This document shows positions 1 through 51,177 of a stretch of DNA of 51,177 nucleotides, piece after piece. The notes under the pieces were generated by a model. It made no database searches, was not told the origin of the DNA, and worked only from the letters and a program-made list of their open reading frames with translations. Numbering within the stretch: position 1 is the first letter of the stretch; each line of letters starts with the position of its first letter. The translations under genes and the position numbers were made by a program. The DNA comes from Phycisphaerales bacterium (GTDB lineage: Bacteria; Planctomycetota; Phycisphaerae; UBA1845): the NCBI GenBank assembly GCA_013140575.1, contig JABFSN010000035.1, forward strand, positions 1-51,177, written 5' to 3'.

Positions 1-127
1 GGCTGTCCATCGTACACCTCCATGTTCTGAACCAACATTTGGAGTTGTAACTATGGCAGCCATACATACTTACACGCAACCTCATCAAGCTTGGCGCGAA
101 ATCCTGTGAAACACGGGGCTACATTCA

Positions 128-220
128 TGCCTGCCCGTGGCAGGCAATTCGCGGAGACGCCAAACACGTACCGGGCAGGATCCCCGTGCCCCACCCAGGC
201 CGGGTGCCCGTGCCACGGGC
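128..220. repeat. Two short hairpin repeats upstream of ctaA
   Basis: Two perfect palindromes lie in the gene-free stretch 1-287. The first (128-146) has arms TGCCTGCC/GGCAGGCA around CGT. The second (206-220) is GCCCGTG/CACGGGC around one C. The second shares the core GTGCCACGGGC with hairpins at 3829-3934 and 44058-44175, so it is probably a member of the same dispersed family. I see no convincing gene in 1-287. Confidence 0.6.
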
Positions 221-287
221 TGCAACGCGTTTTGTCGACACCGGTCGTTGTGCGTTCCGGCGCCGGTTCGCTATCATCACCGGTGAA

Positions 288-1250
288 ATGCCGGAATCGC
301 CGATCGCCCATCCGAATCCGACGCCGAAAAGCGTACACCGCCTGTCCGTCGCGACGGCCGCGGCCACGCTGTTCCTGATATTCGTCGGTGGCACGGTGAC
401 AAGCAACGACGCCGGACTGGCCGTTCCCGATTGGCCGACCACATTCGGCGAAAACATGTTCCTGTACCACCCGCGAAACTGGGTGGGCGACGTTTTTTTC
501 GAGCACGGCCACCGATTGACCGGCGCATCCGTCGGATTGATTGCCATCTGCCTCGCCGTCTGGACGCAACGATGCGATCCACGACCCGCGGTGCGGCGGT
601 TCGCCTGGGCGTTACTGGCCGCGGTTGTCGTTCAGGGTGTGATGGGCGGAATCAGGGTGAACGAGCGATCCATCGCGTTCGCCGTCGTGCATGGATGTTT
701 CGCGCAGTTGTTTTTCGCGGCTGCCGTCTGGATGATGGTGATCACGTCGGCCGCATGGTTCGATGCGGTCGAGGCGCCCGCCACGCCCGTCCCACGGTGG
801 TGGATGGGGGTTTGCGTGGCGACGCCGGTCGTCGTCTTCGGTCAATTGGTCGCCGGCGCGATCTACCGGCATCTGCACGTGGGACTGGCCTGGCACGTCG
901 GCGGCGCGATCCTGGTGACGATCGTCGTCTCCGTCATCGTGATGTGGGTTTCGGGCGAACACGCCGATCGGTTGCTGTTACTGCGGTTGGTCAAGTGGTT
1001 GGGCGCCATCCTGGTCATTCAGTTGACCATCGGCGTCGCAGCCTACGTCGCCACGTCGGCCGCCGACCCGACCGGCGAAGCCACGTTCTGGCAGTGGTTC
1101 ATTCCATCGTTGCATGTGGCCGTGGGGGCGTTGGTTCTGGCGTTTTCAGCCGCCCTGGCGTTGGGCGTTTACAAGCTGATGGGGTCGGATTCGCGGCGGC
1201 GAACCACGCGGTCATCGGACCACATGGTCCCGATGGGATCATCACCATGA
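288..1250 (+). CDS. ctaA: Heme A synthase (CtaA/Cox15 family)
   Basis: This membrane enzyme oxidises the C8 methyl group of heme O to make heme A for the cytochrome oxidase encoded next door. The 320-residue product has about eight hydrophobic segments. The family signature EHGHR is at residues 72-76, and further candidate heme-ligand histidines are at 135, 195/197/203 and 276, each in or beside a membrane helix. I chose ATG 288 because the reading frame upstream (from 186) gives an arginine-rich, non-membrane extension through a palindromic repeat. A -10-like TATCAT at 272-277 would imply a very short leader. The stop overlaps the ctaB start (ATGA), so the two are probably co-translated. The function is clear; the start is moderately certain. 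Confidence 0.93.
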   Translation: MPESPIAHPNPTPKSVHRLSVATAAATLFLIFVGGTVTSNDAGLAVPDWPTTFGENMFLYHPRNWVGDVFFEHGHRLTGASVGLIAICLAVWTQRCDPRPAVRRFAWALLAAVVVQGVMGGIRVNERSIAFAVVHGCFAQLFFAAAVWMMVITSAAWFDAVEAPATPVPRWWMGVCVATPVVVFGQLVAGAIYRHLHVGLAWHVGGAILVTIVVSVIVMWVSGEHADRLLLLRLVKWLGAILVIQLTIGVAAYVATSAADPTGEATFWQWFIPSLHVAVGALVLAFSAALALGVYKLMGSDSRRRTTRSSDHMVPMGSSP

Positions 1251-2137
1251 CCGAATCCACGGTTCAGCGGTCCGGTTTCGCCAATTACGCCATGCTGTGC
1301 AAGCCGCGCATGACCGCGTTGATCGTCGTGGCCGCCGCCGCCGGGTTTTATCTTGCCCACGACGGCTCCCCCTGGGCCGACGCGCTGCCGCGGGTGCTGG
1401 CCATGTCCATCGGCACTGCATTGTTGGCCATCGGCGCCGGCACGTTTAACCAAATCATCGAACGCCGATGGGACGCCCGCATGCGTCGTACGGCCGATCG
1501 ACCCATTCCCACCGGCCGCATGTCCATCGCCGCCGCGATACGGTTTGGACTTGCGACCGCCGCTATCGGGCTGACGACGCTGGCGATCGGTGCATCGCCG
1601 GTCAGCGCCGCCGTCGGGCTGGCATCGCTGATCCTGTACGTCGCGGCCTACACGCCGTTGAAGCGTGTGACGCCGTGGTCGGTCATCGTCGGCGCCGTCC
1701 CCGGGGCGTTGCCCGTGGTCATCGGCTGGACGGCCGCGGCCGGGTCGTTAACCCCGCGGGCATGGCTGCTGTTCGGCATCGTGTTCGTCTGGCAAATCCC
1801 GCATTTTCTGGCGATCGCGTGGCTGTACCGCGACGATTACGCGGCCGCCGGTTTCGCGGTGCTGCCGGTCATCGAACCGACCGGCCGGCGCACGGTCATT
1901 CAGGCTATCCTGTTCAGTCTGGCGTTGATCCCGGTCAGCTTGCTGCCGACGTTTTTCGGATTGGTCGGATACGTGTACTACGTGGGGGCGCTGGTTCTGG
2001 GATTTGTGATGCTGGGTTTCGCGCTCGAGGTCGCCCGACTACGCACCCATGCCAGCGCCCGCCAGTTGCTGCTGGCGTCGCTGGTCTACCTGCCGACGCT
2101 GCTGATCCTGATGACTGTCGACAAAATCCAGGCTTGA
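1247..2137 (+). CDS. ctaB: Protoheme IX farnesyltransferase (heme O synthase)
   Basis: It transfers a farnesyl group to heme B to give heme O, the substrate of the upstream CtaA. The 296-residue UbiA-superfamily protein is rich in membrane helices. The prenyl-diphosphate/Mg site appears as N68-x3-E72-x3-D76 followed by M79-x-RT, which matches the N-x3-D-x3-D-x2-M-x-RT signature with Glu for the first Asp. The later motifs YTPLKR and RDDYAAAG-x3-LPV are also present. It starts inside the stop of ctaA (ATGA), indicating a two-gene operon. It converges on the minus-strand oxidase operon with about 100 bp between, where I see no clear T-tailed terminator. Confidence 0.95.
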   Translation: MTESTVQRSGFANYAMLCKPRMTALIVVAAAAGFYLAHDGSPWADALPRVLAMSIGTALLAIGAGTFNQIIERRWDARMRRTADRPIPTGRMSIAAAIRFGLATAAIGLTTLAIGASPVSAAVGLASLILYVAAYTPLKRVTPWSVIVGAVPGALPVVIGWTAAAGSLTPRAWLLFGIVFVWQIPHFLAIAWLYRDDYAAAGFAVLPVIEPTGRRTVIQAILFSLALIPVSLLPTFFGLVGYVYYVGALVLGFVMLGFALEVARLRTHASARQLLLASLVYLPTLLILMTVDKIQA

Positions 2138-2234
2138 ACGCGATGATTCCAGATCGACGGCGCTGCAACGCCACGCATCTCGCCGCTTTTTCCGAGCCGC
2201 AACCGTTGGCAAGTCGTGGATTTCGATCGCGAGT

Positions 2235-2513
2235 TTATGGTCGAAATAATCCGTCGGGGCGATCGTTGTTGGAATCTGCAGCAGCCAATCGCCGCGCACG
2301 CCGGATCCACGTCCCCGCGACGGCCGTCATCAGAAACAACACGCCGTAGACAATTCCCGCCAAAACGATGACGCCGGCCTTGGCTCCCTTCACCAGCCCG
2401 GAATTGGGGTCGCCGAAACAGACCGAACACGCCCGCGCGACCGATCCCGACAGCGCGACGATCCCAGCCGACGCCAACAGCACCCGCGGCAGTATGGATT
2501 TCGAAGAATTCAC
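2235..2513 (-). CDS. Small exported CxxC membrane protein, last gene of the cox operon
   Basis: I do not recognise a named family. The 92-residue product has a signal-peptide-like start (hydrophobic residues 7-27, ending SVARA), then the motif CSVCFGDP at about 29-36, a second hydrophobic helix at about 46-68, and a basic RRARR stretch. The layout suggests a short Cys-x2-Cys loop outside the membrane, anchored by one helix. The GTG start overlaps the TGA of the preceding gene (GTGA), which argues strongly that the gene is real and translated with the operon. A role in oxidase assembly or copper/thiol handling is inference from position and the CxxC pair only. Confidence 0.75.
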   Translation of the reverse strand: MNSSKSILPRVLLASAGIVALSGSVARACSVCFGDPNSGLVKGAKAGVIVLAGIVYGVLFLMTAVAGTWIRRARRLAAADSNNDRPDGLFRP

Positions 2514-2713
2514 CAGTTCAACGCCCGCAGCTTGCGCACGAACCAGTTCGAATAAACCACCAGCACGCCGCCCAGCGCCACGAACGACAGTGCCAGCGCC
2601 AGGTCGCCGGTCGCCCCGGATCGTCGGTAATGGACGACGCCCCATACGGCCATGAACGCCGACAGGGCGATCGACACCGCGATGAAAACGATGTGAAAAG
2701 CCTTCAACGACAT
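2510..2713 (-). CDS. Small two-helix membrane protein of the cox operon
   Basis: A 67-residue protein with two predicted membrane helices (about 6-26 and 38-58) separated by HYRRSGATGD, and a basic C-terminus. I do not recognise a family. Its ATG shares one base with the TAA stop of the subunit IV gene, and its own TGA overlaps the next GTG start, so it lies between two coupled genes. The in-frame extension upstream of this ATG runs through the subunit IV gene and is not protein-like. It may be a small accessory subunit or assembly factor of the terminal oxidase; only the gene context supports that. Confidence 0.75.
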   Translation of the reverse strand: MSLKAFHIVFIAVSIALSAFMAVWGVVHYRRSGATGDLALALSFVALGGVLVVYSNWFVRKLRALNW

Positions 2714-3021
2714 TACAGCGGCGACCCCGTGCTGCCGCCCACGTCCAGCACCGGCAACAGCATCAAGAAAACGAAAAACAACACCGTCAACGTCAACACC
2801 CAATAGATGATGCTCTTTTCCGAAATCAGGTGCATGAAATAGCACGCCACCAGCGAACCCTTAATCAGCGCGATCAACATGGCCAGCGCGACGGCCGTTC
2901 GAATCGGAAGATGAAACTGGGCGACCCCCACCGTCACGATCGTCAGCACCAGAAGCGCCGCGAATACGGTGACGTACACCCGAACGTGCTTGGCAATGTC
3001 CTCGGCCCCGTGCCCGCCCAT
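2713..3021 (-). CDS. Cytochrome c oxidase subunit IV (prokaryotic type)
   Basis: A 102-residue integral membrane protein of the bacterial oxidase subunit IV family (CtaF/CyoD-like), a small subunit that stabilises the complex. It has three hydrophobic segments (about 14-35, 42-63 and 72-92). The feature best matching the family is helix two with its ALIKG...YFMHL pattern. The ATG follows a GGAG ribosome-binding site, and the gene begins nine bases after the coxC stop. Its TAA touches the ATG of the next small membrane protein. Gene order II-I-III-IV is the usual caa3/aa3-type arrangement. Confidence 0.9.
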   Translation of the reverse strand: MGGHGAEDIAKHVRVYVTVFAALLVLTIVTVGVAQFHLPIRTAVALAMLIALIKGSLVACYFMHLISEKSIIYWVLTLTVLFFVFLMLLPVLDVGGSTGSPL

Positions 3022-3030
3022 GTCCGGCTC

Positions 3031-3789
3031 CTACAGCAAATACAACGATGGAAACAGGAAAATCCAAACCAAGTCCACGAAATGCCAGTACAACCCGGCG
3101 CATTCGATCCGCCCGGCGAACCGTTCGCGGTTGGTGCGGAACATGACCGCCCCGGGGAACAACAGCCACGTGTTCACAATCACCCCGCCAATGATGTGCA
3201 GTCCGTGCAACCCCGTCATCGTGAAATAGGTCCCGAAAAAGTTGCTGTGCCCCGGACCGAACGACGAATGTCGGAAAATTCGCTCGCGCTCGATCTTCTC
3301 CGCCTCGTGATGCACGTCCGGATGCTCTTTGTCCGCGTCACGGGTGAACAGGATGTAATCTTGCTCGTCGTCGTCCTCGGTCAAATGCCCGCGCATCGAC
3401 GTGCCGTCGTGCAGCCAGACCTGGTGGTGATCGAACTTGGGCCGGTACTCGAAAAACTTGATCACCAGGAACGTCAACGCCAGCAGCACCGTCAGCCCCA
3501 GATACATGCGGAACTTGCCGAACTGGTTCAGCTTGACCGACGCCCAAGCCATCACCATGGTCACGCTCGACGCGATCAGCACCACCGTGTTGATCGTCGC
3601 CAGCGGGACGTTCAATTCCTCCCAACCGTGGGGCCAATGGTTCGACCCCACCCGCAGCAGGATGTACGTCGAAAACAGCGCCCCGAACAGCATCACTTCC
3701 GACGCCAGGAACAGCCAGATTCCCAGCTTCGCGTTGCTGACGCCGGTGATCGGATGCGGCTCCGTGATGTATTTGATTTCAGCCGACAC
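3031..3789 (-). CDS. coxC: Cytochrome c oxidase subunit III with a charged insert
   Basis: Subunit III of the heme-copper oxidase, a membrane subunit flanking subunit I. The 252-residue product has five helices recognisable as the family core: [16 protein letters not shown] near the N-terminus and [10 protein letters not shown] and [13 protein letters not shown] near the C-terminus. Between helices three and four lies an unusual hydrophilic segment of about 60 residues (roughly 113-175) rich in His, Asp and Glu (for example TEDDDEQDY and [11 protein letters not shown]). The start is GTG at 3789, about nine bases after an AGGAG. It is separated from coxA by about 150 bp holding three hairpins, the only large gap in this operon. 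Confidence 0.95.
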
Positions 3790-3828
3790 GCAACGATTCT
3801 CCTATCGGCCCCGTGGCCCTTATCGTGG

Positions 3829-3934
3829 CACGGGCTTCCAGCCCGTGTCTCAAGCCGTGGCACGGGCTTCCAGCACGTGACGAAACCGAGGGCGCATGCG
3901 CTCCGGCCATGACTTCACGGGCAACATGCCCGTG
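3829..3934. repeat. Three hairpin repeats in the coxA-coxC gap
   Basis: Three copies of a CACGGGC-N5-GCCCGTG hairpin lie in the gap between coxA and coxC. They are at 3829-3847 (loop TTCCA), 3861-3879 (loop TTCCA, one arm mismatch) and 3916-3934 (loop AACAT). The core GTGGCACGGGC is shared with the repeats upstream of ctaA and in the tolQ-exbD gap. Inside a transcribed operon they would form RNA stem-loops. They are not followed by T-runs, so they are unlikely to be simple terminators. Confidence 0.85.
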
Positions 3935-3940
3935 CCCACG

Positions 3941-5716
3941 CTACGCCTTGGCCACGAACTGCGGCGAAAAATCGCTCGCCGCCCCCGGCACGCTGTATTC
4001 ATACGGCCCGCGGTACACCACCGGCACGACCGCGAAATTCCCATGCGGCGGCGGCGACGGCGCCGCCCACTCCAACGTGGTGGCCGCCCACGGATTGTCG
4101 CTCACCTTCTTGCCCACCCGCATGCTCGCGAAAAAGTTGATAATGAACGGTATCTGCGCGATCCCCAGCAGCCACACCGACCACGACGACAACACCGTCA
4201 AATCCTGCACCGCGTCGCCGTGGAAATACTTGGTCTGGTCGTACAGGCGCCGCGACACGCCGGCCATGCCAATCCAGAACATGGGCAGAAACGCCCCGTT
4301 CAGAAATATCAGCGTCCCCCAGAAATGCAGCTTGCCCAGCATGTCGTTCATCTTGCGACCGGTGGCCTTGGGGAACCAGTGGTACACCCCCGCGAACAGC
4401 CCCATCAACGTCCCCGGCGCCACCACGTAATGGAAATGCCCGATCACGTAATACGTGTCATGCAGATGAATGTCCGCCGCGGTCAACCCCAGCGGCAGAC
4501 CGGTCAACCCGCCAATCGCGAACATCGGCAAAAACGCCAGCGCGAACATCATCGGCACCGTGTAGCGGATCGACGCCCCGAACAGACTGATGACGAACGC
4601 CGTCAGAATGATCACTGACGGAATCGAAATGATCATCGTCGTGGTCTGGAAGAACGCGCTCATCGTCGTCCCCATCCCGGTCATGAACATGTGGTGGGCC
4701 CACACGATGAACGACATGAACCCCAGGAAGATCACGGAATAGACGACCAGTCGATATCCCCACAACGGCTTCCGCGTATTGATCGCGATCACCTCGCCCA
4801 CGATTCCCATCGCCGGCAGAATCAGCACATACACTTCCGGGTGGGCCAGAAACCAGAACAAATGCTGCCACAACAGCGGGTTGCCTTCGCCGGCCACCTC
4901 CACCATGCGATTGCCCACCACCAGCCCTTCCGGCATGAAAAAGCTGGTCCCCGCCACCCGATCCATCAGTTGCAGCACACCCGCCGCCTCCAACGGCGGA
5001 AACGCCAGCAACAGCAGAAACGCCGTCACGAACTGCGCCCATACGAAAAACGGCAGCCGGAAAAACGACAACCCCTCGGCCCGCAACTGCACCGTGGTCA
5101 CGATGAAATTCACCGAACCGAGCAGCGACGACGTGATCAAAAACACCATGCCGATCAGCCACAGCGTCTGACCAAACGGGGCGATGTTCGACAACGGCGG
5201 ATAACTCGTCCATCCCGACTGCGCCGCACCCCCAGTCACGAAAAAGCTGAACAGCATCACCACGCCGCCGACGAAGAACACCCAGTAGCTGGCCATGTTC
5301 AGCCGCGGAAACGCCATGTCCGGCGCCCCGATCTGCAACGGCAGAACGAAATTCCCGAACCCGCCGACGGCCAGCGGCACCACCCCCAGGAACACCATGA
5401 TCGTCCCGTGCATCGCCCCCAACTGGTTGTAAAACTCCGGCAGCATTGTGCCGCCGGGCATGTTCGCGGCGCCGAAAATCTTCGCGAAAAACGACGGAAA
5501 CGTCCCCTTCGGATACGCCAGTTGATAACGCATCAGCATCATCAACGTGAATCCGAAAAACAAAAACACCAGCGCCGTCACCGCGTACTGAATCCCGATG
5601 ACCTTGTGGTCCACCGAAAACACGTACTTCTGCCAGAAACCCAGCTCGTGATGGTGATCTCCGTGCGCGTGGGCGCTGCCGTGTGAATGGCCGTGATGGT
5701 GATCGTCGTGGCTCAT
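3941..5716 (-). CDS. coxA: Cytochrome c oxidase subunit I
   Basis: Catalytic subunit of an A-type heme-copper oxidase, reducing O2 with electrons from CuA and pumping protons. The 591-residue protein has about 12 membrane helices. The low-spin heme ligands are H103 (AMHGT) and H429. The CuB ligands are H292, H341 and H342, and the high-spin heme ligand is H427 (GHFHY). E294 and Y296 of HPEVY are the proton-channel glutamate and the cross-linked tyrosine. The cytoplasmic N-terminus is very His/Asp rich (residues 2-23, mostly H, D, G and S), which could bind metal; that is inference. Its ATG overlaps the coxB stop (ATGA). Confidence 0.98.
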   Translation of the reverse strand: MSHDDHHHGHSHGSAHAHGDHHHELGFWQKYVFSVDHKVIGIQYAVTALVFLFFGFTLMMLMRYQLAYPKGTFPSFFAKIFGAANMPGGTMLPEFYNQLGAMHGTIMVFLGVVPLAVGGFGNFVLPLQIGAPDMAFPRLNMASYWVFFVGGVVMLFSFFVTGGAAQSGWTSYPPLSNIAPFGQTLWLIGMVFLITSSLLGSVNFIVTTVQLRAEGLSFFRLPFFVWAQFVTAFLLLLAFPPLEAAGVLQLMDRVAGTSFFMPEGLVVGNRMVEVAGEGNPLLWQHLFWFLAHPEVYVLILPAMGIVGEVIAINTRKPLWGYRLVVYSVIFLGFMSFIVWAHHMFMTGMGTTMSAFFQTTTMIISIPSVIILTAFVISLFGASIRYTVPMMFALAFLPMFAIGGLTGLPLGLTAADIHLHDTYYVIGHFHYVVAPGTLMGLFAGVYHWFPKATGRKMNDMLGKLHFWGTLIFLNGAFLPMFWIGMAGVSRRLYDQTKYFHGDAVQDLTVLSSWSVWLLGIAQIPFIINFFASMRVGKKVSDNPWAATTLEWAAPSPPPHGNFAVVPVVYRGPYEYSVPGAASDFSPQFVAKA

Positions 5717-6498
5717 GCGTCCTCTTCCTCTTCTTCCTCACCGCCGCTCGATTTCTGCTCGAGCTGCCACTGCCGGAATTCCTCCGGCTCCTGCACGAAC
5801 AGGTCGGAAATCATCGTGAAATGATTGTTGCCACACAGCTGCGCGCAACCGATCTGATAATGACCGGTCTGCGTGGCCGTGAACCACACCGGAATCTCCA
5901 TCCCCGGGATCACGTCCTGCTTCACCCGCATCACCGGAATCCAGATGCTGTGGATCACGTCCTTCGACGTCAGCCGCAGCACGATCGGCCGGTCCTTGGG
6001 CATGTAGAACTTGTTGTTTAGCGCAATGTCGTCCGCCGCCAGCGGGTCGCTGCGATCCAGCCCGATCAGGTTGTCCGCAGCCATGAACCGCGGATGCGTC
6101 CGCCCGAATTTCCCGTCCGCCCCCGGATAATGGAAATTCCACGCGAACTGCTCGGCCACCACCCGGATTTCCATGGGGTTTTCTTCCGCCTTGGGCGGAT
6201 CGTTCCGGTATTTCGACCACACCGGCATCGACAGCCCCACCAGCAGGAACACCTCAAACACCAACACCCCCACCTCGGCCACCTTGGATATCTTCGCCTT
6301 GGGCAACTGATAGCTGGCCTGATGCCCCGGCCGCGCTCGGAACTTGATCAGGCAATAAACAAAAAAAATGCCCCACCCCACGAACAGAACCGCCATGAAC
6401 CAGTGGACCACATCGATGATGCGATCGATACCCGCTCCATGCATCGAAATGTTCGGTGGAAACCACCAACCGTACGGACTTGTGTCCATGGTTGCCAA
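5713..6498 (-). CDS. coxB: Cytochrome c oxidase subunit II (CuA)
   Basis: It carries the binuclear CuA centre that accepts electrons from cytochrome c and passes them to subunit I. The 261-residue protein has two N-terminal helices (about 29-50 and 75-92) and a cupredoxin domain. The CuA ligands are H183, C218, C222, H226 and M229 (CAQLCGNNHFTM); Gln220 replaces the more common Glu. There is no fused cytochrome c domain. The C-terminus ends in a run of glutamates. This is the first gene of the minus-strand operon, with a GGAG about eight bases before the ATG and coupling to coxA by a 4-base overlap. Confidence 0.97.
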   Translation of the reverse strand: MATMDTSPYGWWFPPNISMHGAGIDRIIDVVHWFMAVLFVGWGIFFVYCLIKFRARPGHQASYQLPKAKISKVAEVGVLVFEVFLLVGLSMPVWSKYRNDPPKAEENPMEIRVVAEQFAWNFHYPGADGKFGRTHPRFMAADNLIGLDRSDPLAADDIALNNKFYMPKDRPIVLRLTSKDVIHSIWIPVMRVKQDVIPGMEIPVWFTATQTGHYQIGCAQLCGNNHFTMISDLFVQEPEEFRQWQLEQKSSGGEEEEEEDA

Positions 6499-6927
6499 AC
6501 TCCGCGATTAGTGCCGCAATCCAGTCTTTACAAGGGCGAACGAAACCGCAGGTCATCAACCATGCTTCCGCGCCGAAGACGATGGCGATCCGACCCAACC
6601 AGCCCTTCCGACCACGCCGCGCCGGTCGAGGCTGGGATTCTAGTCAATTCAAATCCCGTTGCAATACTATTTTCTCGCCCCGCATTTCCCCCCCTCCGCT
6701 GTGTCTCTCTGTCCCCCCCGAATCGCACCCTCCGCAACCTTCACACCCTTCACACCCTTTGCACCCTCCACATTTGCCACGTCGGCCCATCCAACTCTCT
6801 GAACCTGTGTCCCTTCTTCACCATGTCCCTCGGTCCCTTCCTCCCCCAAATGCCGATAACACCGTCATCGAACGCCATTACGCCCCGGGCATGGACCCCG
6901 CGCCGCGGCCACCCTATAAACGGATTG
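6499..6927. other. Gene-free divergent region between coxB and the sigma-54 activator
   Basis: This region should hold the promoters of the cox operon (minus) and the activator gene (plus). On the minus strand TTGTAA and a weak TAATCG lie 17 bases apart near coxB, a poor sigma-70 match. Around 6675-6790 the plus strand is strongly pyrimidine-rich, with repeated CTTCACACCC-like units (about 6740-6770). I see no small gene or RNA here. Confidence 0.5.
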
Positions 6928-7965
6928 ATGTTGGTTTCCGATCCATCCCCCACTTCCCGACGACCGGTCATCGTCGCCGCCAGCGCGGCCATGCAACGCA
7001 TTCTGGATATCGCCCGCCGAGCCGCCGCGTCCGACGCCACCGTCCTCATCCAGGGCGAAACCGGCACCGGCAAGGAGCTCGTGGCCCGCACCATCCACGA
7101 TCAGTCCGAGCGCTCGGGCGGCCCCTTCGTCGCCGTCAATTGCGGCGCGTACACCGACAGCCTGCTGGCGTCCGAACTGTTCGGACATGTTCGCGGGGCC
7201 TTCACCGGCGCCGTCACCGACCGCGCCGGGGTGTTCGAAACGGCGTCGCGGGGCACCGTTTTTCTCGACGAAATAGGCGAAATGAGCCCCACCATGCAGG
7301 TCAAGATGCTCCGCGTCATGCAGGAGCGGCTGGTGATCCGCGTCGGATCCTCAAAAGAAACCCACATCGACGTCCGCGTCATCGCGGCCACCAACACCGA
7401 TCTGGTCGAGAAAATTCGCCGGCAGGAATTTCGCGAGGACTTGTATTATCGGGTCAAGGTGGTTTCCTGCGTCATCCCCCCCCTGCGCGACCGCCCCGAC
7501 GACATCGATCCCCTCATCGACCACTTCCTCGCCCATTTCTGCGCCCTGATCGGCCATCGCGACGTGACCTTGGCCCCCGCCGCACGAAAAATCCTCCAGC
7601 GCCACGCCTGGCCTGGAAACGTCCGCCAGATTCGCGGCGAGATTGAGCAACTGGTCTCGATGGCCGCCGACGGCACCGTCCTGGCGCCGAACGACCTGTC
7701 GCTCGAACTTCGCGGCGAAACCGCCATGTCGCCCATGCCCGCCGCGCCGCAGGGTTCGGCGCCGCCCGCCGCCGCGTCAATCGGAACCGACCGGTCGGAC
7801 GCCACCTACCAAGCCCTGCTCGACGAGTGGACCCGCGCCGTCATCGAGGAGCGCCTCACCCGCTTCGCCGGCAACATCACCCGCACCGCTCAATCCCTCG
7901 CCATCTCCCGTTCAACGCTCTACGCCCTGTTGAAGAAATACGGAATGCACGGTCTGGATGAATGA
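6928..7965 (+). CDS. PspF-like sigma-54 dependent transcriptional activator
   Basis: An AAA+ enhancer-binding protein that remodels sigma-54 RNA polymerase with ATP. The 345-residue product has Walker A GETGTGKE at 43-50, the sigma-54 contact loop GAFTGA at 90-95, Walker B with FLDEIGEM near 114, and the arginine-finger region REDLYYRV. It ends in a Fis-type helix-turn-helix (GNITRTAQ...STLYALL). There is no receiver, GAF or PAS domain: only about 25 residues precede the AAA+ core, as in PspF. Start 6928 is chosen because the in-frame sequence upstream translates the pyrimidine-rich region into a low-complexity peptide; earlier ATGs in frame remain possible. Control is probably by a partner protein or by expression level. 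Confidence 0.9.
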   Translation: MLVSDPSPTSRRPVIVAASAAMQRILDIARRAAASDATVLIQGETGTGKELVARTIHDQSERSGGPFVAVNCGAYTDSLLASELFGHVRGAFTGAVTDRAGVFETASRGTVFLDEIGEMSPTMQVKMLRVMQERLVIRVGSSKETHIDVRVIAATNTDLVEKIRRQEFREDLYYRVKVVSCVIPPLRDRPDDIDPLIDHFLAHFCALIGHRDVTLAPAARKILQRHAWPGNVRQIRGEIEQLVSMAADGTVLAPNDLSLELRGETAMSPMPAAPQGSAPPAAASIGTDRSDATYQALLDEWTRAVIEERLTRFAGNITRTAQSLAISRSTLYALLKKYGMHGLDE

Positions 7966-8151
7966 CCGGCCCGGTGGGGGTCAAACGGGTCACGTTTCGA
8001 GTCACCGACTCGGTCGCATGCCGTGTAAAGACGTGGGCAACGGCCGCCGTTCAAGCCCCAGGAAGGCGAGAATGCGACGTCGGGCAACCCTCGACCGCCA
8101 TCGACCACGACTGAACCGAACGTACGGTCGTGGAGTCGAATAGTGCTGCGC

Positions 8152-9213
8152 CTACAGCTTCTGTGATTGCAACGACTTGCAAGCCTTGTAGTAATCCAGC
8201 ACACGGGACATCGACTCGCGCTCTTCATCCCCGGCCGCGACCGCGACGGCTTCGGCTTGCAGTTCGATCGCCCGCTCCACCAGCCCGATCTCGAACACGG
8301 CGCGGGCATACGTGTCGATCATGGTGCAGTCGCCGCCCTTGCAGGCCGCGTACCCCGCGGCGGCGGCCTTCAACGCCAGGTCCGGCTGCCGCCGTTCCAG
8401 CGTGGTGATTTCCAGCAACGAGATCGCCAGTTCGTTCATGGCGTCCGCGTTTTTTCCATGCGCCGCAATGTGCTGCTCGACGATCTGCCGCAGGCCGGCC
8501 GTGTCATTCGTCGCCCCCAGATAACCGTACACCACCGCCTCCATGGCCGACCGGTTCATCGGATCTTTCGCGAGGATTTCGCGCGCCGTGTCCTTGAATT
8601 TCGGCCAATCCTGCGCGTTGGCGAACCGGTTCAACTGCACGAACAACGGCGCCAGTTGCTCCCGCGCCACCGCCAGCGAAACGTCGTACTTGCCGCGCAG
8701 CGCCTGGTCCACGATCACGTCCAGCGTCGGGTCGCCCGGATGACCGTGCCAGATCAATTGCCCGTTCTTGTCGACCAGGAAACCGTACGGGATTCCCGCC
8801 GCTCCCACGCGCATCATGTAACGGCTGTACGTCTCGTTGTTGCCGTCGAACCCAATCGTGTACCCCATGGACTCGCCGCGCGACGAAACGAAACGCTTGA
8901 CGGCCTTGACCGTCTCGCCGCGCCCCGGTCCGGCCACCGCGATGACCACCAGCCCCAGGTCACGATATTTGCTCTGCATTTCCGTGACGTGCGGAATCTG
9001 CTCGACGCAAGGACCGCACCACGTCGCCCAGAACTCGATCAGGAAAACACTCTTGTTCTTGCCCTTGGCCAGTTCGACCGGCTCGCCCTTGATCCAGTCG
9101 CTGATCGCCAGTTCCGGCGCCGGGTCGCCCAGGTTTAGTTGCTGCCCGTTCGTCGGGCGCGCCATGAACGCGCCCACCAAAATCGCCATCACCCATCCGC
9201 CGCGCATGTTCAT
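8152..9213 (-). CDS. TlpA-like thioredoxin with a helical repeat C-terminal half
   Basis: A 353-residue exported thiol-disulfide protein. It has a signal peptide (about 1-23, ending TNGQQ), then a thioredoxin/AhpC-TSA-like domain (about 25-170) with active site W65-C66-G-P-C69 and the cis-proline region GIPYGFLVDKNG. The C-terminal half (about 180-350) is all-helical and TPR-like. It may reduce periplasmic disulfides or act in a complex; the target is unknown. Start ATG 9213 follows GGAGAGG at good distance. It lies downstream of an aminotransferase on the same strand with a 209 bp gap, so cotranscription is uncertain. Confidence 0.85.
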   Translation of the reverse strand: MNMRGGWVMAILVGAFMARPTNGQQLNLGDPAPELAISDWIKGEPVELAKGKNKSVFLIEFWATWCGPCVEQIPHVTEMQSKYRDLGLVVIAVAGPGRGETVKAVKRFVSSRGESMGYTIGFDGNNETYSRYMMRVGAAGIPYGFLVDKNGQLIWHGHPGDPTLDVIVDQALRGKYDVSLAVAREQLAPLFVQLNRFANAQDWPKFKDTAREILAKDPMNRSAMEAVVYGYLGATNDTAGLRQIVEQHIAAHGKNADAMNELAISLLEITTLERRQPDLALKAAAAGYAACKGGDCTMIDTYARAVFEIGLVERAIELQAEAVAVAAGDEERESMSRVLDYYKACKSLQSQKL

Positions 9214-9422
9214 GCAGCCTCTCCGATCGGCCCATCATCCGTTTGGGGGACCATCCACCCCGGTCCCTGAATTGGGGGCGCCATTTCCAACCCCAATGGT
9301 CAGTTTAAGGCACGCCCGCCCCGAAATCAACCGGCCGCCTGCCCACCCGATGACCCATGTGGATTCCCCACAAGTGGTTACATCGTCTGTCAATTCCTGA
9401 CGCGACCGCCTCCCAGCGGCCG

Positions 9423-10589
9423 TCACGAACGCACCGTCACCCGCAACCGCGTCAACCGCCGGCACGCTTCTTCCAGATCGGCCATCTTCTTGGCGTAGCA
9501 GAATCGCAATTGGCACCGGCCGTCGTCCGGATTCGCGAAAAACGCCGACCCCGGCACGGTCGCAACCCCCACCTCGTCCAGAATGCTCTCGGCCGCGTGC
9601 GTGTCGTCCCGATATCGCCCCGGCTCGAAACCAGCCAACATGTAGTAACTGCCTTCCGGAATGTAGGGTTCGAACCCGCACGCCCGCAACGTATCCGCCA
9701 GCAGATCGCGCTTAACCCGGTAATCCCGCTGCATCCGCCGGTAGTAGTCCTCGGAAAGGTGCATCCCCGCCACGATTCCATGCTGCAACGGCGCCGGCGA
9801 ACAGATGTACAACTGATCGCTGACCACCGCGATCTTCTCCGCCAGCGCCGCCGGCGCGATCGCATACCCGACACGCCATCCCGTGACGGCGTACGTTTTC
9901 GATGCCCCGCTGATCGTCACCGTTCGCGCCGCCCCGCCCGGCATCCGCGCCGCGCTGACGTGCGCCCGACCGTACGTGATGTACTCGTATATTTCGTCCG
10001 TAACGATCAGCAGATCGTGCCGCGTGGCCGCCTCAACCACCAACCGCAATTCATCTTCGCTGAACACCTTGCCGCTCGGGTTGGCCGGCGTGTTCACCAG
10101 GATCATCCGCGTGCGTTCGCCGATCGCCGATTCCATCGCCCCCTTGGTAAACGCCCAATCCGGCGGCCGCGTGTCCACGAACCGCACCACTGCGCCGAAC
10201 AGCTTCAAAACGTTGACGTGATAACTGTAGAACGGCGAAAACACGACCACCTCATCGCCGGGATTCAGCACCGCCAACACCGTGGCCGCGAACGCTCCGG
10301 CCGTCCCCACCGTGACCACGATCTCCGTCTCCGCGTCGGCCGCAATGCCATTGAACCGCAGCATCTTCTCCGCGATGACCTGCCGCAACGCCGCGATTCC
10401 CCGCATGTGCGTGTAGGTCGCATGGTCCGCGTCGATGGCCGCCTTGGCCGCCTGTTTCACCGCGTCCGGCGCCGGCTGATCGCAGACCCCCTGCGACAGA
10501 TTGACGCCGCCCATGGCCGCACATTTCGCGGAATACTTCCGGATTTCCGACTGCTTCAGCGTCCGCACCCGGTCGGCCAAATCGCGCAT
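9423..10589 (-). CDS. Class I/II PLP-dependent aminotransferase
   Basis: A fold-type I aminotransferase of the aspartate/aromatic group. The 388-residue product has NTPANPSG for PLP/phosphate contacts, TDEIYEY with the Asp that binds the pyridine nitrogen, and SGASKTYAVTGWRVGY with the Schiff-base lysine K231. Near the end LRFCYAK carries the Arg that binds the substrate carboxylate. I chose ATG 10589 because GGAGAGG lies eight bases upstream; an ATG seven codons earlier (10610) is possible. The amino donor cannot be told from sequence. It is divergent from the LOG-MazG gene with about 175 bp between. Confidence 0.92.
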   Translation of the reverse strand: MRDLADRVRTLKQSEIRKYSAKCAAMGGVNLSQGVCDQPAPDAVKQAAKAAIDADHATYTHMRGIAALRQVIAEKMLRFNGIAADAETEIVVTVGTAGAFAATVLAVLNPGDEVVVFSPFYSYHVNVLKLFGAVVRFVDTRPPDWAFTKGAMESAIGERTRMILVNTPANPSGKVFSEDELRLVVEAATRHDLLIVTDEIYEYITYGRAHVSAARMPGGAARTVTISGASKTYAVTGWRVGYAIAPAALAEKIAVVSDQLYICSPAPLQHGIVAGMHLSEDYYRRMQRDYRVKRDLLADTLRACGFEPYIPEGSYYMLAGFEPGRYRDDTHAAESILDEVGVATVPGSAFFANPDDGRCQLRFCYAKKMADLEEACRRLTRLRVTVRS

Positions 10590-10764
10590 CGCAACAGCCT
10601 CTCCATTCACGCCGTCAACGGTCGCCGCATTCCGACGCGGTTCGGTTCACCACTATATCGACACCGGCGGCGCGGCACCATCGTTCCACAAATCGTCTCC
10701 ATTGGCCAAAACCGTCGGTCCCCGGCTACAATCGCGATTACCACTGGCGCGACGGAATGCACTC

Positions 10765-11745
10765 ATGGCTCGCAATCCTCGAAAAAACCTCTCCGGGAAA
10801 CCGGGACGCACCATCGCCGTTTTCGGCGGTTATTCCGTCGGATGCGGCAGCGACGCCTATCGTCATGCCTACGAATTGGGCCGATCGCTGGGGGCGGCCG
10901 GTTTCCGGGTCGTCAACGGCGGCTACGACGGCACCATGCGCGCGACCAGCCAGGGAGCTCGTGAAAACGGCGGATACACCATCGGCGTCACCTGCCCGAG
11001 CGTGATCCGCAACGGTCGCACCCCGCTGGAACCGAACGAATTTCTCGACGAGGTCATCCCCGCCCCCGACCTGCTGTCACGCATCGATACGATGATGCAC
11101 ATGGCCGGCGGTTTCGTCATTCTCGACGGCGGAACGGGCACGCTGACCGAATTCGCCATCGTGTGGGAACATGTCAGCAAGGGTTTTCTTCCGCCGCGAC
11201 CCATCGTGCTGACCCACGACGCATGGAACGACACGGTCGACGCGATTATCGAACGCAAACCGACCGCCGCCGTCCAGCTGTTTCGCGCCCACGACGTGAA
11301 TCAGATCGTCGCCCACCTGCGTGAACACGCCGTGCAAATCAGACGCGCACGCAACTCCGCACCGGGGCTGCTCGCACCCGATCCCCCGACGCATGCGAAT
11401 GACGGATCAACCACGGTGGCCGAACTGCGGCGCTTGATCGATCGGTTCATCGCCGACCGCAACTGGCGCCAATTCCACGACCCCAAAAACCTGTCCGCTT
11501 CCATCGCCATCGAGGCCGCCGAGCTGATGGAACATTTTCAGTGGCTGCGCTCGGACGAACTGGACAACGGCGCATCCAACCCGCGGCTGCGACAGGCCGT
11601 CATCGAGGAACTCGCCGACGTGCTGGCCTACGTGCTTTCATTCGCCAATGCCATGAACATCGACCTGACAACGGCGCTTGCCGAAAAAATGAAAAAGAAC
11701 GCGGTCAAATATCCGGTCGCAGCGTTCCGCGGCCGCGCCCGATAG
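10765..11745 (+). CDS. Fusion of a LOG-family nucleotidase-like domain and a MazG-like pyrophosphohydrolase
   Basis: A 326-residue two-domain protein. Residues about 12-190 form a LOG/lysine-decarboxylase-like Rossmann domain: AVFGGYS start, VNGGYDGTM, and LDGGTGTLTE at about 118-127, equivalent to the family's PGGxGTxxE. Such enzymes remove the base from nucleoside monophosphates. Residues about 215-320 match the small all-alpha dCTPase/MazG-like group: EAAELMEHFQW at about 250 and EELADVLAYVLSFANAMNIDL-type metal-binding helices at about 280, with conserved E-x2-E and E-x2-D acids. One domain would hydrolyse NTPs to NMPs and the other would act on NMPs, so a nucleotide clean-up role is plausible but is inference. 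ATG 10765 opens directly before the first beta strand. Confidence 0.88.
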   Translation: MARNPRKNLSGKPGRTIAVFGGYSVGCGSDAYRHAYELGRSLGAAGFRVVNGGYDGTMRATSQGARENGGYTIGVTCPSVIRNGRTPLEPNEFLDEVIPAPDLLSRIDTMMHMAGGFVILDGGTGTLTEFAIVWEHVSKGFLPPRPIVLTHDAWNDTVDAIIERKPTAAVQLFRAHDVNQIVAHLREHAVQIRRARNSAPGLLAPDPPTHANDGSTTVAELRRLIDRFIADRNWRQFHDPKNLSASIAIEAAELMEHFQWLRSDELDNGASNPRLRQAVIEELADVLAYVLSFANAMNIDLTTALAEKMKKNAVKYPVAAFRGRAR

Positions 11746-11778
11746 ACCGGCCGTGTGTTTTAGCCCGCAGAAGGGATG

Positions 11779-11807
11779 TTCGAAAAAGCTCGGGTAGCGA
11801 TTATACT
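11779..11807 (+). promoter_or_regulatory. Candidate sigma-70 promoter for the SGNH-like gene
   Basis: TTCGAA (11779-11784) and TATACT (11802-11807) are spaced by 17 bases. The -10 matches five of six consensus bases and the -35 three of six. A start near 11814 would leave a leader of about 48 bases before ATG 11862, which is preceded by GAAAGGA. Confidence 0.4.
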
Positions 11808-11861
11808 CGTCCGTGAACCGGCGCGGCATCGGAACGGCGCCGAGAAAGGACCGGTACATCC

Positions 11862-13049
11862 ATGACCATCCGCTCACGGTACAACACGGCGCGAGGTGCC
11901 GCTGCAGTTCTGTTAACGACCGTGGTTTCGTCGGCCGTTTCGCCATTTGTCCAGGCATCCGACTGCAACGGCATTTCCGTCGGACGGGTTCCGATCAACG
12001 ACCTGGCGACGGGGTTATACCTCGGTCAGTATCAAGGCGGGTGGTACCCGGGTGGATCGAACGATGTCCCGCCGGCGCACGCCGCCGAAGGGCTGTCCCG
12101 GGCGATTTCGATCCAGGCGCTGGACATCAACGGGAATCCCGACCCCGACGGCAAATACGTGCTGCTGTCCATAGGCATGTCCAACACCACGCAGGAATTC
12201 TGTTCGCAATCTTCGGATCCCCCCTGCGACTCGTGGACGTTCATGGGGCAGGCCGCCGTTCATCCCGACGTCAATCAAACCGGCCTCGCCATCGTAAACG
12301 GCGCACGGGGCGGTCAAACGTCGGCCGCCTGGGACCAGCCCACCGACGCCAACTATGATCGCATCCGCGACACCCGCCTGATTCCGCTGGGTTTGTCGGA
12401 AGCGCAGGTTCAGATCGCCTGGGTCAAGGTCGCCAATGCCGGACCGACCGTATCCCTTCCCAACCCCACCGCCGACGCAAACATCATGCTCGCGCAAATG
12501 GGAAATATCGCCCGGACGCTGAAAACCCGTTACCCCAATCTGAAACAGGCGTTTTTCAGCAGCCGGATTTACGCCGGATACGCATCCACCACGCTGAATC
12601 CCGAGCCCTACGCCTATGAGGGCGGTTTTGCCGTCAAATGGTTGATCGAGGCCCAAATCAACGAGATGACCGGCGGCGGCACACATCCGCTGGCCGGGAA
12701 CCTCAACTACGATACCGTCGCTCCTTGGATTGCCTGGGGACCTTATCTATGGGGGGACGGACTAAACCCGCGCAGCGACGGCCTCATCTGGGCTTGTGCC
12801 GACATGCAGTCCGACGGGACGCACCCCGCGGCCAGCGGCGAGGGAAAGGTCGGCGCCATGCTTCTCCAGTTCATGCTCGATTCACGCTTCACTTCTCCCT
12901 GGTTCCGAATCGCTCCGCCACCCACCAGCGTGCCTTCGCACTCGCTTTTTGCCGCAATTGCGACCGCTTGCATCATCGGGTCGTTGGCGTGCCTCGCTAT
13001 TCGCCGGACGTCTTCCGTTCGACATTCCACGATAGGCGGTAGCCCCTGA
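11862..13049 (+). CDS. Exported SGNH-hydrolase-like protein with C-terminal membrane anchor
   Basis: The 395-residue product has a signal peptide (about 1-32), a central domain and a C-terminal sorting-like tail (hydrophobic about 360-382 followed by RR). SGNH-like blocks are visible: SIGMSNT with candidate nucleophile S107, NGARGGQTS near 147, and a terminal SDGTHPAASGEG with D318 and H321 as the acid/histidine pair. Two short pairs of cysteines suggest disulfides. The substrate is unknown; esterase or deacetylase activity on a glycan would fit the fold. The tail resembles PEP-CTERM-type anchors but I do not see a clear PEP motif. It ends one base before the GTG of pyrC. Confidence 0.72.
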   Translation: MTIRSRYNTARGAAAVLLTTVVSSAVSPFVQASDCNGISVGRVPINDLATGLYLGQYQGGWYPGGSNDVPPAHAAEGLSRAISIQALDINGNPDPDGKYVLLSIGMSNTTQEFCSQSSDPPCDSWTFMGQAAVHPDVNQTGLAIVNGARGGQTSAAWDQPTDANYDRIRDTRLIPLGLSEAQVQIAWVKVANAGPTVSLPNPTADANIMLAQMGNIARTLKTRYPNLKQAFFSSRIYAGYASTTLNPEPYAYEGGFAVKWLIEAQINEMTGGGTHPLAGNLNYDTVAPWIAWGPYLWGDGLNPRSDGLIWACADMQSDGTHPAASGEGKVGAMLLQFMLDSRFTSPWFRIAPPPTSVPSHSLFAAIATACIIGSLACLAIRRTSSVRHSTIGGSP

Positions 13050-13050
13050 C

Positions 13051-14394
13051 GTGTCGGCGGCGATCACCACTCAACCAATCCTGCCCAACTCCTACGTCAT
13101 CCGTGGCGGCCGGGTCATTGACCCCGGAAACCGCCTCGATCAGTCGGCCGACGTCGCCGTCGTCGACGGCCGTATCCACAGGATCGGCCGCGAGCTTACG
13201 GTCGACCATCCCTCGATCGACGCCACCGGGCTGCTGGTCTGCCCCGGGCTGATCGACATTCACGTCCATTTCCGCGAACCCGGCGGTGAGCACAAGGAAA
13301 CCATCGAAACCGGGTGTGCATCGGCCGCCGCCGGCGGTTTCACGACCGTCGCGTGCATGCCCAACACCAATCCGGCCATCGACTCGCCCACCGTGCTGGA
13401 CCTGATTCGCGAAAAATCGCGGCGTGCCGGCCTTTGCCGGGTTCTGCCCATCGCAGCCGCCACCGAAGCCCGCCGCGGGCTGAAACCGGTCGACATGACT
13501 GCCTTGAAAGGACGGGGCGCCGTCGCGTTCAGCGACGATGGCGACGGCATCGAAGATGACGCGGTCATGCTGCGGGCACTGGAACAGGTGGCCGCCGTCG
13601 GGTCGGTGTTCATTCAACATTGCGAATTCAAATCCATTTCCGCGGGCGGCGTCGTTCACCACGGGCGGGTGGCCGAGGCGCTGGGAGTGCCGGGCTACGA
13701 CCCCCGCGCGGAATCGGCCATGCTCGAACGGGATATCGGGCTGGTGCGTCGCACCGGCGCCCGATACCACGTCGCCCACGTCTCCGCGGCCGAATCAGTG
13801 GAATTGGTGCGCCGCGCCAAATCCGACGGGTTGCCGGTAACGGCCGAGGTCTGCCCGCACCACCTGGCCCTTACCGCGGACGCCTGCCTGGAATGGGGTG
13901 CGAACGCAAAAATGAGCCCGCCCCTGCGTGACGCGGCCGACGTCCGCGCCTGCATCGACGGCCTGTGCGACGGTGCCATCGACTGCATCGTGACCGATCA
14001 CGCTCCCCACACCGTTGATGAAAAGGCCCGCGGAATGCGCGACGCGCCGTGCGGGATCGTGGGATTGGAAACGGCCCTCGCCATCGTCAGCGACACGCTG
14101 ATTCAGCCCCAACGGCTCGACTGGCCCGCCGTCATCGCCCTGTTCACCACGGCCCCGGCTCGGGTGCTGGGGATCGCGGGCGGGAACCTGGGCGTCGGTC
14201 AGCCGGCGGACATCGTGCTGGTTGATCCGTCGATGACTTGGCGGATTGACGTCTCCCGATTCGCTTCCAAGTGCCGCAATACGCCGTTCGACGGTTGGAA
14301 CGTCACCGGCCGGCCCATCGTCACAATCCTTGATGGACGCTTGACTTACGTCGCGCCGGGCGTCACCCAACGCCTGGAAACTGCCGCGCGGTGA
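13051..14394 (+). CDS. pyrC: Dihydroorotase
   Basis: It catalyses cyclisation of N-carbamoyl-aspartate to dihydroorotate in pyrimidine synthesis. The 447-residue protein is of the class I, PyrC/allantoinase-like amidohydrolase type. Metal ligands are visible as H71-x-H73 in DIHVHFREPG, an Asp in GAVAFSDDGDG, His in FIQHCEF and YHVAHVS, and Asp in VTDHAPHTVDEK. CPHHLALT is also typical. The start is GTG, one base after the stop of the SGNH-like gene, suggesting coupling. There is no pyrB directly upstream, the usual partner of this class. The function is confident. Confidence 0.95.
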   Translation: MSAAITTQPILPNSYVIRGGRVIDPGNRLDQSADVAVVDGRIHRIGRELTVDHPSIDATGLLVCPGLIDIHVHFREPGGEHKETIETGCASAAAGGFTTVACMPNTNPAIDSPTVLDLIREKSRRAGLCRVLPIAAATEARRGLKPVDMTALKGRGAVAFSDDGDGIEDDAVMLRALEQVAAVGSVFIQHCEFKSISAGGVVHHGRVAEALGVPGYDPRAESAMLERDIGLVRRTGARYHVAHVSAAESVELVRRAKSDGLPVTAEVCPHHLALTADACLEWGANAKMSPPLRDAADVRACIDGLCDGAIDCIVTDHAPHTVDEKARGMRDAPCGIVGLETALAIVSDTLIQPQRLDWPAVIALFTTAPARVLGIAGGNLGVGQPADIVLVDPSMTWRIDVSRFASKCRNTPFDGWNVTGRPIVTILDGRLTYVAPGVTQRLETAAR

Positions 14395-14917
14395 ATCCCG
14401 CATCACCGCCCGTCGACGGGTGGCGTCGTCGGGCGCAGCTTCCACCGTCATCGGCGTGGTCGTCCGCATCCGATTCACTGGATCGGAACGCCGCCACGGT
14501 GGGTATCAATTGACAGATTTCATCTTCCCTCGTCGGCCTCGAAACGTTAGCCTGCCGGTGGCGTAGCCCGCCGGTGTACCCGCCGCGCGGAATGCCCTGG
14601 TAATGATTCTTCCGCGGGAGCGATCTTCCGAACTCGACCGCGACGGGGCTTGCAAGGTCCGGGCGGGTGCAGTATACGACCCTCGTGTGCAGCCGGGTGA
14701 CGCGGCAGGAACCGCCCCGGCCGATGGTGGGCGAACGCGGGCGACGAGCCGGCGACGCCCCGTTCCGCAGACCGCACCGAGCCTGGCTGTCGATCCGTGG
14801 CGCGCGACAGGTTCGGCTGACGCGTGTTCCGGACGCGTGACCGGAATTAGGTCCCTGAATCTACGGTTGAACCCGCCTCGCCGTTCGCGCGAGAATTACC
14901 CGCGGCGGAGATAACTC
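14395..14917. other. 523 bp region without a recognisable gene
   Basis: I see no protein-like frame and no tRNA, RNase P or SRP RNA signature. Just after pyrC, CCCGTCGACGGG is a perfect 12-base palindrome (about 14409-14420) without a T-run. Near 14549-14580 the unit TAGCC-Y-GCCGGTG occurs twice as a direct repeat, 16 bases apart. The region may be a long leader for the coiled-coil/mreB cluster; GGAG at 14907-14910 is the ribosome-binding site of the next gene. Confidence 0.5.
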
Positions 14918-15808
14918 TTGAGTCCGGTTACCAAGGTGCTAATCGTCGTTTTGGTGGTGTTCTGCATCGCGTTCTCGATGGTCGCGATTTCCCTGACGGC
15001 CCAAACATCCGACTGGAAAGCGCTGGCCGAGGAATTCCAACAGGCCGCCCAGATCGCGGATGCGTCTCAACGCAGCCTGATGGCATCTCATGCCGCGGAG
15101 CTGGCCTCCGCCCGCGACAACATCAACGACCTGCTCGGCCGCCTCGGCAAGCTCGAAACGGATTTGCAGTCGTCCCAGGAAGAAAACGCCCGGCAGGGCA
15201 ACGAAATCGCCCAGTTGATGACCGACAACCGCCGGGCCGACGCACTCGCCCAACGCCTGACCAACGAATTGGGCATCGCGCAGAACGGACGCAATGCGGT
15301 CGAGGAGCAGCGGCGTCAACTCGAGGCCCGCAACATCGACTTGGAGAGCCGTAACATCGCCCTCAACGACCGCGTCAATGAGTTAACCACGCAGGTGACC
15401 ATTCTGGACCAGCAGCGCCGCCAGCAGGAACAGCAGATCAACATTCTGCGCACCGAAAACGAGAAACTCGCCCTGCAATCCGGAGTTCCGGGCGTGGGTC
15501 CGGAGGTTACGGCCACGACGGTTCCGGGAGTTAGTCCGATAACGCCCGTTCCCGCGCCGCGCATCACCGGGGAGGTTCAGGCGGTCGAGGGCGAATACGT
15601 CACCCTTACCGTCGGCTCGAACGACCAGGTCACCAAGGGCATGGTCTTTGTCGTGTCGCGCGGCGCCGACACATACGTCGGCGACGTGGAAATCACGGAT
15701 GTCGAGCCCGATCTGTCCGCGGGGCGGCTGATTCGCAACGCCCAGGGACGATTGCCGCAACAGGGTGATGTCGTTCGCGACGTCTACCAGTTGCTGTCGC
15801 CCCGCTGA
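14918..15808 (+). CDS. Membrane-anchored coiled-coil protein upstream of mreB
   Basis: A 296-residue protein with an N-terminal membrane anchor (about 6-28), a long coiled coil (about 30-190, rich in Q, E, R, A and N with heptad spacing), a Pro/Val/Thr-rich linker, and a C-terminal beta domain (about 213-295) beginning ITGEVQAVEGEYVTLTVG. The C-terminal domain resembles small beta-barrels of flagellar or cell-envelope proteins in which a residue run like NDQVTKGM follows, but I cannot name the family. The start is TTG with GGAG seven bases upstream. The overall plan (anchor, coiled coil, beta domain) parallels MreC encoded further down, and neighbours suggest a role with the elongation machinery. 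Confidence 0.8.
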   Translation: MSPVTKVLIVVLVVFCIAFSMVAISLTAQTSDWKALAEEFQQAAQIADASQRSLMASHAAELASARDNINDLLGRLGKLETDLQSSQEENARQGNEIAQLMTDNRRADALAQRLTNELGIAQNGRNAVEEQRRQLEARNIDLESRNIALNDRVNELTTQVTILDQQRRQQEQQINILRTENEKLALQSGVPGVGPEVTATTVPGVSPITPVPAPRITGEVQAVEGEYVTLTVGSNDQVTKGMVFVVSRGADTYVGDVEITDVEPDLSAGRLIRNAQGRLPQQGDVVRDVYQLLSPR

Positions 15809-16011
15809 AAACCAACCCGCCGGCCATCGAAAGCCCTTCAAGAAACCGGATTAAAACGTCGGCGGTGCTTTCAAACGCGAACCGGTTCGACTATGTTACC
15901 GGCGCGGCGAACCACCCCCGCACCCTCGGCGCAGCAGCCTGACGGCGGGGCGGATGGTTCGCCGGCGTTGTCGCTCGGATTTCTGGAATTCACAGACCGG
16001 AGCAACCCGCG

Positions 16012-16167
16012 ATGAGCGAAGGCGGAACCTCTTCAACAAAACCGGGCAGCGACATCTACACCATCCTGTTGGCCGTCGCCTGCATGTTCCTGTTGATCGC
16101 GACCGTGTTCATGTCGGTTCGCAGTCACCAGATTTTCGATCGGTGGCATCCGTTTGGCGGAATATGA
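16012..16167 (+). CDS. 51-residue single-helix membrane protein before mreB
   Basis: A short gene starting MSEGGTSSTKPGSDIYTILL and ending IFDRWHPFGGI. It encodes a hydrophilic N-terminus of about 15 residues, one membrane helix (about 16-36, ILLAVACMFLLIATVFM) and a basic/aromatic tail. GGAG lies nine bases before the ATG. It sits between the coiled-coil gene and mreB on the same strand, with short gaps. A perfect 12-base palindrome, CGAACCGGTTCG, lies upstream at 15878-15889 and could be an operator. I do not recognise a family; the clear helix, start site and context support a real gene. Confidence 0.7.
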   Translation: MSEGGTSSTKPGSDIYTILLAVACMFLLIATVFMSVRSHQIFDRWHPFGGI

Positions 16168-16253
16168 TCGGCACGAAGTGACCGCGCCGGTGTGACGGAC
16201 CGTGCGAAACGCGGCGCCGATTTCATCCGACGGGTGCGGAAAGGACGCAACGC

Positions 16254-17309
16254 GTGATTTTTGATTCGCTGCTGGGTGCGTTCAGCGTCGACATGGGCAT
16301 CGACCTGGGCACGTGCAACACGCTCGTCTGCGTGCGCGGCGAAGGCATTGTCCTGAATGAACCGTCGGTGGTGGCCGTCCGCCGCGGCACCAATCAGGTG
16401 CTCAACAACGGCAACGCGGTCGGCCTGTTCGCCAAGGAAATGCTGGGCAAGACGCCGGGTTCGATCGAGGCCATCCGCCCCCTGAAGGACGGGGTCATCG
16501 CCGATTTCGACATCACCGAGGCCATGCTCGGCTATTTCATCCGCAAGGTCCACGGTCGGCGGCGGCTGGTCAAGCCGCGAGTGGTCATCGCGATTCCCTC
16601 CGGCATCACCGCCGTGGAAAAACGGGCGGTCTACAATTCGGCGGAACGGGCCGGGGCGCGGCGGGTTTACCTCGTCGACGAGCCCATGGCCGCGGGCATC
16701 GGCGCGGGACTGCCCATCGCCGAGTCGACCGCGTCCATGATCGTGGACATCGGCGGCGGCACGACGGAAGTGGCCATCATGGCGCTGGCCGATATCTGCG
16801 TGTGTGAATCGATCCGCGTGGCCGGCGATGATATGGACGAGACCATCGTCAATTACATGCGCCGTACCTACAACCTGATGATCGGGTGCCAGACGGCCGA
16901 ACGCATCAAAATCCAGATCGGCTCGGTGGGCGAATTTCCGGGCGGGGAAAAAGAGATGGAGGTCCGCGGCCGCGACATGATCAGCGGTCTGCCGCGCAAG
17001 ACCGTCATCAACAGCGGCGAGGTCCGCGACGCGCTGCGCGAACCCGTCGGGCAGATCGTCGATTGCGTGATCCGCACGCTGGAGAAGGCCGAGCCGGAAC
17101 TGGCGGCCGACCTGGTGGAAAACGGCATTCATCTGGCCGGAGGCGGCGCCCTGCTGCACGGCATCGGCGAATGGATGGCCGGCATCACCGGACTGGAATG
17201 CCACGTCGTGGACGACGCGTTGAGCTGCGTCGCCCGCGGCACGGCCGTCTATCTCGAAAACCTGTCGGCGTGGAAGGATACGATGGAATCAGAAGACGAC
17301 CAGGCCTAA
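16254..17309 (+). CDS. mreB: Rod-shape-determining protein MreB
   Basis: Bacterial actin homologue that polymerises on the inner membrane and guides wall synthesis. The 351-residue product has the phosphate-1 loop MGIDLGTCNTLV near 13-24, VVIAIPSG, VYLVDEPMAAGIG, the phosphate-2 loop IVDIGGGTTEVA at about 164-175, and the adenosine motif LAGGGALL near 300. The C-terminus is slightly extended (SAWKDTMESEDDQA). The start is GTG at 16254 after AAGGA. The gene leads a shape cluster with mreC 170 bases downstream; no mreD, rodA or pbp2 is found in the window. Confidence 0.97.
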   Translation: MIFDSLLGAFSVDMGIDLGTCNTLVCVRGEGIVLNEPSVVAVRRGTNQVLNNGNAVGLFAKEMLGKTPGSIEAIRPLKDGVIADFDITEAMLGYFIRKVHGRRRLVKPRVVIAIPSGITAVEKRAVYNSAERAGARRVYLVDEPMAAGIGAGLPIAESTASMIVDIGGGTTEVAIMALADICVCESIRVAGDDMDETIVNYMRRTYNLMIGCQTAERIKIQIGSVGEFPGGEKEMEVRGRDMISGLPRKTVINSGEVRDALREPVGQIVDCVIRTLEKAEPELAADLVENGIHLAGGGALLHGIGEWMAGITGLECHVVDDALSCVARGTAVYLENLSAWKDTMESEDDQA

Positions 17310-17340
17310 GGACGTACGCGACGGCATGGCCGGATCAGAG

Positions 17341-17418
17341 CCGCGGGTGCAAGCCCGTGGATGACTTTTTCGATACGAAATCACGAACGTCGCCGAATCA
17401 CCGGGTTCGCGCCCGGTG
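17341..17418. repeat. Two hairpins in the mreB-mreC gap
   Basis: An imperfect hairpin at 17341-17360 (CCGCGGG/CCCGTGG, loop TGCAAG) and a perfect one at 17399-17418 (CACCGGG/CCCGGTG, loop TTCGCG) lie between mreB and mreC. Neither is followed by a T-run. Their build resembles the CACGGGC hairpins elsewhere in the window. Confidence 0.7.
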
Positions 17419-17479
17419 CTCCGAAAAAACGTGTTACGCCCGATGCGCGCGAGTTCCCAGATCAGCCCCTTGAAACCCC

Positions 17480-18379
17480 ATGCCCGCCGGCCGACGTAGA
17501 AAAATGCTGTCCCCGACCGGCTGGTTGCTCGTCGTGCTGTTGTGCCTTTCTTCGGCCGCACTCCTGCTGCCCCGATCATGGACCCGCCGTTTCGTGGGGA
17601 TCACGCAGGTGATCGCGCCGCTTCAGGATGGCGCCACCCGCGCGGCCGACGCGGCGCGAGCGATCGTCAATGACGACGTGGACACCACGGGCCGCGAAAT
17701 GGCCGCATGGCGAACCATGGCCGTGTCGCTGGCGGCGCAAAACGAGGCCCTTCGTGAACGGAATGCCGACCTGACCCGGGTGCGCGAGCGGGTGATGGGG
17801 TCGCGCGGACGGCTGATTCCGGCGCGCGTGATCGCCGACGATCCGCTCGCCTGGCGACGGTCCAAGCGCATCACGGCCGGCGCCCGCGATGGCGCCCGCC
17901 GCGGCGACGCGGTGACGTCGCAATGGTTTTCGATCGACCTGGGCGGCGACGCGGGCGCGGTGGCCGGCATGGGCGTTCTGTCGGCCGAATCGCTGATCGG
18001 CATCGTCGAGAACGCCAACGCCATGATCTCGCAGGTGCGGCTGCTGAGCGATCCGGCCACGCGGATGGCGGTCACGATCGGACGATTGGAAGGGGACGCG
18101 TTCGCATCGTCGGGCGCCGCATTCTGGCTGGTGGGCGTCGGCGGGCGGATTGAAATCCATGACGTGCATCATCAGTACGTGGACAACGGTGACGTTCGGG
18201 GCGGCGACGTCATCCTGACCCTGGAGGACGACGCCACGCTGCCGCCGTCGCTGGTTATCGGCACGGTGGCCGGCATGGAACGCGATCCAGGGAACGGACT
18301 GCTGTATGTCCTGGACGTAGACCCCGGCTTCGACGTCGACGATTTGCGCGGCGTTTACGTCGTGGATTGGCGGCCTTGA
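17480..18379 (+). CDS. mreC: Rod-shape-determining protein MreC
   Basis: Periplasmic scaffold of the elongasome, linking MreB to penicillin-binding proteins. The 299-residue product has a short cytoplasmic start, a membrane helix (about 11-31), a coiled coil (about 60-115: LAAQNEALRERNADLTRVRER) and two beta domains containing typical family phrases (ARVIADDPLAWRRSKRITAGARDGARRGDAV, VLSAESLIGIVE, QVRLLSDP). Start ATG 17480 has no obvious Shine-Dalgarno; the next in-frame ATG at 17504 is possible. It follows mreB after a gap that holds two hairpins. Confidence 0.92.
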   Translation: MPAGRRRKMLSPTGWLLVVLLCLSSAALLLPRSWTRRFVGITQVIAPLQDGATRAADAARAIVNDDVDTTGREMAAWRTMAVSLAAQNEALRERNADLTRVRERVMGSRGRLIPARVIADDPLAWRRSKRITAGARDGARRGDAVTSQWFSIDLGGDAGAVAGMGVLSAESLIGIVENANAMISQVRLLSDPATRMAVTIGRLEGDAFASSGAAFWLVGVGGRIEIHDVHHQYVDNGDVRGGDVILTLEDDATLPPSLVIGTVAGMERDPGNGLLYVLDVDPGFDVDDLRGVYVVDWRP

Positions 18380-18560
18380 CGGCCCGCGGCGGGAATGGAG
18401 GCGTGGGTTTTTGGCCTGGGTCATCGCCGGCAGGTTGCCCGTGCCACTTCGAGGGGCTCCCCAAGCCGCCGTCGGACAACGTGTTATTGCCAACGAATGG
18501 CGGATTCGCTAAAGTTTTGCGCCTGTGAGCGAGAGATGAATCAAGTGGTCGAAGATAACA

Positions 18561-18575
18561 CGCACCGAAGGTGCG
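18561..18575 (+). promoter_or_regulatory. Hairpin abutting the ribosome-binding site of the LolA-like gene
   Basis: CGCACC (18561-18566) and GGTGCG (18570-18575) form a perfect six-pair stem with a GAA loop. The stem's last base is the first base of the GAGGAGG Shine-Dalgarno (18575-18581), which is eight bases from ATG 18590. The hairpin could present or occlude the ribosome site, or be a chance repeat remnant. Confidence 0.4.
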
Positions 18576-18589
18576 AGGAGGCAGTGGCA

Positions 18590-19300
18590 ATGAGCGGACG
18601 AAGTCGGTTATGCGGGTTGATGGTTCTGGCGTTGGCGTTCGTCGCCCCGGCGCGGGCGGCCGATTCGATCGAGGACATCGGCAAGAAAATCACGGCGGCG
18701 ATGGAGAAGCTGAAATCGTTCAGCGCCAAGAGCAAGACGGTCACGGAGATGAAGCAGGAAGGCTTCTCGATGATCAGCAGCATGGACGGCACGATGGAAA
18801 TGCTCCACGAGGGCGAAAACTGGCTGATGCGCAGCGAGACCAAAGCCGTCATGGAATCCGAAATGGGCGGCAACAAAACCAAGCAGGAATCCACCGGTCT
18901 GATGATCAACGACGGGGAGTTTTCGTACACGCTTTCCGACACCGGCGGGATGAAATCGGCGTACAAGAACAAGATGCAGAAGATGGACACGGACCCGTTC
19001 AAGTCGTGGCACGACTCGGCCGAGTTGAAAGTGCTGCCCGACGAAACGATCGACGGGAACGCCGCGTGGGTCATCGAAGCGCTACCCAAGGGCGACGCCA
19101 TGGGCCAGGGCAAGTCGGTCATTTACTACCACAAGGACAGCGGGCAGATGCTCAAGATGGTGGTGTTCGCTCCGGACGGAACCCCGATGACCACGACCAC
19201 GATGAGCGACATCAAGCTCAATCCGTCGATCGCCAAGGACCGTTTCGTGTTCAAGGCGCCCGAGGGCGTCACCGTGCAGGACATGTCCAACAACCCCTGA
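18590..19300 (+). CDS. Exported LolA/DUF2092-like lipoprotein-carrier-fold protein
   Basis: A 236-residue secreted protein. The signal peptide spans about 1-24 (LMVLALAFVAPARA). The mature part has the LolA/LolB-like plan of an N-terminal helix (SIEDIGKKITAAMEKLKSFSAKS) followed by antiparallel strands, including GMTMEM-like repeats, and ends with a segment like DGTPMTTTTMSDIKLNPSIAKDRF, common in outer-membrane lipoprotein carriers and their relatives. It may carry lipid or lipoprotein in the periplasm; that is family inference. Start 18590 is set by GAGGAGG. A strong terminator follows, closing the mreB cluster. Confidence 0.75.
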   Translation: MSGRSRLCGLMVLALAFVAPARAADSIEDIGKKITAAMEKLKSFSAKSKTVTEMKQEGFSMISSMDGTMEMLHEGENWLMRSETKAVMESEMGGNKTKQESTGLMINDGEFSYTLSDTGGMKSAYKNKMQKMDTDPFKSWHDSAELKVLPDETIDGNAAWVIEALPKGDAMGQGKSVIYYHKDSGQMLKMVVFAPDGTPMTTTTMSDIKLNPSIAKDRFVFKAPEGVTVQDMSNNP

Positions 19301-19368
19301 TCGTCAACCGCGTTTCGGCGCCGCACGGGGAGCGACCCGCGGCACTGTTTCGATGAAGCCAAAAGCAC

Positions 19369-19400
19369 GCAGGTCGGGGACATCCCGACCTGCTTTTTTT
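19369..19400 (+). terminator. Intrinsic terminator after the mreBC/LolA-like cluster
   Basis: A perfect 10-pair GC-rich stem, GCAGGTCGGG/CCCGACCTGC, with loop GACAT, is followed directly by seven T residues. This is a textbook Rho-independent terminator, 68 bases after the stop of the LolA-like gene. Confidence 0.93.
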
Positions 19401-19559
19401 CGCGCGTCCCGTAACCGGCAATCGGCGGCCCATTGCTTGGGGAGCAAGGGGCGGAGGAAATCCGACCGCCGCTTTCGTTCGGTTATTATCGCGACCGGTG
19501 AAATCCGATTGCCGTTTTCATTCGAACATTTTCGCGTTCGCGTCCACCGCGCGTGGGAA

Positions 19560-20087
19560 TCAATAGAAAATGGTCAGGATCATGTGGGGGTCGGCTTTTT
19601 TGCCTTCCCACACCCCGATGGTCGACGCCGCGTACTTGATGGTCACGTCGGGGTTGTGGTCCGCCCAGTCGTTCACCTGACGGTTCATGAACGCCACGGC
19701 CCCGTCGTTCAGCTTGGCGTGGAATGTCCGGCAGCGCGTGGCCGCCGGTGCGTTCGGGTTCAGCGGACGGCGGTATTCCGAATCGTCGACGTGCAACGCC
19801 GCCCCGGCCAGCGTGTCCGCGCTGATGGCCCGGATGTTTCCCGAACCGGCCATCGACTCGTCGTCGATGACGGCCAGCGATTCCAGTCCCGCACCCTCCC
19901 CCGGCGCACGCATCGACGGCTGGCCCGGCAATCGTCTTTCGTCGGTATGGTGCTTTTGCTTGTATTCGGTCATGCAGTGCGTGCACAGCAGCCGCCCGTC
20001 GATCAGACCGGCCTTCTCGCTAATGACGTGCTCGGGATAAACGCTGGCCCCGCACCCTTCGCAGGGTTTGACTTCGGCTTCGGACAT
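19560..20087 (-). CDS. Conserved-looking protein with N-terminal zinc ribbon
   Basis: A 175-residue protein I cannot place in a named family. The first 40 residues carry two CxxC pairs (C9/C12 and C35/C38), the pattern of a treble-clef or zinc-ribbon fold. A linker of about 50 residues follows, and the C-terminal domain (about 115-175) ends VGW-like strand-rich sequence finishing MILTIFY. It has no signal peptide, so it is cytoplasmic. It faces the terminator on one side and the divergent dsbD gene on the other. Confidence 0.7.
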   Translation of the reverse strand: MSEAEVKPCEGCGASVYPEHVISEKAGLIDGRLLCTHCMTEYKQKHHTDERRLPGQPSMRAPGEGAGLESLAVIDDESMAGSGNIRAISADTLAGAALHVDDSEYRRPLNPNAPAATRCRTFHAKLNDGAVAFMNRQVNDWADHNPDVTIKYAASTIGVWEGKKADPHMILTIFY

Positions 20088-20518
20088 GATCGCACTCCCC
20101 GGGCCGCCGGACCGAAATCGCGATGCACGGTCCGATCCCGCCGCCCGACCCTATCCTGCACCCTCCCACGCCGGGTCGTCAACCCGTTACGCCTGAATTC
20201 AGTCGCGCGTGAAGGCGCAGGCACCGGGTTGCCGCAATCCACCGGGCGCCGTTCAATAACCGCACCCCAACCCCTGTTCGTACCCCCGCCCGCGGCCGGA
20301 GATTGTCGCCGCGGGAACCCCGACGGGGCCGCGGCGGAATCGCCCCAAGTCCGCCCATGACGAAAAACGACAGAAATTGTCGCGACGCGACAGGAGTGAG
20401 TTTCGTAGTAATATGGGGTGGTGGTCAGCGGATGGTCGGCGGCTGATCTGCGGCCTGCGTCCGGGGTGCGGCATCTGAATAGTGGCGTTGAACATCGAAA
20501 ACACGACTTGATGAAACC
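20088..20518. other. Divergent intergenic region before dsbD
   Basis: A 431 bp gap between the zinc-ribbon gene and dsbD, with no protein-like frame. It contains the palindrome at 20378-20392 and a -10-like TAATAT at 20409-20414. No classic -35 is seen 17 bases upstream of that -10. The first half is GC-rich and otherwise featureless. Confidence 0.5.
20378..20392 (+). promoter_or_regulatory. Candidate operator upstream of dsbD
   Basis: TGTCGCG and CGCGACA form a perfect inverted repeat around a single A. It lies about 17-30 bases before a -10-like TAATAT, where the -35 would be, so a bound protein would compete with RNA polymerase or recruit it. The regulator is not identified. Confidence 0.4.
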
Positions 20519-23044
20519 ATGAACATGAATCGGATTCTCGATTTGGGATTGTGTTGTGGCCTGGCCGTCATCGGCGTCGCGGCGGCGCCGGCGTCCGCGC
20601 GGCACGTCAACGTTCGATTGGCGCCGTCGGTGTCGGCCGTAGCGCCGGGGCAGCCGTTTGATGTCGCCGTGGTATTCACCGTCGACGAGCACTGGCACGT
20701 CTACTGGGTCAACGCCGGCGACGCGGGTCAGGCTCCGAAAATCGAATGGCGATTGCCCGACGGCTTTTCCGCGGGCGCTTTGCAATTCCCGGTTCCCAAG
20801 AAACACGTCGACCGCGCCAAGCTGGTCACCAACATCATGGAGGGCGAACCCGTCCTGCTGACCACGATCACGCCGCCCGCACAACTGGCGGCCGGTTCGT
20901 CGATCAAGCTCGCGGCCGACCTGAAATGGCTGGTCTGCGCCGAATCGTGCATCCAGGAATCGCAATCCGTCGAGTTGGTTTTGCCCGTCGCGGCCGACGC
21001 GAGCGGCGTCAAACCCGCCAACGACGATTTGTTCAAGAGCGCCCGCCGGTTCATGCCCGTGCCCGGCCCGCGCGGCAAGCTGGTGACGCTGGACGCCTAC
21101 CTGGCCAAGGGCAAGATCGCGCCCGACGCCAAATTCGAGGTCCACCTCGACGTGGACATCAAGAAGGGGTTCCACATCCAGTCCGACCACCCGACGGTCA
21201 AGGGCCTGATCGCCACGGAAGTGTTCGTCTGGCCCGCGGGCGAGGTCTACTGGGATCCGTTGCATTTCCCCGAACCGAAGATCAAGGACGTACCCGCCGT
21301 CGGCAAGGTCGCCCAATTTGACGGTAAGATCACCGTCGTCCTGCCGGCAGAGGCCGATACGGACGTGCCCGGCGAGTTCCGGGTCATCGGCGGCATCTTC
21401 GTCTACCAGGGCTGCGACGACCGCACCGGCACCTGCCTGCCGCGCGAGGCCGTCGAATGGTCGGTCACCATACCCGTCGGCGTTGCGGCCGAGGATATAC
21501 CGCGGACGCCGATCGGCGCCGGCGACGATCCGAAGGCGTCCGGCGGCACAGCCGACGAGAAAGTGCCATCGAATGGCACCAATGCGCCACCGGCGTCACC
21601 GGACGGTTTCAGCGATCGGCCCCCCAATCCCGCGCCACCGCCCAAGTCCGACGCCCCACGCGCCGACGTACCCACCGGCGACCGCGCGTCGACCGATTTT
21701 CTGGGGCCCGATTTTCAGCCTGCATTCTGGGAAAAGAGCGCCGTCGAGCAATGGCTCGAAAAGCTGGGCCTGCCCGGATTGCTGCTGGGTTGCTTCCTAT
21801 ACGGTCTGGTTCTGAACGCCACCCCCTGCGTGCTGCCCGTTCTGTCGATCAAGGTGCTGGGCTTCGTCCGACAGGCCCACGAATCGCGGCGTCGCACGTT
21901 CGCACTGTCGCTGGCCTATGGCCTCGGCGTGCTGCCATTATTCGTCGTTCTCGGTTTTCTGGCCGCCGGCGGGAAAAACATCCTGCAATTCCCCGTCGCC
22001 GTAATCGCATTAGGCGCCATTGTGACGGCCATGGCGCTCAGCCTGCTGGGCGTCTTCCAATTGAATGTCCCCACCGTCGCCGCGAATCTCGACGCCGCCT
22101 TTCAGAAAGAGGGTCTCGTCACGTCCTTCGGCAAGGGTCTGCTGACTCCCGTGCTGGGATTGGCCTGCGTCGGACCATTCATGGCCGGCGCGTTCGCCAT
22201 AGCCAGTCAACAGGAAAAACACGTCGCGCTGCTTGGATTTCTATTCGCGGGAATCGGCATGGCCAGCCCCTATGTACTGCTTGGCGCGAATCCCAACTGG
22301 CTGCGTTTCGTTCCCCGGCCCGGCAATTGGATGGTGACGTTCGAACGCATCATGGGCTTTCTGCTTCTGGTCATGGCTGTCTATTTATTAAACCCGCTGG
22401 TCGGCCAGATCGGCTCGGCTGGTTTGCAATGGACGTTCGTTTTTTTCATCATGATCGGCGTGGGCTGCTGGATCCTCGGCAAGATCAACTTCTCGATGGA
22501 AGCGGTCACCCGTTGGAAATACCGCGCCGGCGCGATGTTTGTCGTAATGCTGTCGGGCGCGATCATTTACGGCTGGATATACCCCCTGGGAGACGCCGCC
22601 GCGTTCGCACAGTCCGGCAAGAGCGCCGGACCGGTCCACGGCAATTGGGACAACGACATCCCCTGGCAGACGTGGGTTCACGAAGACGTGACGGCCGCCG
22701 TCGCCGCCGGACGGACGGTATTTGTCGATTTCACGGCCGACTATTGCACCAACTGCAAAGCCAATAAGAAACTGGCCATCAACGTGCCCGCGGTCCGCAA
22801 GAAGATGCAGGATTTGGGCATCGAGGTCTACCAGGGAGACTTCAGTAACGGCGACGCTCGCATCTTCGCCATGCTGCAACGCTGCAACCGATCCGGCGTT
22901 CCGCTGGACCTCGTCTTCCGCCCCGGCGATCCCAACCGCCCGCTGGTCCTGCCGCCGCTCCTCTCCGAATCCACCGTCCTCGACGCCCTCTCCGCCGCCG
23001 GCCCCAGCCGCCCCACCCCGGCGCTGGCCAAATCCTCCCCGTAG
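20519..23044 (+). CDS. dsbD: DsbD/ScsB-type thiol:disulfide interchange protein
   Basis: A membrane protein that moves reducing power from cytoplasmic thioredoxin to exported thiol proteins. The 841-residue product has a signal peptide (1-27), two DsbD-alpha-like beta domains with cysteine pairs C140/C144 (CAESC) and about 300/307 (GCDDRTGTC), and a Pro-rich linker. A CcdA-type membrane domain of about eight helices follows, with cysteines in NATPCVLPV near 437 and GLACVGPF near 550. The C-terminal thioredoxin domain has FTADYCTNCKANKK near 742. The double N-terminal domain fits the ScsB subgroup. It may serve the TlpA-like protein at 8152-9213 or cytochrome maturation; that is inference. Confidence 0.92.
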   Translation: MNMNRILDLGLCCGLAVIGVAAAPASARHVNVRLAPSVSAVAPGQPFDVAVVFTVDEHWHVYWVNAGDAGQAPKIEWRLPDGFSAGALQFPVPKKHVDRAKLVTNIMEGEPVLLTTITPPAQLAAGSSIKLAADLKWLVCAESCIQESQSVELVLPVAADASGVKPANDDLFKSARRFMPVPGPRGKLVTLDAYLAKGKIAPDAKFEVHLDVDIKKGFHIQSDHPTVKGLIATEVFVWPAGEVYWDPLHFPEPKIKDVPAVGKVAQFDGKITVVLPAEADTDVPGEFRVIGGIFVYQGCDDRTGTCLPREAVEWSVTIPVGVAAEDIPRTPIGAGDDPKASGGTADEKVPSNGTNAPPASPDGFSDRPPNPAPPPKSDAPRADVPTGDRASTDFLGPDFQPAFWEKSAVEQWLEKLGLPGLLLGCFLYGLVLNATPCVLPVLSIKVLGFVRQAHESRRRTFALSLAYGLGVLPLFVVLGFLAAGGKNILQFPVAVIALGAIVTAMALSLLGVFQLNVPTVAANLDAAFQKEGLVTSFGKGLLTPVLGLACVGPFMAGAFAIASQQEKHVALLGFLFAGIGMASPYVLLGANPNWLRFVPRPGNWMVTFERIMGFLLLVMAVYLLNPLVGQIGSAGLQWTFVFFIMIGVGCWILGKINFSMEAVTRWKYRAGAMFVVMLSGAIIYGWIYPLGDAAAFAQSGKSAGPVHGNWDNDIPWQTWVHEDVTAAVAAGRTVFVDFTADYCTNCKANKKLAINVPAVRKKMQDLGIEVYQGDFSNGDARIFAMLQRCNRSGVPLDLVFRPGDPNRPLVLPPLLSESTVLDALSAAGPSRPTPALAKSSP

Positions 23045-23061
23045 GGTGGTCACCGCCCACC

Positions 23062-23958
23062 TCATTCCGTCAACCGCCGCACCGCCTCCGCGTATTTCGC
23101 GGCCGTGTTGCGAACAATTCCTTCCGGCAATTCCGGCCCCGGCGGGGTCTTGTCCCACCGCCCCGCGTCGACCAGCGTGGTCAGGTAATTACGGACGTAT
23201 TGTTTGTCGAAACTGTCTTGATCACGACCCGACTCATAATCGTCGGCCGGCCAGAAGCGCGACGAATCCGGCGTCAGAACCTCGTCGATCAACAGGTATT
23301 CATCGCCCAGGCGACCCCATTCGAATTTCGTATCCGCGATGATGATGCCGCGCCCCCGCGCGTAGTCGGCCGCCCTCCGGTAGATGTCCACGCTGCGGTC
23401 GCGCAACAATTTCATTACCTCACGTCCCACGATCCCGCACGCCTGCTCGAACGAAATGTTCTCGTCGTGCCCCTCGTCGGCCTTGGTCGCGGGCGTGAAG
23501 ATCGGCTCCGGCAACTGCTCGCACTGCCGCAATCCGCGCGGCAGCGAGACCCCGCACACCGCCCCCGTCCGTTGATAATCCTTCCAACCCGAACCGGCCA
23601 GATAACCCCGCACCACGCACTCAATCGGCACCACGCTCGTCTTGCGGCAGCGCATGGTCCGCCCGCGAAGCTGCCCCAGGTGCGTCTCCAGCCCCGGCGG
23701 CGCCTTGCCGTCAATCACCTCGATCAAATGATGCGGCACGCGCCCGCCCAGCCATTCAAACCAAAACTTCGAAAGACGCGTCAGCATCTCTCCCTTGCCG
23801 GGTATCGGCGTGGGCAGCACCACGTCGTACGCGCTGATCCGGTCCGTCGCGACCAGCAGCACCTCGTCCCCCAGATCATAGACATCCCGCACCTTCCCCC
23901 GCCTTAACGGATACCCGCTCAGGTTCGTGCTCACCACGGTCGTACCAGTCAACGCCAT
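23062..23958 (-). CDS. purC: Phosphoribosylaminoimidazole-succinocarboxamide synthase
   Basis: An ATP-dependent ligase joining CAIR and aspartate in purine synthesis. The 298-residue protein is the longer, yeast-like PurC form. Signatures are GKVRDVYDLGDEVLLVATDRISAYD at the N-terminus (given here only as its core GKVRDVYD), VPIECVVRGYLAGSGWK, PIFTPATKADEGHDENI and ADTKFEWG. I chose ATG 23958 because GAGGAGG lies just upstream, and earlier in-frame codons give no recognisable sequence. It converges on dsbD with only 17 bases between stops. The restriction-modification gene lies 72 bp upstream on the same strand. Confidence 0.96.
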   Translation of the reverse strand: MALTGTTVVSTNLSGYPLRRGKVRDVYDLGDEVLLVATDRISAYDVVLPTPIPGKGEMLTRLSKFWFEWLGGRVPHHLIEVIDGKAPPGLETHLGQLRGRTMRCRKTSVVPIECVVRGYLAGSGWKDYQRTGAVCGVSLPRGLRQCEQLPEPIFTPATKADEGHDENISFEQACGIVGREVMKLLRDRSVDIYRRAADYARGRGIIIADTKFEWGRLGDEYLLIDEVLTPDSSRFWPADDYESGRDQDSFDKQYVRNYLTTLVDAGRWDKTPPGPELPEGIVRNTAAKYAEAVRRLTE

Positions 23959-24030
23959 GTCCGCCTCCTCCGTGCCATTTGATGGCACTCCGATCAACCG
24001 GCCCCCTGTCACGCAACCATCCCCACCGCG

Positions 24031-27015
24031 CTAGGGCTGGATGCAGTCCTCCGTTACCAGTTCGTTCGGGTTGGGATAATCTTCCGGAATTCCTGGCGCC
24101 GTCACCGCCTCAACCCGTTCGATTCGTTCGACCACCGCGAAGTTCAGCTTCAGCAGCTTCCCCAACAGATCGCCCCCCGCGTCAAAACCGTACGCCTCCA
24201 TCACGGCCGCGTCGAGATCGCCATGCGCCTGTTTGAGCGGATTCTTACCCGGCAGCTCCATTCCGCGATAGACCGCCCGCAGACCGCCCTTGATCTTCGT
24301 CAACGCGTCCGCACGGATCGCACGCACGTCACGGCCCGCCTTGGCCACGGCGCGAATCTGCTTTGCCTTCGGTTTCTGCGGCCACGGAAACGTGTCGAAC
24401 ACCGACTTCGGCGTATAGCGAAAATCCGATTTTAATTTCGAACATTTTGCTACAAACCACTGCCAGTGCACCGCCGATTGAAGCACGCCGAAACTGTAGT
24501 CATCTTCAAACGCAAACACCTGTAATGAGTTGTCCGGCAATATCACTTTGGAAATAAATGCGAACACCGGTCGCTTCGTCACGCGCGAACATACGATGAA
24601 GCGCCGTTTGCCGCGAATGGCTTTGCGCAGTCCCTGTCGTACGTTCCAGAATTGCCACCAGCGGTCAAGATGTTCCAGTCGCGCGACGGCCATATCCGGC
24701 TCCTTCGCCTCCTCGGCTTTCTTCCGAACCGCGGGCAATACGTTGATCTCCAGGTGCTTCAATAGGACAGGCGCGCGCAGTGCTTCAAGAATTGACATAT
24801 GCCCGAAATCAATGACCCATCGCCTGGGCGTTCCGTCGCCGCCGAGAAGATCTCGGCCGATCTGGTAGGGTCTTACGAACTTCTCGATGCTTTGCTCCCG
24901 GCGAGTGAATGTCTCATGGAGCTCGAGTGAAACGACGAATCCGTCATATCCCGGAACAACCCCCTGAAAACACAACTGCGGCTTCTGATTGCACCGCAGC
25001 GTTGGTGCGTTGCTGACATCCACCATATCCGACAATGCCGAATTGATCTCCGCACACTCGCGCTCCGTCAATTCAAATTCCTTCGTCGTCGGACCGTCGC
25101 CGCGCTTGCGTATTCTCTTTCGCTCCGGCGGTGGGTCGGCTCTCTGCCACAACCGCCGTGTCTTCGGCAATAATCGTCTGTCCTTGGTCTTGACCCAGTT
25201 CACGATGGAGACGTGCACGTTTGCCTCGCCCGACCACGGCTGATTTTCCACGGCCTCAATAATGGTGCCCGTCTTGACCACGTGGTCCAGTCCGCCCTCG
25301 CGCGACTTGTTGTTGCGAATGTTCTGCGTACCCGCCAGTCCCGCCCGCCCCGCCACCGGATCCTCCCGCGTGCACGCCGGCAGCCGGTCGTGCGCCGCCC
25401 GGAACCAGTACACGCAATAATCCGCCATCCCCGGCACGTCGGGATAGGCTTTGCGCACCGCGTTCACGTAATCCACCCCGCGCTCCGGCTTCAAACGCTT
25501 CGCCCCCAGAAACGGCGGGTTGCCGATGATCACGTCCGCCCTCGGCCATTCCGCCGGCGCGATGCGTCCCACCTTCCACGGATCTTCCTCCATTTCCGCG
25601 AAGAGCATCGTCGGCAGTGGAACGCCGCCGTTCTTGAACGGCGTGACCAGCGCGTCGCCCGCCGTGAAATTGTCGTCCAGATTATCGAGCGGCAGCGGCC
25701 GTTCGGTGGCGTGCAATTCGTCGATCGCCAGCTTGCGGGCGATCATCATCGTCACCTTGGCGATCTCCACCGCGAACGGATTGATGTCCATTCCGAAAAA
25801 CTGGTTCGCGGTCACGAATCCGAACTGTCGCTGTTCCCGATCGGCAGTCTTCGTTTTCCGCTCGCTGATGCGTTCGAGCAGCCGCGCCTCCAGTCGCTTC
25901 AACTCTCGATAGGCGATGTACAGAAAATTCCCCGAACCACAGGCCGGGTCCAGAACCCGATACGTCTGCATCCGCTGCCGAAGGCGCTCCAGCTCCGCCG
26001 GCGACGACGCGTTTTCAATCAACCCCCGCCACGGCTCCACGATCGTCGGCCCTACGATCTTCATGATGTCCGTGGGATGCGTGAAGTGCCCCCCGAACGC
26101 GTGCCGTTCGCCGGCTTCCAACGAGTGCTCTAATAGCGTTCCAAATATCTCCGGGCGAACTTTCGACCAGTCCGCTTCCGACGCCCGCCGAAGTTGATTC
26201 AGCTCGTCGTCATGAAGTTCCACACGCGCCGGAATCTCGAACAACCCGCCGTTGAAATAGTCCACGCCCCTGTAGCGCCCTCCGCTGATCGGCCGCGGGG
26301 AGTTCATCGCCTCGAACAACCCACCCAGCAAGTCGAAACTGTCCGTCGGCGACCTGCACTCCGCCAGCAGCCGCGACACGAAGTACCGTTCCAGCAGTCC
26401 GATGTCCTCCGCGAACAGCGCCACTAGCATTTGCAGCGTAAACCGCTGGGCCAGATCGCGCGGCACCTTCCGGTGAATCAGCTTGTTGAAACACGTTGCC
26501 AGCTTGTCCGCCGCGTCGCGCGTCACCTGCTCGTGGTCGTTTTCAAAGATCGGCCGGTCGTGGGATGGGAATAGAAACGCCAGCGGTCCGTCACGCGTCG
26601 GCAGTTCCGCAAGCGGAAGCCGATCCACCGGCGTGTCCATCTGCGTCTCGAAGTCGAACACCCACAGTTCGTCGAAGTTGCATAGAATCACGTACCGCGG
26701 CCGGCCGGGTACCAATCGCACCCAGTAGTCAAACGCCTGCCGGTAGTGACGGTTCAAGTCCTCGCCGCGCCGCTTCATCTCGATCAGGACGAACGGCTTC
26801 CACACGTAATCGGCGAACGCCACACCGCCACCCGCGTCCCGCCCCTTGCGAACGCGAAACTCCGGCGTCCCGCCCACCTCCAGGCAGCCCTTGTGCCCCA
26901 ACGCCTGAAACAGGCGATCCAGGAAGATCTGCGCCTCACCTTTTTCATCGCCCGTGATGGTGGCGCGTGACCACTCCACGAATGCCGACAAGCGTGCGTT
27001 ACGGTCACCGCTCAT
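24031..27015 (-). CDS. Type IIL/IIG restriction-modification enzyme (MmeI-like)
   Basis: A 994-residue single-chain nuclease and N6-adenine methyltransferase. The N-terminal half holds a PD-(D/E)xK-like site (D69-x9-E79-x-K81 in FVLIEMK). The methyltransferase core has motif I LDPACGSGNFLY near 352 and motif IV N499-P-P-F502. The C-terminal third is the target-recognition and helical region. The chain appears intact, with no stop or frameshift. No separate methylase, specificity subunit, DISARM or BREX gene is adjacent, so it seems a stand-alone system. By eye the recognition region (about 24410-25150) is less GC-rich than its neighbours, compatible with transfer. The recognition sequence cannot be read from the protein. 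Confidence 0.88.
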   Translation of the reverse strand: MSGDRNARLSAFVEWSRATITGDEKGEAQIFLDRLFQALGHKGCLEVGGTPEFRVRKGRDAGGGVAFADYVWKPFVLIEMKRRGEDLNRHYRQAFDYWVRLVPGRPRYVILCNFDELWVFDFETQMDTPVDRLPLAELPTRDGPLAFLFPSHDRPIFENDHEQVTRDAADKLATCFNKLIHRKVPRDLAQRFTLQMLVALFAEDIGLLERYFVSRLLAECRSPTDSFDLLGGLFEAMNSPRPISGGRYRGVDYFNGGLFEIPARVELHDDELNQLRRASEADWSKVRPEIFGTLLEHSLEAGERHAFGGHFTHPTDIMKIVGPTIVEPWRGLIENASSPAELERLRQRMQTYRVLDPACGSGNFLYIAYRELKRLEARLLERISERKTKTADREQRQFGFVTANQFFGMDINPFAVEIAKVTMMIARKLAIDELHATERPLPLDNLDDNFTAGDALVTPFKNGGVPLPTMLFAEMEEDPWKVGRIAPAEWPRADVIIGNPPFLGAKRLKPERGVDYVNAVRKAYPDVPGMADYCVYWFRAAHDRLPACTREDPVAGRAGLAGTQNIRNNKSREGGLDHVVKTGTIIEAVENQPWSGEANVHVSIVNWVKTKDRRLLPKTRRLWQRADPPPERKRIRKRGDGPTTKEFELTERECAEINSALSDMVDVSNAPTLRCNQKPQLCFQGVVPGYDGFVVSLELHETFTRREQSIEKFVRPYQIGRDLLGGDGTPRRWVIDFGHMSILEALRAPVLLKHLEINVLPAVRKKAEEAKEPDMAVARLEHLDRWWQFWNVRQGLRKAIRGKRRFIVCSRVTKRPVFAFISKVILPDNSLQVFAFEDDYSFGVLQSAVHWQWFVAKCSKLKSDFRYTPKSVFDTFPWPQKPKAKQIRAVAKAGRDVRAIRADALTKIKGGLRAVYRGMELPGKNPLKQAHGDLDAAVMEAYGFDAGGDLLGKLLKLNFAVVERIERVEAVTAPGIPEDYPNPNELVTEDCIQP

Positions 27016-27247
27016 GGTCCTGATTATGACCCCATCCCCCGCGTTTCCACAACCCGCCCGGCGCCGGAATCCCGCCCGCGCTGGCTTCGCGGCACGTCAG
27101 GTCCGCTCCGTTCGTTGCACGCGCCGGAATCGCCGTAATCGGGCGACGTTGTGATTTACTGTCCACCCTCGACGCGAGCCCCCCGAAACGCCATAATCCG
27201 CCTTGTATTTCAGTCGTTTCTGCGTCCCAGTGTTCGGGTGGTCAAAC

Positions 27248-28732
27248 GTGCTGCGTTTTCGAGTCTACCAACAGGGTAAACCCGTCAAGAATCTCGACCT
27301 GTCCGGCGCGTACCTCTTCGGGAGCGACGGCGTGCCCCTCCGCGCCGACCTCAACTTCGCCGACGGCGTCATCACCTGCACCAAACGCGCCACCGGACCC
27401 GCCGGCCTCGCCCTCCTCTGGCCCGTCGACGGCGCGGGCAGACTCCTCCTCGAAACCACCCGCCTCACCGAACGTGACGAGCCCTTCGTGCTCAACGTCG
27501 AACTCGCCCGCGGACAGCTCATGCGCATCAGCCACAAATCCGAAGACTGGGGACTCTTCGACTGCGCCGACGCCCGACCGCTTAACGAGGACGCCTCGGC
27601 GGCCACCGACCTACTCATCCGCGCTCTGCAGGCCGACGACCCCGCCGTCGCCGCCCAGCGCGCCGACGAATCGCTCGGCAAGTCCATCCGCGCCGGCGAG
27701 GCCATGACCGCCTTTCACGCGGGCGTTCTGCTCGAACGCCGCAAGCAGACCGCCGGCTTCACCCGCCGCGTCTTCGGGTGCCACGCCGACCCCGCCGCCG
27801 TCGTCGACACCGGCGCCAAGCTGTTGGCAGAATCCTTCGATTTCGTCACCCTCCCCTTTGCGTGGAAGCAGATCGAACCCAAGGAGCAGGCCTTCAATTA
27901 CAAACCACTCGACACCTGGGTCGAGTGGTTCTCCAAAAACCACATCCCCATGAAGGGCGCCTCCCTGGTCAGCTTTCAGGAGAACGCCATCCCCGACTGG
28001 CTCTACATCTGGGAACACGATTTCGAAACCGTTCGCGATCTCGTCGCCGAACACATCCGCCGCATCGTCAACCGCTACGGCCGCTACATTCAGGTGTGGG
28101 ACGTCATCAGCGGCGTCCACGGCATCCAGGGCTTCAGTTTCAATTTCGAGCAGCTCATCGAATTGACCCGCGTCGCCGCCACGGTCACCCGGCAGGTCGC
28201 CCCGCGTTGCGTCTCGATCATCGAGTTGATCGCCCCCTGGGGCGAATACTACGCCCGCAACCAGCGGACCATCCCGCCCATGTTGTACGCCGAAATGCTG
28301 GTGCAGAGCGGAATCCAATTCGACGCGCTTGGCCTCCAATTCTGCTTCGGCGCCGGCGTCGACGGCATGTTCGTCCGCGACATGCTCCAGATTTCCGCGC
28401 TCATGGACAAGTTCGGCGGCTTCGGCAAGCCCGTTCATTTGACCGCGGTTCAGGTGCCCTCGGCAGTCGGCAAGGGCGTGACCGACCCACCCGGCGGCGT
28501 CTGGCGCCACCGTTGGAACGAATCCGTCCAGTCGCAGTGGCTCCGGGAATTCTACACCATCGCCCTCAGCAAACCCTTCGTCGAAACCGTCTCTTGGCGC
28601 TCGCTGGCCGACGTCCCTGGCGGACCCGTCCCCCACGGCGGACTGCTCAAGACTGATCTCGCCCGCAAAGAGGCCTTCAACAGCCTCGCCGCCCTCCGCC
28701 GCGACATCCTTCCCAATGTCGCCCCCGAATGA
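27248..28732 (+). CDS. GH10-like protein lacking both catalytic glutamates
   Basis: A 494-residue protein with an N-terminal beta domain (about 1-120) and a TIM-barrel domain whose order of segments follows GH10 endo-xylanases (PFAWKQIEPKEQAFNY, IQVWDVISG, ALGLQFCFG, GKPVHLTAVQVP). The GH10 acid/base motif WDVVNE reads WDVISG at 284-289, and the nucleophile motif ITELD reads LTAVQ with Ala400, so normal retaining hydrolysis is not expected. There is no signal peptide. It may bind a sugar or have a changed activity. The start is GTG 27248; a TTG 15 codons earlier would add a non-conserved-looking leader. It overlaps the next gene by 17 bases. Confidence 0.8.
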   Translation: MLRFRVYQQGKPVKNLDLSGAYLFGSDGVPLRADLNFADGVITCTKRATGPAGLALLWPVDGAGRLLLETTRLTERDEPFVLNVELARGQLMRISHKSEDWGLFDCADARPLNEDASAATDLLIRALQADDPAVAAQRADESLGKSIRAGEAMTAFHAGVLLERRKQTAGFTRRVFGCHADPAAVVDTGAKLLAESFDFVTLPFAWKQIEPKEQAFNYKPLDTWVEWFSKNHIPMKGASLVSFQENAIPDWLYIWEHDFETVRDLVAEHIRRIVNRYGRYIQVWDVISGVHGIQGFSFNFEQLIELTRVAATVTRQVAPRCVSIIELIAPWGEYYARNQRTIPPMLYAEMLVQSGIQFDALGLQFCFGAGVDGMFVRDMLQISALMDKFGGFGKPVHLTAVQVPSAVGKGVTDPPGGVWRHRWNESVQSQWLREFYTIALSKPFVETVSWRSLADVPGGPVPHGGLLKTDLARKEAFNSLAALRRDILPNVAPE

Positions 28733-29126
28733 TCCAACGCCCGCGCCACCGCCGGTCGATTCGCCGACGCGAGCGACCAACCCCTACGCCGTCCGCGTCG
28801 CCGTACTGACGCTCGTCGTCGCCGTGGCCGCATGGGCATGGCGATGGACGCGCGTGACCATCCCCGACGCCGGACAGGTCGCCTCGCAAATCGCCGACCG
28901 CCCCGCCGGACTGAATCCCAACATCGCCACACCCGCCGAACTCGCCGCCCTGCCCGGCATCGGACCCGGCAAGGCGGCCGCCATCCTCGACTACCGCGAA
29001 CGTCACCGTGACCCCGACAACCCCGAGGCGCCGGTTTTCCGTTCCATCGACGATCTCGACGCCGTCCACGGCATCGGTCCGGCCACCCTCGAACGCCTCG
29101 CCCCGTGGCTCTACTTCGACGATTGA
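28716..29126 (+). CDS. ComEA-like helix-hairpin-helix membrane protein
   Basis: A 136-residue protein with a Pro-rich N-terminus, one membrane helix (about 26-43), and two helix-hairpin-helix units: NPNIATPAELAALPGIGPGKA near 66-86 and FRSIDDLDAVHGIGPATLERL near 107-128. The paired GIGP loops bind DNA phosphate backbone in ComEA, which takes up DNA at the cell surface. The membrane anchor fits that; no other competence gene is in the window, so the role is open. The ATG lies inside the 3' end of the GH10-like gene, suggesting coupling. Confidence 0.85.
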   Translation: MSPPNDPTPAPPPVDSPTRATNPYAVRVAVLTLVVAVAAWAWRWTRVTIPDAGQVASQIADRPAGLNPNIATPAELAALPGIGPGKAAAILDYRERHRDPDNPEAPVFRSIDDLDAVHGIGPATLERLAPWLYFDD

Positions 29127-29301
29127 CCGAAACCCATCCTTGCGCCGCCCCCGTCCGAACAGTGCCCCATCCCTCTGCCGCACGATCGTGACCAGCGTAG
29201 GTCGGGTCATCGGCCGGGGATGCCCAACGCGTCCATAGCGCGTGGAATTCCGCAGTGTCAGAGCGGACGGGTACTCAATAAACGCGGATTTTCTATGGAA
29301 C

Positions 29302-29317
29302 TGGCACGTGAAATGCT
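29302..29317 (+). promoter_or_regulatory. Sigma-54 (-24/-12) promoter before the 613-residue secreted protein
   Basis: TGGCACG-TGAA-ATGCT matches the sigma-54 consensus TGGCACG-N4-TTGCW with one difference (A for the first T of the -12 box), and GG and GC are correctly spaced. A start about 12 bases downstream (near 29328) would leave a leader of about 28 bases before ATG 29356. Confidence 0.65.
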
Positions 29318-29355
29318 ATAGGATTCACTGAAACTCATAAGCGCAAGATGGAACA

Positions 29356-31197
29356 ATGAAGCGGAAGCGCATTTTCCGGGCGGCAATCGTGGTTGCGTTT
29401 TCGCTCAACTGTCCTCGTACGCCGGGAGGCGAGCCGACCCCGAGGGAATCCGGCCCGCCGGAGCCGATCGTCGTCCGCGTGCCGGGGACGGTGGACGATC
29501 CCACGCTGCCACGCACCGTCATCACCCCCGTGCTGCACAGCACCGACCCGGCCCCGGGGATTCCCAACGCGTCCATCGTCACCTTCATCCGGCCGGCCAT
29601 CGACGGCGCGGGCAACGTGCTGTTCTGGGGGCAATTCCGCCGCGACGGCGAGCCCTTCGCGCGATCCGCGTTGTGGTACGGCCAGCCCGGCAAGCTCGTG
29701 CCCATCATGTACGACGGCATGCCCGCGCCGCACTTCCCGCCGGGCGTGGAGATCGGCGAGCCGAGCAGCAGTTCAGCCATTGCCGAAAACGGGATGCTGG
29801 CACTCACCGTCGGGCTGCGCGGACCGGGCATCACGGCGGGGTTCAACGATCGGGTGATCTACGTCGGTTGGCCGGGGAGGCTCCGCAAGGGATTGCAGGG
29901 CGGCGATCCGGCCCCGGGCACGGAACGCGGGACCATCATCGACTTGACGCTGCCGTTCGGATTCGGCGCGCAGATCAGCGACAACGGCGTGCTCATGGTG
30001 CTGGCCTACCTGTCCGGTTCGAAAGTGGACGACACCAACGACCGGGCCATGTGGATCGGCCCCCACGGCGATCTGAAACTCGTCTGGCGCAAAGGCATGA
30101 TCGCACCGGGCACTAATGGCGCGCGATTCAGATGGGCGGATTCCATCAAGTTCAACCATGCCGAACAGGTTGCGTTCCGCGGCGGGCTGGTACACGAACA
30201 CGGCGTGGGCTTCGAAAACGGCACCGGCTATTGGTGGGCCGACGATGGGCAGATGAGTCTCGTCGCCCGCGGCGGCGATCAGGCCGCGGAGCTTCCGCCG
30301 GGAGTTCTGTATCGAGCCAACAGCACGAGCGACCCGGCGATAAGTGCACAAGGTAGTATTTCATATTTGATGGGCCTCACCGGCACAGGAGCGACTCCCG
30401 ACAACGACATCGCACTGTGGGTCATTCGCGATGGAACCACTTCGCTGGTGGCGCGGAAGGGCGACCCGGCACCGCTGGCAGGTCAAGACGTCGCGCTCGC
30501 GTCTGTCAGCCACAGCTTCCTCGGGGCGAGCGAACGGACAGCATACGGCGTTAAGTACCGCGGACCAGCGATCGACGCAACCAACGCTTATTCTCTCCAC
30601 TTGGGAGATTCCGGCGGCCCCGCTCAGTCGCTTCGCGACGGGGACACTGCGCCGGCATTTGACCCTGCAGCAAGGCTCTACGGTGTTGGGGCGATGCCGA
30701 GCGAACTGATCATGAACGACCCTGGTGACGTGGTTGCACCCACTGAGATCGTGGGCTCGGGTGTCGGGCCGCTGAACAGAGTGGTCTTGTGGCAGCGCGA
30801 CGATTTGCGGGACGCCTGGTTTCCGATCCTTCGGACCGGGATGGACGTCGGCGGGCAGAGCTGGTTTGCCGACGGGGTTAACGGTTTTGACGCGTACTGG
30901 AGCATGACCGGCGGAAGCGACGGGGAGCGGCAGAGTTTTAATGACGCGCGAGAGCTTGCGTTAATCCTCAAGATGGTGGATGGCAGCAAGGGCATTTTCG
31001 TGGTGCAGTTTGATTGGCTTGGTGATACGGATGGAGACGCCGATGTCGATCTGATCGATTTTGCCGCATTTCAGAGGTGCTTCGCCATTGCGGGCGACGA
31101 CGATTGCGTAACATTCGACTTTGATGAAAGCGGCGAGATCGATGAAACCGACTACGGTTGGTTTGCGCGAGCGTTGACCGGATTGCGAACGGATTGA
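29356..31197 (+). CDS. Secreted repeat protein with EF-hand/dockerin-like tail
   Basis: A 613-residue protein with a short signal-like N-terminus (about 1-20). The middle (about 50-540) is a series of beta units with recurring phrases such as 'ARGGDQA', 'ARKGDPAP', 'QGGDPAPG', 'LRDGDTAP' and 'ISDNGVLM', typical of the planctomycete/myxobacterial beta-propeller-like repeat family (DUF7453-like). The tail holds DTDGDADVDLIDF (about 555-567) and FDFDESGEIDETDY (about 589-602), two calcium-loop-like segments as in dockerins. It is probably a surface or cell-wall protein; no enzyme site is seen. A sigma-54 promoter lies just upstream. Confidence 0.75.
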   Translation: MKRKRIFRAAIVVAFSLNCPRTPGGEPTPRESGPPEPIVVRVPGTVDDPTLPRTVITPVLHSTDPAPGIPNASIVTFIRPAIDGAGNVLFWGQFRRDGEPFARSALWYGQPGKLVPIMYDGMPAPHFPPGVEIGEPSSSSAIAENGMLALTVGLRGPGITAGFNDRVIYVGWPGRLRKGLQGGDPAPGTERGTIIDLTLPFGFGAQISDNGVLMVLAYLSGSKVDDTNDRAMWIGPHGDLKLVWRKGMIAPGTNGARFRWADSIKFNHAEQVAFRGGLVHEHGVGFENGTGYWWADDGQMSLVARGGDQAAELPPGVLYRANSTSDPAISAQGSISYLMGLTGTGATPDNDIALWVIRDGTTSLVARKGDPAPLAGQDVALASVSHSFLGASERTAYGVKYRGPAIDATNAYSLHLGDSGGPAQSLRDGDTAPAFDPAARLYGVGAMPSELIMNDPGDVVAPTEIVGSGVGPLNRVVLWQRDDLRDAWFPILRTGMDVGGQSWFADGVNGFDAYWSMTGGSDGERQSFNDARELALILKMVDGSKGIFVVQFDWLGDTDGDADVDLIDFAAFQRCFAIAGDDDCVTFDFDESGEIDETDYGWFARALTGLRTD

Positions 31198-31339
31198 ACG
31201 GAACTCTGGGCATCGATGAAAGGACGATGCGTGCAAGGTAGTGCTGGTTCAGCGTTTGAGGGAACTGAAACGGATTTGTTGTATTCGTCCGTCGCCGCGT
31301 CATGGGACGCGGCACGACCGACAGAACAGGAGTTCAACA

Positions 31340-33973
31340 ATGTCAATGCGAATGCGGTTCCTGATGGAGACGTTGTGTATCGCGGTGCTTGTGTTCTTGG
31401 GCGCAGCCGGCCGGAGCGCTCTGGCGCAGTGCAATCCGCCGGCGGCAGGCACGAAGTGTTGGACTGGGGAAGGGTTTACCGATGATTGGTCAATCGCAGC
31501 CAACTGGAATCCGTTTGGCAAGCCCGAGATCGGCGAGCCCGTTTTCCACCTGATCGGAGGGCCGATCAATCTGGACATTGGTACAGCCCAAAACCCCGTG
31601 CAGATCGCCGATTTCCGTTTCGGGCCGACGCCGGGGAGCATGACTATCGAACCAGGAAAGGTCATGATCATCGACGAGGCGTTCGCGCCCAACGTGTTTG
31701 AGCCCGCCGGAACCTACAATCTGACCGTTCAGGACGGTGCTTTGTTGCGGGTTGGGACGCGGATGGAGAACGTCGACGTGGTCGTCGAATCGGGAACGTC
31801 GGAGCTAACACGTTTGGATCTGTCGCTCGCCACATTCGCGAATGGAAGCTGCGAATTGCAACCACAGACGCGCCTGTTCGCACGGGCGATCGATCTTCAG
31901 CCGGGCGCGGCCGGGAACCCGATCTGGAACGTGCAAGGCGGACTTCAGCCGGACGCCCTCACCGGTTACGGAGAAATCCGCGTCGCGTCGCCTCCCAACG
32001 GCTTCGCATACATGCAGATCGGATTTGACTGCGAAGCCTCCAAACTGGACTTGAAGGGCACAGAGGTCGACACCGGCTTTGAGGCAACCGACAACGTCTT
32101 GCGCATCCGCGAGCAACTGCGAATCGAGGATTCATATCTGATTCATTCGTACGGGCGGTTCGTGGCCGAGCCGGGATCATCAATTGAGCTCCTCGGATCG
32201 GCTCTTCTGGTGGCGCCCGCGTATGGCGGCGTCGGTCAGCCTACCTATGTGGACAATATCGCTTATGGACTGCCTTCCTCGTCGGGGAACGCGTTCTGGA
32301 ACGGCGTCGGGCTGGTGTTCACGGAGGCTTCCTCGACACTCCGTGGCATCGAGTCTTCAGGAAACCAACTGGAACTGTTTGTCCTCAACGGCGACCTTGA
32401 GATTCACTCGCGGATTCACGAGGAGGCGTCGCAATGGGACGCCGATGGAGTGTCCTTGACGCTTCACAACTTCGGAACGCATGCGCCTACGGAGAAGATC
32501 GAGGCCACTTCACCGGACTTCGGCGGCATCTGGTTTTTGGATTCGCCTTGCATCAAGCATTGGGGCGAGGTGGAATTCCTTGCCGGCGACCTGATTCAGA
32601 TCGTGGACGAATGGGAGAACTCACGATCCAGTGTCAGCGCCGACACCGGGCTCCCCGAAGCAATTTACGTCGGGCACGTTGTCGTCCAGAACGGCGCGGA
32701 TGTCGGGCTAAACGACCTCCAGCTTTACTATGATACGAAAACTGGTGACCCTTGTCCAGGCCCGAGTCCGGCCGACCCCAGTGACTGTTTTACGCACGCG
32801 ACGATTACCACCTACGGCGACTACGACGGCGACGAGGTTGCGGACGACGCGGGCGACGCGGCGCGGTTTCTGGCGGCGTATCCGTGCATGGACGCCAATG
32901 AAGAGTACGATGCCCTGGCGGACTGGGACTGCGACGGGGTCATCAGTTACGTCGAGCATCAGAAGTTTCTCTCTAATTGGCCGGGAGCGACCGGACTGGG
33001 CGACGAGTGCACCGATCACGGCCCGTGTCTGGACCGCGACGTCTGTCTCTTCGGGTGCTGTCTGGAGGGCGGCAATGTGTGCAGCTTCCAGTCCGCGGCC
33101 TACGGCGACGTGCTCGGAACCCAGGACGTCTGCGGGCGGCAGGGCGAATGGATGTGCGGGCCGGACGGCGTCGTCGATGTATTCGATATCCTCGCCGTCT
33201 TGAATGCGTTCGGCGGGGCATTTCCGGAGGACTGTGCCGTCCACAACTTCGACCTCGCGCCGTGCAACACGGACGGCGTGATCGACATTTTTGACGTCCT
33301 GGCCGTTCTGGACGCTTTTTCGGGCATCGACGCCTGCTGCGGCGGCGGGGCCAAGGTTTTCCTGGCGGCGAGTGACGCCAATGGTTCGCCGGAAGTCGAA
33401 CTCGTAGAGGCCGCCGCCGGGAACGGGGCCACGCGGGTCTCGGTGACCACGGGCGTCAAGTCGGCCAAGGCCAAAGCCGAATCCGGCGTGTTCATTCCGC
33501 CATCCGTTCACGGGGCCAAGGTCGTGGCGTCGGAGACGCAATTGACACTCGTGCCGCAAGACAACTCCATCGACGCGGGCGATACGGTGACCGTCGATGT
33601 CTTTGCGGATGACGTGAAAGACCTGCGCGGCTATCAACTGCGTCTGACCGGCACGGACGCCGGTTTCGCTACCAGCGCCACGATCGTGGACGTCTATGTG
33701 GACACGGAACGCGACGACTACGTCTTCTTTGGCGCCGACGCCCGGCACGCCGAAGACATGGAGAATCACCGCATGGTCGTCGCCCTGATGAAAGGCGGCG
33801 TGACGCAGACCGGCCGGGTCTATTTCGGCACGTTCGTCTTCAAGGCCGACGAATCCGCCGAAGGCGCAATCCGCACCGCCATTTATCCCGTTGACGGCAT
33901 GATTCTCGTCGATCCGACCGGCGCCGTTCTGGACGTGGCAGCGCCGTCCGGAGCCGACGTGATTGTGGAGTAA
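31340..33973 (+). CDS. Large secreted protein with dockerin-like and cohesin-like regions
   Basis: An 877-residue protein starting with a signal peptide (about 1-29, ending SALAQC). A beta-rich region (about 30-480) begins with a WSIAANWNP phrase seen in secreted beta-helix proteins. Then come DYDGDEVADDAGD and DWDCDGVISYVEH (about 490-540), a Cys-rich linker, and paired loops DGVVDVFDILAVL (near 607) and DGVIDIFDVLAVL (near 643), all dockerin/EF-hand-like. The C-terminal domain (about 725-877) has the opening DAGDTVTVDVFADDVKDLRGYQLRL and end of a cohesin/carbohydrate-binding-like sandwich. Start 31340 follows AGGAG. The function is unknown; it may assemble on the cell surface with similar proteins. 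Confidence 0.75.
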   Translation: MSMRMRFLMETLCIAVLVFLGAAGRSALAQCNPPAAGTKCWTGEGFTDDWSIAANWNPFGKPEIGEPVFHLIGGPINLDIGTAQNPVQIADFRFGPTPGSMTIEPGKVMIIDEAFAPNVFEPAGTYNLTVQDGALLRVGTRMENVDVVVESGTSELTRLDLSLATFANGSCELQPQTRLFARAIDLQPGAAGNPIWNVQGGLQPDALTGYGEIRVASPPNGFAYMQIGFDCEASKLDLKGTEVDTGFEATDNVLRIREQLRIEDSYLIHSYGRFVAEPGSSIELLGSALLVAPAYGGVGQPTYVDNIAYGLPSSSGNAFWNGVGLVFTEASSTLRGIESSGNQLELFVLNGDLEIHSRIHEEASQWDADGVSLTLHNFGTHAPTEKIEATSPDFGGIWFLDSPCIKHWGEVEFLAGDLIQIVDEWENSRSSVSADTGLPEAIYVGHVVVQNGADVGLNDLQLYYDTKTGDPCPGPSPADPSDCFTHATITTYGDYDGDEVADDAGDAARFLAAYPCMDANEEYDALADWDCDGVISYVEHQKFLSNWPGATGLGDECTDHGPCLDRDVCLFGCCLEGGNVCSFQSAAYGDVLGTQDVCGRQGEWMCGPDGVVDVFDILAVLNAFGGAFPEDCAVHNFDLAPCNTDGVIDIFDVLAVLDAFSGIDACCGGGAKVFLAASDANGSPEVELVEAAAGNGATRVSVTTGVKSAKAKAESGVFIPPSVHGAKVVASETQLTLVPQDNSIDAGDTVTVDVFADDVKDLRGYQLRLTGTDAGFATSATIVDVYVDTERDDYVFFGADARHAEDMENHRMVVALMKGGVTQTGRVYFGTFVFKADESAEGAIRTAIYPVDGMILVDPTGAVLDVAAPSGADVIVE

Positions 33974-33997
33974 GAACGTGTGTCCGAAGGGCGAGGT

Positions 33998-34102
33998 TCT
34001 TCCGAGCCGCGACCATGAGGACGACCAAGGCAGGAGTCCGAATGGAACGGTTTTCCCCCGAAAACCAAAGACCGCTTGCTCACGCGCGCGGCTCGGAAAG
34101 AA
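33998..34102. repeat. Structured inverted-repeat element
   Basis: Arms TTCTTCCGAGCCGCG (33998-34012) and CGCGGCTCGGAAAGAA (34087-34102) are inverted copies with one extra base. They enclose about 75 bp that contains a second perfect hairpin, GGTTTTC/GAAAACC with loop CCCC (34049-34066). It lies just after the 877-residue secreted protein gene. The plan suggests a small REPIN/MITE-like element or an untranslated structured RNA; no T-run follows the arms. Confidence 0.65.
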
Positions 34103-34589
34103 GGCGCCCTTATTAAGGAGCCGCGCAGTAACAATCTAAACGAGAAGTATTCGGATTCGCCATTACGAACAGGGGTTTCTGCTGTTTTCTTCCGCGACTC
34201 GTTCATGTTATTGTTGCGCGATTCCTAAACACCTTGTCAGGGGCCGCAGCAGCCCGGATTGCCGGCGAAGTTGCGATATGCTCACTCATTCGGCGTACTC
34301 CTCTGCCCTCGTGGGCCGTTTCGGCGCCAAAAAGTCACACCCAGGGTACGCCGCCTTCTTCAAAACGCCATCCCCAACTTTCGATCCTATCTCGGTGGGC
34401 TCGCGCCCACGGCTCTGATATCGGGGCTCGCACGCTGATCCCCTACGGGACTGAAATCCGTGGCTATGATCGTGCGTCCTACGGGCGAAGAGGAAGCGGG
34501 TGAAACCCGCGCTACCGGCGCGGGGGGTGAAATGCGGTCGATGACGCGAACGAAGTTTGGCCGCGTGGGGTTGATGATGCGGCCGAGCG
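34103..34589. other. Gene-free region with short hairpin remnants
   Basis: I see no convincing gene. Short hairpins include GTGGGC/GCCCAC with loop TCGC (34395-34410) and GCGGG/CCCGC with loop TGAAA (34496-34510). CCCCTACGGGA near 34440 and GTCCTACGGGC near 34477 look like decayed copies of one repeat. Translated frames here are repeat-derived. Confidence 0.55.
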
Positions 34590-35051
34590 TCAGGTTTCGC
34601 CGGGTTTGTCGGTCCAGGAATGGGCGGCGGTGGTGTAGTGGAGGAGTTCGGCGGGTTGGAAGTAGAGGGCGATTTCGGTTTCGGCCGACGCGGGCGAGTC
34701 GCTTCCGTGGATGAGATTGAAGGTTTTGCTGACGCCGAAATCGCCGCGGATGGTGCCGGGTTCGGCCTCGTAGCCGAAGGTCTTGCCCATCATCTTGCGG
34801 GCGGTGTCGATGGCCCGGGCGCCGGCGAGCACCATCAACACGACCGGACCGGCGGTGATGTAGTCGATGAGGCCGGGGTAGAAGGGCTTGCCTTTATGGG
34901 GGGCGTAATGCCGCTCGGCGAGCGGTCGGCTGATGTGCATCAGCTTCATGCCCGCGAGGGTCAGGCCCTTGTCCTCGAATCGCTGAACAATCCGGCCGAT
35001 TAGGCGGCGTTGGACGCAATCGGGTTTCAGAATGATAAGTGTTTTTTCCAT
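34590..35051 (-). CDS. ndk: Nucleoside-diphosphate kinase
   Basis: It transfers phosphate between NTPs and NDPs through a phospho-histidine. The 153-residue protein has the start TLIILKPD with K9, the FEDKGL and KPFYPGLIDYI regions, and the active-site motif NLIHGSDSP with H115. The C-terminus is extended slightly past the usual 140-150 residues. AAGGAA lies before ATG 35051. It is isolated on the minus strand between two repeat-rich gaps. Confidence 0.97.
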   Translation of the reverse strand: MEKTLIILKPDCVQRRLIGRIVQRFEDKGLTLAGMKLMHISRPLAERHYAPHKGKPFYPGLIDYITAGPVVLMVLAGARAIDTARKMMGKTFGYEAEPGTIRGDFGVSKTFNLIHGSDSPASAETEIALYFQPAELLHYTTAAHSWTDKPGET

Positions 35052-35408
35052 TTAGTGGTTCCTTGTGTATCGCGCGTCGCAGCCGCGGCGGAGCACGTTT
35101 TCGTCGACGATTGAATCCCAGCGCCGCGCTCTGATTCAGCCGTCCTTTCGGGACTCCCGGAATCAAAGACGGGCCAACATCCCAGCACTGAAGTGCCGGG
35201 CTACACTCATGGCGTCCCTGCGGGGCGCGAAACACCACACCCCCGGATGGGGTGGAGCACCCGATATCGCCGAGCTCCACGAGTGACGATTGGTACACGA
35301 AACCCCGGCGGTAGACAACCCGGTTCATCACTTGCTTGGCCCTCAAACGACCCTCGCTGACCCCCGGGCTGTTCTCATCGTTGATCCCGGTTCCGCCGAT
35401 AATCCACG
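35052..35408. other. Repeat-rich gap between ndk and the 915-residue protein gene
   Basis: The gap holds GTCC/GGAC with loop TTTCG (35142-35154), GCACT/AGTGC with loop GA (35185-35196) and GTCCCTGCGGGGC near 35213. These match the decayed hairpin types on the other side of ndk. Open frames across it are short and repeat-derived; I see no real gene. Confidence 0.55.
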
Positions 35409-38156
35409 GTGATGTGCGCGCCGACGCCGACGAACCGACCCCAGCGCCAACGCCAAGCCCGGCGCCAAGCCCATACTCAACCCCAGCGCCAAACCCACAC
35501 CCAGGCCCGTCGCCGACCTTTCGGCAGGCGGCGGTGGACGACGCTGTGGACGGCGGCGGCGGTGTGTTCGGTCGCGTGGGCGGATGGCGGCGGCGCCGAT
35601 CGGCAGGTGCACCATTTCGATTTCGATGAACGGGCCGCGGGGAACCTCGAGCCTGTGCCCATGTTCTGGGCGCCGATGGCCGGCGCGGCGTTTCCGCGGT
35701 TCGCGGTGGGTGGATTCGATGAAACCGTGGGTCATGACGCGCCGCCGTCGTTTCGTCTGGATTCCGAAGGGCGGAATGTGGCGTATCGATATCGCGGAGA
35801 CGCCACGGCCACGCAACTGAACTGCGACTACCTGGTGGTGGGGTGGATCCGGACCGCGCAACTCGACGACGGACGGGCCGTTCTGAGCGCGTACCATCTT
35901 GACCGCGATCAACGGCCTATCACGGAAACGCAACGATTCAGCGCTCCGGTCGGTGAATCGCGGGACGGGGCGTGGCAGGAAATTCGCGTCGCCCTGCCCG
36001 GGGGACCACCCCGCGCCCGGGCGATCGGTCTGACCCTCTGGATCGTGCAGGAGGACGTCTGGCGTCCCGGTCCGCGTCCCAAGCGCTACATCGCCATGCA
36101 CAACATCCACGGCCGCGCGTGGTTCGACGATATCCGGATTTATCGCCTGCCGCGCGTGACGCTGGCGACCGACGCGCCGGGAAATGCGTTTCCCGCCGAT
36201 CGGCCGGTGGTCCTGAACGTGACGGTCAGTGACGCCGACACGCGCGGGATCGGGGTGCGCTTGCAGGTGGCCGACGCCGACGGACGGGTCGTCTTCGGCG
36301 ACGATCTGACCATTCAGCCGGGGGAGTCGCCCGCGCCCATTCCCATTCGCCTGCCCGACATAGACGATGGGCTGTATCGTGCGACGCTGCACGTGTCGGC
36401 GGCCGGGGAAACGCTGGCGGAACGGACGCTCGACTTCGCCCGCGTTTCGTCGGCGGACCCGAATGACGACGACGGCGTTCGTGCGCTGGGCATCGTATTG
36501 GAATCCGGCGGTCGCAGTCCGGCGGACACGGAACTGCGGCTGCTGCGGGTTCTGCGCGCCGGCGCGGTCCGTATTCCGGTTTGGTCGGGGCGGGGCGACG
36601 TGCCCGACCTGATCGACTATTCGCGGGAGACGGATCAGCTCCTGCATGAACTGCTAAGGGCCCGTGTGGTGGTCGAGGGCGTCTTCGCGGGCCCGCCGGC
36701 CGAGCTGACCCGCGCCGCCGGCGCCTACCCGCAGTCTCTGATGAGCGTGCTGGACGCCGAAAAGGCGGCCTGGCAGCCGCATCTGACCCGCGTGGTCGCC
36801 CCCTACGCCAGCGTCTTTCGTTCGTGGCAAATCGGCGCCGACGGTGATTCGGCCGTGGTGGGGGATGCGCGATTGCCCCGTGTCGTTCAGGCGCTGCGTC
36901 AGGAAATGGAATCGCTGACCACGGCGCCGCAGATCACCGTTCCGGGATCGATTCAATGGGCGCCGGACGGCGAGGGAACGGGCGCCGACGGTGTGTGTCT
37001 CGAGGTTGACGCGGCCGTGCTGCCGGAGTTCATCAAGGAGCACCTCGACGCGTATCGCGAACGAAAGGTGCCGGTCTCGTCGGCGTTCATTCCGCTGCCG
37101 CGGGATGGGCGCATGGACCGCGGCGGTCTGCTGCGGGACTGGTTCAAGCGGCTGGTGTTCACCCGGCACGCGGGAATTGAAACCCTGTTTGTTTCCCAGC
37201 CGTGGAACGTGCGGACGGCGGGTGACGCGGTCACCACCGAGCCGACCGAGGAATTCGTGCTGCTGCACACGTTCGTGGAGCTGGTCGGGTCGGCCGACCC
37301 GGGCGACCGCGTCTATTTGGCCCCCGGGGTGACGGCGCTGGCGTTCGACGAGGGGGAGCGCAGCGTGCTGGTGATGTGGGACGATCACGCTGGTCCCGAC
37401 GGCACGGAATACATTCTGCAATTGGGCGGGGCGTCGCGGCAGGTGGATATGTGGGGGCGATCGACGCCGATCGAGCTCACCGACGACGGTCGCCATCGCA
37501 TCCGTCTGTCGCACTCGCCGACCATCGTAGACAACGTCGAGCGCTGGCTGCTCGCCCTGCGTACGACGATGAACCTCAACCCCCGGTTTTTGGCCATGGG
37601 CTTCGAACGGCACGAGGTGGAATTCACCATCACGAATCCGCACGAGTCGGCGGTCAGCGGCGAGCTGCGATTCGACCCGCCGCCCGGCTGGCAGATTAGG
37701 CCGTCGCGGTTGTCGTTGACCCTCGCGCCCGGACAGACGCTCGTCGCACCGCTAAACGTCTCTTTCGGCCGCGACGAAACCGCGGGTCCGCGGGGGATCG
37801 ACGTATCGATGAAACTAATGGCCGACCGCACGTATGAACTGACCGTGCCCCTGGAGGTGACGATCGGCGAGACGGACCTCGACGCGTGGGGGCTGGCGTT
37901 TTTCGTGGGCGATCGGCTGATCGTACGCCACGGGGTGACCAACCGATCGAACGAGACCCTTAACCTGCGCAGCGTCGCGATCGTACCCGGCCGGTCGCGG
38001 CAGTACCGGCTGATCGACGAATTCAAGGCGGGTCAGACCATCACCGTCGAATACCACGTCAAGAACGGCGAATCGCTCCGCGGGCGGTCCATCCGTCTGA
38101 ACCTTCGGGAAATCAAGGGCCCGCGTCTCCACAATCTCGACGTCCCCGTCGAATGA
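35409..38156 (+). CDS. Large exported beta-rich protein of unknown function
   Basis: A 915-residue protein. After a long basic Q/R-rich start (1-47) comes a signal-like segment (RRRWTTLWTAAAVCSVAWADG, about 40-60; shown as its ends only RRRWTT...VAWADG). The next about 180 residues look like a jelly-roll carbohydrate-binding domain, the middle (about 350-600) resembles a TIM-barrel-like domain without visible catalytic motif, and about 735-830 resembles a NEW3-type domain (NPHESAVSGEL, PPGWQIRPS, LAPGQTL). The start is uncertain: GTG 35409 and ATG 35412 are adjacent, and the N-terminal DNA is a C-rich repeat that in another frame encodes Pro-Thr-Ala repeats. Secreted glycan-related function is inference. 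Confidence 0.7.
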   Translation: MMCAPTPTNRPQRQRQARRQAHTQPQRQTHTQARRRPFGRRRWTTLWTAAAVCSVAWADGGGADRQVHHFDFDERAAGNLEPVPMFWAPMAGAAFPRFAVGGFDETVGHDAPPSFRLDSEGRNVAYRYRGDATATQLNCDYLVVGWIRTAQLDDGRAVLSAYHLDRDQRPITETQRFSAPVGESRDGAWQEIRVALPGGPPRARAIGLTLWIVQEDVWRPGPRPKRYIAMHNIHGRAWFDDIRIYRLPRVTLATDAPGNAFPADRPVVLNVTVSDADTRGIGVRLQVADADGRVVFGDDLTIQPGESPAPIPIRLPDIDDGLYRATLHVSAAGETLAERTLDFARVSSADPNDDDGVRALGIVLESGGRSPADTELRLLRVLRAGAVRIPVWSGRGDVPDLIDYSRETDQLLHELLRARVVVEGVFAGPPAELTRAAGAYPQSLMSVLDAEKAAWQPHLTRVVAPYASVFRSWQIGADGDSAVVGDARLPRVVQALRQEMESLTTAPQITVPGSIQWAPDGEGTGADGVCLEVDAAVLPEFIKEHLDAYRERKVPVSSAFIPLPRDGRMDRGGLLRDWFKRLVFTRHAGIETLFVSQPWNVRTAGDAVTTEPTEEFVLLHTFVELVGSADPGDRVYLAPGVTALAFDEGERSVLVMWDDHAGPDGTEYILQLGGASRQVDMWGRSTPIELTDDGRHRIRLSHSPTIVDNVERWLLALRTTMNLNPRFLAMGFERHEVEFTITNPHESAVSGELRFDPPPGWQIRPSRLSLTLAPGQTLVAPLNVSFGRDETAGPRGIDVSMKLMADRTYELTVPLEVTIGETDLDAWGLAFFVGDRLIVRHGVTNRSNETLNLRSVAIVPGRSRQYRLIDEFKAGQTITVEYHVKNGESLRGRSIRLNLREIKGPRLHNLDVPVE

Positions 38157-38210
38157 TTCTGCTCCCCCGGCCGGCCGATTGACCTTTGCTTCGCGCGGGA
38201 GCGATTGGGG

Positions 38211-38268
38211 GTCAACGCGTCGACGCTCGACGCGTTGACGGAGGGGTGTTCTGTCACCGCGTTGACAG
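38211..38268 (+). promoter_or_regulatory. Strong inverted repeat with repeated half-site GTCAACGCG
   Basis: GTCAACGCGTCGA (38211-38223) and TCGACGCGTTGAC (38227-38239) are perfect 13-base arms around CGC. A third half-site CGCGTTGAC follows at 38258-38266, within CTGTCA/TGACAG arms (38251-38268). It lies in the 381 bp gap before the permease gene and after the 915-residue gene. No T-run follows, so an operator is a little more likely than a terminator. The rest of this gap shows nothing clear. Confidence 0.5.
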
Positions 38269-38537
38269 GTTGTCCGAGACGTCGTAACGTGCCGCGGCAT
38301 TCTGGCCGGAGGCGCCGCGATCGTGATTGGCTTCCTCGGGAACCACGCAATGATCCACCTGATTCGTCCGTACATGCGCATGCCCGCGTTCGGACACGTC
38401 GCACCGCGGGCTCTCGAAACGCTTCACCGCCGATTGCTCATTTAGAGCATTCCCCATGCTCTCCGGTCGGGTCCATCGAGACGCCGTGTTGGTCCTGGAT
38501 GTTTTCGAGTTCACCCCGTTTCAGAAAGGTTTCATTC

Positions 38538-40046
38538 GTGGGCCGATCCTTGTTCGCTCGCAAACCGCTGTCGTTGCTGCTCGAGGAGTTGCACGGCGAA
38601 GACAGACTTCGCCGCGTTCTCGGCCCGGTTCAACTGACCGCCCTGGGCGTCGGCTGCATCATCGGAACGGGCATTTTCGTGCTGACCGGCCGGGCCGCCC
38701 ACGACACCACGGGTCCCGCGTTGATGCTGTCGTTCGTCGTGGCCGGAACGGCGTGCATCTTCGCGGCGCTGTGCTACGCGGAATTCGCGTCGATGGTGCC
38801 GGTGGCGGGGTCGGCGTACACGTATGCCTATGCCACGCTGGGGGAATTGTTCGCGTGGATCATCGGGTGGGACCTGATCCTTGAATACTCGGTTTCGGCG
38901 GCGACCGTCGCCCATGGCTGGTCGCACTATTTCCAGGACTTCATCGGGATCTTCGGAATCAAAATACCGCACGTACTATCCAACGCTCCGTTCGACTACG
39001 ACCCGGCGCTCGGGCATCTGGTCGCAACGGGGATGTGGTTCGACCTGCCCGCCGTGGTGATCACCGCGATCGTCACGTGGATACTGGTCATCGGCATTCG
39101 GGAGAGCGCCAGTTTCAACGCCGTCATGGTGATCATCAAGCTCGCGATTGTCTTCTTCGTGATCGCGGTGGGCGCGTTCTACGTCGATCCCAAGAACTGG
39201 CAGCCGTTTGCCCCTTACGGGTTCACCGGGATCAGCTTTTTCGGCCACACGCTTTTCGGTCAGGCAGGCAAGGGCGGCGAGCCGTTGGGGATGCTCGCGG
39301 GGGCGGGGATCATCTTCTTCGCCTACATCGGATTTGACTCGGTCTCGACGCACGCGGAGGAGGCCCGCAAGCCGCAGCGCGACGTGCCCATCGGCATCAT
39401 CGTCTCGCTGGTGCTGTGCACGGTGCTGTACATCGCGGTGGCGGCGATTCTGACGGGCATGGTGCGTTACGACAAGATCAACATCGACGCGCCGGTCTCG
39501 GACGCGTTTCGCCAAATCGGTTTGCCGTGGGCGCAGTTCCTGGTTTCGCTGGGCGCGGTGGCCGGCATCACGTCGGTGCTGTTGGTGCTGATGTTGAGCC
39601 AGCCGCGGGTGTTGTTGGCCATGGCCCGCGACGGTCTGGTGCCGTCGAGTTTCTTCGGGGCGGTGCACGATCGATTCCGCACTCCGTGGAAATCCACCAT
39701 CCTGACCGGGGTTTTCGTGGCGATCCTGTCGGGTCTGTTGCCGCTGCGCATACTGGCCGACCTGACCAACATCGGCACGCTGCTGGCGTTCGTGATGGTC
39801 TGCGCCGCGGTCATGATCATGCGCCGCACACATCCCGAGGCCGAACGGCCGTTCCGGTGTCCGGCGGGGTCGGTGATACCGATTTTCGGCATCCTGACAT
39901 GTTTGATGTTGATGTTCGCGCTGCCCGCGGAAAACTGGTGGCGGCTGGGCATCTGGTTGGCGGTGGGCTTCGTGTTGTATTTCAGTTACGGGCGGTATCA
40001 TAGCGTGCTGGCCAAGATGGACCTGCGCGGAAATCGATCGAAATGA
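38538..40046 (+). CDS. APC-family amino acid permease (CAT type)
   Basis: A 502-residue transporter with 12-14 predicted membrane helices. Family signatures are LGPVQLTALGVGCIIGTGIFV in helix one (core GCIIGTGIFV), ALCYAEFASMVPVAGSAYTYAY, and the helix-six region AGIIFFAYIGFDSVSTHAEEARKPQRD. These fit the cationic-amino-acid (CAT/YfnA-like) branch; the substrate is not settled. I chose GTG 38538, eight bases after AAAGG, because the protein then starts GRSLFARKPLSLLLEELHGE like its relatives; ATG 38499 is an alternative. Its stop overlaps the dedA start (ATGA). Confidence 0.93.
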   Translation: MGRSLFARKPLSLLLEELHGEDRLRRVLGPVQLTALGVGCIIGTGIFVLTGRAAHDTTGPALMLSFVVAGTACIFAALCYAEFASMVPVAGSAYTYAYATLGELFAWIIGWDLILEYSVSAATVAHGWSHYFQDFIGIFGIKIPHVLSNAPFDYDPALGHLVATGMWFDLPAVVITAIVTWILVIGIRESASFNAVMVIIKLAIVFFVIAVGAFYVDPKNWQPFAPYGFTGISFFGHTLFGQAGKGGEPLGMLAGAGIIFFAYIGFDSVSTHAEEARKPQRDVPIGIIVSLVLCTVLYIAVAAILTGMVRYDKINIDAPVSDAFRQIGLPWAQFLVSLGAVAGITSVLLVLMLSQPRVLLAMARDGLVPSSFFGAVHDRFRTPWKSTILTGVFVAILSGLLPLRILADLTNIGTLLAFVMVCAAVMIMRRTHPEAERPFRCPAGSVIPIFGILTCLMLMFALPAENWWRLGIWLAVGFVLYFSYGRYHSVLAKMDLRGNRSK

Positions 40047-40723
40047 CGTTGTTCGCCGACCTTCTTGACCTGTTCCTGCACCTTGATCGCCATTTGGCGT
40101 CGGCGATCGAGGCCTATGGGACGTGGACCTATGCTCTGCTGGTGGGCATCATCTTCGCGGAGACGGGCCTGGTCTTTCTGCCGTTTCTCCCGGGGGATTC
40201 GCTGTTGTTCGCCGCGGGGACGTTCGCGCGACGCGGCTCGTTGAACCTTGTTCCGCTGCTGACGCTGCTGTCCGCGGCCGCGATTCTCGGCGACACGGTG
40301 AACTACTGGGTGGGTAAATACCTGGGACAGGGCATGCTCCGCCGCAAGTCGCGCTGGATCAAGGAAGCGCACGTTCGGCGAACGCACGAATTCTTCGAGA
40401 AATACGGCGGCAAGACCATCGTCATGGCCCGCTTCGTCCCCATCGTACGAACCATGGCCCCCTTCGTCGCGGGCGTCGGGGCCATGACCTACCGGTCTTT
40501 CGTGTTTTACAACATCTTCGGGGGGATCCTGTGGGTGGGCGCCTGCGTTTTGGCCGGCTACTGGTTCGGCGGATTGCCCGTGGTGCGGGATAATTTCACG
40601 CTGGTGGTGCTGGCCATTGTGGTTATTTCGGTTCTCCCGGCCGTGATTGAGTTCTGGCGGGTCCGCCGCGAAATGAAGAAACGCCCGGTCGCCGTGACCG
40701 ATGGAAACGCTGCTCACCCATGA
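40043..40723 (+). CDS. DedA-family membrane protein
   Basis: A 226-residue DedA/SNARE-associated (VTT) membrane protein, a family of lipid scramblases or flippases that supports envelope homeostasis. Motifs are FAETGLVFLPFLPGDSLLF near 34-52, GDTVNYWVGKYLG near 88, and FFEKYGGKTIVMARFVPIVRTMAPFVAGVG (core ARFVPIVRT...G) near 120-146. It begins inside the permease stop codon, so the two are co-translated. The RAYT element inserts just after it. Confidence 0.92.
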   Translation: MTLFADLLDLFLHLDRHLASAIEAYGTWTYALLVGIIFAETGLVFLPFLPGDSLLFAAGTFARRGSLNLVPLLTLLSAAAILGDTVNYWVGKYLGQGMLRRKSRWIKEAHVRRTHEFFEKYGGKTIVMARFVPIVRTMAPFVAGVGAMTYRSFVFYNIFGGILWVGACVLAGYWFGGLPVVRDNFTLVVLAIVVISVLPAVIEFWRVRREMKKRPVAVTDGNAAHP

Positions 40724-40770
40724 CCAGTCGCGGCAGCAATCCCAACCCGACGAACGCCGCCGCAGGTGCT

Positions 40771-41436
40771 GGTGCGAGAATCCCTTCTCGCACCCATCTC
40801 CGCAGGAATCCCTTCCTGCGAATTCTAAAGATCGAGCGAGTCCATCTCCATGCAGATATGCGTTCTCCCCGCGTACCATCCGGCCGAGCTATACCACCAG
40901 TCCTCCGGCGTTGCGACCAGATTCTTTCGGACCGGGTTCTCGTGGAGATATCGCAGCTTCTGCTGCAGGACTGGGTGCGACGAAATCTCCTGCGGATGAA
41001 ATCCGTCCTCCCAAAACGAGAACTCCCCGCGCTGCCGCCGGGCGCGCTGGGCGGCGCTCTCCAGCCACGCCAGCACAGTTTCGCGCCTATCTGCGACCAG
41101 CAGGTCGTGGATCGTCCGCGACGTGAATCTCTTGAAGTCGCGCATCATGGCGTGCAGGTCGTCGGCCGCGGCGATGAGGTGCAGGTGGTTCGGCATGACG
41201 ACGTACGCAAAAAGTTGCAGGCCCTTTTTCGCCCGGCAGAACGACAGGGATTCAATGACGGGGTCGATGTATCGGGCATCGATGAAAACGGGTGTCCAGT
41301 CGAGAATCGTGATCGTGCAGAAGTAGGGCAGATTCTCGCCGGCCTGATAGCGAGTCATGGCGGCGAGACTACCGCCCGGTCGAATTCGCGGGAAGGGATT
41401 CCCGCGGGAGGGGGTGCGAGAAAGGATTCTCGCACC
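40771..41436. mobile_element. RAYT element with nested hairpins on both sides
   Basis: The transposase gene is enclosed by two hairpins on each side in mirror order. Left: GGTGCGAGAA/TTCTCGCACC, loop TCCC (40771-40794), then CGCAGGAA/TTCCTGCG, loop TCCC (40801-40820). Right: CGCGGGAA/TTCCCGCG, loop GGGA (41387-41406), then GGTGCGAGAA/TTCTCGCACC, loop AGGA (41413-41436). Outer stems are identical and loops are reverse complements or close. This is the form expected of a REP-associated tyrosine transposase with its own REP sequences. Confidence 0.85.
40825..41358 (-). CDS. REP-associated tyrosine transposase (Y1/HUH family)
   Basis: A 177-residue HUH-type single-strand transposase relative of IS200. 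The HUH motif is VVMPNHLHLI with H58-x-H60. The family tail is clear: FWEDGFHPQEI, QKLRYLHENPVRKNLV and WWYSSAGWY. The segment where a catalytic tyrosine is expected reads MMRDFKRFTSR, with Phe where some relatives have Tyr, so I cannot name the nucleophile with certainty. Start ATG 41358 is chosen because further upstream the frame runs through the right-hand hairpins. Such genes are usually single-copy and tied to dispersed REP hairpins. Confidence 0.92.
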   Translation of the reverse strand: MTRYQAGENLPYFCTITILDWTPVFIDARYIDPVIESLSFCRAKKGLQLFAYVVMPNHLHLIAAADDLHAMMRDFKRFTSRTIHDLLVADRRETVLAWLESAAQRARRQRGEFSFWEDGFHPQEISSHPVLQQKLRYLHENPVRKNLVATPEDWWYSSAGWYAGRTHICMEMDSLDL

Positions 41437-41465
41437 AGCGGGCAACGCCCTGACGGTGTGCAAAC

Positions 41466-43127
41466 ATGAAAAATCCCCCCAACGATTTCAACTCGACAAA
41501 CGCCGGCGACAGTAAGTTGACCGTGTACGGCAGCCGGGCCGAGGCTGATAATTACGTGTTCATTCCCGCAGCCGGGGGCGATGCCTTTGCCGACGACGCA
41601 CCGGCCGATCACGGTCTGTCCCGCGAACTGGGGCTGCTCGACACGACCATGATCGTGGCCGGCTCGATGATCGGGTCGGGGGTGTTCATCGTGTCGGCCG
41701 ACATGGCCCGGTATCTGGGCGGCAGCGGCTGGCTGATGCTGGGGTGGTTGGTGACCGGGTTGATCACCATCGGCGGGGCGCTGTCCTACGGCGAGTTGGC
41801 CGCGATGATGCCCCACGCGGGGGGGCAGTATCTCTTCCTTAAGGAATCGTATTCGCCGTTGTGGGGGTTTCTGTTCGGCTGGACGAACATCCTGGTCATC
41901 AAGACCGGTTCCATCGCGGCCGTCGGGACCGCGTTCGCCAAGTACTTCGGCGAGCTGGTGCCGTGGGCGTCGCCGACCTCGTGGGTCGTTCAACCGATCG
42001 TTCTTTCCGACAGCTACGCCGTCAGTCTGTCCACGCAGCAATTGACCGCCATCGTCGTCATCGCCGTGTTGACGTGGATCAACATGCGCGGCGTGCGTCT
42101 GGCCAAGCTGGTGATGAACTCGTTTACTTTCACCAAGACCGCGGGGCTGATCGTTCTGGCGGCGCTGGGACTGGGCATGTACCTGTTCAGCGCCGACGCC
42201 GGCACAGGATTGCAGAACGCATGGGCCCGTCGCGACACGATCCCCATCGTCCCCGACTTCCCCTGGCTGTCGAGCACGTCGGCGCAGGCCGGTCTGGCCG
42301 GGTTATTCGTCGCGTTCTGTCTGGCGCAGGTCGGGTCTCTTTTCGCCGCGGACGCATGGGCGGACGTCAGCTTCACTGCCGCTGAATCCAAAAACCCCCG
42401 CCGTGACATACCCCTGGCGATGGTCGGCGGCGCCGGGTTGGTCGTGGGGTTGTACATGCTCACCAACCTGGCGTACGTTTTGTTGCTGCCGTTCGATCGG
42501 ATTCAGAACGCACCCGACGACCGCGTCGCGACGGCCGCGCTGGAACAGGTGTTCGGCGGCGTGGGCGCGGTCATTATGGCCGTCATGATCATGATCTCGA
42601 CGTTCGGCTGCAACAACGGCATGATCCTGACCGGGGCACGGGTCTACTACGCGATGGCCCGCGACGGGCTGTTCTTCCGGGCCACCGGCAAGCTGAACGC
42701 GAAACGCGTGCCCGCGATCGGCCTGGCGGTTCAGGGGGTCTGGTCGGTGATGCTCGTTCTTCCCCGTACGCGAATACGCGACGCCGGCGGAAACGTGATG
42801 GTTGATCCCGCGACCGGCGTCGAACAGTTCGGCAACCTCTACAGCGCCCTGCTCGACTACGTCATCTTCGCGCAGCTTCTGTTCTACGTTCTCACCGTGG
42901 TCGGACTCTTTGTGTTGCGGGCCAAGCGGCCCGATGCCGTCCGACCCTACCGGGCATGGGGATACCCGATCGTGCCCGCACTGTACGTGGTCGCGGCCGC
43001 GACGATTATGCTGGTCATGCTCGCCTACAAGACGCAGACGACCTGGCCGGGGCTGGTGATTGTCTTGTCGGGCATTCCCGCGTACGCGATCTGGAAATGG
43101 CGCGGACGAGCGCCGACCGCGGACTGA
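41466..43127 (+). CDS. APC-family amino acid permease (LAT-like)
   Basis: A 553-residue transporter with about 12-14 helices after a hydrophilic N-terminus of about 50 residues. Signatures are LGLLDTTMIVAGSMIGSGVFIV (core GSMIGSGVFIV), LSYGELAAMMPHAGGQYLFLKE, and GSLFAADAWADVSFTAAESKNPRRDIP in the helix-six/seven region. An insertion (RTRIRDAGGNVMVDPATGVEQ) lies in a late loop. It is closest to the LAT/serine-threonine-exchanger branch; the substrate is unknown. It is separated from the CAT-type permease operon by the RAYT element, and is followed 26 bases later by the TolQ/ExbB gene. Confidence 0.9.
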   Translation: MKNPPNDFNSTNAGDSKLTVYGSRAEADNYVFIPAAGGDAFADDAPADHGLSRELGLLDTTMIVAGSMIGSGVFIVSADMARYLGGSGWLMLGWLVTGLITIGGALSYGELAAMMPHAGGQYLFLKESYSPLWGFLFGWTNILVIKTGSIAAVGTAFAKYFGELVPWASPTSWVVQPIVLSDSYAVSLSTQQLTAIVVIAVLTWINMRGVRLAKLVMNSFTFTKTAGLIVLAALGLGMYLFSADAGTGLQNAWARRDTIPIVPDFPWLSSTSAQAGLAGLFVAFCLAQVGSLFAADAWADVSFTAAESKNPRRDIPLAMVGGAGLVVGLYMLTNLAYVLLLPFDRIQNAPDDRVATAALEQVFGGVGAVIMAVMIMISTFGCNNGMILTGARVYYAMARDGLFFRATGKLNAKRVPAIGLAVQGVWSVMLVLPRTRIRDAGGNVMVDPATGVEQFGNLYSALLDYVIFAQLLFYVLTVVGLFVLRAKRPDAVRPYRAWGYPIVPALYVVAAATIMLVMLAYKTQTTWPGLVIVLSGIPAYAIWKWRGRAPTAD

Positions 43128-43153
43128 GTTCCTTCTTGCGGAGTCTACCTACC

Positions 43154-44029
43154 ATGCGCGACGAGGTTTCATTTGCATTGCCGAAACACTCGCGGTCTTG
43201 GTGGATGACCGCGGTCGCGGTCGCCCTGCCGACGCTCGCGGCCTTCGTTCCGGTGACGGCGCAGGAAACCGGCGCGGACAACTTATCGACCACCGCCTCG
43301 CCCGATTCCGGCCAGGTGGAGCGGGCGTTCGACCGTTACGTCGTGCAGGGCGGCTGGGTGACGCTTTTCGGGTTGATCCCGCTGTCGATCGCGGCGCTGG
43401 CCTTGACGATCCAATACGCCGCCCAGACCCGGCGCACCGCGATTGTGCCGCGGGAGCAAATCGACGAATTTGAATCGTTGTTTGCGTCCCGCCGATACGC
43501 CGACGCCGTGGCCCGGGCGGCCGAGAACCGGTCCATCCTCGCCTTTATCCTGCATCGCGGGCTGACCGCATCGCGCCACGGCGTCGCCGCGATGGACCAG
43601 GCCATGGAAGACGCGCTCGAAGAATGTGCCACCACGCTGCACCGCCGGATCGAGCCGCTGAATCTCATCGGCAGCGTCTCGCCCATGATCGGGCTGTTCG
43701 GCACCGTTCACGGCATCATCGGCATGTTCGGCTCCATCTCCGACGCCGGCGGCGTACCCATTATGGCCCGGATTTCCGCAAACCTCGGCACCGCCCTGGT
43801 GGCCACTTTCTGGGGCCTGCTTATCGCCATCCCCGCACTCGCCGCGTTCGGAATCCTCCGCGGCCGGATCGACATCCTGATGGGCGAATGTGCGGTCGCG
43901 GCCGAAACGCTGACCGCCCGGTTTCGCGAGCCGATGCCCGACGCCGCGCCGCGACCAGCGTCCGGCGGAGCTGCGGCGGCGCCAAGCGCCGTGGCGGTTG
44001 TTTCTGCGCCGGGGCGATCGCCGGCGTAG
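43154..44029 (+). CDS. MotA/TolQ/ExbB proton channel protein
   Basis: The proton-conducting subunit of a Tol/Ton-type energy-coupling complex. The 291-residue product has a cleavable-looking signal segment (about 16-36, ending VTAQE), then three helices in the family order: GGWVTLFGLIPLSIAALAL near 57-76, and SVSPMIGLFGTVHGIIGMF and LGTALVATFWGLLIAIPALAAF in the C-terminal half. The extra N-terminal signal is common in planctomycete ExbB proteins. GGAG precedes ATG 43154. Two ExbD genes follow; no TonB, TolA, TolB or Pal is in the window. Confidence 0.93.
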   Translation: MRDEVSFALPKHSRSWWMTAVAVALPTLAAFVPVTAQETGADNLSTTASPDSGQVERAFDRYVVQGGWVTLFGLIPLSIAALALTIQYAAQTRRTAIVPREQIDEFESLFASRRYADAVARAAENRSILAFILHRGLTASRHGVAAMDQAMEDALEECATTLHRRIEPLNLIGSVSPMIGLFGTVHGIIGMFGSISDAGGVPIMARISANLGTALVATFWGLLIAIPALAAFGILRGRIDILMGECAVAAETLTARFREPMPDAAPRPASGGAAAAPSAVAVVSAPGRSPA

Positions 44030-44057
44030 TGGTCCGCCTTGGTTGGGACCGCGGGTT

Positions 44058-44175
44058 GGGTGGCACGGACAACGGTACTCCGTTGTCCGTGTTCCGAGCG
44101 CGTCACCCATGAACCGGCGAGGACGCATCGGCCGCGAACCACACGGGCAAGCGAGTACGCTTGCCCGTGCCACCC
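44058..44175. repeat. REPIN-like inverted pair in the tolQ-exbD gap
   Basis: Two 12-pair hairpins in opposite orientation: CACGGACAACGG/CCGTTGTCCGTG, loop TACT (44064-44091), and CACGGGCAAGCG/CGCTTGCCCGTG, loop AGTA (44142-44169). Their outer edges GGGTGGCACGG and CCGTGCCACCC are reverse complements, and the loops are also reverse complements. The pair therefore forms one large inverted unit of 118 bp with a 50 bp core. Confidence 0.88.
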
Positions 44176-44226
44176 GAATAACCGGGTGTTTCGAACCACC
44201 GGATCCGAAACGCGGGAGTCTTTGCC

Positions 44227-44682
44227 TTGCGAACCAGCGTACGAAGCATCGCCCCGCGGCCGAGCATCGGCTTCATCATCCTTCCGATGATCGACGTGAT
44301 TTTCCTGTTGTTGTTGTTCTTTGTGATGGTGTCCAGCTTCGAGACCACCGCCCGGATACGCATCGACGTGCCCCAACCCGAAAAAAGCCGGGCCCACGCC
44401 GTCGACGACTCCCAACAGATCGTGGTCAATTGCGAGTACCTGCACCCCGGCGATTCCGGCGCCGCCGACGTGCACTACCGCATCGGCGGCGATCAACCGC
44501 AGCCGCTCGAAACCATCGGCCGACGGCTGGCGGCCGCCCGTTCCACCAATCCCCAATCGACCGTGGTGGTCCGCGCGGACCATCGCCTGCCGCTCGGCCG
44601 CGTGCGTCAACTGCTGCGTGTCGTGGAATCCAGCGGCTTCGAGCGGATTCAGGTCTCCGCGAAGCTCCAATCGGAACTGTAG
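44227..44682 (+). CDS. ExbD/TolR-family biopolymer transport protein (first copy)
   Basis: A 151-residue partner of the TolQ/ExbB protein. A single N-terminal helix (about 15-36) contains the critical membrane aspartate D23 in LPMIDVIFLLLLFF. The periplasmic domain follows with VDDSQQIVVNCEYL and VVVRADHRLPLGRV. The start appears to be TTG 44227, preceded by a repeat-rich gap, so the exact start is less certain than the gene. It ends four bases before the second ExbD. Confidence 0.9.
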   Translation: MRTSVRSIAPRPSIGFIILPMIDVIFLLLLFFVMVSSFETTARIRIDVPQPEKSRAHAVDDSQQIVVNCEYLHPGDSGAADVHYRIGGDQPQPLETIGRRLAAARSTNPQSTVVVRADHRLPLGRVRQLLRVVESSGFERIQVSAKLQSEL

Positions 44683-44686
44683 ACGC

Positions 44687-45241
44687 ATGCACGGACTCTC
44701 CGCACGCACCACCGTTTCCAGAAGACCGATCGGAGCCGCGGTGCGGACCGGACCCGGATCGCGACTGGGGGTTCGCGTGCGGTCCCGCCGCACCGACTCA
44801 TCGATCGTGCTCAACGTCATTCCGCTGGTGGATATCACCTTTCTTTTGATGATCTTCTTCGTGATCGCCGGCACGTTTAACTCGCTGGAGGGTCTATTGG
44901 GGGCGGGACTGACGCCCGTTCGGGCTGGCGCCGGCGGACCACCGGTGCCGTTCATGCCCATCGTGATACGCATCCTCTCCACCGGCGCCGGCACGGGCGC
45001 CGTTTCGCTGGAAGTTGAACCCTCCGGCGCCACGCCGGCCACGTTCGCGGAGCTGTCCGAAGCGCTGCTGGGCATCAGTCGGCAGCCCGGTTTCGACGCC
45101 CAGACGCCGGTCATCGTTCAGGCCGACGATGGCGTGCTATGGGACCAGGCCGTCGAAGGCTGGAACGCCGCCCTTCGCGCCGGTTTTGTCAATCTCGCTT
45201 ACGCCGACCCGCCAAACGTCGCCGATCCGCTGAGACCCTGA
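44687..45241 (+). CDS. ExbD/TolR-family biopolymer transport protein (second copy)
   Basis: A 184-residue protein of the same family as its upstream neighbour but quite diverged. It has a longer cytoplasmic arm (1-38), a helix with D49 in IPLVDITFLLMIFFV, and a periplasmic domain ending with TPVIVQADDGVLWDQAVEGWNAALRAG, the family's strand-helix end. ATG 44687 lies four bases after the first exbD stop. A channel with two different ExbD subunits would be expected. Confidence 0.9.
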   Translation: MHGLSARTTVSRRPIGAAVRTGPGSRLGVRVRSRRTDSSIVLNVIPLVDITFLLMIFFVIAGTFNSLEGLLGAGLTPVRAGAGGPPVPFMPIVIRILSTGAGTGAVSLEVEPSGATPATFAELSEALLGISRQPGFDAQTPVIVQADDGVLWDQAVEGWNAALRAGFVNLAYADPPNVADPLRP

Positions 45242-45385
45242 TGGGTTCCGCCGCGCCGCAGGTATCGGACGTTCCTCGCGATGCCGGGCGGACTATTGCC
45301 CAACTGCTGGGGAATAGTTCGCGGGACTGATAACGAAATCCGGTCTCGCGGGGGTGTGGCGTTGGTCGGCTCGGCCGCCCGCGTC

Positions 45386-45401
45386 TGGCACGGGGAATGC
45401 C
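45386..45401 (+). promoter_or_regulatory. Sigma-54 (-24/-12) promoter before the PilZ-like gene
   Basis: TGGCACG-GGGA-ATGCC matches TGGCACG-N4-TTGCW at all -24 bases and the invariant GC of the -12 box, with two differences. Predicted start near 45412, leaving about 50 bases before the coding start, within which a six-pair hairpin (CGGTCC/GGACCG, 45433-45447) lies directly before the Shine-Dalgarno. Confidence 0.55.
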
Positions 45402-45465
45402 TTACCTGACCGGCGTAGGAACGAATTTGAATCGGTCCGGTGGACCGCAAAAAGGGGAAATGACG

Positions 45466-45900
45466 ATGTACCGAACAAACCAAGCCAAGCGAATACACGA
45501 CAACGCCCGGGTGATCCAGCAATGGCTGGACCAGGCCCGCCGCACGGGGCAGCGACTGCCGTCGATCGGTCATTCGCAACCGCGTTTCACGTGGGACGCA
45601 CGGGTGACCATTGAAATGTCGCCGGACGGTGGATCCGCGGAATCGCAGTATGCCACGACCCGCGACGTCAGCGCCGGCGACGTGGTCGTCCGCTGCCGAC
45701 GCCCGTTGGCCGTCGGGGCGACGCTGCGCCTCACGCTCGACGAAACCGGCGAATCCGCGACCGGAACAGTTCAATCGTGCGTTCAAGAAATCGGTGCGTT
45801 CGTCGCGACCGTCTCGTTTTCGAAACCGACCGTCACCCGTCGCCCGCCGGTGCGGGCCATCTGCGTGGGACCGTCCTGCCCGCGTACGGCGGTAGCGTGA
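45466..45900 (+). CDS. PilZ-like domain protein
   Basis: A 144-residue soluble protein. An N-terminal helical arm (about 1-40) precedes a beta-barrel-like region with ARVTIEM, TTRDVSAGDVVVRCRRPLAVGATLRLTL, the order of strands seen in PilZ domains. The c-di-GMP motif D/N-x-S-x2-G is one residue short here (DVSAGD), so ligand binding is doubtful. I chose ATG 45466, eight bases after AAGGGG; ATG 45460 is too close to it. A sigma-54-type promoter and a leader hairpin lie upstream. Family assignment is moderate. Confidence 0.6.
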   Translation: MYRTNQAKRIHDNARVIQQWLDQARRTGQRLPSIGHSQPRFTWDARVTIEMSPDGGSAESQYATTRDVSAGDVVVRCRRPLAVGATLRLTLDETGESATGTVQSCVQEIGAFVATVSFSKPTVTRRPPVRAICVGPSCPRTAVA

Positions 45901-45972
45901 ACGGAGCGCGGCGGACGAATCGGCCGCCGGACTCGGGTGTTCGAGTGCGGCGCACGGCCTAGCGCACGCCGC

Positions 45973-46077
45973 CTACCGGCGATGTCGACGGGCGGACAGC
46001 GGGACAAACTGCAACGGCAGCCGGAACAGCGTGAACACGGTCGAGGTCACCACGTCGCCGATGACCACTGTCGCCGG
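45973..46077 (-). pseudogene. Fragment of an RND efflux pump C-terminus
   Basis: On the minus strand, one frame reads PATVVIGDVVTSTVFTLF, then RLPLQFVPLSARR, to a TAG stop at 45975-45973. This matches the end of the CusA/CzcA-like protein next door (LATVVIGGVITDNVLTL...LPALYSLFGPRR) and RND pumps in general. Upstream of it the frame has no further RND similarity and no start. It seems to be the last coding remnant of a second, lost pump gene. Confidence 0.6.
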
Positions 46078-46152
46078 CCCCGCGCACGTTCGGAGATGTC
46101 CGACGTCCGGCCGCACCATCGGCGATCGGAGGAGTTCCTTTCAAGACGCGGA

Positions 46153-49100
46153 TCATCGAGCGATCACTCTTCGCGGCCCGAAAAGCGAATACAGCGCCGG
46201 CAGCACCAGTAGAGTAAGGACATTATCGGTGATCACTCCGCCGATGACGACCGTCGCGAGAGGCCTCTGCACTTCGGCGCCGATACCGGTGTTCAACGCC
46301 ATGGGCACAAAGCCCAGCGCGGCCACAAGGCCGGTGATGAGAATTGGCCGCAAACGGATGAGCCTGGCTTCCTCGATCGCCTGATCCAATTCGGCGCCGG
46401 CGGCCCACCGCTGTTTAATCGTCGATACGAGAACGAGTCCGGTCAACACGGATACACCCGACACCGCGACGAAGCCGACTCCGGCCGAAATCGTGAACGG
46501 CATCTCGCGCAACCATAACGCGATGACTCCTCCGAGCACGGCGAATGGAGCGCCGGTAAAAACGATTAGCGAGTCGCGCACTGAATTCGTGCTCAGGTAG
46601 AGCAGGATAAAGACCAACGCCAGCGCGACGGGGATTACGATCATCAATCGCCGGGATGCGCGGATGAGATTCTCGTACTGACCGCCGAACTGAACGAAGT
46701 AACCGGCCGGCAGTGTGACACGCTCTTCGACCTTTCGCCTTGCCTCGGCCACGAAGCCGCCGAGGTCGCGGCCGCGGACGTTGGCCTGCACGACGATTCT
46801 TCGCGCAGCCCACTCGCGGTTGATTGTCGCGGGGCCTTCGATCTGGCGCACGCGGGCGAGGCGGCCGATCGGGATCCGTTGCCCATCGGGAGCCGGCAGC
46901 AGAATCTTTGCAATGGCCTCGGGGTCGGTGCCGTATTGCTCCGGCAAACGAACCATGAGGTCGAAGCGCTGTTGCCCCTGCCGAATCTGACCGGCAGGAA
47001 TCCCGCCGAGGGCCTCGATCAGATCGAGCACGTGCTTCGCGGCGATCCCATGGCGGGCGATGGCCGCTTGATCCACCTTCACCTCCACGACCGGCAAACC
47101 CGATGATTGCTCCACCGACACATCTTCGGCGCCGGTGAGCTCCACAAGGACCCCTCGAACCTCCGCTGCTTTCTCTTGAAGCGTCTTGAGATCGTCGCCG
47201 AAGATTTTGACTCCCAGATCGGAGCGGACGCCGGCGATCATTTCGTTCATCCGCATCTCAATGGGTTGCGTGAACGTGATGTTCTGACCGGGGAAGCCCG
47301 CCAGTTCCGCGTCCATCACGGCGGTCAGCTCCGATTGCGTCGCGGCGCGTTTCCATTGCTCGCGGGGCGTCAGCATTACGAAGAGGTCGGTTACCTCCAG
47401 ACCCATCGGGTCGGTCGAGACTTCCGGCGTGCCCGTTCTGCTCCAGACGTCGCGGATCTCGTCGGGAAATCGCTCGAGCAGGAACTTCTCAATCCGCGTG
47501 TTGTAGCGCATGGCCTCTTCCAGCGAGATGCCGGAAAGGCGAACGGCGTTGACAACGACGGCCATCTCGTGGAGCCGGGGCACGAATTCACTCCCCAGCC
47601 GTGTCGAAAGAAACGTGCCCCAGGCCAAAAGTGCGGCGCACACGATCAGCGTGCCGACGCGAAATCGAAGCGCCAACCTCAGTAGCGGCCGGTACAACCA
47701 CTGTGCCCCTCGAACCACCGGATTCTCGCGCTCCTTCCTATCTCGACGCAACAACAGACTTGACAGGACCGGAGTGAGCGTGATGGAAAAGATCAGCGAA
47801 CTCAGCAGTGCGAAGATGACGGTCAGCGCCATCGGTTGGAAGAGCTTGCCCTCGATTCCCTCCAACAGGAGGATGGGCAGGTATACGACCATAATGATCA
47901 GCTCGCCGAACATCGTCGGTTTGCGAACCTCGATCGCTGCGTCGCGGACGATATCGACTATGGATCGCTCATCCCGCTTTTGTCCGAGCTTGCGGACGCT
48001 GTTCTCGACGCTGATGACGGAGCTGTCCACGACCAGACCGAAATCGATGGCGCCGAGGCTGAGCAGGCTGGCGGCAATCCCGGCCTGGAGCATCATGTTG
48101 AAGGCAAAAAACATCGCCAGCGGGATGGCGAGTACGACGATCAGACCAGCCCGCAGGTTTCCCAGGAAAACGAACAGTACCGCAACGACGAGCAGGGCGC
48201 CCTCCAGGAGGTTTCGCCTGACCGTGGCGATGACTTTGTCGACCAGCTCCGTTCGCTCGTAAACAACCCTGACCTCCACATCGGACGGCAACGTCTTGCG
48301 AACCTCGGCGAGCCGCTCTTCCAATCGCCGCGTGACCACGTGCGCGTTTTCGCCCATCAGCATGAAGCCGAGCCCGTGGACCACCTCGCCCTTTCCGTTG
48401 GCCGTCACCCCGCCGCGGCGGAGCTCGCAGCCTTCACGGACCTCGGCCACGTCGCCTATGTGAATGGGAACGCCGTCGTGTGCGGTGATCACGATGTCGC
48501 CGATCTCTTCCTCATTGGTCGTCAGGCTCAGGCCTTGAATGAGGTGCAACTCACCGCCGCGCGAGATGTTTCCGCCCCCGACGCTCAGGTTGTTTTCCGC
48601 CAGCGCGCGCAGAACATTTTCCAGGGTCAGATCGTATTTGATCAGCCGGTCGGGATCGGCCAGAACGTGATATTGCTTCCGCTTTCCGCCCCACGTGTTG
48701 ATCTCTGCAACACCGGAAACGGACTGAAGCTGCGGGCGGATGACCCAGTCCTGCAGGGTGGTCAGCTCAACAATGCCGCGGGTTGGACTCGTGATGATGT
48801 AATGAAAGATTTCGCCGAGGCCGGTGGAAATCGGTCCCAACTCCGGTTTTTCAACGCCGACCGGAAGCTCCACGCCGCCGAGCCGTTCGGTGACCATCTG
48901 TCGCGCGAGATACACGCTCGTTCCGTCCGCGAAGATGGTATTCACCTGGCAGAAACCAAACTTGGATACTGAGCGGATCTCGGTGAGTTTCGGCAGGCCG
49001 CCAAGCGCCCGCTCAACGGGAATGGTGACCTGCTGCTCAATCTCGACGGGCGCCAACGCCGGCGCGATGGTGTTCACCTGCACCATAACCGGCGTCGTGT

Positions 49101-49221
49101 CCGGAAACGCGTCGATGGGGAGTTTGGACATGGCCAGGAGGCCCAGCCCCACGAGCACCATGGATACGACAACCACCAGAAAGCGGTTGCGAAGCGACCA
49201 AGTGATGATCCAATCAAGCAT
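46153..49221 (-). CDS. Heavy-metal efflux RND transporter (CusA/CzcA family)
   Basis: Inner-membrane pump of a tripartite metal-export system driven by protons. The 1022-residue length is normal. Helix-four motif AIDFGLVVDSSVISVEN (about 390-406) keeps the two Asp and the Glu used in proton relay. N-terminal features are DAFPDTTPVMVQVNT and a GLGEIFHYII region. FVPRLHEMAVVVNAVRL in the periplasmic cleft lacks the clear Met clusters of copper/silver pumps, so divalent Co/Zn/Cd/Ni is more likely; this is inference. It follows its adaptor gene by 17 bases on the minus strand. No outer-membrane CusC/CzcC gene is seen in the window. Confidence 0.95.
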   Translation of the reverse strand: MLDWIITWSLRNRFLVVVVSMVLVGLGLLAMSKLPIDAFPDTTPVMVQVNTIAPALAPVEIEQQVTIPVERALGGLPKLTEIRSVSKFGFCQVNTIFADGTSVYLARQMVTERLGGVELPVGVEKPELGPISTGLGEIFHYIITSPTRGIVELTTLQDWVIRPQLQSVSGVAEINTWGGKRKQYHVLADPDRLIKYDLTLENVLRALAENNLSVGGGNISRGGELHLIQGLSLTTNEEEIGDIVITAHDGVPIHIGDVAEVREGCELRRGGVTANGKGEVVHGLGFMLMGENAHVVTRRLEERLAEVRKTLPSDVEVRVVYERTELVDKVIATVRRNLLEGALLVVAVLFVFLGNLRAGLIVVLAIPLAMFFAFNMMLQAGIAASLLSLGAIDFGLVVDSSVISVENSVRKLGQKRDERSIVDIVRDAAIEVRKPTMFGELIIMVVYLPILLLEGIEGKLFQPMALTVIFALLSSLIFSITLTPVLSSLLLRRDRKERENPVVRGAQWLYRPLLRLALRFRVGTLIVCAALLAWGTFLSTRLGSEFVPRLHEMAVVVNAVRLSGISLEEAMRYNTRIEKFLLERFPDEIRDVWSRTGTPEVSTDPMGLEVTDLFVMLTPREQWKRAATQSELTAVMDAELAGFPGQNITFTQPIEMRMNEMIAGVRSDLGVKIFGDDLKTLQEKAAEVRGVLVELTGAEDVSVEQSSGLPVVEVKVDQAAIARHGIAAKHVLDLIEALGGIPAGQIRQGQQRFDLMVRLPEQYGTDPEAIAKILLPAPDGQRIPIGRLARVRQIEGPATINREWAARRIVVQANVRGRDLGGFVAEARRKVEERVTLPAGYFVQFGGQYENLIRASRRLMIVIPVALALVFILLYLSTNSVRDSLIVFTGAPFAVLGGVIALWLREMPFTISAGVGFVAVSGVSVLTGLVLVSTIKQRWAAGAELDQAIEEARLIRLRPILITGLVAALGFVPMALNTGIGAEVQRPLATVVIGGVITDNVLTLLVLPALYSLFGPRRVIAR

Positions 49222-49238
49222 CGGAAGTCCTTGCGCGG

Positions 49239-50858
49239 CTACTTCTTCTTGTTGAAGTCGACGGGACAGCAGCCGGCGCCGATCTCACCCTTGAGAACCT
49301 CCGTCTTGAGAAGGAAGCTGCCGACGACGACGACTTGCTCGCCTTCACGCACCCCGTCCCGAACCTCGAAGATGTTCCCCGGCGCCGGACCCAGGCGAAC
49401 CCTGCGCAGCTCAAAGGTACTGTCGTCTTCCCGGACGAATACCACATTGCAACATCCATCCCACTGCACGGCGTCCTTCGGCAAAACCAGCGCCGACTCG
49501 TTATCGCGAACCTGCACGGACGTTCGACCGAACATGTTGGCTTTGAGGATGCCGTCGGGGTTTTCGAATTCCGCACGGGCCTTGAGCGTGCGCGTCCGGG
49601 GTTCGAGCTTCGTGCTGACCCAGGTAATTCGACCGGTGAATGATTCGCCCTCGAACCCCTCGACCTGAAGCAATACGGGCATGCCGACGCGAAGCCGTAC
49701 ACGCGGCTCAGTCCAATCGAGCATGGCCCACATCCGCGCGGTGTCCGCCACGCTAAAGAGCATTCGTGACGTTTCCACCGCTTCGCCGATCACGGCGCTG
49801 CGCTCCACGACTTCGCCGGCGAAGGGGGCCGTCAACGACAAGAGCGACGATGTCTCCCCGCTCTCTCCGACGCGGCGGACTTCCTCTTCGGAGAGCCCCA
49901 ACAGACGCAGCCTCTGCGCTGCGCGTGACTCCGCGATCGTTGCTTCGCTGAGTTTGTACTCAATCTCCTGCACGTCGCGCATGGGCGAGAGGCCGGTTTT
50001 CTCCAGCTTCGACTCGCGTTCAAAGCTCCGGGTATGCAATGCGACCGAAGAAATCGCCTGGAGCAGGTCGGCCTTGGCCGCCGCAAGTTCGGGCGAGTCG
50101 ATGACCGCGAGCACATTCCCCTGGGTCACGCTGGTTCCAAGGTCAACCCTCGCCTCGCGCACGACGCCCGGCACCGGTGAGGAAAGATGAGCGAAGCGGT
50201 TGCCATCATACGCAACCTCGGCATTGCAGGTGACGAAATGGGTCAGCGGTTGACGGGCGACCTCGGAAAATGTCAATCCGGTCCGTTTTCCAATGTCTTC
50301 GGACACCAAGCGGACCTTCGTCCCGTCGTTGGCGCAAGCCGGAGACGGCGGACGTTGACTCCGCGGCAGCCCGGCGAACGTGTCGATGAACTCCGTGGCG
50401 ATGCGCTCGCGAAGTGCCGCGTTGCATTTTGTGCATTGGGATTCCGGAACACCGTGACCGGCGCACCAGTCGCCGGCCTTCTTAAACGACTCGACGAGTG
50501 CCGGATTGCAGCGCGTGCAAACGTCTTTGGCGATGCCGTGCGCTTCGCAGCGTTCAACGGCGGCGGCGGCCGAAGCGTCGGGACTCGCAGGGAGCGCCCC
50601 ACGTTGATCGCCGCGCGCGTCGCCGCCGGGGTGCGGGCTCTTGCGCTCTTTTAATTCCGGATGGCAAATGGAGCACTCGTCTTCATACACCCCGTGCCCA
50701 CCGCACCACGGCCGATTCGGATCGCGTTGGGCCAATTGGTCTTTCGCGGCATCCGTAGTGTGGTTCGCCGGCGACTGTGCGCCGCATGGCCGCGGCCCCG
50801 AAGTCGCCGCCAGGAACACGAGCACGAACCCGGATGTGACGCACCGCTTCCGTATCAT
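49239..50858 (-). CDS. RND periplasmic adaptor (CusB/CzcB-like) with three CxxH-x6-CxxC motifs
   Basis: A 539-residue exported membrane-fusion protein that links the pump to the outer membrane. After the signal peptide (about 1-27) come three copies of C-x2-H-x6-C-x2-C, at residues 52-65, 104-117 and 132-145, each with an HG[VI] core; they are probably metal-binding fingers. The adaptor core follows: a barrel-sandwich beginning VVREARVDLGTSVTQGNVLAVIDSPEL, a helical hairpin, and beta-barrel regions ending FLLKTEVLKGE. The start is ATG 50858 because GGAG lies six bases upstream; ATG 50870 is the alternative. The gene precedes the pump gene in one operon. Confidence 0.92.
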   Translation of the reverse strand: MIRKRCVTSGFVLVFLAATSGPRPCGAQSPANHTTDAAKDQLAQRDPNRPWCGGHGVYEDECSICHPELKERKSPHPGGDARGDQRGALPASPDASAAAAVERCEAHGIAKDVCTRCNPALVESFKKAGDWCAGHGVPESQCTKCNAALRERIATEFIDTFAGLPRSQRPPSPACANDGTKVRLVSEDIGKRTGLTFSEVARQPLTHFVTCNAEVAYDGNRFAHLSSPVPGVVREARVDLGTSVTQGNVLAVIDSPELAAAKADLLQAISSVALHTRSFERESKLEKTGLSPMRDVQEIEYKLSEATIAESRAAQRLRLLGLSEEEVRRVGESGETSSLLSLTAPFAGEVVERSAVIGEAVETSRMLFSVADTARMWAMLDWTEPRVRLRVGMPVLLQVEGFEGESFTGRITWVSTKLEPRTRTLKARAEFENPDGILKANMFGRTSVQVRDNESALVLPKDAVQWDGCCNVVFVREDDSTFELRRVRLGPAPGNIFEVRDGVREGEQVVVVGSFLLKTEVLKGEIGAGCCPVDFNKKK

Positions 50859-51177
50859 CACCGTCTCCATTCAATTCTGGTCGCCACGGACGCTCATCGG
50901 TCCGGACGGACGCAACCGCGCCGCCGGCAATGCGGTCACGCGTTCCGCTTCATTCCACGCCGGCGCCTTGCCGCGAAGCGCGAAAACGCGGCCGGCCCGA
51001 CGACGATGTGACTGCTCAACTCCAGAGTATCCAAGTCCTCGTGCCAGGTGAGCTTAGAGCGTGTATAAAAAGGGTAGAGAAGATCATTCGGGCGGGCCGA
51101 TGAGGTCGTAGAGCAGGGGCGGCGGAGTTGAACGTCCTTGGGAGTTTCGAAACGATGATCGGGAGGATTGAGGCATG
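50859..51177. other. Upstream region of the efflux operon, reaching the window edge
   Basis: No complete gene is visible. A plus-strand TATAAA lies at 51064-51069 without a good -35. The final ATG at 51175-51177 is preceded by GGAGGATTGAGGC, a strong ribosome-binding site, so a plus-strand gene probably begins at the very edge and continues outside. A divergent metal-responsive regulator would be a common neighbour, but nothing in the window shows it. Confidence 0.4.

Follow-up and report, generated by a model that had tools for sequence, protein, structure and literature searches.

The analysed window, a stretch of 51,177 nucleotides from a Phycisphaerales bacterium (contig JABFSN010000035.1), very probably contains a RAYT/REP system (REPtron), i.e., a single-strand-DNA HUH transposase gene bordered on both sides by its own recognition hairpins in inverted orientation, which are accompanied by about 100 non-autonomous copies in the genome. 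In the best reading, the REP of this system is a GCT-footed, often double hairpin that is found in direct arrays, rather than an inverted pair with a GTAG tag. RAYTs are commonly referred to as domesticated transposases, which spread REPs and do not move themselves. The system described here is of a known kind, and its unusual features appear to be the GCT foot, the often directly repeated double hairpin, and movement of the whole unit. With its exact ends in common, its very regular recognition unit, several full copies within a single genome and many related hosts, the clade would make it possible to investigate how REPs are spread, whether the unit that bears the gene is still mobile, and whether a GTAG foot is indispensable or only one of several solutions.

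The hairpin-flanked unit comprises positions 40768-41439 of the window and has the following composition (the support for each feature is given in brackets):

40768-40770, plus strand: GCT foot of the left double hairpin, a candidate C|T cleavage site (GCT precedes most genomic copies)
40771-40794, plus strand: outer hairpin hp1 with a 10-bp stem and the loop TCCC (reading of the window, inverted-repeat search, shuffles, genomic copies)
40801-40820, plus strand: inner hairpin hp2 with the 8-bp stem CGCAGGAA and the loop TCCC, 6 nt past hp1 (a second hairpin follows most genomic hp1 copies)
40825-41358, minus strand: gene for the RAYT, a TnpAREP-like HUH/Y1 transposase of 177 aa with the HUH histidines H58/H60, the tyrosine Y137 and the asparagine N141 (NF047646, Y1_Tnp, alignment, fold)
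41387-41406, minus strand: inner hairpin hp2 of the inverted right doublet, stem CGCGGGAA (reading of the window, inverted-repeat search)
41413-41436, minus strand: outer hairpin hp1 of the inverted right doublet, minus-strand loop TCCT (reading of the window, inverted-repeat search, shuffles)
41437-41439, minus strand: AGC, the GCT foot of the right doublet and right end of the unit (similarity between unit copies ends at GCT and AGC, further hairpin copies aside)

It was verified that double hairpins are arranged as mirror images around the transposase gene, as the preliminary description of the window had claimed. The outer stems are identical over 10 bp (read on the plus strand, GGTGCGAGAA TCCC TTCTCGCACC on the left and GGTGCGAGAA AGGA TTCTCGCACC on the right), and the related inner stems of 8 bp are one compensated pair apart (left CGCAGGAA TCCC TTCCTGCG, right CGCGGGAA GGGA TTCCCGCG). 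The loops of the inner pair are exact reverse complements, those of the outer pair nearly so. An inverted-repeat search retrieved the whole arrangement as a single 58-nt inverted repeat (40768-40825 and 41382-41439) with 88% complementarity, and the outer hairpin was absent from 100 of 100 dinucleotide-preserving shuffles of the window. The neighbours of the RAYT gene were identified by a Pfam profile search as a VTT-domain (DedA-like) gene and an amino acid permease gene.

The assignment of the gene as a RAYT was upheld by a profile score above the cut-off, an invariant HUH motif and the Y---NP context of the tyrosine. The 177-aa protein scored 105.4 bits with NF047646, the NCBIfam model for REP-associated tyrosine transposases (cut-off 80). 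Pfam detected Y1_Tnp alone (24.4, cut-off 23), and no C-terminal HTH-type domain was found with it. In the preliminary description the catalytic tyrosine had been called not obvious (FKRFTS). An alignment of nine sequences including rayT of E. coli K-12 (taken from NC_000913) led to the rejection of a missing tyrosine: FKRFTS aligns with IKKQFT of the E. coli protein, and the tyrosine lies further on, as Y137 in the context YLHENPVR, the E. coli counterpart of which is YIYINP. The invariant columns include H58, H60, Y137, N141, P142 and V143, and Y137, N141 and P142 align with Y115, N119 and P120 of E. coli. The tyrosine context Y---NP is described for class-2 TnpAY1 proteins, and N119 of E. 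coli TnpAREP takes the role of the metal-site glutamine of IS608 (PMC6006769); Y115F is a catalytic mutant of the E. coli enzyme (PMC8266576). Because these two E. coli residues correspond to Y137 and N141, the predicted HUH/Tyr/Asn catalytic set of the window RAYT is complete. An AlphaFold2 model built from seven sequences had a mean pLDDT of 74.8 and a pTM of 0.74. Solved structures were matched only weakly by sequence alone (best E 0.18). With the model, Foldseek retrieved 29 PDB matches at E<=0.001, all of them titled transposases (ISDra2, IS608, IS200, 4er8 and two unnamed), with moderate TM scores to the query of 0.38-0.56; 4er8 is a REP transposase on a REP hairpin.

By its motifs, and not by a tree, the protein can be likened to subclass 2.6 of TnpAY1. 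It shares with this subclass the NH[LIV]H context of the HUH motif and a YIH[QN]NP-like tyrosine context, which fit Table 1 of PMC6006769, and also extra residues between the post-HUH helix and the W motif relative to E. coli rayT; a further common feature is that the hairpins lack GT[AG]G and are repeated in the genome (PMC6006769). The described members of subclass 2.6 are mostly from Bacteroidetes and have weaker, atypical structures (PMC6006769), whereas perfect stems of 8-10 bp and relatives in Phycisphaerae are found here. The Y1 HUH fold and end hairpins are shared with the IS200/IS605 family, but the tyrosine context of that family is Y---Q and that of the window RAYT is Y---NP (YLHENP), so that the protein does not belong to it by this motif; in addition, the unit has terminal inverted repeats, and the IS200/IS605 family is described as being without such repeats (PMC2817692).

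The preliminary description had left room for stems that occur only in this window. The genome of the same organism (G000), a 5.05-Mb draft of 268 contigs, was therefore searched with up to three mismatches. The symmetric hairpin pattern was found at 119 places, and the oriented pattern with the loop TCCC at 108 places, compared with 0 for a reversed control. The 108 oriented copies show that the outer hairpin is not confined to the RAYT locus. The flanks were examined at 100 of the 108 places, which yielded 102 distinct copies (up to four mismatches). The counts of stem pairs and spacings that the preliminary description had asked for were obtained from these copies: a second hairpin was present behind 85 of the 102 hp1 copies, at a distance of 6 or 7 nt in 81 of the 85, and in five of the 85 cases it was an hp1 that follows in tandem (stem TGCGAG). 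The loop TCCC was found in 72 of the 85 second and 62 of the 85 first hairpins. The repeat unit of G000 is mostly GCT-hp1-(6-7 nt)-hp2, with two hairpins of the same orientation and the same loop, but different stems.

Among the members of the order, four additional genomes were analysed in part-samples (G003, about 30 of 35 places; G035, the loci of 30 of 195 places; G051 and G044, 20 stretches each). The trinucleotide GCT was located immediately before hp1 in 81/102 copies of G000, 29/29 of G003, 56/59 of G035, 43/56 of G051 and 23/34 of G044, in total 232 of the 280 copies. The GT[AG]G foot of canonical REPs (subclasses 2.2, 2.4, 2.5, 2.7 and 2.8) did not characterize these 280 copies, which have GCT instead. 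The second hairpin was common in G000 (83/99) and G051 (40/54), and was found in a minority of copies in G003 (13/29), G035 (12/57) and G044 (12/34). Behind hp2, no conserved 3′ cut site could be established, just a weak A-rich tail. Paired stem changes were counted in copies with exactly two changes, which are related and not independent of one another: in hp2 the changes were at partner positions in 8 of 17 copies (expected 6.7%, binomial 5e-6), and in hp1 in 5 of 16 (expected 5.3%, binomial 1e-3), four of which have the same outer-pair change.

REPINs are likewise non-autonomous hairpin repeats that are tied to a RAYT (PMC3116915). They are inverted REP pairs, which account for 93% of the 430 doublets in P. 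fluorescens SBW25 (PMC3116915), whereas here hp1 neighbours within less than 400 bp mostly have the same orientation (75 same and 16 opposite in the five genomes; 16 and 1 in G000). An inverted REP pair as the repeat unit was therefore not found, with the exception that G044 (3 same, 7 opposite) and G003 (3 and 3) had no excess of direct neighbours. Left half hairpins were present just upstream of 19 of the 102 complete G000 copies, which is no clear excess over random windows (2367 of 19703, 12%), and right half hairpins downstream of the 102 copies were not found. At six loci (L029, L059, L064, L068, L085 and L095) a left half (GGTGCGAGAATC or similar) abuts a complete copy and has no matching right half.

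An alternative is that the doublet is itself a minimal IS200/IS605-like element. In this case hp1 would be the left and hp2 the right end, both on the same strand and recognized by their shared loop, a 60-nt single-strand circle would move, and the RAYT gene would be carried only occasionally. The two hairpins on one strand, the mostly common loop TCCC, the nearly fixed spacing of 6-7 nt and the direct orientation of neighbours, which is unlike REPINs, are in accordance with this alternative. But many copies in G035, G003 and G044 have no recognizable hp2, and tandem arrays of hp1 only exist, so that hp2 is not always needed; the sequence behind hp2 offers no established 3′ cut site beyond the A-rich tail, and the excess of direct neighbours is missing in G044 and G003. 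This alternative overlaps with the preferred reading and is regarded as rather unlikely; the likelihoods given here for the alternatives are not meant to add up to certainty.

Next to the REP copies, the distribution of the RAYT itself was analysed, using assemblies that, except for E. coli, are all drafts or derived from metagenomes. RAYTs with more than 60% identity were defined as close; the next best match within the family had 32%. Any RAYT match (E<=1e-10) was present in 27 of the 51 genomes of the family, and a close one only in G000, G003, G035 and G044. Among 52 genomes of the same order outside of the family, six, including G298, have a close RAYT with 62-81% identity (E<=1e-30), so that nine other genomes of the order contain one (61-81%). 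The close relatives include metagenome-assembled genomes titled Phycisphaerae, i.e., DeMMO2_2 (81%) and DeMMO2_9 (80-81%); the latter also has a RAYT fragment where one of its contigs ends. The DeMMO2_9 genome is G051, with the same places as G298, and G044 likewise matches the DeMMO2_2 genome G052. One close copy was found in nine of the ten genomes and three in DeMMO2_9; the cut-off fragment of the latter (L109), a fourth copy, was left out of the counts.

The preliminary description would have been contradicted by close homologues without adjacent hairpins. A hairpin was present upstream of all 12 RAYT gene copies, the window copy included, beginning 67 to 98 nt before the start codon used. 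The nearest downstream hairpin was inverted in 10 of the 12 copies and direct in G035 and G204. Of 397 genomes of the class, 40 contain the hairpin when two mismatches are allowed, and 39 of these belong to the 98 genomes of the same order. Within these 98 (a count that does not include G001, G007, G015, G018 and G031) it was carried by 10/10 genomes with a close RAYT and 29/88 genomes without one (Fisher 4.5e-5, omitting G401, which has one copy and is outside of the order); the median copy numbers were 36.5 and 0, respectively. Hairpins without a close RAYT were also present in G001 (23) and G007 (8), and G369, in which no close RAYT was detected, holds 95. The proposed tie between the RAYT and REP hairpins is supported by the 108 genomic copies together with the hairpins beside every close homologue examined.

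An additional link between gene and repeat was observed in G035. A T.T mismatch at stem pair 7 is present in 55 of the 59 genomic copies examined and in 6 of the 7 hairpins of the RAYT locus. Because the mismatch is common to both, RAYT and hairpins of G035 are pointed to as a cognate pair by their sequences. In G051 the mismatch occurs in 9 of 56 copies and is absent from the RAYT ends. The hairpins of G035 (also L115) are often in tandem arrays with a spacing of about 40 nt.

According to PMC6006769, REPtrons do not appear to be transposed in one piece. When seven distinct units were aligned, six of them (G000, G044, G003 and the three of DeMMO2_9) showed similarity from GCT to AGC, with none visible outside of these ends, further hairpin copies aside. 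The seventh, from G035, has no inverted right end. The three full units of DeMMO2_9 have the same ends and different flanks, and two of them are located 3 kb apart on one contig. On the basis of these three, the RAYT unit seems to move as a whole, and the clade looks like an exception to the apparent failure of REPtrons to do so, both as judged from draft assemblies. In G003 the unit is located at a gene junction, and none is present at the corresponding junction in G004 and G001. In G001 the matches to the two G003 flanks are separated by 518 bp of other sequence, so that G004, at 71% identity, is the only clean empty site for the G003 unit. Not all unit sites are independent, because G003 and G264, which belongs to another family, carry their units in the end of one and the same gene, at slightly different insertion points, and stretches of 35-67 codons are common to the flanks of G125, G279 and two neighbouring DeMMO2_9 copies. 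For the window unit, the dedA-permease junction was tried as an empty site and failed: a permease orthologue (E<=1e-100) is present in only two of the 51 family genomes, its own and G044, and in G044 dedA is not beside the permease.

A different explanation is that the RAYT is domesticated and immobile and has a host function, that the hairpins are retained for transcription termination or RNA stability, and that extra gene copies arose via segmental duplication or horizontal transfer. RAYTs have been described as apparently stable, usually with one full-length gene per REP type (PMC6006769), and both the single close copy in nine of ten genomes and the persistence of hairpins in 29 genomes without one would fit. 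However, a duplication would bring flanks along, and thus the six units that end at GCT and AGC speak against segmental duplication. Domestication is considered unlikely.

Long duplications flank a few copies. The G003 unit is located between 90-bp direct copies that are 88% identical, and G004 has this junction once. The left copy ends 2 bases before GCT, and the right copy starts 7 bases past the outermost AGC; the former retains the end of one gene and the latter the start of the next. The unit of G264 is in the same gene end, and therefore the G003 duplication may postdate the insertion. Similarly, about 130-138 bp (83%) are found on both sides of one doublet at L065, and about 120-128 bp (91%) around one hp1 at L071, where the left copy ends 21 nt too early, at a half hairpin, and lies near a contig start. 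The flanks were compared with the hairpins masked, because neighbouring hairpin copies that match each other inflate unmasked scores. Scores of at least 30 were obtained at 15 of 273 places (8 of 161 loci), compared with 1.4 places per shuffled round, and 148 of the 161 loci remained under a score of 18; several of the high-scoring places are tandem arrays (L087 with a 156-bp period, L099, L214) and not target duplications. The long flanking duplications at few copies are only a lead and not a result. It is quite doubtful that the RAYT still transposes as a complete unit that leaves target duplications of variable length, about 90-140 bp, which would require independent C|T nicks on the two target strands, with the inverted GCT ends joined there; such duplications are not reported for IS200/IS605 or REPs in the parts of the literature consulted.

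RAYT genes are normally located between inverted REPs (PMC2817692). With the REPtrons of Enterobacteria, Pseudomonas and Stenotrophomonas the present system shares an HUH/Y1 protein with Y---NP, inverted hairpins around the gene, many genomic copies and CT at the foot (PMC2817692, PMC8266576). It differs from them in the foot, which is GCT here and GT[AG]G there, in the repeat, which often consists of two unlike hairpins in direct orientation, and in the complete unit, which is present at different sites, three of them in one genome. The described REP foot classes are GTAG and CGTC, with members reported in Planctomycetes (PMC3733652), and a GCT-footed or Phycisphaerae REP family was not named in the paper titles and abstract openings retrieved (subscription papers, preprints and supplements being outside of this scope).

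The 58-nt inverted repeat could instead be the double-palindromic terminal inverted repeat of a TIRYT element (TIRtron; Di Nocera 2013) and not a REP. RAYT-like genes are found in long inverted repeats, some of which are double palindromic and some repeated in the genome, and a close precedent for a double hairpin comes from P. putida and P. fluorescens, where repeats that consist of a degenerate GTAG-1 REP linked to an unrelated stem-loop occur in hundreds of copies (PMC3733652). But 20 of the 26 described TIRYTs fall into subclass 2.1, and all of these have a C-terminal domain of the HTH type (PMC6006769), whereas Y1_Tnp is the only domain found by Pfam here, and no GTAG remnant was seen at the foot; assignment to the TIRtrons is improbable, and the difference to RAYT/REP is partly one of naming.

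Under the preferred RAYT/REP reading, the enzyme would recognize the hairpins as single strands that are exposed during replication or transcription. Tyr137 would cut at the foot of hp1, GC|T; the enzymes of E. coli and Stenotrophomonas cleave at C|T (PMC8266576). The freed end would then be joined to other DNA, so that doublets, and sometimes the whole gene-bearing unit, could spread. We infer from the comparisons described above that the RAYT acts on its flanking hairpins; recognition of the hairpins by the enzyme, the C|T cut site, a single-strand intermediate and present activity are the putative elements of this scheme.

Several additional observations were made in G000. At L087 (C223:4392-5039) five doublets are arranged in tandem, each together with roughly 100 bp of flank that recurs every time. 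Immediately in front of some hairpins with a CCT, TCT or CTT foot and not GCT (L044, L051, L054, L088, and L092 at two places), there is a distinct sequence of about 45 nt (like TTTTCATCCCCAATGGCGATC...); it is perhaps another repeat family that was joined to the hairpin family. The start of C155 (L076) and a place near the end of C197 (L078) share one hairpin copy with the same flanks, and therefore the two contigs probably overlap and this copy was counted twice genome-wide. The RAYT model had 10 matches in G000, two of them within one gene. Other RAYT-family genes of this genome adjoin different hairpins (L017, L019, L103, L104, contigs C159 and C164), e.g., CACGGGCAAGCG-TACT-CGCTTGCCCGTG and CGGACAACGG-GGTA-CCGTTGTCCG at C164, and therefore G000 seems to host several RAYT/hairpin systems.
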